A stretch of 64,000 nucleotides of DNA from Clostridiales bacterium (GTDB lineage: Bacteria; Bacillota; Clostridia; Christensenellales; Aristaeellaceae): NCBI GenBank assembly GCA_015056365.1, contig SVGM01000009.1:62001-126000 (forward strand), read 5' to 3'. The position numbers were made by a program, and so were the translations under genes. The notes under the pieces were generated by a model. That model was not told the origin of the DNA. It saw nothing but the letters and a program-made list of their open reading frames with translations, and ran no database searches. Of this stretch, positions 1 to 64,000 are shown in pieces. Within the stretch, counting starts at the first letter, position 1, and every line of letters begins with the position of its first letter.

Positions 1-1011
1 AATGCCCTGTCCGACGCCCGGGAGGCCTACCGCGCCAGCCTCATGAACGGCGCAAGCGGCGAGAAGGTCGAGCTTTCCGCCGATGAAATCAACCATATGC
101 TGAGCGTATGGAAGCGCTATGTGCAGAAGGCAGTGGAGAAAGCCATGAAGCTCGGCGACGGTCTCTGCCCCACCTACTTCGCCTACGACGTGACCGACTA
201 TACCCTGGACGAAAACGGTCTGCATCCCACAGCCATCGCCCTGCGCCGGATGCCTGCCTTCCTGGAGGGACAGGTACGCTGGCTGCGCCTTGAAAAACCC
301 CTCGCCCTGCAGCAACAGCTGGTGCAGAACGTGCGTCAAAGCCGCCTGTATGACCAAAAACTGAACATGTATAAGGTCAACGCCGCGCTAGGCGAGGCCT
401 CCTACGAAATCGGACGCGCCCACGCCTTCACTCCCGGCTGGCTGGAGAACGAATCCGTCTGGCTGCACATGGAATACAAGTACCTGCTGGAGCTACTCCG
501 GGCAGGGCTGTATGAGGACTTCGCCGGTGACTTCCATCAGGCGGCGGTGCCCTTCCTCGATCCGGCGGTCTACGGCCGCAGCCCATTGGAAAACTCCTCC
601 TTTATTGCCTCCAGCGCCAACCCGGATCCCGCCATCCACGGCAAGGGTTTCGTGGCGCGTCTCTCCGGCTCCACGGCGGAGTTCCTGTCCATCTGGCAGA
701 TCATGATGCTGGGGCGGAAGCTGTTTACGGTGCAGAACGGTCAGCTCACCCTGACCCTCTCCCCCATGCTGCCCGACTATCTGACCCAGGGCTGCGACAC
801 CATCGAGGCCACCCTGCTGGGCAAGACCCGGGTCTTTTACCACATCCAACCCGGCAAGGCTTACATTCCCGGTCAGTATACCGTTCAGGATGTCCGGGTG
901 ATCTGGCAGGATGGCCTGGGCGAACTCTTCACCGACGGAATGCTCTGCGGTGAAACAGCGGAACGCATCCGTCTTAAAGAGGCCGCAGAGATCCATCTGG
1001 ATCTGCTCTAA
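1..1011 (+). CDS. C-terminal part of a large carbohydrate-active enzyme (cellobiose-phosphorylase/GH94-like), 5'-truncated by the window edge
   Basis: Frame open from base 1 through the ATG at 43; (alpha/alpha)6-type motifs such as NAALGEASYEIGRAHAFTPGWLENESVWLHMEYKYLLELLRAGLY. Confidence 0.5.
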   Translation, partial: NALSDAREAYRASLMNGASGEKVELSADEINHMLSVWKRYVQKAVEKAMKLGDGLCPTYFAYDVTDYTLDENGLHPTAIALRRMPAFLEGQVRWLRLEKPLALQQQLVQNVRQSRLYDQKLNMYKVNAALGEASYEIGRAHAFTPGWLENESVWLHMEYKYLLELLRAGLYEDFAGDFHQAAVPFLDPAVYGRSPLENSSFIASSANPDPAIHGKGFVARLSGSTAEFLSIWQIMMLGRKLFTVQNGQLTLTLSPMLPDYLTQGCDTIEATLLGKTRVFYHIQPGKAYIPGQYTVQDVRVIWQDGLGELFTDGMLCGETAERIRLKEAAEIHLDLL

Positions 1012-1226
1012 GGCACGCACGGGCTGAACCAGCCCTTAAATCAACGCTCTCAAGCCAGCAGACAGCAGCCTCTGTCCGCTGGCTTTTGCTCAGGTTTCTG
1101 CTTTACTGTTTCCTTCCCATGGCGTATACTGATATCAAACATACTCACAGCAAAAGCGAGCCGATCGGACAAGCGAAAAACCAACGTTCTCTTCACCCCC
1201 CATCTGCATACAAGGAGGAAACCTAC

Positions 1227-2366
1227 ATGCTGCTGATCAAAAACGGCCTGATTCACAACGCCATTGACCGCGAACCCTTTGTGGCTGACCTGCTGGTGGA
1301 CGGAACCAAAATCGTCAAAATCGAAAAAGACATCGTCTGCGAGGATGCGCAGGTGTTTGACGCAACCGGACTTGAGGTGTATCCCGGCTTTGTGGAGGCC
1401 CACTGCCACACCGGCCTGGACGGCCACGGCATCGGCTACGAAGGCGCAGACTACAACGAAATGGGCGACATCATTGCCTGCCACCTGCGGGGTATCGACG
1501 CCATCGAGCCTCGGGACGAGATGCTCAAAGAAGCCCGGGAAGCAGGCGTGACCACCCTGTGCGCAGGTCCCGGCAGCGCCAATGTGCTGGGCGGCACCTT
1601 CGTGGCCTACAAGCCCGTAGGCGTACGGATCGACGATATGATCATCAAGGCTGAAGTGGCCATGAAATGCGCCTTTGGCGAAAACCCCAAGCGCTGCTAC
1701 CGGGACAAGGGTGACTCCAGCCGCATGACCACCGCCGCCAAGCTCAGGGAGATGCTATTCAAGGCACGGGAATACCAGCAGAAGCTGGAACGCGCCGCCG
1801 GCGACCCGGAAAAGGCTCCTGCCTTTGACATGAAGCTGAACGCCCTGCTGCCGGTGATGCGCAAAGAGATACCCCTGAAGGCTCATGCCCATCAGGCGGA
1901 TGACTTCTTCACCGCGCTGCGCATCGCCCGGGAGTTCGACGTGGACATCACCCTGGAACACGTCACGGAAGGCCATCTGGTGCCCGATGAGCTGGCCAAG
2001 GAGAATGTCATGCTTGCCGTAGGCCCCACCCTGACCCATGCCAGCAAGTTTGAATTGCGCAACAAGAGCTGGGAAACCCCCGGCGTGCTGGCCAAAGCGG
2101 GCTGCCATGTTTCCATCATCACCGACGCCCCCGTAATCCCCCAGAAGTATCTGCCCCTGTGCGCAGGCCTGGCCGTAAAGGCGGGCATGGATCCCTTTGA
2201 CGCCCTGAGGGCCATCACTATCAACCCGGCAGAGCATGTAGGTGTAGCGGATCGGGTAGGTTCGCTGACTGTTGGCAAGGATGCGGACATCGTCATCACC
2301 GACGGCTCTCCCTTCGAGGTGAGCACGGAGGTCAAGGCAGTATTCATCAACGGCCGGCAGATCTGA
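1227..2366 (+). CDS. Amidohydrolase family protein (imidazolonepropionase-like)
   Basis: ATG at 1227 preceded by AAGGAGG; VYPGFVEAHCHTGLDG, ITLEHVTEGH and C-terminal VGSLTVGKDADIVITDG motifs. Confidence 0.9.
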   Translation: MLLIKNGLIHNAIDREPFVADLLVDGTKIVKIEKDIVCEDAQVFDATGLEVYPGFVEAHCHTGLDGHGIGYEGADYNEMGDIIACHLRGIDAIEPRDEMLKEAREAGVTTLCAGPGSANVLGGTFVAYKPVGVRIDDMIIKAEVAMKCAFGENPKRCYRDKGDSSRMTTAAKLREMLFKAREYQQKLERAAGDPEKAPAFDMKLNALLPVMRKEIPLKAHAHQADDFFTALRIAREFDVDITLEHVTEGHLVPDELAKENVMLAVGPTLTHASKFELRNKSWETPGVLAKAGCHVSIITDAPVIPQKYLPLCAGLAVKAGMDPFDALRAITINPAEHVGVADRVGSLTVGKDADIVITDGSPFEVSTEVKAVFINGRQI

Positions 2367-2429
2367 GATGCAGCCGCACAGGCGTTTGCTGCCGGCATTC
2401 CGCTGGATAGCGCCGGATTTTCGCACACC

Positions 2430-2503
2430 AAAACGGGCCCCAGGGACAACCCCGGGACCCGTTTGTTTATGAAAAAAGCACCCGGTTATCCGGGTGCTTT
2501 TTC
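2430..2503. terminator. Two stacked terminator hairpins between convergent genes
   Basis: AACGGGcCCC..GGGaCCCGTTTGTTT, then AAAAAGCACCCGG-TTAT-CCGGGTGCTTTTT (2473-2502). Confidence 0.85.
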
Positions 2504-2515
2504 AATTGCTCAAAC

Positions 2516-3115
2516 TCAGGGAATGAGGATGAACATGATCTGCATCGTCATGGCATCGATATCGACGCTCACGGTCATCTGGGCGGTGTGACCAGCGACT
2601 TCGATGGTCTTCACATAGGGCTCAGACATAGCGGCAGTCAGCGCATCGGAGGACATACAGTCCTGAACCAGCGTGGTGCAGGCAGCCTGGATGTCAGACA
2701 GTTCACCGCTCAGCGCGATGATATCGTTGCCCAGTTCCAGATAGCGGATAGCAAAGGTGGTGGCGGCCACGCTCATGCCGAAGGCCTGAGCATCGGTGGA
2801 AATCGCGGCGCTGTCGTTCAGGTTCACATTCAGCTGGGAACCAATGCCCACGCAGGCGGTTTCGCCGGTCACGCTGTACGCGTAAACATCGGACATACCT
2901 TCAGCAGAACCGCCGATGCCGGTGAGGCCGTCATCGGTGTCAACAGGAGCAGCCCAAGTCACTTCGCTACCCAGAACAGTGGAGCAGAACTCGCCGTAAG
3001 AGTCCACGTACTCCTGCAGGGTGAAGTCAAAAGAATTCATGGCGGCAGAAGCGCCGGAGCAGAGGCCCAGAACCATGGCCAGAACCAGGAAAAGGCTAAC
3101 GATCGTCTTTTTCAT
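2516..3115 (-). CDS. Secreted protein of unknown function (199 aa, signal peptide)
   Basis: N-terminal MKKTIVSLFLVLAMVLGLCSGASAA signal peptide; no domain recognised. Confidence 0.75.
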   Translation of the reverse strand: MKKTIVSLFLVLAMVLGLCSGASAAMNSFDFTLQEYVDSYGEFCSTVLGSEVTWAAPVDTDDGLTGIGGSAEGMSDVYAYSVTGETACVGIGSQLNVNLNDSAAISTDAQAFGMSVAATTFAIRYLELGNDIIALSGELSDIQAACTTLVQDCMSSDALTAAMSEPYVKTIEVAGHTAQMTVSVDIDAMTMQIMFILIP

Positions 3116-3203
3116 GTGTGTACCTCCTTTAGTGAATGTATTCTTATCTTACACGTTTGGATACAATCTGTCAATCATCTGCCAAACATTGTTACTTTCG
3201 CGC

Positions 3204-5291
3204 TTACCAGAACAAATAGGCCAGCGTAGCGATCAGACCCAGACAGAACAGCACCAGGCCATAGCTCATCGAGCGGGCCAACTGACGCCAGCGGCTTGCC
3301 CATTCCTCCCACACCGCAGCCAATGTAACCACATAGCTGTCCTGCTCCTTACGATGGTGGATGACCGCGGACGCGCGATCCATCCAGGTGCCGATGGTGT
3401 AGGTCGCCCGGGTACCCACAGGAACGGGCGTAGGCTCGGCAGCCGGCGCAAACGCCGCTCTGCCTACGGCAGCGGCAGCGCTATCCATGGCGTTGTCCAG
3501 CACCTTGGCCGATACGCCGCCTACGCCGGTCATCCCGGAACGAATCCAGTCCATCAGCCGGTCGCACAAGGAGGCGAAGGCGCCGCCGATCAGGATCAAC
3601 AGGCTGATCAGGGGACGATAGACCATATCCTCCAGATCAAAGTGTACCGACAGCCGCTTGCGCAGGCCGATGCGCCGCGCCAGCACCAGCAGTCCGAACA
3701 ACGCCGCGCCAATGGCCAGCGAAATGGCCGCGCCCTTGAGGTTCTCCAGGCTGAAATAGTGAATGGGCAGATGCGCAGGCGCGCCGCCCTGCAGGAAGGA
3801 GCGGGACATCTCGCCAAAGCGGCTCATGGTCGCGCCCGGGAAGAGGCCGATCACCGGCACCAGCAGCGCCGCAGCCCCCAGCCCGATCCGGGAAGGCAGG
3901 CTCAGATAGCTGCCTTTTTGGTCATACTCCGCCTGATACCGGTCGTTCTTCATCCAGAACAGGCACAGGTACAGCTTCAGCATATAGCACAGCGTCATAC
4001 CGCCTGCCAGCAGGAACAGCCACTCCGACACCTGATACACCAGCGGATCGTGGCCGTGCTCCGCCAGATGAGCGATGAGCTCCACGATGCCCTCGTGCAA
4101 AAGGGACTTGCTGAGGAAACCGCTGAGTCCGGGTACGCCGGCAATGCCTGCGGCCGCCAGCAGGAAGCAGGCATGCAGAAAGGGTTTATTGCGGCCATAG
4201 CCCTGCACGTCGCTCAGGTTGAGGCGATGGGTATTCATGGCCACCACGCCGGCGCAGAGGAACAGCACCAGCTTGAACAGACTGTGGTTGACCATGTGAC
4301 CGATGGTGCCGTACAACGCCAGCCCGTTGTGCTCGCCCAGCAGATTGCACAGCCCCGCGCCGATCAGAATAAAACCGATCTGGCTCAGAGAGGAGCAGGC
4401 AAGGGTACGCTTGAGATTCAGCGAGAAGATCGCCAGCACCGCACCCAGCAGCATGGTAATCACGCCCAGACGGAACAGCAGGTCGCCAAAGCCGGAGACC
4501 TCCCGCATCACAAGGCAACTGAGGATCAGTACGCCGAACACGCCTGCCTTGGTGAGCAGGCCGCTCAGCAGCGCGCTGGCCGGGGCGGGCGCCACAGGGT
4601 GCGCCTTGGGCAGCCAGATATGCACCGGGAATGCGCCGGCTTTCGCGCCAAAGCCCACCAGGATCAGCACAGCGGGCAGCCACAGCTCTGCGCCTGCCCC
4701 AAAGGCCGGCAGTTCGCCAAGGCGTGCCGCCGCCATCCCGGAGGGCAGAAGGAACAGACCCATCAGCATGGTCAGACCGCCGATCACCGCGATGTACAGA
4801 TAGGTCTGGCCTGCCCGCATGGCTGCAGGATCCTCTTCATGCGCCACCCAGGGGTAGCTGGCAAGAGACATGATTTCAAAGAAGATAAAGATACTGAACA
4901 GGCTGTCGGAGAGGAACATACCCTCCACCGCGCCCAGCGTCAGCAGGGTAAAGAAGCAATACCGGGGCACGCTGTGCTCATGGGCCAGATAATCCCGGCT
5001 GAACACCGACGTGACCAGCCACATGATACCGGCCACCATGGCGTACAATCCGCGGAATCCATCGCCGCACATGAACAGCCCCACGCCGCAGAAGCCTTCC
5101 ACCCAAAAGCGCGCGCCGTCTCCGGAAAGGGAGACCCCGAGCACCGCGCACAAAAGCGCCAGCTCTACTGCGCATACGCCCGCCATGGCATTCAGGCTGC
5201 GGCTTTGCTTGCCGCGCCCCAGCGCCCATACCAGCGGTGCGCTGGCCATGGGCAATAACGCCGCCAGCGGCAATAGCCAGTTTCCAAACAT
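3204..5291 (-). CDS. Proton-conducting membrane transporter (NuoL/M/MrpD-like), long C-terminal extension
   Basis: GAKAGAFPVHIWLPKAHPVAPAPASALLSGLLTKAGVFG antiporter-family signature; 695 aa. Confidence 0.9.
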   Translation of the reverse strand: MFGNWLLPLAALLPMASAPLVWALGRGKQSRSLNAMAGVCAVELALLCAVLGVSLSGDGARFWVEGFCGVGLFMCGDGFRGLYAMVAGIMWLVTSVFSRDYLAHEHSVPRYCFFTLLTLGAVEGMFLSDSLFSIFIFFEIMSLASYPWVAHEEDPAAMRAGQTYLYIAVIGGLTMLMGLFLLPSGMAAARLGELPAFGAGAELWLPAVLILVGFGAKAGAFPVHIWLPKAHPVAPAPASALLSGLLTKAGVFGVLILSCLVMREVSGFGDLLFRLGVITMLLGAVLAIFSLNLKRTLACSSLSQIGFILIGAGLCNLLGEHNGLALYGTIGHMVNHSLFKLVLFLCAGVVAMNTHRLNLSDVQGYGRNKPFLHACFLLAAAGIAGVPGLSGFLSKSLLHEGIVELIAHLAEHGHDPLVYQVSEWLFLLAGGMTLCYMLKLYLCLFWMKNDRYQAEYDQKGSYLSLPSRIGLGAAALLVPVIGLFPGATMSRFGEMSRSFLQGGAPAHLPIHYFSLENLKGAAISLAIGAALFGLLVLARRIGLRKRLSVHFDLEDMVYRPLISLLILIGGAFASLCDRLMDWIRSGMTGVGGVSAKVLDNAMDSAAAAVGRAAFAPAAEPTPVPVGTRATYTIGTWMDRASAVIHHRKEQDSYVVTLAAVWEEWASRWRQLARSMSYGLVLFCLGLIATLAYLFW

Positions 5292-5307
5292 GGCATGATC
5301 TCCTTTC

Positions 5308-6765
5308 TTAACAGAGCTGCGCTGCCACCTGACCGAGGAAACGGCTCAGCGGCGCGGAGAAAAAGCACAGGACCAGGATGACGAATACCACCACCGACAG
5401 GGCGATCTTCATGCAAAGGCCGGGATCGTAGCTGCGCTCCTCCAGACCGGCAACTGCCGAAAGGGGAAGCGCATAGGCGGACAAAGCAGGCACCAGCACA
5501 TAGATGGCGGTCAGCACGGCGGAGATCAGCAGCACCGCTGCGCCTGCCACACCAAGCCAGTTGCCGGAAGCAACGCCTGCCGTGGCCAGCGCCCACTTGC
5601 TGCCAAAGCCGATCAGGGGCGGAACGCCAACCAGCGCCGCCGAGCACATCAGGAACAATGCCATGGTAAACGGCATCCGCTTGCCCAGGCCGCGCATCTC
5701 GCGGATGTCGGTCTTGCCGGTATAGATCATCACCGCGCCTACGCAGCAGAACAGCACGATCTTCATCAGGGCATGGTAGCACATATGCAGAAGGCCGCCC
5801 CTCAAACCGTCAGCGGTGAGCAACAGAGCGCCAAAGAGCACGTAGCTCAGATTACTCATGGTGGAGTAGGCCAAACGGCGCTTCATGTGCTGTTCCTTGA
5901 CCGCCATGGCGCTGCCAAAGAGAATGCTTACCAGCGTAACGCACAGGCACAGGGTATGAGCCCAGGTGCCCCGAAGCAGGTCCGCGCCAAAGCAGCTGTA
6001 AGTCAGTCGGATCACCGCGAATACGCCTGCCTTCACCACTGCCACCGCGTGCAGCAGCGCCGTCACCGGGGTAGGCGCCACGCCCGCCTTGGGCAACCAG
6101 TGGTGGAAGGGAAAGACCGCCGCCTTGACGCCGAAGCCGAAAAAGCCCAGCACATACATCATCAGCAGCACATTCAGCGGTGCACTCGCCAGCTGGGGAA
6201 TACCGCCGGCGGTAAAGTTGCTGGCGCCGCTGTAATGGATTACCGTCACCAGCGCCAGAAAACCCAGCGCAGCGCCGCCGAGGGAGAAGTACACGTAGGT
6301 ACGGCCCGCATGCACCGCCTTGGCCTTCATGCCGTGCATCACCAGCGGCAGCGTGGCCAGCGTCAGCAGCTCATAAAACACATACAGGCTCATCAGGTCC
6401 TCGCTGAAGGCGATGCCCAGCGTGACGGAATAGCTGATGAGGTAAAAACCGAAAAAGTGATTTTCGCCGCCCTCATGGCGCATGTACTCAATACCGTACA
6501 GGCTTGCCAGCGGCCACAGGAACGCCACCAGACCGGCAAAGACACGGCCCAGACCGTCCAGCCGGAAGCTGACCGACAGGTAGGAAGACAAACGCAGCAG
6601 CGTCAGCTGATGATCGCCCGGGGTCAACAGGCACACAGCCACGCAGGCACTGGTGAGCAGCGCGGAGGCCATCACCAGCCAATTACGCACCCAGGCGCGG
6701 GCAGGGCGCAGCAAAAACAGCAACGCTGCGCCCACCTCCGGCAAAAGAAGGGATACCAGCAGCAT
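5308..6765 (-). CDS. Proton-conducting membrane transporter (MrpD/NuoN-like)
   Basis: GFGVKAAVFPFHHWLPKAGVAPTPVTALLHAVAVVKAGVFA signature. Confidence 0.9.
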   Translation of the reverse strand: MLLVSLLLPEVGAALLFLLRPARAWVRNWLVMASALLTSACVAVCLLTPGDHQLTLLRLSSYLSVSFRLDGLGRVFAGLVAFLWPLASLYGIEYMRHEGGENHFFGFYLISYSVTLGIAFSEDLMSLYVFYELLTLATLPLVMHGMKAKAVHAGRTYVYFSLGGAALGFLALVTVIHYSGASNFTAGGIPQLASAPLNVLLMMYVLGFFGFGVKAAVFPFHHWLPKAGVAPTPVTALLHAVAVVKAGVFAVIRLTYSCFGADLLRGTWAHTLCLCVTLVSILFGSAMAVKEQHMKRRLAYSTMSNLSYVLFGALLLTADGLRGGLLHMCYHALMKIVLFCCVGAVMIYTGKTDIREMRGLGKRMPFTMALFLMCSAALVGVPPLIGFGSKWALATAGVASGNWLGVAGAAVLLISAVLTAIYVLVPALSAYALPLSAVAGLEERSYDPGLCMKIALSVVVFVILVLCFFSAPLSRFLGQVAAQLC

Positions 6766-6777
6766 ACAACAGCCTCC

Positions 6778-8283
6778 TTACATCAGGGCGGCAGCCAGCG
6801 TCTGCGCCGCGCCGCTCAGAAGCCCCGGGCATACGCCCATGAGGACTGTCAGCACCGCCAGCACGATCAGCGGCACCAGCATCACAGGGCCAGCCTCGCA
6901 GCGAGGCAGTTCCTCCGGCTGCTCGCCGTGGGCATGACCGGGGAAGAAACCGTCGATGCTGATGGGCACCAGATAGCCCGCCGTCAGCAGGGCGGAGATC
7001 AGCAGCACCACCGGGCCAAGCCAGCTGAACACTGCTGCGCCGCTGCTCAGCGCACCCTGCGCCAGATCCCACTTGCTCACAAAGCCAGCCAGAGGCGGAA
7101 CGCCCACCAGACCCAGACTGGCGATGGTGAAGCACCACAGCGTCACAGGCATCCGCTTGCCGATGCCCCTGAGCTGGCTGACCTGGGTATAGCCGGTCTT
7201 GAGGATCACAGCGCCTGCGCACAGGAACAGCAGGTTCTTCATCACGCTGTGGAAATACATGTGTTCCACAGCGCCTACAAACGCCTGAGGAGTCATCAGG
7301 AACAGACCGAAGAGGATGTAGCTCACCTGAGAAACGGTGGAATACGCCAGACGCTTCTTAAAGCCGTTGGTTTTGAAGGCCATCATGGAACCCATGAACA
7401 CCGTGATCAGCGACAGCGTCAGCAGCACCGTCTGCACCCAGCTGCCCTGCAGGTTCGAAGCGCCCACGGTGAAAAACACCACGCGCACCACGCACAGAAC
7501 GCCCATCTTGGTGATCACGCCGCTGAGCACCGCGCTGGCAGGCGCGGGAGCGATGGGGTGCGCCGTGGGCAGCCAGCCATGCATGGGGAACATACCCGCC
7601 TTGGTGGCAAAGCCGATCACCGTCAGCAGGGTTGCCCACAGCACCAGCGGGCCGGCCTCTCCTGCAAGCGTACCGCCTGCCGCAAACAGCGGCGAGAGCA
7701 GTTGGCCGGAGAAGACGAAAATGCCGAACAGGCCCATCATAGCGCCTGCGATGGAGTACAGCAGGTACTTGATACCTGCAGCCACCGCTTCCTTGCTCAT
7801 GTTGTGCAGCACCAGCGCCACAGATAGCAGCGTCATCAGTTCAAAGAACAGGTACATGGTCACCAAGGTGGCGCTGAGGCAGATGGCGTTGATGGCGCTG
7901 ATGGTGAGCAGATAGAACACAAAATAGCGGCGTTCATGCCCCTCATGCGGCAGATAGCCGAAGGAGAACACGCCCGAATTGAGCCACATGCCGCCGCAGA
8001 GCAGTAAAAACAGCCGTGCCGTCAGGTCGGAACGCAACACCACAGGCAGGCTTTCCCCCAACGAAAACAGCGTTACTTCCAAATCACCTACAAACAGCAG
8101 ACCCACGCACAGCGCGAAATTGACCGCCATGGCAGCTGCCACGGTCAGGTGCAGCTTTTTGCCGCCCTCCAGCGGTTTGATCACGCCCACAAGCAGCGCC
8201 GAAAGCGCCGGAAACAGCGGCGTCAGCCACAAAAGAATGGATTGCATCTCAGCAGCCTCCTTATACAAACAGTCCAAGCCCAT
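6778..8283 (-). CDS. Proton-conducting membrane transporter (MrpD/NuoM-like)
   Basis: GFATKAGMFPMHGWLPTAHPIAPAPASAVLSGVITKMGVL signature. Confidence 0.9.
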   Translation of the reverse strand: MGLDCLYKEAAEMQSILLWLTPLFPALSALLVGVIKPLEGGKKLHLTVAAAMAVNFALCVGLLFVGDLEVTLFSLGESLPVVLRSDLTARLFLLLCGGMWLNSGVFSFGYLPHEGHERRYFVFYLLTISAINAICLSATLVTMYLFFELMTLLSVALVLHNMSKEAVAAGIKYLLYSIAGAMMGLFGIFVFSGQLLSPLFAAGGTLAGEAGPLVLWATLLTVIGFATKAGMFPMHGWLPTAHPIAPAPASAVLSGVITKMGVLCVVRVVFFTVGASNLQGSWVQTVLLTLSLITVFMGSMMAFKTNGFKKRLAYSTVSQVSYILFGLFLMTPQAFVGAVEHMYFHSVMKNLLFLCAGAVILKTGYTQVSQLRGIGKRMPVTLWCFTIASLGLVGVPPLAGFVSKWDLAQGALSSGAAVFSWLGPVVLLISALLTAGYLVPISIDGFFPGHAHGEQPEELPRCEAGPVMLVPLIVLAVLTVLMGVCPGLLSGAAQTLAAALM

Positions 8284-9754
8284 CCCTGAGGATGGTGACG
8301 ATGGGCTGTGCCAGAATGCCCATCAGCAGGTTCAGCGCCACAAAGCCGCACATGGCGACGGTTGCGGTAGCGCCGTGGTTGGCAGGCTCATAGAGCCGTC
8401 CCTCCTGGGGAACCCTATAGAGGGTAATGACCGTTTTCATGAAATAAAGCACGTTCAGCAGCGTGCTGATGACCAGTGCCAGCAGCAGCACCCACATATG
8501 CACACCGCCATAGGCAAAGGCCGCTTCGCTGAAGTACAGCTTGCTGACAAAGCCGCCCAGCACCGGTATGCCCACCAGGCTCATGGCGCTGATGCTGAAG
8601 CATACGCCCGCCACGGGGTTTCGCTTGCCCGCGCCCCGCAGGTCGGAGAAGCGCTTGCTGCCCTGGGAAGCATCCGCCAGCGCAGAAGAGGAGATAAACA
8701 GGGAACTTTTGGCGGCAGAGTGCACCATCAGGTGGTACAGCGCGGCCACCAGACCCGCGTCAATGCCCAGGCCCATGCCTGCAAAGAGGTATCCGATTTG
8801 CGCAACGGAGCTGTACGCCACCATACGGCGCAGGTCATGGCTGTGCATGGCGCTCAGGCTGCCCATCACCATGGCGATGACGCCAAAGCCGAACAAGAGA
8901 TCGTTCAGGTGCAGGCCGCGCACCACATCCATGCCCACCATGCGCACAAAGATCTTGAGCAGCAGCAGGATGTAGGCCTTGCTGACGATGCTGCTCAGCA
9001 CCGCCGAAGCAGAGGGCGTGGAGTAGCCGTAGGCGTCCGCCAGCCAGGTATGGAACGGGAACAGGGCGCTCTTGATACCCAGACCCACAAAGAACAGACC
9101 GATGGTCACCGTTAGCGGCGTACGGTACTGCCCGGATGCATACAGTGCGGTGATGGCCTCGCGGATATTTTCCATCAGCAGATGTCCGGTCAGGGTGTAG
9201 GTAAGCATAATGGCGATCAGCACCATGCCCGATCCCAGCAGGCTCATGATCATATAGCGCATGGCGGATACCATGGTACGCCCGTTCTGGCGGGACATGA
9301 TCAAGGCGCAGGAGCCCAGCGTCATGATCTCGATAAACACATAGCCGGTGAACAGGTCGTTGGTGTAGAGCATGGACAGGGTCGCCGCCAGCATCAGATC
9401 CAGCATGGTACAGACGATGTTCTGCTTCTTGCCGTCCACCTGCTCGCCCATTTTGCGCATGCCACCTAACGCGCTGAGCAGCAACACCACGCTCATCATC
9501 ACGGCCAGCAGCGCCTCCAGCGGGCCCGCTCTGAGCTCGTTGCCCCAGGGCGCTTCAAAATGTCCCATCAGATAGTGGTAACTCTCCCCTGCGCTGACCA
9601 GATGGGCCAGCAGGAAGGCGTTCATCACCGCCACCGCCAGCGACAGCATCACTGTCAGCCGCCGGGCGATCTTGCCGGGGAGCATGGCCGAAGAGATGCC
9701 GCACACCATGCACAGCATGATAGAGAAGAACGGCACATTACGTACAAACGGCAT
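8261..9754 (-). CDS. Proton-conducting membrane transporter (MrpD-like)
   Basis: GLGIKSALFPFHTWLADAYGYSTPSASAVLSSIVSKAYI signature; overlaps next gene by 23 nt. Confidence 0.9.
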   Translation of the reverse strand: MPFVRNVPFFSIMLCMVCGISSAMLPGKIARRLTVMLSLAVAVMNAFLLAHLVSAGESYHYLMGHFEAPWGNELRAGPLEALLAVMMSVVLLLSALGGMRKMGEQVDGKKQNIVCTMLDLMLAATLSMLYTNDLFTGYVFIEIMTLGSCALIMSRQNGRTMVSAMRYMIMSLLGSGMVLIAIMLTYTLTGHLLMENIREAITALYASGQYRTPLTVTIGLFFVGLGIKSALFPFHTWLADAYGYSTPSASAVLSSIVSKAYILLLLKIFVRMVGMDVVRGLHLNDLLFGFGVIAMVMGSLSAMHSHDLRRMVAYSSVAQIGYLFAGMGLGIDAGLVAALYHLMVHSAAKSSLFISSSALADASQGSKRFSDLRGAGKRNPVAGVCFSISAMSLVGIPVLGGFVSKLYFSEAAFAYGGVHMWVLLLALVISTLLNVLYFMKTVITLYRVPQEGRLYEPANHGATATVAMCGFVALNLLMGILAQPIVTILRDGLGLFV

Positions 9755-10134
9755 TATTCGTCCTCTCCCTTCATCAGCAGGGTAATGCGGTCAATATCCA
9801 GCGTGTGGTAGCGGCGGTACAGGCGAATGGTCAGCGACAGCATCAGCGCCGTCACACTGACGGATACCACGATGCCCGTAAGCACCAGACCGCTGGGCAC
9901 GGGGTTGATGTAGGTCTGCATGACGTCCACGCCGCCCTGGGAAATGGGGGCGGTGCGGCCGGTCACATAGCCAACGGAAGTGAACATCAAATAAATCGCC
10001 GTATCCATGATGTTCAGGCCGATGATTTTCTTGATCAGGTTGCGGTTGAGCAAAAGGGTGGTAAAACCAACGCCAAAGAGCAGCACCGCCACCACTTCCT
10101 CCAGATGGCTGGACAAAAGCTCTCTCATGCTCAC
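9754..10134 (-). CDS. Na+/H+ antiporter subunit C (MnhC/NuoK-like)
   Basis: LIKKIIGLNIMDTAIYLMF...PVPSGLVLTGIVVSVSVTALMLSL. Confidence 0.9.
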   Translation of the reverse strand: MSMRELLSSHLEEVVAVLLFGVGFTTLLLNRNLIKKIIGLNIMDTAIYLMFTSVGYVTGRTAPISQGGVDVMQTYINPVPSGLVLTGIVVSVSVTALMLSLTIRLYRRYHTLDIDRITLLMKGEDE

Positions 10135-11147
10135 ATCCCTCCCTTGCGGAACAGCGTGTAGAACGCGTACATGGTACAGGCCACGATCAGACCCACGCAG
10201 ATATTCAGCGGCAAAATCAGGCCGGAGGACAAAATCGCGCCGGGTGTGCCCAGAGAAATGCCGCTGTTGAGATGATTGGCGCCCATGAAGAAGGAATAGC
10301 TCTTCAGGCCCGCGTAGGTCATCAGCGAAAGGAACGTGACCCAGCGGAAGGTCTTGTAGGTGAAGAAGCGGCCGGTCTTTTCAAAGCCAAAGGCGTTCAG
10401 GTAGAGAATCAGGCCGGCGCCCATCACCGCGCCACCGCTGAAGCCACCGCCCGGGCCCAGGTGTCCGCCCAGGACGATATAGATACCATAGAGCAGGATC
10501 ACCGGCACCAGAATGCGCGCCGCCATCTGCAAAATCGCGTCATTCTTGGGCTCATGATGGCGATCGTCATACTCCGCTTCCAGCATGGACAGGGAGGGCG
10601 CGTCCGGGGTGTGCTCGCCCAGCTTGAGCAAAAGAAGCACGCTGCACGCCGCCACAAACAGCACCGTGCTCTCGCCGAAGGTGTCAAAGGCACGGTAGTC
10701 CAGGATCATGCCGGTGACCATATTCACCGAGCCGGTCTCTGCAACACCTTTTTCGATGTAACGCTGGCTGACTTCGTTGTTGGTGGGGTTGTTCTCCGCA
10801 CCCAGGGGCGGCAGCGCCAGCACGGTGGTCATCAGGAAGGTGATGATCGCCACGCAGAACAGCAGACTCAACACCCGGTAGCCGATCTCCAGCCAACGAA
10901 GACCCTGCCGGCCCGACCAGGCATGCAGCATGCCCAGCTGCAGCCGCTCCTCCAGATACAGCCGCTCCCGGCGTTCGTCCAGTTGCGCCTCATGCATGGC
11001 GTAGTCAAAGGGATCGCTCTCCCGCTTTTCGTCTTCGGACTCGTCCCCAACCGCTTGACAAAGCTGTTTGTCCAGCGGATTGTCCCAGGATACCTGATCC
11101 AGCTCCCGGAGCTTTTGCCAGAAGGATGCGCCGTTATTTTTCTTCAT
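10131..11147 (-). CDS. MbhE-like domain fused to Na+/H+ antiporter subunit B (MnhB)
   Basis: N-terminal TGSVNMVTGMILDYRAFDTFGESTVLF then MnhB motif YIVLGGHLGPGGGFSGGAV. Confidence 0.85.
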   Translation of the reverse strand: MKKNNGASFWQKLRELDQVSWDNPLDKQLCQAVGDESEDEKRESDPFDYAMHEAQLDERRERLYLEERLQLGMLHAWSGRQGLRWLEIGYRVLSLLFCVAIITFLMTTVLALPPLGAENNPTNNEVSQRYIEKGVAETGSVNMVTGMILDYRAFDTFGESTVLFVAACSVLLLLKLGEHTPDAPSLSMLEAEYDDRHHEPKNDAILQMAARILVPVILLYGIYIVLGGHLGPGGGFSGGAVMGAGLILYLNAFGFEKTGRFFTYKTFRWVTFLSLMTYAGLKSYSFFMGANHLNSGISLGTPGAILSSGLILPLNICVGLIVACTMYAFYTLFRKGGM

Positions 11148-11403
11148 GGTGATCCTCCTCCTCGTCGCCCCGGATGGCGTGGATCTTTTTCAGGGCGATA
11201 AAGAACAGAACGCTGGTCACGCCTGCACCTACCGCAGCCTCCGTCACGGCCAGATCGGGGGACTGCAGGCACATCCATACCATGCACATCAGCAGGCTGT
11301 AGGCCATGAAAATGACCACGCTGGCCAGCAGACTTTTGGTAACGGACGTGGCGATGGCGCACACCACCAGCAGCCCCAGAACGACTATCATAAACACATT
11401 CAC
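11134..11403 (-). CDS. MbhD-like (DUF4040-type) hydrogenase/antiporter small subunit
   Basis: 89 aa, SLLASVVIFMAYSLLMCMVWMCLQSPDLAVTEAAVGAGVTSVLFF. Confidence 0.85.
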   Translation of the reverse strand: MNVFMIVVLGLLVVCAIATSVTKSLLASVVIFMAYSLLMCMVWMCLQSPDLAVTEAAVGAGVTSVLFFIALKKIHAIRGDEEEDHHEEK

Positions 11404-11723
11404 TTGCGCGTCATCTCCATCTCATCTTTGTGCTGCTCATCGGTAGCGATCTCCAGTCGGCCGATCAGATGGCCGGCGGTGGGGCTGGTCACCCAGACAA
11501 AGAGAATCACCAGCAGATACTTGACGATCAGCCAGCCGCTGTCGGCGCTGACACACAGGGACAAAAGCACCAGGCCCAGGCCCAGCGAATCTCCCATGGA
11601 AGCGGCATGCATTCGGTTGAGCACATAGTGAAACCGGTACTGACCCACCACGCCGCTGAGCAGGAAAAACAGACCGCCCAGCATCAATACCGCAGACAGC
11701 CCGAAGCGAATCCACTCAAGCAT
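11400..11723 (-). CDS. Monovalent cation/H+ antiporter subunit G (MnhG)
   Basis: GVVGQYRFHYVLNRMHAASMGDSLGLGLVLLSL; TSPTAGHLIGR. Confidence 0.9.
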   Translation of the reverse strand: MLEWIRFGLSAVLMLGGLFFLLSGVVGQYRFHYVLNRMHAASMGDSLGLGLVLLSLCVSADSGWLIVKYLLVILFVWVTSPTAGHLIGRLEIATDEQHKDEMEMTRK

Positions 11724-12075
11724 CCTTCTTCGCCTCCTGCTCTTTTTCTTTCCGCTCCAGCGCGATACCCATAAAAACCTTGCACAGAACCACCACCGCC
11801 AGGAAGCCCAGCAGGGAATAGATCAGCGCCACATCAGCCAGATAGCCCTCGCGGAGCACCAACGCCAGCACGGCGATCATGCCCAGGGTCAGGGTGGAGA
11901 TCATGTTGATGGACACAATGCGGTCGGCGATGCGGGGGCCGATGATCGCGCGGATCAGACATGCCAGCGTAAGCAGCACCATGACCACCAGAGCGCTTGT
12001 CCACAGCAGCTCATACGCCTGCGTTACCTGCATGGTTCCCCGCCTCCTTTTCTGTTTCGTTCTCGGTTGTTGCAC
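11716..12075 (-). CDS. Monovalent cation/H+ antiporter subunit F (MnhF)
   Basis: RAIIGPRIADRIVSINMISTLTLGMIAVLALVLREGYLADVALIYSLLGFLAVVVL; the true start is probably an internal Met (MQVTQAYELL). Confidence 0.9.
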   Translation of the reverse strand: MQQPRTKQKRRRGTMQVTQAYELLWTSALVVMVLLTLACLIRAIIGPRIADRIVSINMISTLTLGMIAVLALVLREGYLADVALIYSLLGFLAVVVLCKVFMGIALERKEKEQEAKKDA

Positions 12076-12538
12076 TCAGCATCTGCTCCATCCGCAGAAG
12101 CTTCTTTTGAAATGCCAGATCCTCCAGTCCCTCTGCCATCGATGCATCCAGGCAGTGCACCGTAAGGGTATCCTCCTCCAGCGTGCAGGTGATGGTGCCC
12201 GGCGTGAGGGTGATGGAATTGGAGAGGACGATCCGCGCCATATTGCTCTTCAGCGGCGTGCGGAAGGTGACCAACTGAGGCTTCAGCGTCTCTTTGCGCA
12301 GGTAGATGATGCGCAACAGGCACAGGTTGGACTTCACGATCTCGCAGATCAGCAGCCAAACATAGCCCGCGATGGCAGGAATGAGCCGGAGCGCCTTTTT
12401 CTCCGCACGGAAGGAATAGCCAAGAAAACGGTAGCTGAACCAGCACAGCACCGCCGACAGCACAAGGCCGATCAGCGCCACCTCCAGCGTCAGCCGTCCG
12501 TTGAACAAGACCCACAGGGCAAACAAAATCAGCAGCAT
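12011..12538 (-). CDS. Na+/H+ antiporter subunit E (MnhE)
   Basis: MLLILFALWVLFNGRLTLEVALIGLVLSAVL...MARIVLSNSITLTPGTITCTLEEDTLTVHCLD. Confidence 0.9.
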   Translation of the reverse strand: MLLILFALWVLFNGRLTLEVALIGLVLSAVLCWFSYRFLGYSFRAEKKALRLIPAIAGYVWLLICEIVKSNLCLLRIIYLRKETLKPQLVTFRTPLKSNMARIVLSNSITLTPGTITCTLEEDTLTVHCLDASMAEGLEDLAFQKKLLRMEQMLSATTENETEKEAGNHAGNAGV

Positions 12539-12715
12539 ATCCTTGCTTCCTTCCCATACTTAATAGGAAACGTTATTCATACCCGGTGCATTGTACTCCC
12601 CCCGCGAAGGAATGTCAATTCATGCAGAAAAAATGTCGCATCGCATCGGCAGATATTCATAAAGCACTCTTGAGGCGCATACCTTACCACAAAGCCAGCA
12701 GGAGGAGCATGATGT

Positions 12716-14293
12716 ATGGATATCAGACAGGAAAATTCGGACAAGATGAACCCTATCAGCGCAAAAGAGCCGGAAGTCCTGCGCGAGGAGCTTTCGCTGA
12801 CCCGGTATCTGGGCGAAAGCCTGCGGCAGGCAGTGGTGGAGGGCGAAGTTGCCCTGCCCGGCGGGCTTCGGGAAGAGACGGTGATCCTTTCAGCGGAAGC
12901 CATGGCTGTCATTGAAAAAACCGCCGTCCAGACCGGACGGGTGGACGTGGATGGCAAGGTGATCTTTCATGTGCTCTACACCCAGGGCGACCCGACGCAT
13001 ATCAGCTCGCTGGAGGCTGCGGCGGATTTCAGCCAGACGGTGGAGATGCCCGGCGCGCGCCCCGGCATGAACGCCCCAGTGAGCCTGATGCCGGAGCATG
13101 TAGAAGCCAGCGCACAAGGCGGGCGGCTGAAGCTGATGGCCATTCTCCGGCTGTTTACCCGCCTGTTTTCCGATGACCCCATCAGCGTGGTCAGCGGCCT
13201 GAGGGCGCAGGACGGGCTGATGCAAAAGACCGAAGTGCTCAAAACCAGCCGCACCGTGGCCAGCGGCGTTCAGGACGTACTGGTACGGGACGAATGCGAG
13301 CTGAGCGATGTACTTCAGATCACCGATACACTCTATGCCACCGCGGCAGCCAATGTGCAGGAGGTGATGGGCGGCGAGGAGCGGGCCACCATTTCCGGCT
13401 CCATTGAGCTGGAGGTTACGCACCTCAGCGCCATGCCCTCCCGGCCGCTGGTGATCACCCGGCATTCCATCCCCTTTGAAGAAACCCTTTCCCTCATCGG
13501 GGAGAACGGCGACCAGCTCACCGCCGACGCCATCGTAAAGGACGTGGCGGTCCTGTCCCAGGAGGGGCAGGAGGAGGGGCAGCGTACCCTGCGCGCCGAA
13601 GTGCTGCTGTCCCTGAGCGCCCAGACCACCCAGAGCCGGGACGTATGCCTGCTTTTGGACGCCTACACCACCCAGGGCGATCTGCTCAAGCCTGCCACCC
13701 AGCCTACCCGGCGCGTGCTCGCTCAGCGGCAGGTACACACCGCCGAAAGCGGCAAGCTGACCCTCCTTCTGGACGGGCAGCCGCCTGCCCGCACGCCCCT
13801 GACCGCCACCCTCCGCCCCATCATCACGGACCTGAGCAAAACCGGCGGCAAGCTGAACGTGGAGGGCATGATGGAGGTCTGCCTCCTGTACATGACCGAC
13901 GACACCGCCGTTCCCCAGAGCTACCGCACCGAAGAGCCTTTCCGCATGAGCTTTGCCTGCGACCTGAGCTGCCCCGAGGCCATGGTGCTGCAGCCAACCG
14001 GCATCGAGGTAGCAGGGGTCACCAGCGACCGGGTGGAAGTAAAGTACATCCTGCACCTGTGTTGCTACGACGTGACCCTTGGGCAGGAGCCCTTGGTCAG
14101 CGACCTGAGCCGGGAGCCTGCGCCTGAGGAGGAGCAGGGGCTGCTTCTGTATTTCAGCCAGCCCGGCGAAAGCCTGTGGGATATCGCCAAGCGCTACCGG
14201 GTCAGCTGCGACAGCCTGCGCCGCATGAACCCGTCTCTGGAAGGGGACGCCGTGCCCGACGGACAGCGGGTGATCCTCTGGCGCAGAGGTTAA
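12716..14293 (+). CDS. SPOCS (DUF3794) domain protein with C-terminal LysM
   Basis: DVLQITDTLYATAAANVQEVMGGEERATISGSIELEVTHLS; C-terminal LLLYFSQPGESLWDIAKRYRVSCDSLRRMNPSLEG LysM. Confidence 0.85.
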   Translation: MDIRQENSDKMNPISAKEPEVLREELSLTRYLGESLRQAVVEGEVALPGGLREETVILSAEAMAVIEKTAVQTGRVDVDGKVIFHVLYTQGDPTHISSLEAAADFSQTVEMPGARPGMNAPVSLMPEHVEASAQGGRLKLMAILRLFTRLFSDDPISVVSGLRAQDGLMQKTEVLKTSRTVASGVQDVLVRDECELSDVLQITDTLYATAAANVQEVMGGEERATISGSIELEVTHLSAMPSRPLVITRHSIPFEETLSLIGENGDQLTADAIVKDVAVLSQEGQEEGQRTLRAEVLLSLSAQTTQSRDVCLLLDAYTTQGDLLKPATQPTRRVLAQRQVHTAESGKLTLLLDGQPPARTPLTATLRPIITDLSKTGGKLNVEGMMEVCLLYMTDDTAVPQSYRTEEPFRMSFACDLSCPEAMVLQPTGIEVAGVTSDRVEVKYILHLCCYDVTLGQEPLVSDLSREPAPEEEQGLLLYFSQPGESLWDIAKRYRVSCDSLRRMNPSLEGDAVPDGQRVILWRRG

Positions 14294-14349
14294 GCGCCTG
14301 GGAGGACGGAAACAGAAGCTGCCCGGAGGATCATCCGTAAAACAAAAAT

Positions 14350-14395
14350 GGCCTGTCAATCACCGCTCGCAAGGAGCGTTCATGATTGACAGGCC
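14350..14395. terminator. Bidirectional terminator between convergent genes
   Basis: GGCCTGTCAATCA ... TGATTGACAGGCC perfect 13-bp stem with nested CGCTC/GAGCG, flanked by A/T runs. Confidence 0.85.
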
Positions 14396-14414
14396 GTTTT
14401 ATGATCAGGCAAAA

Positions 14415-15548
14415 TTATTCTCCGCGGAAAATCTGGATGCAGAGGCTTCCTTCACCGGTGCTTTCCGCCAGGATGCGGATGGGGAAGGTATAGTCGTTAC
14501 GGAAGATGAAGTTCAGCTCCGTATTGCCCACGGCGGCGTCCTGGTGCATGGGCAGGTAGCGGGCACAGCCGGGACCGTGGGGACGGCGCTTCAAAATGGT
14601 GATGCCGCTGAGCTGACGCACAGTGTTGTACAGGGTGGAGCTGCTCTGGCAGGTGCCGCCGCCGTAGCCCAGCTGGCTGCCGCCGTCGATGAGCACCGGC
14701 GCGGCATGGTAACCGTTGGAGCGCTTATAGGGACCGATATGAGCGTTGAAGTCCAGCACCTCGCCGGGCTGCATCACGCGGGTCATCAGCTCGCAGCTGC
14801 GCACGATGTTCTTGCAGCGGCCGTCGTTGCCTTCCTTGCCGGTGTTATACTCGAAGAAGCTGCAAAACGCTGCGATGGGCGTATCACTGCTCATGGGGGT
14901 CTCTGTGGGCGATACCACGGTTACGTCGGTCAGCAGCGTGGCATCCACGTAGCCGTAGCTGCGCCAATAGAGCACCTTGGCAAAGCCGTCCACGAACTCC
15001 AGCACCGCGATCTTGCTGCCCGGTCCCACCACGATATCGTTCACTGGCGCGTCCAGCGACGGGCTTGCATATACCTTCGCCGCCTCGGTGACCGTGGCCA
15101 CAAACTGGGAGGGAACCGTTCCGTAGGGCGGAGTCTTCACCGGGTCGATGGTATGCACGTCTTCATCAATCCACGTACGGATGATATAGCCTACGTTGCC
15201 TTCGTACTCTGCCAGCACATAGCTGGGATACACAGCGTACACGTTAACCTGCTTGCCCTTATTGACCGAGCAGACCGCTTCGCTTTCGCTGGACTGCTGG
15301 GCGCGCATGCGGATGGCGCTACCGCCGGCAAAGGGCTTGATGGTGGCAATATACAACGGCTCCAGCCCTTCGATGCTGGCCACCTCACCGGTCAGGTCTG
15401 CCATGGCGGTGTCCTCTTCGCTGGCGAAGCCTTCCATCTCGATATTTTCCGGCAGCGGCGTCGCCTCCGGCGTCACGTCCTCAGCCAGGGCGAAAACGGA
15501 CGTCAGCAGACAAAGGCACAAGCACAAAATCAAAACTCTTTTCAGCAT
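14415..15548 (-). CDS. VanW family protein with SH3-like domains, secreted
   Basis: GYGGGTCQSSSTLYNTVRQLSGITILKRRPH VanW motif; start set at 15548 (SD AAAGGAAAC, signal peptide MLKRVLILCLCLCLL). Confidence 0.85.
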   Translation of the reverse strand: MLKRVLILCLCLCLLTSVFALAEDVTPEATPLPENIEMEGFASEEDTAMADLTGEVASIEGLEPLYIATIKPFAGGSAIRMRAQQSSESEAVCSVNKGKQVNVYAVYPSYVLAEYEGNVGYIIRTWIDEDVHTIDPVKTPPYGTVPSQFVATVTEAAKVYASPSLDAPVNDIVVGPGSKIAVLEFVDGFAKVLYWRSYGYVDATLLTDVTVVSPTETPMSSDTPIAAFCSFFEYNTGKEGNDGRCKNIVRSCELMTRVMQPGEVLDFNAHIGPYKRSNGYHAAPVLIDGGSQLGYGGGTCQSSSTLYNTVRQLSGITILKRRPHGPGCARYLPMHQDAAVGNTELNFIFRNDYTFPIRILAESTGEGSLCIQIFRGE

Positions 15549-15752
15549 GTCGTTTCCTTTCATCCACACACAGGGGGGGATCTGACGGCAAACGCCGCCA
15601 ATTGCATGATAGCACAAAATGGTTCGATGAACAACAGGCATATGAGACTTTGTTTTTTGTGTGTACACTCACTTCTGCAGATTTACACAGCGCCGCCGCC
15701 TGTGCTATACTGCCAACTGTTACATTTTCCCTGCGTATCAAGGAGGGCCGGC

Positions 15753-16175
15753 ATGAACCTTACCTATACCAACACCATTGCCCCTGAAGATTTTATGCGC
15801 CTTCGCAACATCGTGGGCTGGACGCCCATCGCCATGGAACAGGTGGAGAACGGCCTGCAGCACACGGCTCATCTCGTCTGTGTCAAGGACGGCGATCAGG
15901 TGGTTGCCATGGCCCGCATCCTTTGGGACGGCGGCTATCAGGCGCAGCTGGCGGACGTGATGGTTCTGCCTGCCTATCAGCGGCAGGGCATCGGCAAGGA
16001 AATGGTCACCCGGTTGATAAACTGGCTTCAGTCCCAACTCAAACCCGGCTGGCGCATCAAGCTCAGCCTGAGTGCCGCCGAAGGAAAGGAACCCTTCTAC
16101 GAAAAGCTGAACTTCCGCCGCCGCCCCTACGAAGGCACCGGCTGCGGCATGGACCAATGGCTCGGCAGGGAGTGA
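15753..16175 (+). CDS. GNAT family N-acetyltransferase
   Basis: LADVMVLPAYQRQGIGKEMV acetyl-CoA binding motif; AAGGAGGG SD before ATG 15753. Confidence 0.9.
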   Translation: MNLTYTNTIAPEDFMRLRNIVGWTPIAMEQVENGLQHTAHLVCVKDGDQVVAMARILWDGGYQAQLADVMVLPAYQRQGIGKEMVTRLINWLQSQLKPGWRIKLSLSAAEGKEPFYEKLNFRRRPYEGTGCGMDQWLGRE

Positions 16176-16291
16176 CCCCCTGCACCCCCGGACTGCGCCC
16201 TGGCAGGGGGGTGACCCCCTGCACCCCCGGACTGCGCCCTGGCAGGGGGTGACCCCCTGCACCCCCGAACTGCGCCCTGGCAGGGCGCAGG
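16172..16291. repeat. 38/39-bp tandem repeat (about 3 units) with tri-loop hairpins; member of dispersed element family
   Basis: GTGACCCCCTGCACCCCCGGACTGCGCCCTGGCAGGGG at 16172, 16211 and 16249; GCAGGGGG-TGA-CCCCCTGC and CTGCGCCCT-GGC-AGGGCGCAG. Confidence 0.9.
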
Positions 16292-16325
16292 GCTTGGCGT
16301 TAAGTATATTCCGTTGACTGAAGAT

Positions 16326-16361
16326 ACCGCCGTGACGCAACGGGCGTCACGGCTCGCTTGG
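16326..16361. repeat. Dispersed 36-bp stem-loop repeat, copy 1
   Basis: ACCGCCGTGACGCAACGGGCGTCACGGCTCGCTTGG; matches 23098-23133 except for compensating and loop bases. Confidence 0.9.
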
Positions 16362-16448
16362 ATCGAATGGGGTTATCCGGGTATGGACTTTGTCGTAACG
16401 CGGCGGATGAGTATGGGTTTGTCTAGAGATGTTCGTGTTTTATTGAAG

Positions 16449-16476
16449 GGAACGTTCATTGCGTTCCTTTTTTGTT
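16449..16476 (+). terminator. Rho-independent terminator
   Basis: GGAACG-TTCATTG-CGTTCC-TTTTTTG. Confidence 0.7.
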
Positions 16477-16589
16477 TACACGATTCATTTTGCTACGGAG
16501 AAATTACGGCAATTGACTCTTGACGGGCGAATATCACGCCGCTATCATGATAGATACCAACCATATCCGCACAAAAGGAGAAAATCACT

Positions 16590-17933
16590 ATGCCCAATCC
16601 CATTCTGCCCCTTTGGGAATGCATCCCCGACGGCGAACCCCGCCTTTTCGGCGACCGGATCTATCTCTATGGCTCCCACGACCGCTACGGCGGCACCGAA
16701 TTCTGTGATTACAAACTCAAGGTCTGGTCTGCTTCCATCCACGACTTGAATCGCTGGGTCTGCCACGGCCACAGCTTCCACACCCTGCCGGATACCGACC
16801 ATCCCTCCAGCGTTCCCCATACCGATCATGCGCTCTTCGCCCCCGATGTGGTGGAAAAAGACGGCAAGTACTACCTGTACACCTACATCGTGGGCGCGAA
16901 AGGCTGCGTCAGCGTCAGCGACAAGCCGGAAGGGCCCTTCACCTTCCTGTCCACCTACGACTATGCCCCTGAGGATGGCGGCGACGACGGCATCTTCAAC
17001 GATGTGGGCGTTTTGGTGGATGACGACGGCAAGGTGTACTGCTACTACGGCTTCGAAGGCTCCCACATGAACGAGCTGGATCCGGAAAGCATGTACAAGG
17101 TCATTCCCGGCAGCCTGATCAGCCCGCTGATGGATGCCAGCGAAAACCAACCCATCGAGCGCCGCTTCTACGAGGCCTCCTCCCCCCGCAAGGTGGGCGA
17201 TACCTACTACCTGATCTACTCCCCCCGCAAGGGCAGCCGTCTGGCCTACGCCACTTCGGATTCCCCCACCGGCCCCTTCATTTACCGGGGCTACATCATC
17301 GACAACGGCGTTGATTACCCCGCCGGCAACAACCATGGTTCCATCTGCCAGATCAACGGTCAGTGGTACGTGTTCTACCATCGCATGACCAACAACTCCA
17401 TCACTTCCCGCCGGGCCTGCGTGGAGAAGATCGAAATTCTGCCCGATGGCACCATCCCGCCCGTAGAGATGACCAGTCTGGGCTTTGAGGACTCCCTCAC
17501 CCCCTACGAGCCGGTGAAGGCAGAGATCGCCTGCGTGCTCACCGGTGGCTGCTTTGTCACTGAGAAGGATGTGTTCCGGCGTGTGGTGATGAAGGTGACG
17601 GACGGCTGCGTGTTGGGCTACAAGTACTTCGACTTTGGTCAGGACACCGCCACCAAGACCATGGAATTCGCCATCAAGGTGATCGGCGCAGGCCAGCACG
17701 GCAAGCTGCATGTACTGATTGATGCCCCAACCGAGGAAGCGGGCGGCACCGAGATCGGCGTGGTCACCATCGGCCTGAACGACGGCGTATACCGTGCCCG
17801 TGTCCAGAATGTGACCGGTCGCCATGCCCTGTACCTTGTGGCCGAGATGAATCAGCCCAAGAGCGACTGGATGCGGGACTTCTTCGATGGCAGAGTGATC
17901 TGCGATGTGGAGGAGTTTGTGTTCCTGAAATAA
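16590..17933 (+). CDS. Glycoside hydrolase family 43 protein
   Basis: MPNPILPLWECIPDGEPRLFGDRIYLYGSHDRYGG; ALFAPDVVEKDGKYYLYTYI; ASSPRKVGDTYYLIYSP. Confidence 0.9.
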   Translation: MPNPILPLWECIPDGEPRLFGDRIYLYGSHDRYGGTEFCDYKLKVWSASIHDLNRWVCHGHSFHTLPDTDHPSSVPHTDHALFAPDVVEKDGKYYLYTYIVGAKGCVSVSDKPEGPFTFLSTYDYAPEDGGDDGIFNDVGVLVDDDGKVYCYYGFEGSHMNELDPESMYKVIPGSLISPLMDASENQPIERRFYEASSPRKVGDTYYLIYSPRKGSRLAYATSDSPTGPFIYRGYIIDNGVDYPAGNNHGSICQINGQWYVFYHRMTNNSITSRRACVEKIEILPDGTIPPVEMTSLGFEDSLTPYEPVKAEIACVLTGGCFVTEKDVFRRVVMKVTDGCVLGYKYFDFGQDTATKTMEFAIKVIGAGQHGKLHVLIDAPTEEAGGTEIGVVTIGLNDGVYRARVQNVTGRHALYLVAEMNQPKSDWMRDFFDGRVICDVEEFVFLK

Positions 17934-17950
17934 GCCAGAAAACGGAATTT

Positions 17951-17976
17951 GCCCCGGAGAGCGTGCTCTCCGGGGC
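17951..17976. terminator. Bidirectional terminator
   Basis: GCCCCGGAGAGC-GT-GCTCTCCGGGGC perfect 12-bp stem. Confidence 0.8.
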
Positions 17977-17982
17977 TTCTCT

Positions 17983-19356
17983 TTATTCCACTTTGGGCAG
18001 CTTTGCCACAGCCGCCGCCAGTTCCTCATCGGTGGGGATGTAGTCGCTCATCTTTCCGTCGTGAAACTTTTCATAGCTCATCATATCAAAGTAGCCGGTG
18101 CCGGTCAAACCGAACAGGATGGTCTTTTCCTCGCCGGTCTCCTTGCAGCGTAGGGCCTCGTCAATAGCCACCCGGATGGCGTGGGAGCTTTCCGGCGCAG
18201 GCAGGATGCCCTCCACCCGGGCAAATGCCTCCGCAGCGGCGAACACATCCGTCTGCGCCACGGAAGTGGCTTCCATCAGGCCGTCATCGTACAGCTGGGA
18301 CAGCGTGGAACTCATGCCGTGGTACCGCAGACCGCCTGCGTGGCTGGGGGAGGGAATGAAGCCGCTGCCGAGGGTGTACATCTTGGCCAGCGGGCACACC
18401 ATGCCGGTATCGCAGTAGTCGTAGGCATACACGCCCCGGGTCAGGCTGGGGCAGGAGGCGGGCTCCACGGCGATGAACCGGTAATCGGCCTCCCCACGGA
18501 GTTTTTCGCCCATAAAGGGAGCGATCAAGCCGCCCAGATTGGAGCCGCCGCCAGCGCAGCCGATGATGATATCCGGCTTCACGCCGTACTTATCCATGGC
18601 GGCCTTAGTTTCCAGACCGATCACCGACTGGTGCAACATCACCTGATTGAGCACGCTGCCCAGCACGTAGCGGTAACACTCGGTTTTCACGGCGGTCTCC
18701 ACCGCCTCGGAGATAGCGCAGCCAAGGCTGCCATTGGTGCCGGGGTGCTCCGCCAGAATTCTGCGGCCCACTTCCGTTTCCATGGAGGGCGAAGGGGTGA
18801 CCGATGCGCCATAGGTGCGCATCACTTCCCGGCGGTAGGGCTTCTGCTCGTAGCTGCACTTGACCATGTACACCTTGCAGTCCAGCCCCAGATAGGCGCA
18901 CGCCATGGACAGCGCCGTGCCCCACTGGCCCGCGCCGGTTTCGGTAGTGACGCCCTTCAGGCCCTGCTGCTTGGCGTAGTAGGCCTGGGCGATGGCGGAG
19001 TTCAATTTATGGCTGCCGGAGGTGTTGTTGCCTTCGAACTTGTAGTAGATTTTGGCGGGGGTCTGGAGCTTCTTTTCCAGACAGTAAGCCCTCACCAGCG
19101 GCGCAGGACGGTACATCTTATAGAAATCCAGAATTTCCTGAGGGATAGGATAGTAGGCGGTATCCGTATCCAGTTCCTGCTTCACCAGTTCCTCGCAGAA
19201 CACACCAGACAATTCCTGCGCCGTCATGGGCTCATGGGTCTGGGGATTCAGCAGGGGCGCGGGCTTGTTTTTCATATCGGCGCGCAGGTTATACCATGCC
19301 TTGGGCATCTCGTTTTCGTCCAGATAGATTTTGTAAGGGATCTGCTTGTTTGCCAT
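17983..19356 (-). CDS. trpB: TrpB-like pyridoxal-phosphate-dependent enzyme (TrpB2 type)
   Basis: EGNNTSGSHKLNSAIAQAYYAKQQGLKGVTTETGAGQWGTALSMACAYLGL; CAGGGSNLGG PLP phosphate-binding loop. Confidence 0.93.
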   Translation of the reverse strand: MANKQIPYKIYLDENEMPKAWYNLRADMKNKPAPLLNPQTHEPMTAQELSGVFCEELVKQELDTDTAYYPIPQEILDFYKMYRPAPLVRAYCLEKKLQTPAKIYYKFEGNNTSGSHKLNSAIAQAYYAKQQGLKGVTTETGAGQWGTALSMACAYLGLDCKVYMVKCSYEQKPYRREVMRTYGASVTPSPSMETEVGRRILAEHPGTNGSLGCAISEAVETAVKTECYRYVLGSVLNQVMLHQSVIGLETKAAMDKYGVKPDIIIGCAGGGSNLGGLIAPFMGEKLRGEADYRFIAVEPASCPSLTRGVYAYDYCDTGMVCPLAKMYTLGSGFIPSPSHAGGLRYHGMSSTLSQLYDDGLMEATSVAQTDVFAAAEAFARVEGILPAPESSHAIRVAIDEALRCKETGEEKTILFGLTGTGYFDMMSYEKFHDGKMSDYIPTDEELAAAVAKLPKVE

Positions 19357-19397
19357 GGTTCTGTCCTCCTCTGTTTTTGGTTGCTGAGAGGAAGATT

Positions 19398-19700
19398 TCC
19401 GGTAACAAAAAACCTGTCCCCTCAGACAATGGTTGTCTGCTGGGACAGGATGAATGCTCAAATCCTGCGGTGCCACCCGGCTTGACGTACCCTTTCGGAT
19501 ACGCCCACTTAACGCATACTGACATATGCTGACGGTTGATAACGGAGAGTCCAGCTCCGTCTCACATACTCCGGCCGCGCCGTTTCTGTTTGCCCTCGGA
19601 AGTCCATTCAGTCGCGCATTCTCCGCCGCAATCCCACTATCTGCGGCTCTCTGCAGGAGAAGAGGGGTGGCCTACTCACTCTTCCTCAACGGTTGACAGA
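19398..19700 (-). promoter_or_regulatory. T-box riboswitch with Trp (UGG) specifier and terminator
   Basis: Minus strand: AAGCCGGGTGGCACCGCAGG T-box sequence; specifier context CTGAA-TGG-ACTTCC (TGG at 19606-19604); terminator CCTGTCCC...GGGACAGGTTTTTT. Confidence 0.92.
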
Positions 19701-19775
19701 ATGATACACCCTCGCTTTAGCGTTGTCAAGCGGTGAGGTGAGTTTTTTCGGAAACTGCGGCGGCAACCCCTCCGC

Positions 19776-20147
19776 TTACGATTCGCCAGTAAGCAGACCC
19801 GTGGCCGCCAGTTCTCTGTCGATCCACTCAGGCGAGTAAAACGCCGTGCGGGCATCGTACTGATAGTCCTCATGCACCTGTGCGCCGGGCTTTTCATCCT
19901 CGGTATAGACCAGCGTTACCTTCTCGCCGTCCTCAATGGCGTACCAGCGGTAATACCGATTTTCGTGGAGCCGGTCGTAGGAGTCAAAGCAGGGAAAACG
20001 CTCCTGGAAATACAGCACCCTGCGGCCAAAGGTATCCCGGTACACCGGCACCTTGTACCCCCGATAGAGCACCCCGTCCAGTTCCCCTTCCTTCTTTGCC
20101 CTGAGCTGCGCTGCCGTCAGATAGGGTTTGCCTGCTGCGATGAACAT
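19776..20147 (-). CDS. Hypothetical protein, 123 aa
   Basis: Intact [24 protein letters not shown]; no recognised family. Confidence 0.6.
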
Positions 20148-20269
20148 GTCTCCACGCCCCTTTCGGATAAATTGGTGGGTATCTTAGCACAGAAATCACA
20201 CGCCTTCAAGCACTGTTTTTCTCTCGCATCTTTTTTTGCCGCTTTTCCCCAAAAAACCACTCCGACCCC

Positions 20270-20298
20270 TTGCACATGCCACGGGGTTGTGCTATACT
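20270..20298 (+). promoter_or_regulatory. Sigma-A-like promoter for rpsB
   Basis: TTGCAC (20270-20275), 17-nt spacer, TATACT (20293-20298). Confidence 0.7.
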
Positions 20299-20402
20299 TC
20301 TACCCGATTACGCACCTTTGCGGTTCGCATGCTTGTGCCGCCCGATGGCGGTGGCTGTGCGGTGTGACCCAAGGGGTGGAAAAAACAAGGAGGAAACCCA
20401 AA

Positions 20403-21143
20403 ATGGCAGTTATCTCTATGAAGCAGCTCCTGGAAGCGGGCGTGCACTTCGGTCACCAGACCCGCCGCTGGAACCCCAAAATGGCTCAGTACATCTTCAC
20501 CGAGCGCAACGGTATCTACATCATCGACCTGCAGAAGACCGTCCGCAAGGCCGACGAAGCCTATAACTTCGTTCGTGACCTGGCCATGGAAGGCAAGAGC
20601 ATCCTGTTCGTCGGCACCAAGAAGCAGGCTCAGGAATCCATCGCTTCCGAGGCTCAGCGCTGCAACATGTACTACGTCAACAACCGCTGGCTGGGCGGCA
20701 TGCTGACCAACTTCCGCACCATCCGTACCCGCGTGGAGCGCCTGAACCAGATCGACAAGATGGAAGCCAACGGCCAGTTCGAGCTGCTGCCCAAGAAGGA
20801 AGTTATCAAGCTGCAGCACGAGCGCGAAAAGCTGGAAGCCAACCTGGGCGGCATCCGTGAGATGAAGAAGCTCCCCGGTGCCCTGTTCGTGGTTGACCCC
20901 CGCAAGGAGCACATCGCCGTGGCCGAGGCCCGCGCCCTGAACATCCCGATCGTTGCTATCGTTGACACCAACTGCGATCCCGACGAGATCGACTACGTCA
21001 TCCCCGGCAATGACGACGCTATCCGCGCTGTCAAGCTGATCGCCGGCAAGCTGGCCGACGCTGTGCTGGAAGGTAAGCAGGGCGAGCAGGATGCTGCTAA
21101 CGAAGCCGCTCCCGAAGAGGAAGCCGCCAAGGTGGAAGAATAA
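20403..21143 (+). CDS. rpsB: 30S ribosomal protein S2
   Basis: [46 protein letters not shown]. Confidence 0.98.
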
Positions 21144-21228
21144 TTCCAAGCGAAACTTTTACATACAGGTACGGGCGCAGGCAACTGCGCCCTGCCCCGA
21201 CTGATTGAGAAAAGGAGCGAGAATTCCT

Positions 21229-22170
21229 ATGGCCAACATTACTTCTCAGATGGTTAAGGAACTGCGTGAAATGACCCAGGCCGGCATGATGGACTGCAAG
21301 AAGGCTCTGGTTGAAGCCGATGGCGATATGGACAAGGCCGTTGAGTGGCTGCGCGAGAAGGGTCTCGCCGCCGCCGCCAAGAAGGCTGGCCGTATTGCTG
21401 CCGAAGGCGTTGTCGCCAGCTACGTTTCCGAAGACGCCAAGATCGGCGTTGTGGTGGAAGTCAACTGCGAAACCGACTTCGTTGCCAAGACTGACAACTT
21501 CATCAACTTCTCCAAGAACGTTGCCAAGCACATCGCTGCTGCCAACCCCGCTGACGTTGATGAGCTGATGAATCAGAAGTTCGTGGACGACGAGAGCAAG
21601 ACCATCACCGACCTGGTGAGCGACGCTACCGTGTCCATCGGCGAAAAGATCTCCATCCGCCGCTTCGCCCGCTACGAAGTGGAAGCCGGCGCTGTGGAAA
21701 CCTACATCCACATGGGCGGCAAGATCGGCGTTCTGCTGCAGGTTGCCAACGACAACGCTGACTCCCTGACCAACGACGCCTTCAAGGCTTTCTATCACGA
21801 TGTGGCTCTGCAGATCGCTGCTGCCCGTCCCACCTACGTGCGCCCCGAAGAAGTGCCCGCCGAGACCCTGGAGAACGAGCGCAAGATCCTCCGCGCCCAG
21901 GCGATGGAAGAAGGCAAGCCCGAAGATATCGCCAACCGCATGGTGGAAGGCCGTATCAAGAAGTACTACAAGGAAGTCTGCCTGCTGGAGCAGCCCTTCG
22001 TCAAGGATGGCGACAAGAGCATCAAGCAGGTCATGACCGAGACCGCCAAGGCCATCGGCGCCAACCTGGATCTGGTCAAGTTCGAGCGTTTCGAGCGCGG
22101 CGAAGGCATCGAGAAGCGCAAGGACAACTTCGCTGAAGAAATCGCTGCCCAGATGGCTGCCATGAAGTAA
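21229..22170 (+). CDS. tsf: Translation elongation factor Ts
   Basis: [45 protein letters not shown]. Confidence 0.98.
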
Positions 22171-22210
22171 TTCAACCCCATCGGTTTCAACGGTCAGGCA
22201 TTGACCTTGT

Positions 22211-22239
22211 GGCACGCAGGCTTTGCCTGCGTGCCTTTT
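22211..22239 (+). terminator. Rho-independent terminator between tsf and pyrH
   Basis: GGCACGCAGGC-TTT-GCCTGCGTGCC-TTTTTT, perfect 11-bp stem, 22 nt before the pyrH ATG. Confidence 0.92.
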
Positions 22240-22260
22240 TTCGACGAAAGGAAGGATAGC

Positions 22261-22974
22261 ATGCCTGTAACCTACAAACGCGTCATCCTCAAGCTCAGCG
22301 GCGAGGCCCTGGGCGAAAACGGCAAGGGTTTCTGTCACGAAAAATTCGAAGAAGCTGCCAAAATGCTCATCGACATCCAGAAAACCGGCGTGGAGCTGGC
22401 TGTGGTCATTGGCGGCGGCAACGTGTGGCGCGGCCGCCGTGGTGCCGCCATGCGCATGGGTACCGTCGCTGCCGACCAGATGGGCATGCTGGGCACCCTG
22501 CAGAACTGCCTCTATATGCGGGACACCCTCGCCCACATGGGTGCGAAGGCCGTCGTCATGACCGCTGTGGATATGCCCCGCTTTGCCGAGCCCTACAACA
22601 CCGTCAAGGCGCTGGATCTGCTCGCTCAGGGCCACATCGTGCTCTTTGCCTGCGGCATCGGCAGCCCCTGCTTCTCCACCGATACCACCGTGGTGCTCCG
22701 CGGCATCGAGCTGGAATGCGATGCCCTCCTGATGGCCAAGAACATCGACGGCGTCTACACCGCCGACCCCAACGTGGATCCCACCGCCACCCTCATTCCC
22801 GATATTTCCTACGCCGAAGCCGCCGCCCGTGACCTGCGCGTCATGGACGCCGCCGCCTTCAGCCTGCTCCGGGAAAACAACGTGCCCCAGCTCCGCGTTT
22901 TCGGCCTCCAGCCTGCGGAGAACATCATCAAAGTCCTGAACGGGGACACCATGGGCACCGTGCTGCATCCGTAA
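22261..22974 (+). CDS. pyrH: UMP kinase
   Basis: YKRVILKLSGEALG; VVIGGGNVWRGRRGAAMRMGTVAADQMGML. Confidence 0.97.
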   Translation: MPVTYKRVILKLSGEALGENGKGFCHEKFEEAAKMLIDIQKTGVELAVVIGGGNVWRGRRGAAMRMGTVAADQMGMLGTLQNCLYMRDTLAHMGAKAVVMTAVDMPRFAEPYNTVKALDLLAQGHIVLFACGIGSPCFSTDTTVVLRGIELECDALLMAKNIDGVYTADPNVDPTATLIPDISYAEAAARDLRVMDAAAFSLLRENNVPQLRVFGLQPAENIIKVLNGDTMGTVLHP

Positions 22975-22985
22975 CCAAGGCCAAC

Positions 22986-23305
22986 GGCAGGGGTTCCACC
23001 CCTGCACCCCGCAAGGGGCTGAGCCCCTTGACCCGCTCTTTGCGCCCATTTCATGGGCGCAAGGGGTGGCTATAATTTGTTTCAGGACTGCTCTCAGACC
23101 GCCGTGACACGACGGGTGTCACGGCTCGCTTGGGTGATGTGATTCTTTCGGTAGCAACCTACATATCGCCGCTAAATTGCCCAAGTTACTTTCAAATCTG
23201 TATCCCCCATCGCCACACCCTTGTCCGCATGAAATGCGGACAATATCAGGATTCTTAAGGAACGAAGTTCCTTAAGCGGAGGGCGTGGGAGGCAGAGCCT
23301 CCCAC
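22986..23305. repeat. Composite intergenic element: seven perfect hairpins, six with 3-nt loops
   Basis: GCAGGGGT-TCC-ACCCCTGC; CAAGGGGC-TGA-GCCCCTTG; TTGCGCCCAT-TTC-ATGGGCGCAA; CCGTGACAC-GACGG-GTGTCACGG; TTGTCCGCAT-GAA-ATGCGGACAA; CTTAAGGAAC-GAA-GTTCCTTAAG; GTGGGAGGC-AGA-GCCTCCCAC. Confidence 0.9.
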
Positions 23306-23330
23306 CATCACCCCCCTCAGAAAGGAAATT

Positions 23331-24767
23331 ATGCTCAAGAAGATTCAAGCTTTGTTTGCCCCCCGGGATCTGACGGTGGGCAAGCCCATGAGCGGGATTG
23401 CTATGTTTGCCGTTCCGCTGCTCATCGGTAATTTAGCGCAGCAGATGTACAACACCGTTGACGCCATCGTGGTGGGTCAGTATGTAGGCGACGCTGCGCT
23501 GGGCGCAGTAGGTCTGGGCGGCGCAGTGCTGAACCTGATCCTGGTGTTGTTCATGGGCATCTCCACCGGCGCGACCATTGTAGTCAGCCAGTATTTCGGC
23601 GCAAAAGACCGGGAACGTCTCAGCCACGCGGTGGGTACCACCATTACCCTCACCGTCATCAGCGGCATTATCATGTCCGTTGTGGGCATGCTTTTGAGCC
23701 GTCCGCTGCTGAAGCTGCTGGGCACTTCCGACGCCATGATCGGTCTGGCCACGGATTATCTGGTCATCATCATGCTGGGTCTGATGGGCAATGGTCTGTA
23801 CAACATTTTGAGCGGCGTGATGCGCGGTCTGGGCGACTCCACCAGCCCGCTGATCTATCTGCTGGTGGCTTGCGGCCTGAACATCGTGCTGGATCTTCTG
23901 TTTGTTGCCGTTTTTGGCATGACCACCGACGGCGTGGCATGGGCGACCATCATCGCGCAGGCAGTCTCTGGTTCGCTGTGCGTCATCAAGCTGTGCAAGA
24001 TGAAGAACCTGCTGGATCTGAACCGACAAACTCTGCGGCTGGACAAACCCATCGTACGACGAGTGGTAAAGCTGGGCGTACCTGCGGGCATGACCCAAAT
24101 GATCTTCGCCCTGTCCAATATTCTGGTGCAGTCCCTGACTACCTCTCTGGGCGATAACGTGGTCACCGCCACCACTGCCATCATGCGCGTGGACGGCTTT
24201 GCCATGATGCCCAACTTTACCTTCGGCATTGCTGCTACCACCTTTACTGGTCAAAACATCGGTGCTCGACGATGGGATCGCGTCAAGCAGGGCGCAAAAG
24301 CCACGCTGATCCTTGCCGTTGGCACGGCCACTGTGCTGGTGGTCGGCATTCTGCTCTTCGGACGCAACCTGATGCAGGTATTCACCTCCACCCCCGAGAT
24401 CGTGGAACTGGGCGTGAGCATGATGCGCCTGCTGGCTGTGGGCTACATCGCCTTTGCCGTCACCCAGACGCTGCAGGGCGTAATGCGTGGCTGCGGCGAG
24501 ACGGTTGTTCCCATGTGGATCAGCATTATCGTGACGGTAATCATCCGCATGCCGCTGGCCTATCTGTGGGCGCATCTGACCAAGAGCCCCGCATGGCCCA
24601 ACGGCGATCCCACCTGCCTCTACGGCTCTCTGCTGATCGCCTGGTGCTCCGGCTGCCTGCTGACCACCCTGTTCTATGTAAAGGGCAAATGGCGCAAGCG
24701 CACCAAGAAAGCCCTCACCGAAGAAAATGACGAAAACGAGCTGGATGAAACCATCCAGCCTGCCTGA
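23331..24767 (+). CDS. MATE family efflux transporter
   Basis: IAMFAVPLLIGNLAQQMYNTVDAIVVGQYVGDAALGAVG. Confidence 0.95.
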   Translation: MLKKIQALFAPRDLTVGKPMSGIAMFAVPLLIGNLAQQMYNTVDAIVVGQYVGDAALGAVGLGGAVLNLILVLFMGISTGATIVVSQYFGAKDRERLSHAVGTTITLTVISGIIMSVVGMLLSRPLLKLLGTSDAMIGLATDYLVIIMLGLMGNGLYNILSGVMRGLGDSTSPLIYLLVACGLNIVLDLLFVAVFGMTTDGVAWATIIAQAVSGSLCVIKLCKMKNLLDLNRQTLRLDKPIVRRVVKLGVPAGMTQMIFALSNILVQSLTTSLGDNVVTATTAIMRVDGFAMMPNFTFGIAATTFTGQNIGARRWDRVKQGAKATLILAVGTATVLVVGILLFGRNLMQVFTSTPEIVELGVSMMRLLAVGYIAFAVTQTLQGVMRGCGETVVPMWISIIVTVIIRMPLAYLWAHLTKSPAWPNGDPTCLYGSLLIAWCSGCLLTTLFYVKGKWRKRTKKALTEENDENELDETIQPA

Positions 24768-24797
24768 TACAACCTTTGACGAAGGGAGCAACCAACC

Positions 24798-26522
24798 ATG
24801 GATACCAAACAGAGCCTTGCTGCGCTCATCGCAGAAACGATTGAAAATTGCTACATGGGCATCGACGGTCTGCCCACTGCCGAGGAGATCGGCGGCTTTC
24901 TGGAGATCCCGCCCCAGAAGGAAATGGGCGACTACGCCTTCCCCTGCTTCAAATTGAGCCGCACGCTGCGCATGGGTCCCCCTCAGATCGCTTCCACGCT
25001 GGCAAGTGCCATCGATGCAGGCGACCTGTGCGAGGCCAAGCAGCTGGGCGGCTACCTGAACTTTTTCCTCAACCGGGACAACTTTGCCAAGAAAACGCTG
25101 GACAATGTGCTTGCCTCTGGTGAAGCCTACGGCGCGGATACCTTGGGCGAAGGCAAGACCGTCTGCATCGACTATTCCTCCATCAATATCGCCAAGCGTT
25201 TCCATATTGGTCACCTGTCCACCACCATGCTGGGCCACAGCCTTGGCCGCATCTTCCGCCATCTGGGCTACAAGACCGTTGGCATCAACCACTTGGGCGA
25301 CTGGGGCACCCAGTTCGGCAAGCTGATCTACGCCTACAAGACCTGGGGCGAGGAATCCGAAGTGGAAGCCCAGGGCGTGCCGGAGCTGACCCGCCTGTAC
25401 GTAAAGTTCCACGAGGAAGCCGAGAAGGATCCCTCTCTTGACGACGAAGGCCGCCGCTGGTTCAAGGCCATTGAGGACGGCGACGAGGAAGCCCTGCGCC
25501 TGTTCAATTGGTTCAAGGATCTGACCCTGCGCGACGCCAAGCCCGTCTACGACATGCTGGGCGTGGAGTTTGACAGCTACAACGGCGAATCCTTCTACGT
25601 GGACAAGACCGACCGTGTGGTGAGCGAGCTTCGGGAGAAGAACCTGCTGACCTTGTCCGAGGGCGCGTCTGTGGTCGATCTGGACGAGGAAAACAGCGGC
25701 ATGCCCCCCTGCCTGATCCTCAAGAAGGACGGTACCACCATCTACGCCACCCGCGACATCGCCGCTGCTCTGTACCGCAAAGAAACCTATGACTTCGACA
25801 AGTGCCTCTACGTGGTGGCCTATCAGCAGGATCTGCACTTCCGCCAGTTCTTCAAGGTCATCGAAAAGATGGGCTACGACTGGGCCAAGGACCTGGTGCA
25901 CGTCTCCTTCGGCATGATCAGCGTGGGCGGTCAGAGCCTGTCCACCCGTAAGGGTCACGTGCTGTTCCTGGAGGATGTGCTGAACACTGCCATCCAGAAG
26001 GCCCGGGAGATCATCGAAGAGAAGAGCCCCAATCTGGAAAACAAGGACGAAGTGGCCAAGCAGATAGGTATCGGCGCCGTTGTCTATGCCGACCTGCAGA
26101 ACGGTCGCATCAAGGATATCGACTTCACTTGGGAACGAGTGCTCAGCTTTGACGGCGAGACCGGCCCCTATGTGCAGTATACCCACGCCCGCTGCTGCAG
26201 CGCCCTGCGCAAGGCCGAGGGTCTGGAGGAAGCCGCCATCGACTATTCCGCCCTCAGCGACGACTACGCTCAGGAGCTGCTGCGCCAGCTGAGCCGCTTC
26301 CCGGACACCGTCAAGGAAGCCGCCAACCGCTACGAGCCCAGCATCATCACCCGCGCTGTCACCGAGCTGTGCAAGGCGTACAACAAGTTCTACTACGAAA
26401 ACCGCATCATCGTGGACGAAGCCGGCGTGCGCGCTGCCCGTATCGCCCTGACCCGTGCCGTGAAGAACACCATCAAGACCGGCCTGTACCTCATCGGTAT
26501 GGAAGCCCCGGAAAGGATGTAA
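24798..26522 (+). CDS. argS: Arginyl-tRNA synthetase
   Basis: SSINIAKRFHIGHLSTTMLGHSLGRIFRHLGY; VSFGMISVGGQSLSTRKGHVLFLEDVL. Confidence 0.97.
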   Translation: MDTKQSLAALIAETIENCYMGIDGLPTAEEIGGFLEIPPQKEMGDYAFPCFKLSRTLRMGPPQIASTLASAIDAGDLCEAKQLGGYLNFFLNRDNFAKKTLDNVLASGEAYGADTLGEGKTVCIDYSSINIAKRFHIGHLSTTMLGHSLGRIFRHLGYKTVGINHLGDWGTQFGKLIYAYKTWGEESEVEAQGVPELTRLYVKFHEEAEKDPSLDDEGRRWFKAIEDGDEEALRLFNWFKDLTLRDAKPVYDMLGVEFDSYNGESFYVDKTDRVVSELREKNLLTLSEGASVVDLDEENSGMPPCLILKKDGTTIYATRDIAAALYRKETYDFDKCLYVVAYQQDLHFRQFFKVIEKMGYDWAKDLVHVSFGMISVGGQSLSTRKGHVLFLEDVLNTAIQKAREIIEEKSPNLENKDEVAKQIGIGAVVYADLQNGRIKDIDFTWERVLSFDGETGPYVQYTHARCCSALRKAEGLEEAAIDYSALSDDYAQELLRQLSRFPDTVKEAANRYEPSIITRAVTELCKAYNKFYYENRIIVDEAGVRAARIALTRAVKNTIKTGLYLIGMEAPERM

Positions 26523-26523
26523 C

Positions 26524-27300
26524 ATGAAGGAACTTACCAGCCTGAAAAACCCCGTGGTGCAGGCTGCCCGCGCCCTGCAGACCGCCAAAGAGCGTGCCCG
26601 CCAGGGCGCGTTCCTCTGCGACGGGGAACACATGGTCACCGAGGCGCTCAGCGTCTGCCCGGGGCGGGTACGCATCCTGTTTGTGGACAAGGACTGTGTG
26701 GAACGGTTTGCCGCCCTATTGCACAAGGCCCCTGTGGATGCGCAGGTCTATGCCGTGCCGGAAAGTGTGATGGAAGCTATCTCCCAGGTGAAGACGCCCC
26801 AGGGCATTGCCGCCGTGGTAGCGCTGCCGGAAAGCGTGCCGCTGGATCATCAGCAGGGGCGGCTCATGCTGCTGGAAAACGTACAGGACCCGGGCAATGT
26901 GGGCACCATCCTGCGCACGCTGGACGCTGCCGGTTTTGCCGGATGTATTCTCACCCCCGGCTGTGCTGATCCCTATGCGCCCAAGGCCCTGCGCGCCACC
27001 ATGGGCAGCGCCCTGCGCATTCCCATTACCTTTGCGGACAGCGCGGCGCAGGCTGTGAAAACACTGAATCAGCGGGGCTATGCCACCATTGCCGCCTCTT
27101 TGGACGGCCAGCCGTTCTATGAGCGGGAGGCGCTTGGCGAAAGCGTGTGTGTGCTCATTGGCAACGAAGGGCAGGGACTCACCCCCGAAGCGCAGGCTGC
27201 CTGCTCCCACCGCTACAAGCTGCCCATGCGCGGCGGTGCGGAATCGCTGAATGCTGGCATTGCTGCCGCCGTAATGATGTATGATCTGATGAACCGGTAA
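26524..27300 (+). CDS. TrmH/SpoU family RNA methyltransferase
   Basis: LLENVQDPGNVGTILRTLDAAGF; VLIGNEGQGLTPEAQAAC; LPMRGGAESLNAGIAAAVMMYD. Confidence 0.95.
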   Translation: MKELTSLKNPVVQAARALQTAKERARQGAFLCDGEHMVTEALSVCPGRVRILFVDKDCVERFAALLHKAPVDAQVYAVPESVMEAISQVKTPQGIAAVVALPESVPLDHQQGRLMLLENVQDPGNVGTILRTLDAAGFAGCILTPGCADPYAPKALRATMGSALRIPITFADSAAQAVKTLNQRGYATIAASLDGQPFYEREALGESVCVLIGNEGQGLTPEAQAACSHRYKLPMRGGAESLNAGIAAAVMMYDLMNR

Positions 27301-27473
27301 CGGATATTATCGCCTACTCCTCATGCAGGCAGCCATGCTGCCCGCTTCAGATGTCCGATCGATCCCGGGAGGCGTCGGAGAGCCGAAGCGCTTCTACGCA
27401 TGTTCCGAGACCCGTTCGCAGCGAAGATTCCCTCTGTCTGTTTTCTCTCATCTCCCTACCAAAAGGAGGTTTT

Positions 27474-27603
27474 CTCGATGGTTTTGGCCATTGTCCCGGC
27501 TCCATGCAAGGCATAAGACGGTATTGCATGGAGAATACACATCGAGCCGTCCGCCTTGCTTGTTTTGACGGATCCCCAAACGAAACAAAAGGAGCAAGGA
27601 CAT
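27474..27603 (+). promoter_or_regulatory. Translational-attenuation-like leader with SD-sequestering hairpin
   Basis: CTCCATGCAA/TTGCATGGAG (27500-27509/27524-27533), CTCGATG/CATCGAG (27474-27480/27540-27546), CCTTGCTtgTTTTG/CAAAAggAGCAAGG (27554-27567/27586-27599, covers the SD). Confidence 0.65.
27478..27516 (+). CDS. Leader peptide MVLAIVPAPCKA upstream of MFS efflux gene
   Basis: AAAAGGAGG SD 8 nt before the ATG at 27478; 12 codons then TAA; 3' end overlaps a perfect 10-bp hairpin. Confidence 0.65.
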   Translation: MVLAIVPAPCKA

Positions 27604-28914
27604 ATGAAACAATCTTTCAAACAAACCTTTCATGAGCTGAGATCCTTTCTGCTGCTGTGGCTGACCCAGTCGTTTTCCGCCCTGGGCAGCGCCATGACCA
27701 ATTTCGCGTTGGTCATCTGGCTGTTTGAGCGCACCGGCTCGGCGCTGACCACCGCCCTTTTGACGGTCTGTTCCTATGCGCCCTATGTGATGATGAGCAT
27801 CTTTGCCGGCGCCATCAGCGACCGGTGGAACAAAAAGACCATCCTGCTGGTGTGCGACACGCTGGCGGCTATTTGCACGGTAGTGGTATTGTACCTGCTG
27901 CGCACAGAGCAGCTGGAGGCGTGGCATCTGTATGCTTTAAACGCCCTCAACGGCCTGATGAACACGGTGCAGTCACCTGCAGCGGACGTGTCCATCACGC
28001 TGCTGACGCCGGAAAAGCACTATCAGAAAACCAGCGGTCTCCGTTCATTCTCCAACTCCCTGGTGACCATTCTGACCCCGATCTTTGCCACCGCACTGGT
28101 AACGCTGGTGGGCGTGGAAGCGGTCATCGCCTTTGACTTGTTCACTTTTGGCGCTGCATTTCTGTCGTTGCTGTTCCTGATCCGTATCCCCAAGGCAGCG
28201 GTAGCGCAGGAACAGAGGGAGGGCATGCTTCGCGCTGCCAGAGCCGGGCTGAGCTGGCTGGGCAAAAATCCGGGTATTCTGTGGCTGATGCTGTTCCTGG
28301 CGGCCATCAACCTGATCGCCTCCATCTACAACGCGGCGCTGCCTGCGCTGGTGCTGTCCCGTCCCTATGGCGGCGAAACGGTGCTGGGCACGCTGAATGC
28401 CTCCACAGGGATCGCCACCCTGCTGGGCAGCCTGATCGTTACCGTGCTGCCCGCGCCCAAAAGCCGGGTCAAGACCATCTGCAACACCCTGCTCATCTCC
28501 ATGAGCACGGAGAATTTCCTGCTTTCGCTGGGCCGCAGCCCCTGGGTATGGTACGCAGGTTCCATCCTGGGCTGGCTGATGATCCCCCTGATGAACGCCA
28601 ACCTGGACGTGGTGATGCGCAGCCGCATTCCGGCGGCGGTGCAAGGCCGGGTGTACTCGGTGCGCAACAGCCTGCAGTTTTTCACCATCCCGCTGGGCTA
28701 TCTGCTGGGCGGTGCGCTGGTGGATCACGTGTTTGAGCCGCTGATGGCGCAGACGGATTCGCAGCTGCTTCTCCGCCTCTTCGGTACAGGCAAAGGCTCG
28801 GGCGCTGCGTTTCTGTTTATGGTGATCGGCTTTGCCGGCGTGGCGGTGTGTTTGATTTTCAGAAGGATCAGGCATATCCGTGAGCTGGAGGCTACCGCGC
28901 CGTCGGAGGCATAA
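27604..28914 (+). CDS. MFS transporter, macrolide-efflux (Mef)-like
   Basis: LWLTQSFSALGSAMTNFALVIWLFERTGSALTTALLTVCSYAPYVMMSIFAGAISDRWNKK. Confidence 0.85.
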   Translation: MKQSFKQTFHELRSFLLLWLTQSFSALGSAMTNFALVIWLFERTGSALTTALLTVCSYAPYVMMSIFAGAISDRWNKKTILLVCDTLAAICTVVVLYLLRTEQLEAWHLYALNALNGLMNTVQSPAADVSITLLTPEKHYQKTSGLRSFSNSLVTILTPIFATALVTLVGVEAVIAFDLFTFGAAFLSLLFLIRIPKAAVAQEQREGMLRAARAGLSWLGKNPGILWLMLFLAAINLIASIYNAALPALVLSRPYGGETVLGTLNASTGIATLLGSLIVTVLPAPKSRVKTICNTLLISMSTENFLLSLGRSPWVWYAGSILGWLMIPLMNANLDVVMRSRIPAAVQGRVYSVRNSLQFFTIPLGYLLGGALVDHVFEPLMAQTDSQLLLRLFGTGKGSGAAFLFMVIGFAGVAVCLIFRRIRHIRELEATAPSEA

Positions 28915-28990
28915 CGCGTCCTTCCCCCATACCCTCAAGCCGCGTCTCCCTATGGGGCGCGGCTCCTATTTTCAAAGGAGGCCTTTCTCG

Positions 28991-29374
28991 ATGCTGATTG
29001 AACACATCGCCCTGTACGTCAACGACCTGGAGGCTGCTCGCCTCTTCTTTACGGACTACCTGGGCGCAGCCTCCAACGAGGGCTATCATAATCCCCGCAC
29101 CGGTTTCCGCTCCTACTTTCTCGCCTTTGACGGCGGCGCAAGGCTGGAGATCATGCAGCGGCCCGATATGGAAGACCAGCCCAAGCCGCCTGTCCGGACA
29201 GGCTATGCCCATGTGGCGTTTTCCCTTGGCAGCCGGGCAGGGGTGGATGCGCTGACGGAGCGCCTGAAGGCGAATGGATATCAAATCCTCAGCGGCCCCC
29301 GCACCACCGGGGACGGCTATTACGAAAGCTGCATCGTGGCGGTGGAGGGAAATCTGATCGAGCTGACGGAATAG
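28991..29374 (+). CDS. VOC (glyoxalase/bleomycin resistance) family protein
   Basis: MLIEHIALYVNDLEAARLFFTDYLGA; GYHNPRTGFRSYFLAFDGGARLEIM; C-terminal GNLIELTE. Confidence 0.92.
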   Translation: MLIEHIALYVNDLEAARLFFTDYLGAASNEGYHNPRTGFRSYFLAFDGGARLEIMQRPDMEDQPKPPVRTGYAHVAFSLGSRAGVDALTERLKANGYQILSGPRTTGDGYYESCIVAVEGNLIELTE

Positions 29375-29468
29375 TCCGCCTCCCGTGTTGACTCCCCTGC
29401 CAAACAGGCGTATCATATCAGACAGAACAATGCGCATACTGCGCCACCACAAATGGAGGAAATTGAAT

Positions 29469-30857
29469 ATGGAACGACCCAACGCATGGAAAAACTATGA
29501 CGACGCCGCCCTTACTGCGGTGGAGGATATCAGCAAGAAATACAAGGCATTCCTGGACGCCGGCAAGACCGAGCGTGAATGCGCCCTTCGCGCCATCGAC
29601 ATGGCAAAGGCTGCCGGCTACACCGACCTGTATCAGGCAGTAAAGGAAGGCAAGTCCCTGAATCCCGGCGACAAGGTCTATGTCAACTGCATGGACAAGG
29701 CTGTCATGCTGTTCCTCATCGGTCAGAAGCCGCTGGATGAGGGCATCAACATCGTGGGCGCCCACATCGACTCCCCCCGCATCGACCTGAAGCAGAACCC
29801 CTTCTACGAGGACACCGACTTCGCGTATGCCGACACCCATTACTACGGCGGCATCAAGAAGTATCAGTGGGTGGCTCGCGCGCTGGCGCTGCACGGCGTG
29901 GTGTTCAAGAAGGACGGCACCCGCGTGGACATCGTGATCGGCGAGGATGAGAACGATCCGGTGGTGGGCGTCAGCGATCTGCTGATCCACCTGTCCGCCG
30001 AGCAGATGAGCAAGAAGGCTGCCGAAGTCATCACCGGCGAAGGATTGGACATCATCCTGTGCGGCAAGCCCCTCAAGGACGAGGAAAAGGAGCCGGTAAA
30101 GGCGACCCTGCTCCAGATCCTCAAGGAAAAGTACGACATCGAAGAGGAAGACCTGCTCTCCGCCGAGATCGAGGCCGTGCCTGCCGGCCCCGCCCGTGAT
30201 TTCGGTCTGGACCGCAGCATGATCCTCGGCTATGGCCACGACGACCGCGTCTGCGCCTATGCCGCTCTGGAAGCCATCCTCTCCCTGAGCTCAACCCCCG
30301 CCTACACCTGCTGCTGCCTGCTGGCCGATAAGGAAGAGATCGGCAGCGTGGGCGCTACCGGTATGCAGGCTCACTATTTCGAAAATGCCATGGCGGAGAT
30401 GATTGCCCTCACCGGCGACTACAGCGACCTGCGCCTGCGCCGCGCCCTGGCGGGCAGCCGTATGCTCAGCTGCGACGTCAGCGCCGGCTACGATCCCCTC
30501 TACGCTGCCGCTTTCGAAAAGAAGAACGCCGCCATTCTGGGCCGTGGCGTTTGCTACAACAAGTTTACCGGCAGCCGCGGCAAGTCCGGCTCCAACGACG
30601 CTAACCCCGAGTTCATCGCCCGTCTGCGCAAGATCATGGACGACAACAACGTCTGCTGGCAGACCGCCGAGCTGGGCAAGGTGGATGTGGGCGGCGGCGG
30701 CACCATCGCCTACATCTGCGCCCTCCACGGCATGGAAGTCATCGACTCCGGCGTGGCCGTGCTGAGCATGCATGCTCCCGAGGAGATCATCAGCAAGGCT
30801 GACCTGTACGAGGCCGTCAAGGCGTATGCCGCCTTCATGAAGGACGCTGCCAAGTAA
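29469..30857 (+). CDS. M18 family aminopeptidase
   Basis: NIVGAHIDSPRIDLKQNPFYEDTDFAYADTHYYGGIKKYQW; LADKEEIGSVGATG. Confidence 0.95.
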   Translation: MERPNAWKNYDDAALTAVEDISKKYKAFLDAGKTERECALRAIDMAKAAGYTDLYQAVKEGKSLNPGDKVYVNCMDKAVMLFLIGQKPLDEGINIVGAHIDSPRIDLKQNPFYEDTDFAYADTHYYGGIKKYQWVARALALHGVVFKKDGTRVDIVIGEDENDPVVGVSDLLIHLSAEQMSKKAAEVITGEGLDIILCGKPLKDEEKEPVKATLLQILKEKYDIEEEDLLSAEIEAVPAGPARDFGLDRSMILGYGHDDRVCAYAALEAILSLSSTPAYTCCCLLADKEEIGSVGATGMQAHYFENAMAEMIALTGDYSDLRLRRALAGSRMLSCDVSAGYDPLYAAAFEKKNAAILGRGVCYNKFTGSRGKSGSNDANPEFIARLRKIMDDNNVCWQTAELGKVDVGGGGTIAYICALHGMEVIDSGVAVLSMHAPEEIISKADLYEAVKAYAAFMKDAAK

Positions 30858-30866
30858 AAAAGGCAC

Positions 30867-30893
30867 AAGGCCGGAGGCTGCCCCTCCGGCCTT
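30867..30893 (+). terminator. Rho-independent terminator
   Basis: AAGGCCGGAGG ... CCTCCGGCCTT. Confidence 0.75.
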
Positions 30894-30956
30894 TGCCATC
30901 CGATCTGACCGTGCTGCCGGTTCACCCGGCGATCATTCCCCACAGGAGGTGATCCA

Positions 30957-31544
30957 ATGACCACTGTCTATTTCATCCGCCATGCCCAGTCCGACAACAC
31001 TGTCCGCGATGACCGCACCCGTCCCCTGACCGCTGCCGGGCTGCAGGACACCCGGCTGATCACCGCCTGCCTGTCTGGCAGGGGCGTCTCGCGCATCCTG
31101 TCCAGCCCCTACACGCGCACCATCCAGACCGTCACCCATCTGGCGGATACACTAGGTCTGCCCATCGAAACCGATGCGGACTTCCGGGAGCGGGAGGCTG
31201 GCGGCTGGCACGGAGACAACTTCCTTGCCTTCATCCGCAGCCAGTGGGAAGACTTTTCCTACCACATCATGGATGGAGAATGCCTTGCTTCGGTACAGCA
31301 GCGCAATGTGGCAGCTTTGCAGCGTGCGCTGTGTAAGTATGCAGGGGAAACCATCGCCATCGCCACCCACGGCACGGCGCTGAGCACCATCCTGAATTAT
31401 TACGATCCAAACTGGGGCTATGACAGCTTCATGCGCATTCTGGATGTAATGCCCTATGTGGTCCGGCTGGATTTTGACGAGTCAGGCAAGAGGGTCGGGT
31501 TTGAAGAGGTGCTGATGGTGCAAAAGCAGTGGCGGAAGGTGTAA
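30957..31544 (+). CDS. Histidine phosphatase family protein
   Basis: TTVYFIRHAQSDNTVRDDRTRPLTAAGLQD; ILSSPYTRTIQT; AIATHGTALSTIL. Confidence 0.93.
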   Translation: MTTVYFIRHAQSDNTVRDDRTRPLTAAGLQDTRLITACLSGRGVSRILSSPYTRTIQTVTHLADTLGLPIETDADFREREAGGWHGDNFLAFIRSQWEDFSYHIMDGECLASVQQRNVAALQRALCKYAGETIAIATHGTALSTILNYYDPNWGYDSFMRILDVMPYVVRLDFDESGKRVGFEEVLMVQKQWRKV

Positions 31545-31579
31545 CGCATGCGCGCCTGCGCCCTTTGCAGCTTGCAATA

Positions 31580-31613
31580 TGAAAAGCCAGAGCCGTTCAG
31601 GGCTCTGGCTTTT
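31580..31613. terminator. Bidirectional terminator
   Basis: AAAAGCCAGAGCC...GGGCTCTGGCTTTT. Confidence 0.85.
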
Positions 31614-31646
31614 GTTCTGTCTGTCCGCATTCAGGGACAAGGTTTT

Positions 31647-32405
31647 TTACAGCCTTTCCTCCGTATACACGATCACCTGTCCCTCTACGTCGCTGATGGG
31701 ATGCTGCAGGCACTCTCCGTCGAAGTAGTGGTAGGGCTTGTCTTTCTCCCTCCTGCCTGCCAGCAGGTCATCGCAGCCCTGAATCAGCTGATCCACCACC
31801 GCTGCTTCCCGAAGGCCCTTGTCGTGACCATGGAGAATGTAATCAAACTCGCTGCCGTGCTGGGCCTTCAATGCCAGCAGCATCTCCCGCAGCTCGGCGA
31901 TGGAGGAGCAGCCATCCAGCTGCATCCACAAATGGGTGTTCACGCCGTCGCCGGTGAACAGGATGCGATCCTGCCGATCCAAAAGGCCGATGGAGCCAGG
32001 GGTATGCCCCTGCAAGGGTACCACTTCCAGCTCAAGCCCACCCAGATCGAACACCTGGCCGATGCTCAGGGGCTTGAGAGGACAGGGTTTCAGGCCGTAC
32101 TTTTCCATCTCTTCCTTGGCATAGCCCATGAACATCTCCGCCAGCTCAAAATCTGCCGGGTGCATCCATGCTTCGTCAAAATACACGTTGCCGAGGATGT
32201 GGTCGCCATGTCCATGGGTATTGACCACGATCACCGGCAGCTGGGTCAGGCCTTCCACGATGGCGCGAAGATCCTCCCATCCGTTGGCGGTGTCGATGAC
32301 CATGGCGTGGGTCTTCCCTTCGATCAGGTAACAGGTGCTTTCGCCCGCGTCGTCGATCAGATACAGATGGGGAAGAAGTTGCTTGATAATCGCGCGTTGT
32401 GCCAT
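31647..32405 (-). CDS. MBL-fold metallo-hydrolase
   Basis: VIVVNTHGHGDHILGN; PLQGHTPGSIGLLDRQDRILFTGDGV. Confidence 0.93.
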   Translation of the reverse strand: MAQRAIIKQLLPHLYLIDDAGESTCYLIEGKTHAMVIDTANGWEDLRAIVEGLTQLPVIVVNTHGHGDHILGNVYFDEAWMHPADFELAEMFMGYAKEEMEKYGLKPCPLKPLSIGQVFDLGGLELEVVPLQGHTPGSIGLLDRQDRILFTGDGVNTHLWMQLDGCSSIAELREMLLALKAQHGSEFDYILHGHDKGLREAAVVDQLIQGCDDLLAGRREKDKPYHYFDGECLQHPISDVEGQVIVYTEERL

Positions 32406-32443
32406 AGTGTGGGCCTCCTTTTGTTTCTCAAATGCGTTTTGTT

Positions 32444-32523
32444 CCCCTTGCGCCCATGAAATGGGTGCAATAGTGGGATTCCAAAGGGCCTCAGACCCTT
32501 TGGCAGGGTGCAGGGGCAGTGCC
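32444..32523 (-). repeat. Dispersed tri-loop hairpin element, inverted copy between nitroreductase and MBL genes
   Basis: Minus strand: GCAGGGGC-ACT-GCCCCTGC, CAAAGGGTC-TGA-GGCCCTTTG, TTGCACCCAT-TTC-ATGGGCGCAA; aligns with 22986-23070. Confidence 0.88.
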
Positions 32524-32541
32524 CCTGCCTCCGTCCCCTCG

Positions 32542-33069
32542 TCACTTACGGTACCCGTTAAACCACGCCCGCTCCTCAAAGGGTAGCTTCTTGACGCGGC
32601 CGCCTTCGTCGGCAGGCTTGCCCACAGGCAGGTAGCACACCAGATCCAGATTTTCCGGCACGCCCATCAGGTCGGCCATGCGGCGGCCAATGCGGTCTGC
32701 GTCGGTGATATGGCCTTCCACCCAGCAACTTTCATAGCCGAGGGCGCAGATGGCCAGCAGCGCGTTCTGGATAGCGGCGGAATAATCCTGAATGTAAAAG
32801 CTGCGATCCCGGTAGGCGATCTTCTTCTCGGTGAGGATGCAAATACCCGCCGGCGCAGAGCCGAAGTTACGAGCCTCCATCAGCTCGCCAAACTGACGGA
32901 TCAGCTCCGGATCGTCCACGGCGATCACGCTGGTGGTCTGCTTGTTGCAGCCGGAAGGGGCAGCAAGGGTTGCCTCCATGATCTTTTGCAGATCCTCTCT
33001 AGGCACAGGGGTGGGGTCGTACATTCCGCGGTAGCTGCGGCGGGCAAAGATGGTCTCAAACAATTCCAT
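32542..33069 (-). CDS. Nitroreductase family protein
   Basis: MELFETIFARRSYRGMYDPTPVPREDLQKIMEATLAAPSGCNKQTTSVIAV. Confidence 0.93.
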   Translation of the reverse strand: MELFETIFARRSYRGMYDPTPVPREDLQKIMEATLAAPSGCNKQTTSVIAVDDPELIRQFGELMEARNFGSAPAGICILTEKKIAYRDRSFYIQDYSAAIQNALLAICALGYESCWVEGHITDADRIGRRMADLMGVPENLDLVCYLPVGKPADEGGRVKKLPFEERAWFNGYRK

Positions 33070-33264
33070 ACAAACACGCTCCTTCTTCGTTCTGTGCTGT
33101 TCTGACGGCGGCAGGTCAGCGCTGGCATATAATCTATCGTTCATTCCGATGTATGTATCATAGCAGATTCACCGCCTGTGTCAAGCAGGCAAACCTTCTG
33201 ACGCGCGATGCTGTGCGTTGAATGCATGCCAAAACATTTTATTTTGATATTTATCGAAATAGTA

Positions 33265-33292
33265 TTGACAATTTCATTTCGTTAACTATAAT
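33265..33292 (+). promoter_or_regulatory. Consensus sigma-A promoter with inverted repeat (candidate operator)
   Basis: TTGACA (33265-33270), 16 nt, TATAAT (33287-33292); CGAAAT...ATTTCG overlaps the core promoter. Confidence 0.8.
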
Positions 33293-33345
33293 AAAATTGC
33301 ACACAACAAATCAACCCCCTTGTTTTTTCAAAGGAGAACGAATCG

Positions 33346-33723
33346 ATGCCGAACATTACCGATCAACTCATGCCCTATCTGCAGCAAATCGCGCTGGAAA
33401 AGCAGCGGCTTACCGAGCGCATCGAGGCCCAGGAGCACGACGGCCGTCAGGATGAGGCCAACCTGGACAAGGTGCGGCTGAACATCGTCCAGGTATTTGA
33501 AACGCTGGCAGCGGCAGACGCTGCTCAGTGCCAGGGATCGGCCCCGGCGTTTGCCGAACGTTATCAGCAGCGCTTTGACACGCTCCCCGCCCCTTGGAAA
33601 CAGCGCCTGGCAAGGGCGATCGCTCACCGCGACATACAGACCCAAGCAGTGGAAGAAGCCAAGCTGGAAACCGTCACCCGGCTTCAGGCGGCGTTCCTGA
33701 AAGCAAAGGGGGAACTGAAATGA
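33346..33723 (+). CDS. Hypothetical helical protein, 125 aa, coupled to ArsR gene
   Basis: SD AAAGGAGAA; stop overlaps the next start (ATGA at 33720). Confidence 0.75.
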   Translation: MPNITDQLMPYLQQIALEKQRLTERIEAQEHDGRQDEANLDKVRLNIVQVFETLAAADAAQCQGSAPAFAERYQQRFDTLPAPWKQRLARAIAHRDIQTQAVEEAKLETVTRLQAAFLKAKGELK

Positions 33724-34280
33724 ATGAACAGCAGGTCGCACAACTGTTCAAGTGCCTCTCCGACACCACACGGCTGCAGCTGATCAAGGCGCTGGATGAC
33801 AGCCCCAAGTACGTGGAGCTGCTTGCGGAGCTCCTGGATCGCAGCCCGTCCACCATCTCCTTCCACTTGAAAAAGATGGAGGAAGCCGGATTGGTGGAAT
33901 CCTGCAAGGAACAGTACTACACCGTCTACACCCTTAAACAGCAGTATCTAAACGCCAAGCTGTCCTCTCTGGTCTGCGGTGACCGTCAGCAACTGGACGC
34001 GCAGGCGGCCAAGGAGCAGCAATACCGGGCCAATGTGCTGAAAAACCTCTTTGAATACGGCAAGCTGAAAACCATTCCCGTGCAGCGCAAGAAGCGACGC
34101 ATCGTGCTGGAAAAACTGGCAGAGAGCTTTGAGCGTGGCCGTGTGTACCCGGAGAAAGAGGTCAACCTGATTCTGGCTGATTTCCACGACGATTTCTGCA
34201 CCCTCCGCCGGGAGATGATCGCCGAGGGTATCATGCAGCGCGAAAGGAACGAATACTGGCTCGCCCCAGAGGCTGAGTAA
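33720..34280 (+). CDS. ArsR-type HTH regulator with C-terminal DUF2087
   Basis: LFKCLSDTTRLQLIKALDD...LLDRSPSTISFHLKKMEEAGLVESCKEQYYTVY; IPVQRKKRRIVLEKLAESFERGRVYPEKEVNLIL. Confidence 0.9.
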   Translation: MNEQQVAQLFKCLSDTTRLQLIKALDDSPKYVELLAELLDRSPSTISFHLKKMEEAGLVESCKEQYYTVYTLKQQYLNAKLSSLVCGDRQQLDAQAAKEQQYRANVLKNLFEYGKLKTIPVQRKKRRIVLEKLAESFERGRVYPEKEVNLILADFHDDFCTLRREMIAEGIMQRERNEYWLAPEAE

Positions 34281-34318
34281 CGCCTTGGATCGCGCTCTGC
34301 GCCCGCGATACGGACATG

Positions 34319-34435
34319 ACCACCGACTCAGTCGGTGGTTTGATTAAGCCCTAGAAGGGCATAGTACTAACGAAGGAAAGGGCTGCCAATCATTTACCTT
34401 TCACAGACTGCCGCTTAAGTGGCGGTCTTTTCTTT
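34319..34435 (+). repeat. Three-hairpin intergenic segment ending in a terminator; possible structured RNA or IS200/IS605-like end remnant
   Basis: ACCACCGACT-C-AGTCGGTGGT (34319-34339), GCCCT-AGA-AGGGC (34348-34360), AGACTGCC..GGCGGTCT-TTTCTTT (34405-34435). Confidence 0.55.
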
Positions 34436-34501
34436 ATATATAGGCAAAACAGCCGCCGGAAAGCCCGGCGGCTGAGATCGTCGCTTGATAAAAAACATGC
34501 C

Positions 34502-36802
34502 TCATTTGTCCAGCAGGTACAGCTGTGCCTGCTGGCTGCTGAGATACTGCTGCACCCTCTGGGTCAGCAGCTCCGGTAAGGCTTGATTGGGCACGGATAC
34601 CCACAGTCTGCCTTCGGTATCGATGCTGTATTGCAGGGTTTTGTGCAGGGCATTGCTGGACTTTTGCTGCCAGATGCCCTCCGCAGAGAGCAGCGCGGTG
34701 TGCGTCCACATGCCGATGGGTTCCTCCGTAGCCCAGACCGTGCAGCCGTTCAAGGCTTCGTTGCGTACCATAAAGTAGCTTAGCTCGCCCAGGTTCAGGG
34801 GCTCGCAATGCAAGCCATCGCAGCCTTGAAGCAGCTGATCGGTGTTTTCATAGGTCAGGGTCTGACTGCGGTTATAGTCCTTGCCGCCATCGGAATGCAT
34901 AATGCAGGCAAGGGTGAAGGGCTTGTCGCTGACCGGGATCAGATTACCTTCTACGGCCTTTCCATTCAGGTAGAGGGTGTAGCGCTGATAGGGCTCTGCC
35001 AGCCGGGGGCGGACGCAAATCCGGTCTCCCGCCTCCACCGCGTCAAAGCCGCTGAGGGTCATGTCGCCGCCGATATGGAAGGTGTCAGTGGCCGGGGCAA
35101 AGCCTGCCATCTGGTAGGCGTACTGCTGGCCGAACAGTGCATCATAACTGAGCAGGTCGTAGGTTTCATCGCTGTGGATCCCCTGGCTGCGCAGCTTTTC
35201 CACATAAGCAAAGAACGGATCGTCGCACAGGCCCAGCAGCGAGAGGGCGTAGGGCGACAGCTCGTAGGCGTACAGATCAGTTTCACCGGGCTGGATGGAA
35301 TCGTCGTTGCTCCAGATAAAGTAGGGCACCTGATGGGCTGCGTCGCCGCTCACCGGCAGGCCCAGCTCCTGAAGAACGTTGGTGCCCAGCGGCGCCAGAT
35401 GATCGCTGAAGAAGATGACCACCGTGGGTTCCTCAAAAGCGCGCAGTTCCTCGATCCACTTCTCCAGCGCCTTGTCGCTCTCCTTGAGCAGGTAGCAAAA
35501 ATTGGCCGCCACCTTCTCGCTTTCCGCAGAGAGGGAATTGGTAAAAGGCGTATTGGCACCGTATTTCTCGCGGAAATCAAAATAGGTATAGCCGCCGTGG
35601 TTCTGCATAGTAAGCAGGAAAACGAAATCCCTGCCCTCGCTCAGCCGCAGCTGCTCCATGGCGGAGGCGTAGTGCTCGCTGTCGGTGGTATAGGAGCCGA
35701 TGCGCTCAAAGGGATAGCAGGACGTGTCCAGCGTCTTGAAGGAATCAAAGCCCTGCATGCGCAGGTTGTGGTAACGATTGTAGAATACGCCCACGTGCCA
35801 ATGGATGGCGGAGGCGGTATAACCCTTGTCGCCCAAAATATCGGCGATGGAACGGATGGGCGGCAGGCCGATGGAATAGGGATTCAGCGCATACTTGCTG
35901 CGAAGGGCGCTGAGCACCTCGAATTCGCTTTCGCTGGTGCCGCCGCCGGCCTTGGGCACATACACAAGCCCGCGCTGACACTCCGGCAGCAGGGACTGAT
36001 AGAAGGGCATCAGCGGCTCAGTCAGGTCCAGATACTCCCCCAGAATGGCTTCATCAGTAAAGGATTCGCTCAGCACCAAAATGATGTTGGGCTTTTTCGC
36101 ATCCGGATCCTCCAAAGGTGCTTCCTGCTGGAGGCGGGCATAGCTTGCCTCCACCTCCGGCTGCTGATAATCGATGTTCATCAGCGAGGTACGGTAGCGA
36201 TCCATGGCGATAAGCGTAAACAGGCTGCCGTTTTTCTTTGCCTGTTCATTCATGTCGGTGGCGTTGTGAAAGCTGAACAGGGAAAAGCGGCCCATGCTGA
36301 CAAGCCACAGGATCAGCGCTACGCCCAGCACCGGCAAAACAAAATTGCGCTTCACCTGCTTGGGGGGCAAAAACTTGAGCAGCATGATCAGCGCAGCTGC
36401 AAACGTCAAAAGCACCAGCGCGATCATCACCCAGTTGATGTCAAAGCCCAGCGCCGTCACCTCGATGGCGTCCCGGATCTGGGTCACGTCGGTGAGCAGG
36501 ATGGGCTCCAGGCGGAAAATCAGCTTGTAATGGTTCACGATGCCGTACAGGGCCGAAAGAAACGCCAATGCGAGCAGCGTCAGGTCGTGTGCCTTTGTGC
36601 TTTTCATCCACGCAGGCAGCAGACAGACACCTGCCATCAGCCCAAGGCTGTACAAAAAGGCCAGCGGATACTGAAAAAGCCAGCCAAAAACGCTCATCGG
36701 ATTGCTGCGGCTGAACCCCTCCAGCAACAGCAGCATACATACCGGCGCGATCACATACCAAACCACTGGGCGAGGCACTTTCCTGTGCATCGGAACACCC
36801 AT
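34502..36802 (-). CDS. LTA synthase family sulfatase-like membrane protein
   Basis: N-terminal TM helices; KPNIILVLSESFTDEAILGEYLDLTEPLMPFYQSL; DFVFLLTMQNHGGYTYFD; VVIFFSDHLAPLG. Confidence 0.92.
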   Translation of the reverse strand: MGVPMHRKVPRPVVWYVIAPVCMLLLLEGFSRSNPMSVFGWLFQYPLAFLYSLGLMAGVCLLPAWMKSTKAHDLTLLALAFLSALYGIVNHYKLIFRLEPILLTDVTQIRDAIEVTALGFDINWVMIALVLLTFAAALIMLLKFLPPKQVKRNFVLPVLGVALILWLVSMGRFSLFSFHNATDMNEQAKKNGSLFTLIAMDRYRTSLMNIDYQQPEVEASYARLQQEAPLEDPDAKKPNIILVLSESFTDEAILGEYLDLTEPLMPFYQSLLPECQRGLVYVPKAGGGTSESEFEVLSALRSKYALNPYSIGLPPIRSIADILGDKGYTASAIHWHVGVFYNRYHNLRMQGFDSFKTLDTSCYPFERIGSYTTDSEHYASAMEQLRLSEGRDFVFLLTMQNHGGYTYFDFREKYGANTPFTNSLSAESEKVAANFCYLLKESDKALEKWIEELRAFEEPTVVIFFSDHLAPLGTNVLQELGLPVSGDAAHQVPYFIWSNDDSIQPGETDLYAYELSPYALSLLGLCDDPFFAYVEKLRSQGIHSDETYDLLSYDALFGQQYAYQMAGFAPATDTFHIGGDMTLSGFDAVEAGDRICVRPRLAEPYQRYTLYLNGKAVEGNLIPVSDKPFTLACIMHSDGGKDYNRSQTLTYENTDQLLQGCDGLHCEPLNLGELSYFMVRNEALNGCTVWATEEPIGMWTHTALLSAEGIWQQKSSNALHKTLQYSIDTEGRLWVSVPNQALPELLTQRVQQYLSSQQAQLYLLDK

Positions 36803-36953
36803 CTCCATCCTTCCAAAAATCAACCTATTATACCATCGTTCGACTTGGGGAGCAATTGCAAAGATGCGTGTATCGCTTCCCTTGCGCCCGGGGAGGATTC
36901 ATCGTATAATGGCTGTACCAACCTATGCCTGTATGGAGAAAGGATGACCGCCG

Positions 36954-37481
36954 ATGCGCCGCAAGCCGACCAGTGCCGAGCTGTTCACCCAGCGCTGCGC
37001 GCCCTATGCGCCCATGGTGTACCGGCATTGCCTGCATATGCTGAAAAACCCGCAGGAGGCCGAGGACGCAGCGCAGGAAAGCATGCTGCGTGCCTTCCGC
37101 GCCTTTGACAGCCTCAGCGGAAACGGGGTAGCCACCTGGCTTTTCCGCATCGCGCACAATACCTGCTTGGACGTGCTCAAAAGCGCCCGCATGCGCCGCC
37201 AGCGACCCATGCCGGAAAACTGGGAAGAAACCGCCGATCCCGCCCTTAATCCTGAGCAGCAGTACCTGCAAAACGCGCAAAGCGACGCGCTGTGGCAGGC
37301 GGTCAGCAAGCTCAAGGAGGATCAGCAGGTCCTTTTGCACCTGTTCTACGGCCAGCAGATGGGCTATGAGGAGATGGCCAAGGCCACCGGCGTCAGCACC
37401 GGAACGGTAAAAAGCCGCCTGAGCCGCGCCCGTGACGCGCTGCGCAAGGTGCTGGAGGCGGAGGAAAGCAAAAATGGATAA
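36954..37481 (+). CDS. ECF-type RNA polymerase sigma factor
   Basis: PQEAEDAAQESMLRAFRAFDS...WLFRIAHNTCLDVLKSARMRR; YEEMAKATGVSTGTVKSRLSRARDALRKVL. Confidence 0.95.
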   Translation: MRRKPTSAELFTQRCAPYAPMVYRHCLHMLKNPQEAEDAAQESMLRAFRAFDSLSGNGVATWLFRIAHNTCLDVLKSARMRRQRPMPENWEETADPALNPEQQYLQNAQSDALWQAVSKLKEDQQVLLHLFYGQQMGYEEMAKATGVSTGTVKSRLSRARDALRKVLEAEESKNG

Positions 37482-37538
37482 AGTGGGAACCTTGAACCAA
37501 CATTTCTCGTCTGTTCTCAATGAAAGGGGGCAACGCCG

Positions 37539-38693
37539 GTGAGTCACATGGATCATAACGACGCTTTGGATCAGGCGCTTGCCCAATTCTACGGGGCCGA
37601 GCCGCCCCAGCGCTTTGACTTTGCATGGAAGGGCGCTGTGAGAAGAGAGGAGCAACAAATGATGCAGAACAAAAAGAAGAATATCTCCCGAGTCTGGACC
37701 CGGGGCATCCTGCCGGTAGCCGCTGCGCTGGTACTGATCCTTGGCGCAGGCTGGGCCGGGCAGCAGGAGTTGGGCGATACCACGATCCAGAACAGCATGA
37801 CCACTGCCGAGCGGAGCAGCGCCAAAAGCGTCTCCTACAGCGCCACTCCCATGGCCGCATCCAATGAAACGGCCGTCTGGATGACGGGCAGCAGCGCCGA
37901 CAGCGCTGCTGGCGGCATCATGGTGGAGGAGACGGTGAACACCGGCATGGAACTCACCGCCGCAGACAACCGCAAGCTGATCCGCACGGTGGATATCACC
38001 CTGCGTACCGAGAGCTTTGACGCGGATGTCAGCGGTATTCAGCAACTGCTCAGTCAGCACGGCGGCTACATGGAGAGCTTCTTCCAGAACGGCGAGGCCG
38101 GCAGCCTGTACGGCCGCAGCGCCAGCATGAGCATGCGCGTGCCCGCCGATCAGCTGGACGATTTCCTTAGCGGACTGGATGGCTTTGGACGGGTCACCGC
38201 CCGTTCGGAAAGCACCCGGGACATGACGGTTCAGTATACGGACAACGAAGCCCGCATCCAGACCCTGCGCACCAAGCTCGACCGCCTCAACGCCCTGCTG
38301 GCCGAGGCCCAGGACGTGGCGGATATCATTGAGATCGAAGGCGCCATTGCCGATACCCAGTATCAGCTGGACAGCTACGAAACCACCCAGCGCGACATCG
38401 ACCGCCGGGTGGAGATGAGCGAGGTCTATGTGACGGTAAACGAAACCGTGCTCCAGGAGGCAGCCGATGACGAGGACATGACCCTGGGGCAGCGTCTTGC
38501 CGCGGCTTTCAAGGCGTCGCTGCAGGGGCTGGGCCGCTTTGGCCGCAACCTGCTGGTGTTCCTGGTGATGGCGCTGCCGGTGATCCTGCCTGTAGCCGCC
38601 ATTGTGCTGGTCATCTGGCTGGTGCGCCGCCGCAAGGCCGCCAAAACCGTACCTGAAAACGATACGAATGAAGAGGATCACGATGAAGAATGA
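37539..38693 (+). CDS. DUF4349 membrane protein, probable anti-sigma partner
   Basis: GTG start after GAAAGGGGG; NRKLIRTVDITLRTESFDADVSGIQQLLSQHGGYMESFFQNG; C-terminal TM; directly downstream of the sigma gene. Confidence 0.85.
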   Translation: MSHMDHNDALDQALAQFYGAEPPQRFDFAWKGAVRREEQQMMQNKKKNISRVWTRGILPVAAALVLILGAGWAGQQELGDTTIQNSMTTAERSSAKSVSYSATPMAASNETAVWMTGSSADSAAGGIMVEETVNTGMELTAADNRKLIRTVDITLRTESFDADVSGIQQLLSQHGGYMESFFQNGEAGSLYGRSASMSMRVPADQLDDFLSGLDGFGRVTARSESTRDMTVQYTDNEARIQTLRTKLDRLNALLAEAQDVADIIEIEGAIADTQYQLDSYETTQRDIDRRVEMSEVYVTVNETVLQEAADDEDMTLGQRLAAAFKASLQGLGRFGRNLLVFLVMALPVILPVAAIVLVIWLVRRRKAAKTVPENDTNEEDHDEE

Positions 38694-39204
38694 CGAGCTG
38701 CTGCTGGAAGGGCTGACCCATCGCCAGCTGACTCCCCAGGATATCCCCGCCATGATGGAAATGCAGGACAAGGTGCTGGCAGCGCTGCCCGATCCCAGCT
38801 GGTACTATCCCGCTGAGGAGTGGGAGTTTGTCATGGCCACGGAAGCCGGCGAAGCCTATGGCTACTTCCAGGGCGACACGCTGGTAGCATATGCCGAAAT
38901 GAGTCCGGGCGAAAAGCGCGGCGAACACAGCTACGCCGCCAAGTTGGGGCATCCTGCCCAGCAGACCTACGACTTCCACGACGTGATGGTAGCACCCGAA
39001 ATGCGCCGCCGGGGAATCCACAGCGCTTTCCTGCGCCGCTTTGAAAAGCTGGCTCGGGAGAATGGCGCCCACACCATCTACGCCACGGTTGATCCGGGCA
39101 ACGGCCCTTCCTACCGCAACTTTGAGCGGGCGGGCTACGTGGTGGAATGCACCATCCCTGCCTACGACGGCCGCCTGAGACGGTTCTACCGTCTGGATCT
39201 GTAA
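38683..39204 (+). CDS. GNAT family N-acetyltransferase
   Basis: DVMVAPEMRRRGIHSAFLRRFEKLARENGAHTIYATVDPGNGPSYRNFERAGY. Confidence 0.92.
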   Translation: MKNDELLLEGLTHRQLTPQDIPAMMEMQDKVLAALPDPSWYYPAEEWEFVMATEAGEAYGYFQGDTLVAYAEMSPGEKRGEHSYAAKLGHPAQQTYDFHDVMVAPEMRRRGIHSAFLRRFEKLARENGAHTIYATVDPGNGPSYRNFERAGYVVECTIPAYDGRLRRFYRLDL

Positions 39205-39321
39205 AAAACGGTAGTGAACGCTGTATCAGACGTCCGGAGGTCCTTTCCGGCGGCCTGTGCGGGGTTCACTGCCTGCTTGATATCCCTGCTGCTTCCACTA
39301 GGGGCAGAGATTTGTAAACAG

Positions 39322-39355
39322 GAAACGCCAGACTGTCAATACAGTCTGGCGTTTC
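39322..39355. terminator. Terminator-like perfect hairpin
   Basis: GAAACGCCAGACTG-TCAATA-CAGTCTGGCGTTTC, 14-bp perfect stem. Confidence 0.7.
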
Positions 39356-39440
39356 GCACTACATAGCGGTTGTCCTGTATAGAAGTACGCCTTTTGATTT
39401 TTTGGGTATGATCTCCGTAGTAAACAGCGATTTTCTGGTG

Positions 39441-39989
39441 TTAAAGTCTTTTCATCATCCAATCAGTATCAGCATACGTTCCATCGGAATACTTTATATT
39501 ATTGGGGAAAGAACCATATTTTACAAATCCTAATTTCTGATACAATGCTATTGCTATTTTGTTGTCAGATACCACTTCCAACTCCGCTTGTTCATATCCC
39601 AAATCCTTTGCTACATCCAGAATTGTTTGAATCATCATCCTGCCAATACCAAAACCACAGTATTCTTGATATAGTGCAATGGCAATCCCGCATCGGTGAG
39701 AGTATCTTTTGTAAGGCGCTTTTCCCATCAATGAACAATTGCCTATATGCTTTCCATCTATTGTTGCAATAAGCAATAGTTCTCGATCTGCCCCGACTTT
39801 ATCTTCCAAAAATCGTTTTTGTTGATCGATCGTCAGGTTTACTTCATCCGGTTCCCGAATTAAATAGGGTGTCTCACTTGTGGTTATCTTCAGATATTCA
39901 AGCAAATCCGCTGCATCAGATGTTTCTGCATTTCGTAAAACGATCGTCCGGCCAAGTTTATCCTTGAATTCTTTTGATTCAAACCTCAT
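39441..39989 (-). CDS. GNAT family N-acetyltransferase (AT-rich gene)
   Basis: CGIAIALYQEYCGFGIGRMMIQTILDVAKDLGYEQAELEVVSDNKIAIALYQKLGF. Confidence 0.93.
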   Translation of the reverse strand: MRFESKEFKDKLGRTIVLRNAETSDAADLLEYLKITTSETPYLIREPDEVNLTIDQQKRFLEDKVGADRELLLIATIDGKHIGNCSLMGKAPYKRYSHRCGIAIALYQEYCGFGIGRMMIQTILDVAKDLGYEQAELEVVSDNKIAIALYQKLGFVKYGSFPNNIKYSDGTYADTDWMMKRL

Positions 39990-40158
39990 TCTTTTCCTCC
40001 ATCAACTCAAATTTCTCATTCATTACACGACGTTCATGATGAATCCGCTAAAGCAAGCCACGGCAACAAACGTTTCCGTGGCTGTTACTGTTATACGACT
40101 ACCCGTCTACCGGGGACCTTCTCTTTTTTCCGTCGTCTTCTCTCCCTTGATCCATGGC

Positions 40159-41340
40159 TCAGCCGAAGAGCTTCAGCTTGGAGACCACCTTGCGGGCGGT
40201 GCGGTAGATGGGGCCTTCCAGCTCCTTCTGGGCGTTGTGCAGCTCCTCCCGGATGGCGATGTGCTGTGGGCAGTGCTGCTCGCACTTGCCGCAGCCCACA
40301 CAATTGGAGGCTGCGGTGCAGGTTTTACGCATAACGGTATTCATGGCATACTCCCGCAGCGCCGCAAACCGTCCCTCGCTGTAGCGACGGTTGTACGCGG
40401 CAAAGGCGCCGGGAATGTCCACGTTCTTGGGGCATGGCATACAGTAGCCGCAGCCGGTACAGCCCACCTTCATCTTGGCATTGATGGCGTCCGCCACCTT
40501 CCTGAGCATCGCGTCGTCCTCCGTGGTAAGCTCGCCCACGGAAGCGGTGCTGGCGGTCTGGGCATTGTCCTCCACCATCTCCATGCTGTTCATGCCGGAC
40601 AACACGCAGGTGACCTCCGGCTGGTTCCACAGCCAGCGGAACGCCCACTGGGCAGGGGTATGCTTCACAGCATGCGCCGCAAAGATCTCCCTGGCCTCCT
40701 CAGGCAGGCGGTTGACAAGCTTGCCGCCGCGCAGAGGCTCCATGATGATAACAGGCAGCCCCTTGGCGTGGGCGTAATGAAGCCCCTTGCGTCCGGCCTG
40801 GGAGTGTTCGTCCATGTAATTGTACTGGATCTGGCAGAAATCCCAGTCATAGGCGTCCAGCAGCTTGCAGAACATATCCGAATTGCCGTGGTAGGAGAAG
40901 CCCACCTGACGGATCACGCCAGCGGCCTTCTTTTCCTCCAGCCATTCCTGAATGCCCAGCGCCTTCATCCGCTCCCAGGTATCCACGTCGGTGAGCATAT
41001 GCATCAGATAATAGTCGATATAGTCGGTTTTCAGGCGGCGGAGCTGCTCCTGAAACAGCTTTTCCATGCCTGCCTTGCTCTTGATGAGATAATGGGGCAG
41101 TTTGGTGGCGATAGCCACCTGTCCGCGAACGCCGTTGCGCTCCAGGACCTCACCCAGCGCTGCTTCGCTGCCGCCGTAGACATAGGCGGTGTCGAAGTAG
41201 TTCACCCCCGCCTTGATGGCGGCCATGATCTGCTGCTCGGTCTCCTTCAGATTGATCTTGCCCATGGTCTGGGGAAAACGCATGCAGCCATAGCCCAGAA
41301 TGGAAAGTTCATTGCCCTGTCGGTCTTTTCTGAAATGCAT
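40159..41340 (-). CDS. Aldo/keto reductase with C-terminal 4Fe-4S ferredoxin domain
   Basis: LGYGCMRFPQTMG; AGVNYFDTAYVYGGSEAALGEVL; CTGCGYCMPCPKNVDIP and CVGCGKCEQHCPQHIAI. Confidence 0.95.
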   Translation of the reverse strand: MHFRKDRQGNELSILGYGCMRFPQTMGKINLKETEQQIMAAIKAGVNYFDTAYVYGGSEAALGEVLERNGVRGQVAIATKLPHYLIKSKAGMEKLFQEQLRRLKTDYIDYYLMHMLTDVDTWERMKALGIQEWLEEKKAAGVIRQVGFSYHGNSDMFCKLLDAYDWDFCQIQYNYMDEHSQAGRKGLHYAHAKGLPVIIMEPLRGGKLVNRLPEEAREIFAAHAVKHTPAQWAFRWLWNQPEVTCVLSGMNSMEMVEDNAQTASTASVGELTTEDDAMLRKVADAINAKMKVGCTGCGYCMPCPKNVDIPGAFAAYNRRYSEGRFAALREYAMNTVMRKTCTAASNCVGCGKCEQHCPQHIAIREELHNAQKELEGPIYRTARKVVSKLKLFG

Positions 41341-41458
41341 GGATATCGTCTCCCGTTCTCTTGCTCTGGGGCAGCGCCAGCGCCGCCAAAAACCATCATA
41401 ACACATCGCTGTGCTGGGAGCAAGCCGCGAGAAAGCTCGCAGCGGCACGAAAAAACGA

Positions 41459-41486
41459 ACCCCGCCGGTACTGCTGCCGGCGGGGT
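41459..41486 (-). terminator. Terminator-like hairpin downstream of HD-GYP gene
   Basis: ACCCCGCCGG-TACTGCTG-CCGGCGGGGT. Confidence 0.6.
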
Positions 41487-41491
41487 GTAGG

Positions 41492-44458
41492 TCATGCCAT
41501 CTTGGCGTCGTTTTGTGATTTGTCTGCAAGCGTTGCGGGGCCTATGCCGTCCTCAATCATCTTCAGCATATGGGGAATGACCTGAGGATCGAACTGGGTA
41601 CCGCTTCCTTCCTTGAGTTCGCGGATGATATCCTCCGTGCACAGGGCGTCGCGGTAGCAGCGGTCGCTGGACATGGCGTCATAGCTGTCCGCCACGCCGA
41701 TGATGCGCGCCACCAGCGGAATCTCCTCGCCCTTCTTGCCTTCGCAGTAGCCATCGCCGTCATAGCGCTCGTGATGGTAGCGGGCGCCTTCGCTGATACC
41801 CTCCAGCGAGGTGAAGTCCTTGAGCACTCGGCCGCCCACATCAGGATGCGTCTGGATGATCTTGCGTTCCTCAGGCGTGAGCGAGCTTTCCTTGTTGAGA
41901 ATATTGTCCGGGATGCCGATCTTGCCGATGTCGTGGAGCATGGCCACAAAGTAGATCCGCTCCTGCTCCTCCTCGGACATATCCATGCGTCTGGCCAGTT
42001 CGCGGGCATACTCTGCCACGCGGATGGAATGGCCGTTGGTGTACGGATCCTTGGCGTCGATGACCCTGGCGAAGGTCTTCAGGGACTGATCCAGAATCGC
42101 CTGGTATTCTTCCTTGCGCCTGCGCAGGTTGTTCATATGCGCCCGGTTGATCAGGTAAATCAGGGCGGTGATGACCGCTACCGTACACAGCCCGATCAGC
42201 ACCCAGAACCAGGGCTGCTCCATCAGGCGTTTTTCCTTGTGGATCTCCACTTTGTAGGTGCGGCCCTGAGCGGGATGCTCCGGATTGAACACACGCATAC
42301 GGAAGGTATAGTCCCCGCCGGGCAGGTTGGTATAGCTGATGCTATCGTTTTTCTTGCCGTCCACAATGGTCTCTTCGCTGTCGATACCCTCCAGACAGTA
42401 AGCAATGTGGCTTTGGCTGGTATCGGTGAAGGACAGCATGGAAAAATCAATGGTGATACGGCGGGTATCACTGGTCAGGGTGAGCTTGGTGGGATGCTCG
42501 TAGACGTCGCCGTCCACCCACACGTCATTGATGATACCGTTGGGCAAGCTGCTGATTATGCCTTCAAAGGCGAAGATGCTCACGCCGTTTCTGGTTGCCA
42601 GATAGAGTCTGCCGTCGGATGATAGGTAGTTCCATGTATTGGCGTTCAGGGAGCCGGTGAGGCCGTAGGAAAAGCCGTACTGGGTGGTATCCGCGTCCTC
42701 TCCGGCCAGAAGCCGGGCCTTGTCCACCTGCAGCACGCCGCTGTTTTGCAAAACCCACAATTGCTCGTCCTTGAGGTAGAAATCAAAGATGCTGCCTGCC
42801 GCCTTGTCAAAATTGTCCAGCTTACGCGCATGGCCATCCTGCCAGTAGTACAGGCTGCTGCCCGCACTGACGAACATGCCGCCATCGCCGTCCGGCAGAA
42901 GACGCAGCACTACGCCTTCCGTCAATCCCTCCGCCTCACCGTAGCCGGTGAGGGTCCCGTTACTGAGGGTGTACATGCCGCCGCCATCGGTACCGATGTA
43001 CAGCGTACCGTCATCCGTCTGGGTAAAGCAGAGGATGGCGGCATTGTTCATGCCGTGTTCTGTACCGTAAAATGCCTGGACGCTTCCGTCCTTAAGCAGA
43101 TAGAAGCCGCTGTTCGTACCGGCCGCCACCGTGCCGTCCTGAAGCTCCAGCAAGGTACGGGACCAGCTGTTGGTCATGCCGTTTTCCTCGTTATAGGCAA
43201 CCATTGCTCCGGTGGCGGGTTCATAACAGATCACGCCGTTAGCGGAGTACGTGCCCAGCCAGACGCTGCCGTCGTTGCTGGCGACGATCTGCCGGATTCG
43301 TACGCCGGCGAGCATCTCGGTCAGTTCGTTGTGAACAGGTTGCCAGTTTTCGTCAAACACCATCAGGCCGCTGTCCAGACCCAGATAGTAGCAACCCGCT
43401 TGGAATGCAATGGTATTGACCGCAATATTATCAAGCCCGGCCACTGCATTGGGGGAAACATAGCAGCCCTTGCTGAATTTGATCACGCCATAGCTGGAGG
43501 ACGCCAGCCAGAAATTGCCCTCGTAGTCGCGTATAGCGCTGTTGAGGGCGGCAACGTGGGATTCCTCGCCAAACTGTCGCAGCGTGCCGTCCAGCGTGAT
43601 CCAGGCAAAGCCCATCTGGCCGGAAACCAGCACATCTCCCTGCCGCGTAATTCTGAGTCGATTGTGGATAGTCACGTTGCCGGTATCCATTATTTGCACC
43701 GTGAAGCCCGAAGCGTCCAGTGCTTCACCGGTGAAGGTCACCTTGGCCACCTTGTTCTGGTAGGTGCCCAGATAGATGACGCCGCTGGCATCCGAAGCCA
43801 CGGCATAGATCTGCTCTCCCTTAGGAAAAACGCTCTCCGACAACACGATGCCCACTACCGCGCCGTCTTTGACCACGGCGCATTTCCAGTCGTTTAGGGA
43901 CGCCCAGATCCGGCCGTAGCGATCCACACCTAGGGTATAGATGGTTTCGCCGCTGAGCTGGGGATCATCAATGGGAACGAGCACGCCGTCCCGGATTTCA
44001 CCCAGACCTGCGGAGGACGCCACGTAGATGGTGCCGTCCTTCCCCTGCGCAAAATCGCGGATGCTCAGGAAGGGATTCCCCTGCTCCTGTACGATGCGGA
44101 TGAACTGCTCCCCGTCATACAGGTAAACGCCTGCGTCGTTGGTGCCGATCCACAGCCGTCCCTGAGCATCTTCCATCAAGGCACGGATGGAAGAGGACTC
44201 AATCTTGCCCTCCTGGCTGAAATTGCGGAAATTGGTGCCGTCATAGCGAATCAGACCGCCGTAGCTGCCGATCCAGACGTAGCTGTCCGAGGTTTGATAT
44301 ACCACGTTGGCTTCGCCGGTTGGCAGGCCATTTCGGTCATTGTAGACGGTAACCACATATTGTGTTTCATTCAGCGCAGACGACGCCAGCGAAGCCGCAG
44401 GAAGCAGCATCGCCAAAAGCAGCGCCAGGATACAAAGAAATACATTGCGCTTTGACAT
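41492..44458 (-). CDS. Two-component-regulator-type beta-propeller sensor with HD-GYP domain
   Basis: Repeated propeller motifs (NGLPTGEANVVYQTSDSYVWIGSYGGLIRYDG), Y_Y_Y-like domain, TM, HSIRVAEYARELARRM...VAMLHDIGKIGIPDNIL...HHERYDGDGY. Confidence 0.95.
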   Translation of the reverse strand: MSKRNVFLCILALLLAMLLPAASLASSALNETQYVVTVYNDRNGLPTGEANVVYQTSDSYVWIGSYGGLIRYDGTNFRNFSQEGKIESSSIRALMEDAQGRLWIGTNDAGVYLYDGEQFIRIVQEQGNPFLSIRDFAQGKDGTIYVASSAGLGEIRDGVLVPIDDPQLSGETIYTLGVDRYGRIWASLNDWKCAVVKDGAVVGIVLSESVFPKGEQIYAVASDASGVIYLGTYQNKVAKVTFTGEALDASGFTVQIMDTGNVTIHNRLRITRQGDVLVSGQMGFAWITLDGTLRQFGEESHVAALNSAIRDYEGNFWLASSSYGVIKFSKGCYVSPNAVAGLDNIAVNTIAFQAGCYYLGLDSGLMVFDENWQPVHNELTEMLAGVRIRQIVASNDGSVWLGTYSANGVICYEPATGAMVAYNEENGMTNSWSRTLLELQDGTVAAGTNSGFYLLKDGSVQAFYGTEHGMNNAAILCFTQTDDGTLYIGTDGGGMYTLSNGTLTGYGEAEGLTEGVVLRLLPDGDGGMFVSAGSSLYYWQDGHARKLDNFDKAAGSIFDFYLKDEQLWVLQNSGVLQVDKARLLAGEDADTTQYGFSYGLTGSLNANTWNYLSSDGRLYLATRNGVSIFAFEGIISSLPNGIINDVWVDGDVYEHPTKLTLTSDTRRITIDFSMLSFTDTSQSHIAYCLEGIDSEETIVDGKKNDSISYTNLPGGDYTFRMRVFNPEHPAQGRTYKVEIHKEKRLMEQPWFWVLIGLCTVAVITALIYLINRAHMNNLRRRKEEYQAILDQSLKTFARVIDAKDPYTNGHSIRVAEYARELARRMDMSEEEQERIYFVAMLHDIGKIGIPDNILNKESSLTPEERKIIQTHPDVGGRVLKDFTSLEGISEGARYHHERYDGDGYCEGKKGEEIPLVARIIGVADSYDAMSSDRCYRDALCTEDIIRELKEGSGTQFDPQVIPHMLKMIEDGIGPATLADKSQNDAKMA

Positions 44459-44579
44459 GGTTGTCACTCCGCATCATGAAAATCAATTAAAAAAAGTATA
44501 TCACAAGCGAAAAAAATTTACAATTCCGAACTTAATCATTTTCCAACGTGTAACCGAAAGGTAATCCCTTTGTGTTTGC

Positions 44580-45755
44580 TCAGCCGCGGATCTTCACGCT
44601 GACGCCGTTGACCTTTACGTTGTCATCCGCCAGTACCATGATGTAGCACTTGCCATCGATCATACGGGTCTGCACCAGATCGCTGTGGGCGGGATCCACC
44701 CGGATGGACACGCTGGGGGTTTCCACCTGAAACTGACGGGGCGTAACCATATTCACGGCAGGGATCTCCGCGTAGCTGCCAAAGGACTGGTCATACTTTT
44801 CCTCAAAGGCGTTCTGTCGCTCCAGCGATACGCCGCAGGTCTCCAGCATGGTTTTCACGTCGCTCTTTGTCAGGCACAGCGGCGCGGCGGTCTTGTCCGC
44901 CTTGCGTTCCTCGATCATGGTACAAACGGTATCGTGCACCGTCTGCACCACGTCCAGGCTGCACTCGTCCTCCAGCGTCTCCTGAAGCAAAGCCTGGAAG
45001 GTTTCCTTCTGCTCCTCTGCCGGCATGATGGGCTCCATGCCAAAGACATTCTGCATGAAAGCCTCATGGGGATCGGCACTGTTTTTGGTATAGAAAAGGG
45101 AAGCGTAGATATTGGCGCTGCGCTCCTCAAAGGCGGGGAACAAGAAGCCCATCTCCGGCATGCCCACGACCCAGTCCTCCGGGCGGTTGTGGAAGTCGTT
45201 GTCGGCGGTTTCATAGCACAGGGCGGACTTGGTCTGCTTCACCGGGCACACGCCCAGCAGGACATAGCTAAATACGTTCTGGGACTGTTCCTGATCCAGC
45301 TCGTCGTTGGCATTTTTGTAGGGTACATCGTAGCCGTCGTGGAGCATCAGGATCAGGTAGTTGGCGGCCTGCTGCTGCTCATTGACCGACTGAGTCTCGT
45401 GGGCATGCTCCGCCGCGATGGCGCCGATGACCCGCTGAAAAACCGCATCCACTGCCGCGTCATCCTTGAGGCCACTGTCCCTAAGAGCGGTGAGCAAACG
45501 ATGTTCCTCGCCTTCCATCACCTGCAGGGCGTCAAAATCCACCGCGACCAGGTTCTGGCCCAGGGTGCCGGAAAGCACACGCTTAAAGATCGCCATGTAT
45601 TTTTCGTTCTCTTCCTGAGGCAGGTGGTACACCGGCTTTTGAAAGGTAGAGATCACCTGACCTGCATTGGTAATGTAGCAACCCCGGAGCATGGTGGGGT
45701 TGCGCTTATCAGGGTTCAGCCTGCGCTTGATCTCGGAAAGTTCGCGTTGATTCAT
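44580..45755 (-). CDS. DUF4317 domain-containing protein
   Basis: MNQRELSEIKRRLNPDKRNPTMLRGCYITNAGQVIS. Confidence 0.85.
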   Translation of the reverse strand: MNQRELSEIKRRLNPDKRNPTMLRGCYITNAGQVISTFQKPVYHLPQEENEKYMAIFKRVLSGTLGQNLVAVDFDALQVMEGEEHRLLTALRDSGLKDDAAVDAVFQRVIGAIAAEHAHETQSVNEQQQAANYLILMLHDGYDVPYKNANDELDQEQSQNVFSYVLLGVCPVKQTKSALCYETADNDFHNRPEDWVVGMPEMGFLFPAFEERSANIYASLFYTKNSADPHEAFMQNVFGMEPIMPAEEQKETFQALLQETLEDECSLDVVQTVHDTVCTMIEERKADKTAAPLCLTKSDVKTMLETCGVSLERQNAFEEKYDQSFGSYAEIPAVNMVTPRQFQVETPSVSIRVDPAHSDLVQTRMIDGKCYIMVLADDNVKVNGVSVKIRG

Positions 45756-45854
45756 GGGGATTCACCTCTGGCAAAAAAGTAAGAGCCACTATGTATCTTA
45801 TCACAGCCATGACCCCTGTGGCAAATGCTCCCGGAGACCCGACGACGAAAGCAG

Positions 45855-45890
45855 CGCCCGCCTTTGCTCCTCTCCGGCAAAGGCGAACGC
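45855..45890 (-). terminator. Terminator-like hairpin
   Basis: CGCCTTTGC-TCCTCTCCG-GCAAAGGCG, perfect 9-bp stem plus outer pairs. Confidence 0.55.
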
Positions 45891-45904
45891 TGGGATATGA
45901 ATGA

Positions 45905-47386
45905 TTAGCCTATCTCCACCACTCCCGTGCAGATTTTATCCAAAAACATACGGTCGTGCTCCACAATTAGCAGCGTAGGTGCATACTCAAGGATCAATTC
46001 CTCCACCTGACGTCTGCTCAGCACATCAATGTAATTCAGGGGTTCATCCCATACATACAGGTGGGCTGGCTTGCACAAACCTGCCGCCAGCAGCACCTTC
46101 TTCTTCTGCCCCTGGGAGAAGTACTCCAGCGGCCTGTCGAACTGCTCCCGACTCAGGCCCATGTTGCGCAGAATAGCCTTCAGCAGTGTTTCGTCCAGCT
46201 GGTTGGCGGCGATGAACTGGCTCATGCTGCCCCGCAGCCCTTCTGTGGACTGGGGCACATAGGACACCGTCAGCCCGGAAGCAACGGAAACGCTGCCGGT
46301 GAGTGCGTTGCCTATGCCGCACAGCGCCTTGAGCACGCTGCTTTTTCCGGCGCCATTGGCCCCCATCAGCGCCAGTCTGTCACCCTGCCGAAGCTCAAAG
46401 CGGATGCCGTCACAAACGGTGCGCTCGCCGTAGCGGATCGCGCCGTCCTGTACGCTGACCAGTGTCTGCTTGGGGTGACGCAGGGTGGTTAGCTTCAATT
46501 CCCCCACCTGCTCCACGTTCTTGAGCAGCTTGCTTTTCTCCGCCATTTCCTTTTCCCGGCGGCGGACAATACTTTTCGCGCGTTTCATCATCGCCGCGCT
46601 GCGTGCGCCCACATAACCGCGATCCAGCGCCGCCACCTGGCTTTCTGCCACATGGAACTTGCCCTTCTCCGCGTTGGCACTCCATGCAGCGGCCCGGCGC
46701 GCGCTTTGTCCCAGCCTGGCGATATCCTTACGTAGGGTCTCGTTCTGGGCTGCCTCGCTCTCGTTCTGCAGGTCAAAGGCCTGCTCCCAGGTATCGTAAT
46801 CCCCCTGCATCACAGTAATCTTGGCCCGTTCCATGGCCATTACATGATCGATGCAGCGGTTTAAGAAGTCACGGTCATGGCTGACCAGCAAAAAGCCGTC
46901 CTTTCGGCTGAGATAGTCCGCCACTTGCTGACGGCCGTGCAGGTCCAGGTGATTGGTGGGCTCGTCGATAAGCGGATATACGTCGTCCCTGGCAAACAGC
47001 GCGCACAGCTGCGCCTTGGTCTGCTCGCCGTTGCTCAAGGTGGAAAACGGCCTTTCCAATGCCTCTTCGCTGCCGAAGAGCTGGTTCCATTCGCAGATGA
47101 AGCGCCAGTCTTCGGTATCCGGCGCAGCCTGGCGCATGACCTCCATGGTGGTCATGCCGGGATCCTTCACCGGAAAGGGAAAATACACCGCGCTCAGGGG
47201 CATATGAATGCGCCCGCTGCTGTCCAGTTCTCCGCTGAGCAGGCGCAAAAGCGTGGTCTTGCCACGGCCGTTGCGACCGGTAAGTCCCAGCCGCCAGGTG
47301 CTGTCCAGACGGGCCGTCAGGTCCTCAAACACCGGATCGGCGCTGCCGTCGTAGGTATAAGTCAAATGTTGAATGGTGATGTTCAT
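45905..47386 (-). CDS. ABC-F family ATPase, Lsa-like (ribosome protection)
   Basis: MNITIQHLTYTYDGSADPVFEDLTARLDSTWRLGLTGRNGRGKTTLLRLLSGEL; LSNGEQTKAQLCALF...IDEPTNHLD; YFSQGQKKKVLLAAGL. Confidence 0.92.
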   Translation of the reverse strand: MNITIQHLTYTYDGSADPVFEDLTARLDSTWRLGLTGRNGRGKTTLLRLLSGELDSSGRIHMPLSAVYFPFPVKDPGMTTMEVMRQAAPDTEDWRFICEWNQLFGSEEALERPFSTLSNGEQTKAQLCALFARDDVYPLIDEPTNHLDLHGRQQVADYLSRKDGFLLVSHDRDFLNRCIDHVMAMERAKITVMQGDYDTWEQAFDLQNESEAAQNETLRKDIARLGQSARRAAAWSANAEKGKFHVAESQVAALDRGYVGARSAAMMKRAKSIVRRREKEMAEKSKLLKNVEQVGELKLTTLRHPKQTLVSVQDGAIRYGERTVCDGIRFELRQGDRLALMGANGAGKSSVLKALCGIGNALTGSVSVASGLTVSYVPQSTEGLRGSMSQFIAANQLDETLLKAILRNMGLSREQFDRPLEYFSQGQKKKVLLAAGLCKPAHLYVWDEPLNYIDVLSRRQVEELILEYAPTLLIVEHDRMFLDKICTGVVEIG

Positions 47387-47553
47387 TGGGCATACCTCCT
47401 TGGGAAAAACCAAAGGGGACAGCATTTTTCCACAGCAAAAAAACGAAGCCCACTGATGCGCTTCTCCTCCCGCCATGGCAAGCCAACAAACCGCCCGTTT
47501 CCCGGCGGCGTTTGCTTACACTCTCCCCTTCATGAGTTCAGGGTGCGGCAGGA

Positions 47554-47565
47554 TTATTTGCGCAT
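47554..47565 (-). CDS. Three-codon upstream ORF (Met-Arg-Lys-stop) in ABC-F leader
   Basis: Minus strand GGAG-CTGAAAAG-ATGCGCAAATAA, SD 8 nt before the ATG. Confidence 0.5.
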   Translation of the reverse strand: MRK

Positions 47566-47622
47566 CTTTTCAGCTCCGTTTCTATCATCAAAATCAATTC
47601 GCGCCCATAGAAGCGCTGGCTT

Positions 47623-47652
47623 ATTGTAGCACGGCAGGAAGGAAAAAGTCAA
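47623..47652 (-). promoter_or_regulatory. Sigma-A-like promoter for the ABC-F leader
   Basis: Minus strand TTGACT (47652-47647), 18-nt spacer, TACAAT (47628-47623). Confidence 0.7.
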
Positions 47653-47659
47653 TCCTGCA

Positions 47660-48184
47660 TTACCATTCCACGCCAGGACGCGCCTCAAGCCCCTGATCGT
47701 AGGGGTGGCGGAGCTTGCGGATCTCGCTGAGATAGTCCGCCTGCTCCCTGAGGGACTGGGGCGCGGAATAGCCGGTGACCACCACCTCGCCCAGAGAAAG
47801 CCCTGTGCGGATCAGCTGCCACATGGTCTCCTCTTCCACAAGGCCAAGCTGTACCGCCATGGCCAACTCGTCAAAGATCATCAGCTGCGGCTTCTCGGCA
47901 TTGAGCCTGTCCAGCAGTTCCCCGGCACTTCGCCGGTGGGCGGCTTTGGCAGCCTCCAGCTCCTCCGGGGACAGCTGCCAGGTGAAACCCTCCAGCTTTG
48001 CCCCATCAAAAACGTAGGCATTGCCAAAAGTCCTGAGGGCATTCAGCTCGCCGGATTGACCATCCTTGACAAACTGCGCGACCAGCACCCGCTGGCCGTG
48101 ACCCAGTCCGCGCAGCGCCAACCCCATGGCGGCAGTGGTTTTTCCCTTGCCATCCCCGGTATAGAGATGCAGCTTATGTTCCAT
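47660..48184 (-). CDS. cobO: Cob(I)yrinic acid a,c-diamide adenosyltransferase (CobA/CobO type)
   Basis: LHLYTGDGKGKTTAAMGLALRGLGHGQRVLVAQFVKDG; PQLMIFDELAMAVQLGLV. Confidence 0.93.
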   Translation of the reverse strand: MEHKLHLYTGDGKGKTTAAMGLALRGLGHGQRVLVAQFVKDGQSGELNALRTFGNAYVFDGAKLEGFTWQLSPEELEAAKAAHRRSAGELLDRLNAEKPQLMIFDELAMAVQLGLVEEETMWQLIRTGLSLGEVVVTGYSAPQSLREQADYLSEIRKLRHPYDQGLEARPGVEW

Positions 48185-48267
48185 GCTGTCTCCTCCTTTG
48201 TTGCGGCATGGTTATGCTTATTCGGGATGCAGGATCTCGTTCCCTGCCAAGGACGGTTGTTTTCGGC

Positions 48268-48296
48268 TTGTGCATTTCCATCCGCTCTGCTATACT
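48268..48296 (+). promoter_or_regulatory. Sigma-A-like promoter upstream of cobalamin riboswitch
   Basis: TTGTGC (48268-48273), 17 nt, TATACT (48291-48296). Confidence 0.6.
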
Positions 48297-48301
48297 CAAT
48301 A

Positions 48302-48595
48302 ACGGAACCTAACCAGAACAGCATCTGCAAAGCGCGGCCATGCCGCAGGAACAGGGGTGAGAGTCCCCGACAGTGACGCTGCTGTGTAGAGCGATGTCCG
48401 ACCCCCGCGCGAAAGCGCAGCCATTGGGCTTCGGCCTGAGAAGGCGGGCAAGGGCGCCTGAGCTCCAAGTCAGAATACGGCTTTGCAGATGGGCACAGAA
48501 TACGCCTTCGATCCAAGGGCGGTGTTGCCGTGTGCAGCGCCTTTTTGGCATGCACAGGTACGCCGTACGGCCTTTCGCTGTGCGGCGTTTGTGCG
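48302..48595 (+). promoter_or_regulatory. Cobalamin riboswitch and expression platform
   Basis: GGAACAGGGGTGAGAGTCCCCGACAG..., GCAGCCATTGGG..CTGAGAAGGCGGGCAAGGGCGCCTGAGCTCCAAGTCAGAATACGG; terminator-like ACGCCG...CGGCGTTTGT. Confidence 0.88.
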
Positions 48596-48641
48596 TTTCC
48601 GGCCAGTTTTCCAAGAAAACATCGAAAGGTAGGAATCCGCA

Positions 48642-49568
48642 ATGAAATGGTTCATCAAATGTTTCTGTCTTCTCATGACAATGGTGCTGCTGTGCAGCGC
48701 CGCGCTGGCAGCTCCCCCTGCCGCAGACCGTGCAGGCAACCCCATCCAGGTGCCTGCACAGGTCAACCGCATCGTATCCCTCGCCCCTGCCACTACGCAG
48801 ATCCTGGATGCCCTGGGGTTGCTGGACAAGGTGGTGGGCGTGGATACCCAGACTCCGCTGTATGTGGCGGGCGTGGAGCATCTGCCCCAGTTTGACCTGA
48901 TGTCCCCCGACATTGAGGCGATTGCAGCGCTGGAACCCGACATTCTCTTTGCCTCCGGCATGAGCTACCTGGACGGCAACCCCTTCCAGCTTTTGATGGA
49001 TATGGGCGTTTGTGTAGTGGATATCCCCTCTGCAGACAGCATCGCCGGCATCTGCGACGATATCCTCTTCACCGCCGGCTGCCTTGGCATGGACGCCCAG
49101 GGGCAGGCCATCGTGGACGACATGCTGGCGAAGATTGACGCGCTGGCTGCCATCGGTGGCTCCATCGAAACCAAAAAGACCGTGCTGTTCGAGATCGGCG
49201 CGCTGCCCTACATCTACAGCTTCGGGCAGGGTACCTTCCTTCATGAGATGCTCACGCTGCTGGGCGCGGAAAACGTGCTGGGCGGGCAAAGCGGCTGGCT
49301 TGCCGTTAGTGAAGAGCACGCCGTAGCCGCCAATCCTGACGTGATCCTGACCAATGTCAACTACATCGAGGATTCCGTGGGCGAGATCCTGGCACGGCCC
49401 GGCTGGGAAAACGTCACCGCCATCAGCACCGGCAACGTCTTCTACATCGACAACGGCGCCAGCTCCCTGCCCAGCCATCACATCGTGGACGCCATGATCC
49501 AGATGGCTGTCGCCCTCTACCCCGACGCCTTCGCGGACGATGCAGCTTTACCTGCCGACGCGACCTGA
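48642..49568 (+). CDS. ABC transporter substrate-binding protein (BtuF-like, probable corrinoid uptake)
   Basis: Signal peptide; VNRIVSLAPATTQILDALGLLDKVVGVDTQT; downstream of cobalamin riboswitch. Confidence 0.9.
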   Translation: MKWFIKCFCLLMTMVLLCSAALAAPPAADRAGNPIQVPAQVNRIVSLAPATTQILDALGLLDKVVGVDTQTPLYVAGVEHLPQFDLMSPDIEAIAALEPDILFASGMSYLDGNPFQLLMDMGVCVVDIPSADSIAGICDDILFTAGCLGMDAQGQAIVDDMLAKIDALAAIGGSIETKKTVLFEIGALPYIYSFGQGTFLHEMLTLLGAENVLGGQSGWLAVSEEHAVAANPDVILTNVNYIEDSVGEILARPGWENVTAISTGNVFYIDNGASSLPSHHIVDAMIQMAVALYPDAFADDAALPADAT

Positions 49569-49576
49569 TATCACCC

Positions 49577-50602
49577 ATGAAAAACAAAGTCAAGTTTCTT
49601 CTGTTCCTTGCGTCCGCGCTTGCCGCGCTGGCGCTAGGCGTGTGCATCGGCAGCAGCCGTATTCCATTGGGTACGGTGCTGTCGGTGCTGAGCCACAAGC
49701 TCTTTGGTACAGCCCTGCCTGAAAGCGTCACCGGCGTAACGGCTTCCATTGTGTGGAGCATCCGCTTCCCCCGCGCCGTGATGGCCTTTCTCATCGGCGC
49801 GGCGCTGTCCGCCAGCGGCACGGTGATGCAGTCCGTACTGCGCAACCCGTTGGCCTCCTCCTACACCCTGGGCGTTTCCTCCGGAGCGTCCCTGCTGGCT
49901 GCGGTGGTGCTGGTCACCGGGTTCTCCCTGCCGGTCATCGGTTCCTATACACTGCCCTTCCTTGGCTTCATCGGCGGTCTGGGTACGGTGTTCCTCGCCA
50001 TGGCGCTGAGTATGCGCTTTGACCGGGGCATGGAAAACCACACCATCATTCTGGTGGGCATGGTGCTATCCCTGTTCGTCAATGCTCTGCTCACGCTGGT
50101 GACCGCCCTGTCCTCGGAACGGCTGAGCCAGCTGATCTTCTGGCAGATGGGCAGTTTTTCCGGCGAAACGTGGCAGAACTGCGGGCTGGTGCTGACGGTA
50201 CTTGCCTTGGGGCTGTGCATCCTGCAGCGGTATGCCCGTGAGATGGATCTGATGACCTTCGGCGAGGAACAGGCGCTGTCCGCTGGTGTGGAGATGCGAC
50301 GGGTCAAGCTGATTCTGATCGCCCTCTCCGCGCTGCTCACCGGCACCGCGGTCTCCCTTGTGGGCGTGATCGGCTTCGTTGACCTGATCGCCCCCCACAT
50401 CATCCGCCGGCTGTTCGGTTCCAATCACCGGCTGGTAACGCCCATGGCTGCGCTGTTCGGCGGCACGTTCATGGTGCTTGCGGACCTGCTGGCCCGCACG
50501 ATCCTCTCGCCATTGGAGCTACCCGTGGGCGCTGTGACCGCGCTGATCGGCGCGCCCTTCTTTGCCTGGGTTTACTTCCACAGAAAGCGGGGTGCTGCCT
50601 GA
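49577..50602 (+). CDS. FecCD/BtuC-type ABC permease
   Basis: IRFPRAVMAFLIGAALSASGTVMQSVLRNPLASSYTLGVSSGASL; GVIGFVDLIAPHIIRRLFG. Confidence 0.95.
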   Translation: MKNKVKFLLFLASALAALALGVCIGSSRIPLGTVLSVLSHKLFGTALPESVTGVTASIVWSIRFPRAVMAFLIGAALSASGTVMQSVLRNPLASSYTLGVSSGASLLAAVVLVTGFSLPVIGSYTLPFLGFIGGLGTVFLAMALSMRFDRGMENHTIILVGMVLSLFVNALLTLVTALSSERLSQLIFWQMGSFSGETWQNCGLVLTVLALGLCILQRYAREMDLMTFGEEQALSAGVEMRRVKLILIALSALLTGTAVSLVGVIGFVDLIAPHIIRRLFGSNHRLVTPMAALFGGTFMVLADLLARTILSPLELPVGAVTALIGAPFFAWVYFHRKRGAA

Positions 50603-51369
50603 TGCTGAGCCTTCACAACATTTGCGCGGGCTATGGAAGCACCCGGGTGCTCCACGGCATCACCTTCGATTTCCTTCCCGGACAGAATTACTGCATCCTG
50701 GGCCCCAATGGCTGCGGCAAAACCACGCTGATCCGCGCCATGGCAGGACTGATCCCTTCCGAGGGAGAGATCATTCTCCATGGGCAGAGCATCCGCCAGA
50801 TGAAGCGCCGCCAGCTGGCAGCCAGCATGGCGGTGATGAGTCAGGCCACCCAGATCTACTTCCCCTATACCGTCTACGATACCGTTATGCTGGGCCGCTA
50901 TCAGCACATGAGCCGTCGCCTGTTTTCCGCGCCTGATGCGCAGGATCGGCAAAAAGTGGAGGAATGCCTGGAGCAAGTTCGGCTGAGCGATCTTCGTCAC
51001 AAGCCCATCGATCAGCTGTCCGGCGGCCAACGGCAGCGGGTGTTCCTGGCGCAGGCGCTGGCCCAGGATCCGGAGATCATCCTGCTGGACGAGCCCACCA
51101 ACCACTTGGATCTGCGCCACCAGATCGAACTGATCGACTACCTGCGCCGCTGGTCCTCCGACGGTCAGCACACGGTGATCGGTGTACTGCACGACGTGAA
51201 TCTGGCCCTACAGCTCACCGACCATGTGCTGTTTATGAAGGACGGACAGATCGTCCGTCACGGCCTTTTCCACGAAACAGCGGACGCCGCCTTCCTACGC
51301 CAGTTGTACGACGCGGACATCGCGGGATTTATGCAAACATCCTTTGACAGATGGAGGAACATCAAATGA
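50602..51369 (+). CDS. FecE/BtuD-type ABC ATPase
   Basis: LGPNGCGKTTLIRAMAGL; QLSGGQRQRVFLAQALAQDPEIILLDEPTNHLD. Confidence 0.96.
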   Translation: MLSLHNICAGYGSTRVLHGITFDFLPGQNYCILGPNGCGKTTLIRAMAGLIPSEGEIILHGQSIRQMKRRQLAASMAVMSQATQIYFPYTVYDTVMLGRYQHMSRRLFSAPDAQDRQKVEECLEQVRLSDLRHKPIDQLSGGQRQRVFLAQALAQDPEIILLDEPTNHLDLRHQIELIDYLRRWSSDGQHTVIGVLHDVNLALQLTDHVLFMKDGQIVRHGLFHETADAAFLRQLYDADIAGFMQTSFDRWRNIK

Positions 51370-51881
51370 AGCCCTATCGAAGCCCATACGAAGCCTATCC
51401 CTTCCTTTCCGATCCCGGAGAGGATCAGCGCTGCGATTTTGAGATTATGACAGACCGCATTGCCAGCGCTGCCGGCCTGCTGGCGTCCCTGTGCCCTGAG
51501 CGACGGGAAGAACTTCTGCGCATTGACGAGCTGGTGTACCACGCCAACCCCACCCTGCGCACCTTCCTGAGCATCACAGAGGACGAAGTGACCTGGCTGA
51601 AAGAGCTTGTGGACACCCTGGCCAAGGAAACCGCCGGGCTGTGTCATGTGTTTGTACTGCCCGCCGGAACGCCCCGCGCCTGTGCAGCGCACCTGCTGCG
51701 CACGGAAACCAAACAGCTGGTACGCCTGATTTACCGCCACATGGAGCAGTCCTCTGAGGTGCCGCCGCTGCTGATCGACTTTGCCAATCTGCTCTCCGGC
51801 TACTTCTTCCATCTGGCCCTTTGGCTGAATCATCAGGACGGTTTTGAAGAGATCCCCTTCGTCAGCCGCAACTACCGCTGA
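51366..51881 (+). CDS. Degenerate PduO-like (ATP:cob(I)alamin adenosyltransferase-fold) protein
   Basis: ITEDEVTWLKELVDTLAKETAGLCHVFVLPAGTPRACAAHLLRTETKQLVRLIYRH...LLSGYFFHLALWLN resembles the PduO C-terminal half; the N-terminal TKTGDxGxT ATP loop is absent; start overlaps the ATPase stop. Confidence 0.6.
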   Translation: MKPYRSPYEAYPFLSDPGEDQRCDFEIMTDRIASAAGLLASLCPERREELLRIDELVYHANPTLRTFLSITEDEVTWLKELVDTLAKETAGLCHVFVLPAGTPRACAAHLLRTETKQLVRLIYRHMEQSSEVPPLLIDFANLLSGYFFHLALWLNHQDGFEEIPFVSRNYR

Positions 51882-51890
51882 CCCACGCGC

Positions 51891-51932
51891 CAAAACAGCC
51901 CTCGAAACCCGCAGGTCTCAAGGGCTGTTTTG
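51891..51932. terminator. Bidirectional terminator
   Basis: CAAAACAGCCCT...AGGGCTGTTTTG. Confidence 0.85.
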
Positions 51933-51948
51933 TTTTGTCTTTCATTGC

Positions 51949-52866
51949 TCATCCGGCCTTTTGCACGCCCCAGATGCCCACCACGATAATCACCGAGGCA
52001 AGCAGCGATACCACCCCGAAGGGCTCGCCCAGGAAAACCACGCCTGCAAAAAGGGAGATTACCGTGGTCAGGTTGCAAAACACCGTGGCTTTGGCCACAG
52101 GCAGCTCCGTATTGGCATAGTTGAGCATCAAAAACGCCACGATGGAGGACAGGCAGGACAGATAAACGATCGATCCAATAAACGCAGGGCTGCCCAGAGG
52201 CGCCGTCAGCTGCTGCCACTGGCCGCCGCACTTGGCCGCCGCCATCACGGTAAACACCACCGCGCCTACCAGCATCATCACATACGTGCGTTCCAGCGCC
52301 GAGAAACGATCCGAGATCTTGCGGCTCAAAAGGTTAAACACCACCGCCGACAGCACCGCCCCCAGCAGCAGAATCACGCCCAGCGGCTGCACCTCGCCCT
52401 GCGCGCTTTGCTGCAGCGTCATCAGCACCACGCCAGCGATGGACATGAGCGCATACAACACCTGCGCCAGCCTTGGGATCTCCCGGAGAAACAGTGCGCC
52501 GAAAGCCAGCGCGGCAATCGGGATCAGGGCAATGATCACGCCGGAAAAGGTGGCGTTGGTCAGGTTGATACCGTAGCTCTCGCACAGGAAATACACCACC
52601 GGCTGAAACGCCCCCAGCGCCAGCAGCGGCGCGATTTCCCGAATCTTCAGCCGAAAGCGGAGCCAGCCTTCCTGACGGGTGTGCGCCGCCCACCAGGCGA
52701 CGCCGTTGATGAGCACAAAGGCCGTCGCAAACCGGTACATCAGCATCACAAACGGATGCGCCACCGTAAGCGCGATCCTGGAAAACAAAAAGCTGAAGCC
52801 GAAGATCCCGTTGCCAATGGCCGCTGCGGCAATCCCCAGGCGCGTCTTCTTTTGCATAAGGATCAT
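51949..52866 (-). CDS. EamA/DMT family transporter
   Basis: Two EamA repeats: GNGIFGFSFLFSRIALTVAHPFVMLMYRF; SSIVAFLMLNYANTELPVAKATVFCNLTTVISLFAGVVFLGEPFG. Confidence 0.93.
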   Translation of the reverse strand: MILMQKKTRLGIAAAAIGNGIFGFSFLFSRIALTVAHPFVMLMYRFATAFVLINGVAWWAAHTRQEGWLRFRLKIREIAPLLALGAFQPVVYFLCESYGINLTNATFSGVIIALIPIAALAFGALFLREIPRLAQVLYALMSIAGVVLMTLQQSAQGEVQPLGVILLLGAVLSAVVFNLLSRKISDRFSALERTYVMMLVGAVVFTVMAAAKCGGQWQQLTAPLGSPAFIGSIVYLSCLSSIVAFLMLNYANTELPVAKATVFCNLTTVISLFAGVVFLGEPFGVVSLLASVIIVVGIWGVQKAG

Positions 52867-52897
52867 CTGTCCTTTCCCCGTTGATGGTCAAGTGCCA

Positions 52898-52933
52898 ACA
52901 GGCCCGGCCAGCCATGGACTGACAGGGCCTGTT
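52898..52933. terminator. Terminator-like hairpin
   Basis: AACAGGCCC...GGGCCTGTT. Confidence 0.65.
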
Positions 52934-52940
52934 CTTCTCC

Positions 52941-53513
52941 TCACATCTCCTGTTTTTCTTCCTGCTTGCTAAAATGTGCCTTCAGCCAGCGGATCCGCTC
53001 GCTCCATACCGCCTTGCAGTCTCTGGGGAACAGGTAGCTCAGCACCAGTGCCACCAGCACACCCACCGCCGTATCAAAAATGCGGTTGAGAGCATAGGAA
53101 ACATAGCTTTCCACCGGCGTATTGAACAGCAGGATGCACAGCACCACGCCGCCGGGCTGCACCCCGCCGATCCAGAACACCTGGCAAAGCATTACCAGCA
53201 GTACCACGCCCACAAAGGTCAGCAGCACCAGCAGCAGCGTATGGTGGCCATCCGGCACAAACCCCAGATAGATCCGAAACAGCAGCATACCCAGCAAGCC
53301 GCCCACAATGGTACCGTAGAGACGGTTGCCGCCTCCATTCCGGTAGCCGTCCTCCACGTCCGTCCCCATGCCGAAGATCGCGCCGATACAGGCAAAGGCA
53401 GGGCTGCGATCCAGGAAATAGTAAATCAGAGCGCAGATGGCCGCAGCCAGCGCCGTTTTAATGGTACGCATGCCCGGTTTGTGGGGCTTGTGCAGGTTAT
53501 GTCCGATATGCAT
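52941..53513 (-). CDS. FUSC-like / aromatic acid exporter family membrane protein
   Basis: MRTIKTALAAAICALIYYFLDRSPAFACIGAIFGMGTDVEDGYRNGGGNRLYGTIVGGLLG; SD GGGAGG. Confidence 0.85.
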   Translation of the reverse strand: MHIGHNLHKPHKPGMRTIKTALAAAICALIYYFLDRSPAFACIGAIFGMGTDVEDGYRNGGGNRLYGTIVGGLLGMLLFRIYLGFVPDGHHTLLLVLLTFVGVVLLVMLCQVFWIGGVQPGGVVLCILLFNTPVESYVSYALNRIFDTAVGVLVALVLSYLFPRDCKAVWSERIRWLKAHFSKQEEKQEM

Positions 53514-53795
53514 TGAGGTCAGCCTCCCGTGATGAATGGTGGTAGGCGGGCGGGACGTCCGTCGGATTGGAAAACGCAACTGTGAAAATATAGCATAATC
53601 ATCAAGGCTTCGCAACCGATTTTTGAGAAAAACAGTGCCGGTTTTGGATTTTATGTTCTTGCCATTGATATGGCGTTCCTCCCGCGTCATCGCATCAAAA
53701 ACGCCGTCTGCTCCGCGCAATCAGGAGCGGACGGCTATGTTTTTTGACATTCAGCTTATCGCGTCTTCAACCATTCTGAAATGTCAGATAGCAGA

Positions 53796-54008
53796 TCACT
53801 CCTTGTTTTCCTCGGGGAAAACGCTCAGTATGGGCGCAACGTCCAAACCCTTCTGGCAGTCCAGATAGTTCTTGTTGATCTTGCACACCAGACCGCTCAG
53901 GGCGATGACGCCGATCAGGTTGGGGATCATCATCAGACCGTTGAAGGTGTCGGAGATGTCCCAGGCCAGGGAGGAGGCCAGCAGCGCGCCGAAGAGAACC
54001 ATCACTAG
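53796..54008 (-). pseudogene. C-terminal remnant of alanine/glycine:cation symporter (AGCS family)
   Basis: VLFGALLASSLAWDISDTFNGLMMIPNLIGVIALSGLVCKINKNYLD; no N-terminal transmembrane part. Confidence 0.75.
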
Positions 54009-54105
54009 GTGTCGGCTTTGCACCTTCGGCACTCATCAACATGAGATTCTCCGGAGTTCCCTCCGCCCACAGTCCTCTGACAAATCCTGCAGGCTTCGTA
54101 GAGAT
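54005..54105 (-). promoter_or_regulatory. Glycine riboswitch remnant (aptamer 5' part)
   Basis: Minus strand GGACTGTGGGCGGAGGGAACTCCGGAGAATCTCA..TGAGTGCCGAAGGTGCAAAGCCGACACC; promoter-like TTGACA-17-TAAAAA at 54140-54112. Confidence 0.7.
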
Positions 54106-54202
54106 GCGACTTTTTTACTGATTCTGTCGAAGACTGTCAAGGGATATGGCACCGATTTCTGTATATCCTTTGTATTTCGGATGCTATTGCAATGGAAAAG
54201 GA

Positions 54203-54232
54203 AAAACCCTGCAACACGAAGTTGCAGGGTTT
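54203..54232 (-). terminator. Terminator of tRNA-Arg transcript
   Basis: Minus strand AACCCTGCAAC-TTCGT-GTTGCAGGGTT-TTT. Confidence 0.85.
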
Positions 54233-54309
54233 TGGTGAGCCCGGCGGGATTCGAACCCACGACCTTTTGATTCGTAGTCAAACACTCTATCCAGCTGAGC
54301 TACGAGCCC
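54233..54309 (-). tRNA. tRNA-Arg (anticodon ACG), CCA encoded
   Basis: GGGCTCGTAGCTCAGCTGGATAGAGTGTTTGACTACGAATCAAAAGGTCGTGGGTTCGAATCCCGCCGGGCTCACCA; loop CT-ACG-AA. Confidence 0.96.
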
Positions 54310-54480
54310 ACATACTGCTTTGCTCAAGCAGCTTGATTATTATAGCACACCCTGCGAAAAATGCAAGGGGTTTGCCAAAGTTTTTTTCGAAAAGATCACC
54401 CTGCACCGGCCGCGGTCTGCCGTGCTTTGTTCATCCCTTGTTTTCTTTATTTTTTTGCATCTTGTACGCGCTTTCCTTGG

Positions 54481-54546
54481 TTGACAAACCCTGCGAGCCA
54501 TGCTATGATGTTTTCAGTTCATCGTGCTAAAGCGCTGAACTGAAAA
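54481..54546 (+). promoter_or_regulatory. Promoter plus 5' UTR stem-loop for the amino-acid ABC operon
   Basis: TTGACA (54481-54486), 17 nt, TATGAT (54504-54509); TTTTCAGTTCA/TGAACTGAAAA perfect 11-bp stem starting at the expected +1. Confidence 0.75.
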
Positions 54547-54566
54547 CAGACTGTTATGCGGAGGAA

Positions 54567-55355
54567 ATGAAAATGAAGAAATTGTTGGTCGTCCTGATGG
54601 CGTTGATGATGGCTTTTACCATGGTGACTGCGGTTGCTGAGGAAGCCAGTGATAAGCAGTACGTAATCGACAAGGGCGTGCTGGTTGTTGGTATCACCGA
54701 TTTCGCTCCCATGGATTACAAGGATGAAAACGGCGAATGGATCGGCTTCGACGCTGACCTGGCCCGTGCCTTTGCTGCCAAGCTGGGCGTCAATGTTGAA
54801 TTTGTGGAGATCGACTGGGACAACAAGATCCTGGAGCTGGACGGCAAGGCCGTTGACTGCATCTGGAATGGTATGACCCTCACCGACGCTGTGATGACCG
54901 CCATGGAGTGCTCCAACCCCTACATGAACAATGCTCAGGTCGTGGTCGTTCCCGCCGCTAAGGCTGACCAGTACCAGACCGTGGAAAGCCTTGCTGGCCT
55001 GGCCTTCGCCGCAGAAGCTGGCAGTGCCGGCGAAGCTGAGGTGACCGCTCTGGGCCTCAACTGCACCCCCGTGGCTACTCAGGCTGACGCGCTGATGGAA
55101 GTTGCCTCCGGCACCTCCGACGCCGCCGTTATCGACGCTCTCATGGCCGCTGCCATGATCGGCGAAGGCACCAACTACGCTGACCTGACCTACACCGTGA
55201 GCCTGAACAGCGAAGAGTACGGCGTTGGTTTCCGCAAGGGCTCCGATCTGGCTGCCGAGCTCAATGCTTTCCTGGTGGAAGCTGCTGCCGACGGTTCCCT
55301 GCAGGCCATCGCTGAAGCCTACCTGGTGCAGGCTGCCCTGATCAATCAGCAGTAA
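54567..55355 (+). CDS. Amino-acid ABC transporter substrate-binding protein (family 3)
   Basis: Signal peptide; GVLVVGITDFAPMDYKDENGEWIGFDADLARAFAAKLGV. Confidence 0.95.
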   Translation: MKMKKLLVVLMALMMAFTMVTAVAEEASDKQYVIDKGVLVVGITDFAPMDYKDENGEWIGFDADLARAFAAKLGVNVEFVEIDWDNKILELDGKAVDCIWNGMTLTDAVMTAMECSNPYMNNAQVVVVPAAKADQYQTVESLAGLAFAAEAGSAGEAEVTALGLNCTPVATQADALMEVASGTSDAAVIDALMAAAMIGEGTNYADLTYTVSLNSEEYGVGFRKGSDLAAELNAFLVEAAADGSLQAIAEAYLVQAALINQQ

Positions 55356-55445
55356 ACCTGTTTGCAACGTATCATTGGGGAAATCGCCAGCCGGCGATTT
55401 CCCCGTTTCCGCTTATAAGCTTTTTCCGAGAAAGTTGGATCGACT

Positions 55446-56144
55446 ATGCAGCAACTATTCGAACAGATCACCCAGCAGATGCCCATTGTCTTCCGCTCCC
55501 TGAACCAGGGCTTTCTGCAGACGCTGCGTCTGTTTTTTGTGACCCTTCTGGGCGCTCTGCCTCTTGGTCTGGTGATCTCCTTTGGCTCCATGAGCCGCTT
55601 TAAACCCCTGAAATGGCTCACCCGCATCTTTGTGGGTATCATCCGCGGTACCCCGCTGATGATCCAGCTGCTGATTTTCTTTTACTTCCCCGGCCTTGTG
55701 CTCAAAAACAACATCTGGGGCAGCGGCGAAGCCGGTCGCTTCACGGCGGCGTCCATTGCATTCATCATCAATTATGCCTGCTATTTTTCTGAAATCTACC
55801 GCGGCGGCATTCAGGGCATTCCTGTGGGTCAGGAAGAAGCCGGTCTGGTGCTTGGCATGAAGCCCGCGCAGATCTTCTTCAAAGTCAAGCTGCTGCAAAT
55901 GATTAAGCGTATCGTGCCGCCCATTTCCAACGAGATCATCACCCTTGTCAAGGATACCTCCCTGGCGCGCATCATCGCGCTGCAGGAGATCATCTGGGCC
56001 GGTCAGGCTTTTATGAAGGGCAGTCAGGGCATCTCCGGCGCCATCTGGCCGCTGTTCTTCACCGGCGTGTACTATCTGGTATGGAACGGCGTGCTTAGTT
56101 GGCTGCTGGGTAAGCTGGAGAAAAAGATGGACTATTTCAGGTAA
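55446..56144 (+). CDS. Amino-acid ABC transporter permease
   Basis: GFLQTLRLFFVTLLGALPLGLVISFG; EIYRGGIQGIPVGQEEAGLVLGM. Confidence 0.96.
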   Translation: MQQLFEQITQQMPIVFRSLNQGFLQTLRLFFVTLLGALPLGLVISFGSMSRFKPLKWLTRIFVGIIRGTPLMIQLLIFFYFPGLVLKNNIWGSGEAGRFTAASIAFIINYACYFSEIYRGGIQGIPVGQEEAGLVLGMKPAQIFFKVKLLQMIKRIVPPISNEIITLVKDTSLARIIALQEIIWAGQAFMKGSQGISGAIWPLFFTGVYYLVWNGVLSWLLGKLEKKMDYFR

Positions 56145-56157
56145 GGAGGTGGAGCAA

Positions 56158-56946
56158 ATGTCAATTTTGCAAGTGGAACAATTGGAAAAGAGCTTTGGTG
56201 CAACAAAGGTTCTGGATGGCATCAGCTTCACCATGGAACAGGGCGAGGTGCTTTCCATGATCGGTTCCTCCGGCAGCGGAAAAACCACGCTGCTGCGCTG
56301 CCTGAACTTTCTGGAAAAGCCCAACGGCGGCCGGATTCTCATGGGCGACGAAGTGCTCTTCGATGCTGCCGACGCCCGAACGCTGAGGGAAAGCGAGATT
56401 CGCAAAAAGCGTCTGCATTTCGGTCTGGTTTTCCAGAACTTCAACCTTTTTCCCCAGTATACGGCGCTGCAGAATGTGGTGCTGGCCAAGGAACTGCTGG
56501 CACGTGAACAGCCGGACTACAAGAAAAACAAGCATCAGATCCGTGCCGAGATCGAGGAAGCCGCGCAAAACCTGCTGATCCAAATGGGGCTGAAGGACAA
56601 GATGAAGCACTATCCCCACCAGCTGTCCGGCGGTCAGTGTCAGCGCGTGGCCATTGCCCGTGCTCTGAACCTGCAGCCTGATATCCTCTGCTTCGATGAA
56701 CCCACCTCTGCGCTGGATCCTGAACTCACCGGCGAAGTGCTCAAGGTCATCCGTGAGCTGGCTGACAAGAACACCACCATGATCATTGTCACTCACGAGA
56801 TGAGCTTTGCCCGGGACGTGGCCAGCAAGGTCATCTTCATGGACGGCGGAAAGATCTGCGAGATGGGCTCTCCTCAGGAAGTTTTCGAGAACCCGCAGAA
56901 GGAACGCACCCGCCAGTTCCTCTCGAATTACAAAAACAATATGTAA
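56158..56946 (+). CDS. Amino-acid ABC transporter ATP-binding protein
   Basis: IGSSGSGKTTLLRCLNFLEKPNGG; LSGGQCQRVAIARALNLQPDILCFDEPTSALDPELTGEVL. Confidence 0.97.
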   Translation: MSILQVEQLEKSFGATKVLDGISFTMEQGEVLSMIGSSGSGKTTLLRCLNFLEKPNGGRILMGDEVLFDAADARTLRESEIRKKRLHFGLVFQNFNLFPQYTALQNVVLAKELLAREQPDYKKNKHQIRAEIEEAAQNLLIQMGLKDKMKHYPHQLSGGQCQRVAIARALNLQPDILCFDEPTSALDPELTGEVLKVIRELADKNTTMIIVTHEMSFARDVASKVIFMDGGKICEMGSPQEVFENPQKERTRQFLSNYKNNM

Positions 56947-56954
56947 TTCTTCTC

Positions 56955-57001
56955 ACACAAAGAAGCCGCCCGGACAACCGATCTGGACGGCTTCTTTGTG
57001 T
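56955..57001. terminator. Bidirectional terminator
   Basis: ACACAAAGAAGCCG...CGGCTTCTTTGTGT. Confidence 0.85.
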
Positions 57002-57007
57002 TTCTTG

Positions 57008-58483
57008 TCAATCGATTTGGATCTTGATGACCACGGGCTTGTCCGTACGCACCCAGGGTGCTTCCACGTTAAGTCCTTCTGCGTCCCGCTTCCATGCCGG
57101 AGCCTCATCGCTGCCCAGCACGCTCACATTCCGGACGATGCCATGGAATACCGGTAGGCGCGAAGCGTCCGCTTCCGCAAGGGAACGGATGACCACTCGG
57201 CCGTCCTCCGGCCAGGAGAGTACCGTTGCATACAAATTGCTGCCGTTGACGGTAAAGCGGATGTCCTCGGATGTGAACACCTTCTCCTTGGCGTCGGTGA
57301 ACTGTCCCTCTTCCACTGCCGTGGGGCCTTCGGCCGCCTTGCGCCATACCTTCGTGCCGTATATGGCCTCGCCGTTGACGCTCATCCACTGACCGATCTC
57401 CTGCAGCACCGCCGTATCCTCCGGACCAATGGTACCGTCAGGTTTGGGGCCCACATTCAAAAGCAGCGTGCCATTCTTGCTCACGATGTCCACCAGGTCG
57501 CAAATCAGGCCCTTGGCAGACTTATAGCTGTTGCCCTCTGTGTAGCACCAGCTGTTGCGGGCAATGGCCGTGTCCGTCTGCCAGAAGTAGGGCTTTACCT
57601 CTGCAAACTGACCCCGCTCCACATCCGGCACAGCGGTGCCAAACATAAACGCCTCATGCTTGTAGTTGATGGCCACCTCAACGCCCCACTGGGCAGCCCG
57701 GTTATAGTAATAAGCCGCCAGCTTTTTCAGGTACGGCTTCATGGCGCTGTGCTGGATCCACCAATCGAAATACAATAGCCGCGGCTGGTAGCGGTCGATG
57801 AGCTCGCAGGTTCTCACCAACCAATCCTGCAAAAACTCCTCCGAAGGCTCGGGCTTGCTGTACAGATCCTGAAAATCAGGCTCTGGCATAGCCGGCCAGT
57901 ACAGATCGCCGCGCTTCAGGGGTTCTTTCACATCGCTGTCAAAGGTCTTGCCATGGCCCATAAAGAACCAGTGTTCTGCTCGATGGGAAGACGCACCCAC
58001 GGTCAGCCCACGGTCTTCGCAGCTTTTTTTCAACTCGCCCAGTACGTCCCGCATGGGGCCCTTTTCATAGGCGTTCCAATGAGAGACCTCACTTCGGTAC
58101 ATCTGGAAACCGTCGTGATGCTCGGCTACGGGCACCACATACCTTGCGCCTGCCTGCCGAAACAGCTCCGCCCACTTCTCCGGATCAAACTGCTCCGCCT
58201 TGAACATGGGAATGAAATCCTTGTAGCCGAAGTCCTTATGCTCGCCATAGGTTTTCACATGATGCTCATATTCCGGCTGCTCTTTGTGATACATATTCCG
58301 GGGATACCATTCGCACCAGAAACTGGGTACGCTGTAAACGCCCCAATGAATGAAGATACCGAACTTGGAATTGCGGTACCATTGAGGCACCTGAAATGCG
58401 GAAAGCGACTCCCAGGTATCCTGAAACGGTCCCTGGCTGATGACCTTATCAATTTTCTCCAGATACGGTTTCAAATCGTACAT
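57008..58483 (-). CDS. Alpha-L-fucosidase (GH29)
   Basis: WYRNSKFGIFIHWGVYSVPSFWCEWYPRNMY; ARYVVPVAEHHDGFQMYRSEVSHWNA; NGTLLLNVGPKPDGTI. Confidence 0.95.
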   Translation of the reverse strand: MYDLKPYLEKIDKVISQGPFQDTWESLSAFQVPQWYRNSKFGIFIHWGVYSVPSFWCEWYPRNMYHKEQPEYEHHVKTYGEHKDFGYKDFIPMFKAEQFDPEKWAELFRQAGARYVVPVAEHHDGFQMYRSEVSHWNAYEKGPMRDVLGELKKSCEDRGLTVGASSHRAEHWFFMGHGKTFDSDVKEPLKRGDLYWPAMPEPDFQDLYSKPEPSEEFLQDWLVRTCELIDRYQPRLLYFDWWIQHSAMKPYLKKLAAYYYNRAAQWGVEVAINYKHEAFMFGTAVPDVERGQFAEVKPYFWQTDTAIARNSWCYTEGNSYKSAKGLICDLVDIVSKNGTLLLNVGPKPDGTIGPEDTAVLQEIGQWMSVNGEAIYGTKVWRKAAEGPTAVEEGQFTDAKEKVFTSEDIRFTVNGSNLYATVLSWPEDGRVVIRSLAEADASRLPVFHGIVRNVSVLGSDEAPAWKRDAEGLNVEAPWVRTDKPVVIKIQID

Positions 58484-58546
58484 ATTCTCCCCTCCTGTGC
58501 TTATCATAGTAGCAGATTTCCACATCATCCGCAATCTGCCTACGAA

Positions 58547-58584
58547 CAAAAAACTGCCTCAAATGCGCGTAGCACTTGAGGCAG
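58547..58584 (-). terminator. Minus-strand terminator
   Basis: Minus strand CTGCCTCAA-GTGCTACGCGCAT-TTGAGGCAG-TTTTTT. Confidence 0.85.
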
Positions 58585-58930
58585 GGTTGATGTGTCGGGA
58601 ACAAGGGATTCCCTCTGTTTGGGTTCCGTCGGTTCAGCGTTTTACCGGTCGCTGTAGGCACAGCAGAAAACTGTCTGGCACAGAGGAACGATACACTGTG
58701 AAGCATACTCGCTCTGGACCCTAATCCTTCAGCACAGGTCACAGGGGTAACTAAATGCCCTGGCTTTCAAGACCTTCAGGATCATAGCCGCAGTTCGTTA
58801 CTGCGACAATCAGACCGAAATCCGCGTTATGTGTTCTCTCTCAGTCTGAACAATGCTGTGCTCGTGCCGGCTGTTCTTTCCGATGTACTCATCTGCATCG
58901 GGAAAGGATCGCTGCTCCTTACGCTATACA
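58585..58930 (-). other. Unassigned 346-bp segment: decayed coding remnant or structured 3' RNA
   Basis: Minus strand has adjoining frames DEYIGKNSRHEHSIVQTERE and NADFGLIVAVTNCGYDPEGLESQGI* offset by 2 nt; ends at a strong terminator. Confidence 0.4.
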
Positions 58931-58937
58931 GCTGGGA

Positions 58938-59864
58938 TTAGCCCTTAACGCCGCCCAGCACCATACCGGTAACGAAGTAGCGCTGCAGGAAGGGGTAGAC
59001 GAGCAGGATGGGCAGCGCAGAGACCACGGTGATGGCGCAACGGATGGTCACGGGCGTGGACTTGGCAGCTGCCTGACTGGCCAGAGCGTCAACGGAAGCG
59101 TTGGCTGCGTTGGCGGTGTTCATGGATGTAGCCAGCTTCATCTTCAGCAGGTACTGCAGGGTGTGCAGGTACTTCTTACCACCGTTGTACAGCTGGGTGT
59201 CGAACCACTGGTTCCAGCTGCCGACGGCAACGAACAGCGCGACCGTGGCCAGCACGGGGGTGCACAGGGGGAAGATGATCTGCCAGAAGATACGCATGTC
59301 GTTAGCGCCGTCGATACGGGCAGATTCTGCCAGAGCTTCCGGCAGACCCTGAATGTAGGTACGGATAACGATCATGTTGAAGCAGCTGAACATGGTGGGG
59401 ATAATGTACACCCAGAAGGTCTTGCTCAGCTTCAGCGTGCGGTGGATCAGCAGGAAGTTGGGAATCAGACCGGCGTTAACATACATGGTCAGAACCACAG
59501 CCAGCGTGATGAACTTGCGGAACACATACTCCTTACGGCTGAGGGCGAATGCCAGCATGGAGGTAAAGAACAGGTTCAGGATGGTGGTGATAACCGTACG
59601 GGCAACGGAGATACCGAAGGCATTCCAGGTCAGCTTGTCGCTGAGCAGGGTATTGTAGGCCTCGGTGCTGAACTTACGGGGCCACAGACCGATACCGCCG
59701 CGAACTGCGTCGATGCCGTCGTTGAAGGAGATGGCCACAGTATTCACAACCGGGAAAAGGGTAACAAACATCAGAATGCAAAGGATGATGCCGTTGACAA
59801 TGGGGAATACCACATCCTGTTGCATAGGCTTTTTCGCCTTTTTGTTGTACGTAACAGAAGTCAC
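58938..59864 (-). CDS. Carbohydrate ABC transporter permease (LplC-like)
   Basis: LFPVVNTVAISFNDGIDAVRGGIGLWPRKFSTEAYN; EALAESARIDGANDMRIFWQIIFPLCTPVLATVALF. Confidence 0.93.
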   Translation of the reverse strand: MTSVTYNKKAKKPMQQDVVFPIVNGIILCILMFVTLFPVVNTVAISFNDGIDAVRGGIGLWPRKFSTEAYNTLLSDKLTWNAFGISVARTVITTILNLFFTSMLAFALSRKEYVFRKFITLAVVLTMYVNAGLIPNFLLIHRTLKLSKTFWVYIIPTMFSCFNMIVIRTYIQGLPEALAESARIDGANDMRIFWQIIFPLCTPVLATVALFVAVGSWNQWFDTQLYNGGKKYLHTLQYLLKMKLATSMNTANAANASVDALASQAAAKSTPVTIRCAITVVSALPILLVYPFLQRYFVTGMVLGGVKG

Positions 59865-59878
59865 AGCATATCCCTCCT

Positions 59879-60832
59879 TTACAGCAGCGTATCTTCATCC
59901 AGTTTCTTGGCCACAAAATTGGCGGCGAAGAGCAGGATGATACCAATCACGCTCTTGAACATACCAGCCGCAATAGCACGGCCGTATTTGTTGTTCTGGA
60001 TACCATATTCCAGCACAAACACATCAAGAGTCTGTGAGAAATCGTAAACTTGCTTGTTGCCCAGCAAGTACTGGAGTTCGAAACCAGCCTCCATCAAGTG
60101 GCCAATGTTCATGATGAGCAGCACCACGAATGTGGACTTGATGCCGGGCAGCGTAACGTTGAGAATGCGCTGGAAACGACCTGCGCCGTCGATGGCGGCA
60201 GCTTCGTACAGCGTGGGGTCGATGGAGGTCATGGTGGAAATATAGATGATGGAGTTCCAGCCAACTTCCTTCCAGATGTTGATAAGACCAACAAGGAACC
60301 AGAAGTACTTGCCTTCACCCAGCCACCAGACGGGCTGATCGATAATCTTGGCTGCCAACAGCATCTGGTTAACGGGGCCGTCGGATACGAACATGTTCTG
60401 CGCCATACCCACGACAATAACCATACTCAGGAAGTGAGGCAGATAGGTGACCGTCTGCACCGTACGCTTAAAGCCACGGTTGCGGACTTCGTTAAGCAGA
60501 ATGGCCAGCAGAATGGAAGCAAGAGTGCCAAAGACAAGGTTGATCACGCTCATGGCCAGCGTGTTTCTGAAACCGAGCCAGAAATATTTCTCATTAAAGA
60601 GCCATTTGAAATTGCCAAAGCCGATCCAGTCCGCACCTTTTTTAATGGTGGAAATGTCAAGGTTCTGGAATGCATAGCGCCAGCCCCACAGGGGATAATA
60701 GTTAAAGAGCATGACATACAAAAGCACCGGAATAGACATGACCATCAGCCATTTCTGATCCCAGAGTGTTTTCCAGATGCTCTTTTTCTTAGCGGGCTGC
60801 ATCGGTTTGATGTTGGTAGCCGCACCGGTCAT
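59879..60832 (-). CDS. ABC transporter permease (LplB-like)
   Basis: KWLMVMSIPVLLYVMLFNYYPLWGWRYAFQNL; YEAAAIDGAGRFQRILNVTLPGIKSTFVVLLIM. Confidence 0.93.
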   Translation of the reverse strand: MTGAATNIKPMQPAKKKSIWKTLWDQKWLMVMSIPVLLYVMLFNYYPLWGWRYAFQNLDISTIKKGADWIGFGNFKWLFNEKYFWLGFRNTLAMSVINLVFGTLASILLAILLNEVRNRGFKRTVQTVTYLPHFLSMVIVVGMAQNMFVSDGPVNQMLLAAKIIDQPVWWLGEGKYFWFLVGLINIWKEVGWNSIIYISTMTSIDPTLYEAAAIDGAGRFQRILNVTLPGIKSTFVVLLIMNIGHLMEAGFELQYLLGNKQVYDFSQTLDVFVLEYGIQNNKYGRAIAAGMFKSVIGIILLFAANFVAKKLDEDTLL

Positions 60833-60901
60833 AGATGTTACCCCTTTCCGAAAAAACCATGGGGAGAGACAAGCTCTCCCCATGGCATGAGAGATTCTGA
60901 A

Positions 60902-62545
60902 TTACTCGGCGGTCTGCTCGACCAGCTTGGTCACTTCAGCCTGCATGAAATCAGTGTAGATCTGGGCATAGGGAGCGATTTCGGTGACGAAAGCATCCCA
61001 GTTGGTGTCCAGTTCAGCCTGATCAGCGCTCATGATGATCTTGGGCAGCTGCTGGTCCTGGATGAGGAGGAACTTGTCATAGTCATCCTGGATGGGAGCC
61101 TTGTCGATCTGCCAAGCTTCGCCCCAGGGAGCCAGTTCGCAGGGAGCGTTGAAGAAGTCGGCGGGCTTCAGGTAGCCGTAAGCAGTCAGGAACTCCTTGT
61201 CGTAGTCGCTCATCAAAGCGAAGTAGTTTTCGCCCTGGTCAGCGGGAGCCCAAGCGTTGCCGTCATCCTGGGTGCCCTGCTTCTTGGGAGCAGATTCCCA
61301 GATGGTGAGAGCGGTGTTGGCCATCTTCCAGGTAGCATCGTTGCGCTGGCTGTACTGTTCCTGAGTCATCAGCATACGGCCATTCTCAACGTAGTAGTCT
61401 TCGCCTTCGATACCCCACTGCAGGATCTTCTGCCACTCGTCGCTCAGCAGAGCTTCGAACAGCTGGATCATGCGCTCGGGATATTCGCAGTTGACGGAGA
61501 TACCAAAGCCGCGGTCCTTGTTGGGCACAGCGCCGTTGAGGTACTGCTCGCTGATGGTGCCGAAGCCGTAGGACTCATCGTACACCAGGGGCAGAGCGAT
61601 GTAGGTGTTCTTGTACATGCCGGCGGTCTCCAGGGCAGCGGTAGCGGTACCGAAGTCCCAGGTCTGGTCGAACATGCCCAGCACGGTGCCGGCAGACAGC
61701 TTGGCGATGTACTGGTCATAGGTCATGGTGAAGGTGTCGGGATTGATCAGGCCCTTGTTGTAAGCCTCGTTCAGCTTGGCATAGTAAGCCTTGGCGTAGG
61801 GCTTGTCGATGAAGGTTTCAACAGCGTAGATGCCGTTCTCATCCGCGGTGCGGTTGATGTAGACTTCGCCTTCGTTGGGCTGGCCCATCAGGTGCTGCAC
61901 GGGGTTGATCAGGCAGAAGTGACGCCAGTCTTCGCACAGGATGGCGAAGCCTTCGTACTTAGCGCCGTTTTCATCGGTGGGGTTAGCAGCGATGAAGCGC
62001 TCGATCAGATCGAAGTACTGATCCAGGGTCTTGATCTGGGGATAGTTGTCCCAAGCCAGAACCTGCTTCTGGATGAAGAAAGCGGGGCCGTTGCAGGCCA
62101 TCTGGATCTGAGCGTTGTAGTTGATGCCGTAGTTGGGGATGATGAACAGTTCGCCGTTCTCATTGACCAGCTGGGGCAGCAGATCCTTGATGTGGTTCCA
62201 CAGGTTGGGGGTGGACTCTTCGTTGATGTAGTCCAGCAGGTTGATCAGAGCGCCAGCGTTGATGAGCTTCTCAGCGCTGTTGCCGCCGTCGAACAGGTCC
62301 GGATAGTCTTCACCGGCAATCTTGGTGCCCAGAGTTTCGTCCAGGTCGCCAGCCAGGAATTCGATCTCGAACTTGATGCCGAACTGTTCTTCGATCATCT
62401 TGTAGATCTTGTTGTCTTCAGTGGGCTGATCGCCGGGATCGCCACGGAAAACGGTGACGGTGATGGGTTCCTGCTCAGCCACAGCAAAGCTGCACAGAGA
62501 CAGAATCATTGCCAGAGCCAGAATGGCAGCAATAATTTTCCGCAT
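60902..62545 (-). CDS. Extracellular solute-binding protein (family 1, LipO-like)
   Basis: Signal peptide MRKIIAAILALAMILSLCSFAVAEQEPITVTVFRGDPGDQ; precedes two permeases. Confidence 0.93.
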   Translation of the reverse strand: MRKIIAAILALAMILSLCSFAVAEQEPITVTVFRGDPGDQPTEDNKIYKMIEEQFGIKFEIEFLAGDLDETLGTKIAGEDYPDLFDGGNSAEKLINAGALINLLDYINEESTPNLWNHIKDLLPQLVNENGELFIIPNYGINYNAQIQMACNGPAFFIQKQVLAWDNYPQIKTLDQYFDLIERFIAANPTDENGAKYEGFAILCEDWRHFCLINPVQHLMGQPNEGEVYINRTADENGIYAVETFIDKPYAKAYYAKLNEAYNKGLINPDTFTMTYDQYIAKLSAGTVLGMFDQTWDFGTATAALETAGMYKNTYIALPLVYDESYGFGTISEQYLNGAVPNKDRGFGISVNCEYPERMIQLFEALLSDEWQKILQWGIEGEDYYVENGRMLMTQEQYSQRNDATWKMANTALTIWESAPKKQGTQDDGNAWAPADQGENYFALMSDYDKEFLTAYGYLKPADFFNAPCELAPWGEAWQIDKAPIQDDYDKFLLIQDQQLPKIIMSADQAELDTNWDAFVTEIAPYAQIYTDFMQAEVTKLVEQTAE

Positions 62546-62857
62546 GTTGGTTTCCTCCTAAAGTTTAATTTGGGAATCTCTTTCCCATTTAATACAATTA
62601 TAGATGCCAAGGCACCTCTCAGCAATGCTTTTTTTCGTAAATTTTAGGACAAAAATATCCTTCGCCAATTTACTTTGGTAAAGACGTTTCGTAAGTTTGT
62701 TATGTAGGCTGGATTCCATGATGTGCAATCGTTTTCTTGTTTTCATTGTTTTTCCAGTGCATTTTCTGGAAATTGTTTCCAATCAGTAGCTGCAAGAATT
62801 GTCATTTCGTTACTGTTGCTTCCTCAAAAGCCATGTAACAGTTTCTTTCCATATCAA

Positions 62858-62888
62858 AAAGAGGACAGATCTGAAATCTGTCCTCTTT
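62858..62888 (-). terminator. Terminator downstream of GH51 gene
   Basis: AAAGAGGACAGAT-CTGAA-ATCTGTCCTCTTT, T-run on the minus strand. Confidence 0.85.
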
Positions 62889-62912
62889 CCGTCCGATCAT
62901 CTGACGGCCGCC

Positions 62913-64000
62913 TTATCTGGTAAACCTGAGCACATTCCAGCTCAAGGGCTGCAACACTGCCTGTACCTTTCCTGCCTCGGCTTTGGTCTCACTTACCGTC
63001 GCCGGTTTGATCACGTCAGGATGATCGTAATGATTGAAGGCTTCCGGGTCACTGCTGTACATGGCGATATGCTCGCAGAACGTCCAGCCTTCAAAACCGC
63101 GGGCGTCCAGCGTCAGCTCATGGCAGTCCTGTTCATCCGCATTGATAACGAACACAGTCAGCTCGCCTGCTTCCTCGTTAAGGGCTGCAGCGGACTGGAT
63201 GTATTCCACCTTCTCAAAGCCGCCGTACTGATTCATGTCATCAATGGCGTAGCCTTCCACGTCGAAATGCTCGCACTCCACCACCGTGTTCAGCGCAATG
63301 CCGCGGGCGTAGCGAATCATCTGGGTGAAGGGATAGTACCCCGCGCTCTTCCACACGTGCTCCCGGTCGTTGGCGCACAGCAGATTGATTCCACTGGTGG
63401 CGCAGCCGATCCGAATACGGTCAGCATGACGCAGCATGGTAAGCATCACTGCGGCGCTGGCCAGCGTCCGGGGCATTTCGCCGCTGAGGGGGAAGCTGCG
63501 GCGGGTGGACCAGTCGTCCGGATCGTGGCGGACGTACTTGCGCTCCGGATCAAAGCTGAAGAAGCCCATGGCGGGTTGGCGTCCGCCCAAGCCCAGATGG
63601 GCACCGCTGGCGGGCCGGTAGGAGCAGGCATATTCGTCCAGCGAGAGCATCATGGTCTTGTTCACCCGCAGCTTGGTCTTCAGGAAGTCGCACAGAGCGA
63701 TCTCCGTACGGATGTACTCCTCAAAGGCTTTGTAACCTGCCATCAGCGCAGGCACGTTGCCGGGAGGGGCGGAGTGGTAATGGTGCAGGGAAATCATGTC
63801 CACGGTCTCGTAGCATTCCTGCAGCACCTGCAGATCCCAGTCCGGATAATGATTCAGGAAAGGCGAGGAAGACACACAGGCAACGGTTTCGATGGTGGGG
63901 TCGATCCACTTCATCACCTTGGTGGTCTCGTGGGCCAGCACGCCGTACGCCTTGGGGTCTTTCTGGTAGGATGCGATCTGCCACGGCCCATCCATCTCGT
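62913..64000 (-). CDS. Alpha-N-arabinofuranosidase (GH51), 5' end beyond window
   Basis: DMISLHHYHSAPPGNVPALMAGYKAFEEYIRTEIALCDFLKTKLRVNKTMMLSLDEYACSYRP; C-terminal LSWNVLRFTR. Confidence 0.9.
   Translation of the reverse strand, partial: EMDGPWQIASYQKDPKAYGVLAHETTKVMKWIDPTIETVACVSSSPFLNHYPDWDLQVLQECYETVDMISLHHYHSAPPGNVPALMAGYKAFEEYIRTEIALCDFLKTKLRVNKTMMLSLDEYACSYRPASGAHLGLGGRQPAMGFFSFDPERKYVRHDPDDWSTRRSFPLSGEMPRTLASAAVMLTMLRHADRIRIGCATSGINLLCANDREHVWKSAGYYPFTQMIRYARGIALNTVVECEHFDVEGYAIDDMNQYGGFEKVEYIQSAAALNEEAGELTVFVINADEQDCHELTLDARGFEGWTFCEHIAMYSSDPEAFNHYDHPDVIKPATVSETKAEAGKVQAVLQPLSWNVLRFTR

Follow-up and report, generated by a model that had tools for sequence, protein, structure and literature searches.

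Background

BOX elements of Streptococcus pneumoniae are modular intergenic repeats that form stable stem-loops and vary in their number of modules. The closest described systems to the locus studied here are the REP elements, which are GTAG- and CGTC-tagged, lie behind open reading frames and can supply a stop codon (PMC3733652), and the REPINs, which are inverted doublets that also form tandem clusters (PMC3116915). The REPs of the REPtron Sm system are perfect palindromes with 3-nt loops (PMC8266576).

The window, that is the whole stretch of DNA that was analysed, comprises 64,000 nucleotides from a Clostridiales bacterium. The original prediction placed seven perfect inverted repeats within about 320 bp between pyrH and a MATE gene and offered several readings: a modular, non-autonomous hairpin element, a structured RNA, or a target of a TnpA/RAYT single-strand DNA transposase. 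Our analysis indicates that the array is probably a full-length copy of a new family of REP-like miniature mobile DNA with a composite palindromic structure, its mobility being deduced from the distribution of the copies. This reading is based on a repeat that is multi-copy, modular and oriented, is patchy at one orthologous site, lies mostly behind stop codons and has swapped its stems with pairing kept. Genomes are labelled G000 for the source genome and by other low G numbers for its congeners; many are draft assemblies. Statistics for the source genome come from 687 kb of its sequence plus whole-genome searches.

Layout of the array

All seven inverted repeats were present between pyrH and the MATE gene with the predicted stems and loops. 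The predicted stem lengths of 8-10 bp hold overall, with the correction that the fourth hairpin (GCCGTGACAC-GACGG-GTGTCACGGC) has a stem of 10 bp and not 9 bp. The window contains 33 perfect hairpins (stem of at least 8 bp, loop of 3-8 nt), whereas five Markov shuffles gave 3-11; the 320-bp pyrH-MATE spacer accounts for seven of the 33. The seven hairpins are real and their excess is far above chance.

The pyrH gene (amino acid kinase family, PF00696; 22261-22974, plus strand) is followed, 12 bp past its stop codon, by hairpin A (GCAGGGGT-TCC-ACCCCTGC; 22987-23005, plus). The linker ACCCCG (23006-23011, plus), which is conserved in the repeat family, joins it to hairpin B (CAAGGGGC-TGA-GCCCCTTG; 23012-23030, plus). 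The linker between B and C, ACCCGCTCT (23031-23039, plus), could pair with GGGGTGG 3' of hairpin C and so lengthen the C stem. Hairpin C (TTGCGCCCAT-TTC-ATGGGCGCAA; 23040-23062, plus) is the last hairpin of arm 1 (A-B-C; 22987-23062, plus), which is matched by model R2 at 22987-23070 with 89.6 bits. The C-to-D linker (23063-23096, plus) has in relatives a conserved GTTT...CTGC...(A/C)A motif and leads to the core hairpin D, GACCGCC-[GTGACAC-GACGG-GTGTCAC]-GGCTCGCTTG (23097-23132, plus), whose flanks are constant and whose stem sequence is freely swapped among copies. Arm 2 is inverted (C'-B'-A'; 23221-23305, minus; R2 match 23213-23304, minus, 64.7 bits) and consists of hairpins C' (TTGTCCGCAT-GAA-ATGCGGACAA; 23221-23243, minus), B' (CTTAAGGAAC-GAA-GTTCCTTAAG; 23254-23276, minus) and A' (GTGGGAGGC-AGA-GCCTCCCAC; 23285-23305, minus), the last of which lies 25 bp upstream of the start codon of the MATE family transporter gene (PF01554; 23331-24767, plus). 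In G008 and G005 an additional long-looped helix is possible 3' of D, in the region corresponding to window positions 23131-23190; the G008 version pairs TTGGGTGAT with ATCACCCAA, and the window copy is partly decayed.

Hairpins 1, 2 and 3 match hairpins 7, 6 and 5, read on the opposite strand, in loop and linker type; the array is therefore symmetric, its two arms enclosing a core. The arms are inverted in architecture and linkers but have different stem sequences. This A-B-C / D / C'-B'-A' symmetry had been missed by the original prediction, as had the conserved linkers and two further copies in the window, at 16.2 kb and 32.4 kb. The first of these (16203-16372, plus; R1 match 16260-16372, 52.2 bits) holds tandem B hairpins, a C hairpin and a D of sequence ACCGCC-GTGACGC-AACGG-GCGTCAC-GGCTCGCTTG. 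The second is a single A-B-C arm (32440-32528, minus; R2, 76.8 bits) located 13 bp past the 3' end of a nitroreductase-family gene. The window also carries a cobalamin riboswitch (48313-48499, plus strand, 59.9 bits).

An oriented arm and its core

The arm unit consists of three triloop hairpins in the fixed order A-ACCCCG-B-ACCCGC/AATCCCGC-C. Loops were surveyed in 55 arms from several genomes, with orientation assigned from the C-rich linkers alone. The A loop was mostly GCT, TCT or TCC, the B loop mostly TGA, AGT, AAT or TTC, and the C loop mostly TTC, TTT or TGC; the A-B linker was of the CCCG type in 48 of the 55 arms, and the B-C linker was of the type ACCCGC or AATCCCGC. Under this linker-set orientation, loops were hardly ever found as their reverse complements, which indicates that the loops are read on one strand. 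Within the 687 kb, triloop or tetraloop hairpins lay next to one another in 40 chains, compared with 1 in one shuffle, and intergenic stems of at least 8 bp with a loop length of 3 numbered 65 against 1.8 expected. Another 51 intergenic stems had a loop length of 1, a class that includes triloops with pairable end bases, such as TGA.

Full copies are built of two inverted arms around a core that can carry hairpin D in the source genus. The core pattern GACCGCC-N-GGCTCGCTTG occurs in 64 copies in G014, 38 in G010, 15 in G007 and 9 in G012, while G000 and G008 each have a single exact copy; the reversed control pattern gave none. D is confined to part of the source genus, and a C-plus-D model returned just two weak matches in other genera, one of which overlaps an arm lacking D. 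In G014, D is often tandem-doubled (L111, L112, L113, L118, L120 and others), the units repeating every 70 nt or so and sharing a CTTCTTGTTTGTTGGATGG-type linker. A separate repeat, CACCTCATC...CAGCTTCCCCTCAAGGGGAAGC, often adjoins D in G014 and G010 (L106-L145) and also sits in the pyrH-MATE spacer of G010.

Copy number and distribution

A BLAST search with the array found 43 places in its own genome, and the covariance model of the arm (R2) found at least 92 arms there. R2 copies are present in at least 15 of 17 congeners, in at least 77 of 200 genomes of the family and in at least 25 of the 50 genera sampled from it. Elsewhere in the class copies are very rare: at least 4 of 290 genomes have them, one of these a dozen. 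The searches with hairpins and covariance model that had been suggested thus show the array to be multi-copy in its genome and conserved and covarying in relatives. A segment unique to this locus, with neither copies nor conservation or covariation, is the opposite of what we observed, and the idea of a modular, non-autonomous hairpin element is borne out by these copies and by the empty sites in relatives described below.

The dozen arms of G365, a genome from another family of the class, lie at L342 and sibling loci, one of them directly 3' of a T-box leader; horizontal spread is a possible explanation. The D pattern was also scanned against 85,462 genomes. Among the matches listed, repeated occurrences stem from a few gut Clostridia assemblies. 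Single matches are scattered over Proteobacteria, Actinobacteria and other groups, and by our own estimate chance alone would give about as many for 19 fixed bases and a variable gap when this number of genomes is scanned. Phages and plasmids contained no match to the family. Rfam yielded no relevant match, at the gathering threshold over the window and relatives or at a permissive threshold over the array, and no description of the repeat family was found in open-access papers.

The pyrH-MATE site in related genomes

Examination of the orthologous spacers revealed empty sites in some relatives. The two-armed element is present between pyrH and the MATE gene in G000, G008, G005, G009 and G006 (without D in G006), variants occupy the site in G014 and G012, and G010 has a different insert. 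Only short spacers occur at this site in G011, G004, G016, G003, G002 and G013; of these species, G004, G011, G002 and G013 carry the family elsewhere in the genome, whereas no arm was found in G003 or G016. In a tree of the pyrH and MATE proteins the filled state appears in three separate clades amid empty lineages, which indicates repeated gain or loss at one site. The flanks of the empty spacers are too diverged to fix base-exact ends or a target-site duplication.

Comparison of the filled sites revealed wholesale changes of stem sequence. The sister species G008 and G005 have unrelated D stems between the same flanks at the same site, and hairpin 6 reads GGAAC/GTTCC in three species, where two non-sister species have GGGGC/GCCCC instead. 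Despite such changes, 277 of the 278 pairs in the six arm hairpins of five orthologous spacers are Watson-Crick. This wholesale change with pairing kept points to DNA hairpins that are replaced or corrected as units.

Position relative to genes

On the outer side of 32 of the 62 strong arms in the source-genome sample a gene lies within 60 bp; in 24 of these cases the arm faces its 3' end, with arm-to-stop distances of typically 2-40 bp. Three of the 62 fall inside called genes. These statistics rest on a simple codon-usage gene caller that missed, for example, a short acetyltransferase ORF before position 16175 of the window. The remaining 8 of the 32 adjoin gene starts and arms also occur within an apparent dap operon, both of which count against a pure 3'-end role.

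Over all loci, 26 TGA loops of perfect hairpins were in the reading frame of an open stretch of 100 codons or more, compared with 12 and 10 in the other two frames. From this in-frame excess it follows that some of these loops are themselves stop codons. One such case is the acetyltransferase ORF that ends at 16175, its stop TGA lying within the loop of GCAGGGAG-TGA-CCCCCTGC.

Arms also coincide with changes in genome structure. One spacer of G000 holds a tandem array of inverted arms (L041:9796-10652) with a period of 137 bp and units that are 96-99% alike, interrupted by an N gap; this array is a recent local amplification. Gene order between G000 and G008 is broken at arm-bearing spacers (L041, G000 C16:40000-59999: 975-1227 and 9641-10666; G008 C56 and C6). 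At L041 the two species share an 8.4-kb block, whereas the segment next to it has been inverted and moved, and G008 lacks the tandem arm array seen in G000. Another dispersed repeat, about 115 bp long (L041:18291-18415), occurs many times in G008; some of these copies are near contig starts, and the repeat may break assemblies.

DNA hairpin or RNA structure

Of the explanations that compete with a mobile DNA element, the one that fares best holds that the arrays form a structured 3'-UTR RNA or terminator family, whose hairpins act in the transcript by ending transcription or shielding mRNA ends. We consider it unlikely. The strong preference of arms for gene 3' ends favours it, as do the T-run that often follows hairpin C in G014 and G010 and an RNA folding of the array far above that of shuffles (z -7.7). 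However, DNA folding of the array is equally exceptional (z -8.1), and excess stability alone is consequently uninformative as to which molecule acts. An intrinsic terminator should combine a GC-rich hairpin with a T-run. Some relatives' copies have both, whereas the pyrH copy offers only hairpin C with the weak tail CTATAATTTG behind it; the original observation that T-tracts are lacking is accordingly correct for this copy apart from that tail past hairpin 3. The arms that precede gene starts or sit in an operon also argue against a role at transcript ends.

Mismatch types provide a further means of differentiating the two molecules, because selection on an RNA should leave more G-U pairs than A-C mismatches on the transcribed strand. 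Model matches comprising 192 non-overlapping arms contained 105 G-U and 124 A-C (p 0.23). The priors of Infernal lean slightly to G-U, which makes the missing G-U excess a conservative result. Hairpin D was assessed with 35 distinct inserts that were picked by their flanks alone and not by pairing; 89% of their stem cells were Watson-Crick, compared with 48% when the arms were shuffled, and they contained one A-C and zero G-U. Unbiased evidence for pairing thus comes from the orthologous spacers, the flank-chosen D inserts and the mismatch types in model matches. The covariation count of alignment A3 was not used as proof, since A3 was built from hairpins required to pair. Without wobble bias or an Rfam match, the structured RNA of the original prediction is disfavoured, and stem turnover with perfect pairing, no G-U excess and strand-kept loops fit DNA hairpins better than a selected RNA.

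Search for a mobilising enzyme

A second competing explanation treats the arrays as non-autonomous relatives of IS200/IS605 or of RAYT-mobilised REPINs, whose Y1 tyrosine transposase has since been lost from many genomes; it is a special case of the REP-like mobile DNA reading with a named mobiliser, and we judge it improbable. The form of the hairpins speaks for it, since the REPs of the Stenotrophomonas REPtron Sm are likewise perfect palindromes of 8 bp with 3-nt loops (PMC8266576) and inverted doublets occur as in REPINs (PMC3116915); the strand-specific loops point the same way. The evidence on the enzyme and its tag does not. On the arm strand, GTAG was found beside 1 of 55 arms and CGTC beside 0 of 55, while GACG, which is CGTC on the other strand, was near 13 of the 55 when counted anywhere nearby. 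No PF01797 (Y1) match was found in G007, G008, G009, G010 or G012, all of them arm-bearing congeners, an absence that is soft because many genomes are draft assemblies. Across 200 family genomes, 27 had both Y1 and arms against about 30 expected (odds ratio 0.79, p 0.46). The source genome does have an ORF for an IS200-like Y1 transposase of 129 aa (L009:1440-1860, G000 C12), with no arm in 1.4 kb of flank on either side. The suggestion of a TnpA/RAYT target is therefore not supported as it was put: Y1 genes were not found in several copy-rich genomes, and across the 200 family genomes they showed no association with arms.

At the loci checked, no gene between inverted arms was transposase-like. 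Genes between widely spaced inverted arms were considered as autonomous elements and rejected, two loci of the source genome holding housekeeping or unrelated genes that we take, from their translations by eye, to be a dap operon and a neighbour of pgi. No mobilising enzyme was identified, the obvious candidate Y1/RAYT not being associated with arms; some other single-strand enzyme is a possible mobiliser. The genomes compared gave no direct sign of a transposition event, nor of a target-site duplication or a circular intermediate.

Discussion

Under the REP-like mobile DNA reading, the arrays would be small non-coding DNA that is dispersed through the genome and retained mainly just 3' of genes. 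Copying would occur in trans, by an enzyme that may recognise the hairpin loops and linkers on one strand and whose substrate would probably be single-stranded DNA. Hairpins might be swapped as whole units through inter-copy recombination or replication template switching, and a role at transcript ends as terminator or stabiliser, as suggested by the copies with hairpin C and a T-run, would be secondary. A bolder version, which we put forward only tentatively, is a RAYT-independent class of mobile DNA whose code would be a strand-specific triloop and a CCCG-type linker on any perfect stem. Such DNA would be moved by a single-strand-DNA enzyme; its stems would be exchangeable as cassettes of one hairpin each, leaving structure, loops and linkers as the only inherited features.

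A classical MITE that depends on a DDE transposase and has the A-B-C arms as its terminal inverted repeats would account for the symmetric ends around a core, the total size of about 165-320 bp and the empty sites. We find this quite improbable: the two ends agree in linkers and not in stem sequence, which is not the pattern of a terminal repeat bound by a transposase, arms often occur singly or in tandem, a target-site duplication could not be defined, and no element with such ends around a transposase was present in the stretches read. A mutational by-product, in which replication template switching makes and perfects intergenic palindromes of no mobility or function, scarcely merits credence, for although switching can create and repair perfect stems (PMC8794818), and strand-symmetric mismatches and the joint change of both hairpin arms agree with it, it leaves unexplained the shared linkers, the fixed A-B-C order, the one-orientation, type-specific loops, the constant D flanks and the family-wide recurrence; template switching is insufficient as a full account and probably helps to keep stems perfect.

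If mobile as we propose, these elements bring a large family of uncultured gut Clostridia into the range of REP-like miniature mobile DNA; their architecture is new and they have no known mobiliser, which raises the question of which enzyme spreads hairpins without RAYTs. Because loops, linkers and pairing outlast the turnover of the stems, the repeat family can serve as a natural test of what keeps hairpins perfect, the candidates being selection on DNA hairpins, gene conversion and template switching. Its copies also mark places where genomes have been rearranged, and they change the 3' ends of genes, in some cases by providing the stop codon, which is relevant to the annotation of such genomes.

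Among known systems, BOX elements share modularity with the family and differ in modules and host, a likeness drawn by description only. The hairpins resemble those maintained by template switching in having perfect stems whose two arms change together (PMC8794818), although template switching is a mutational mechanism rather than a repeat family and comes without shared linkers or oriented loops. Compared with MITEs such as ERIC and IRU (reviewed in PMC10969869), the elements are likewise small, non-coding, dispersed and intergenic with inverted ends, while these ends match in architecture and linkers and not in sequence. The likeness to REP elements (Di Nocera et al. 2013, PMC3733652) is more extensive: short intergenic palindromes at high copy (at least 92 arms in the source genome, 3 of 62 overlapping called genes) lie beside ORF 3' ends (24 of 32 near-gene arms), often as inverted pairs, with the stop codon sometimes supplied by the repeat. 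Unlike REPs, the arms join three distinct hairpins through CCCG-type linkers in an order that does not vary, their stem sequences are not conserved, and they have no RAYT link. A repeat-flanked RAYT is expected of REPINs; Y1 genes were not found in the five congeners and were not associated with arms over the 200 genomes, and the source genome's own Y1 gene had no arms in the flanks read. Since two defining features of these systems, the tag and the RAYT partner, were looked for and not found with the arms, membership in REP/REPIN is not claimed. The general plan is nevertheless that of REPINs and BIMEs (PMC3116915), namely two inverted ends and a spacer, occurring as singlets, doublets and tandem clusters with compensatory changes, and the inverted doublet is exemplified in the window at 22987 (plus) and 23213 (minus). 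What distinguishes the present family from REPINs and BIMEs is that each of its ends consists of three hairpins spanning about 85 bp and that the core may hold the conserved hairpin D.
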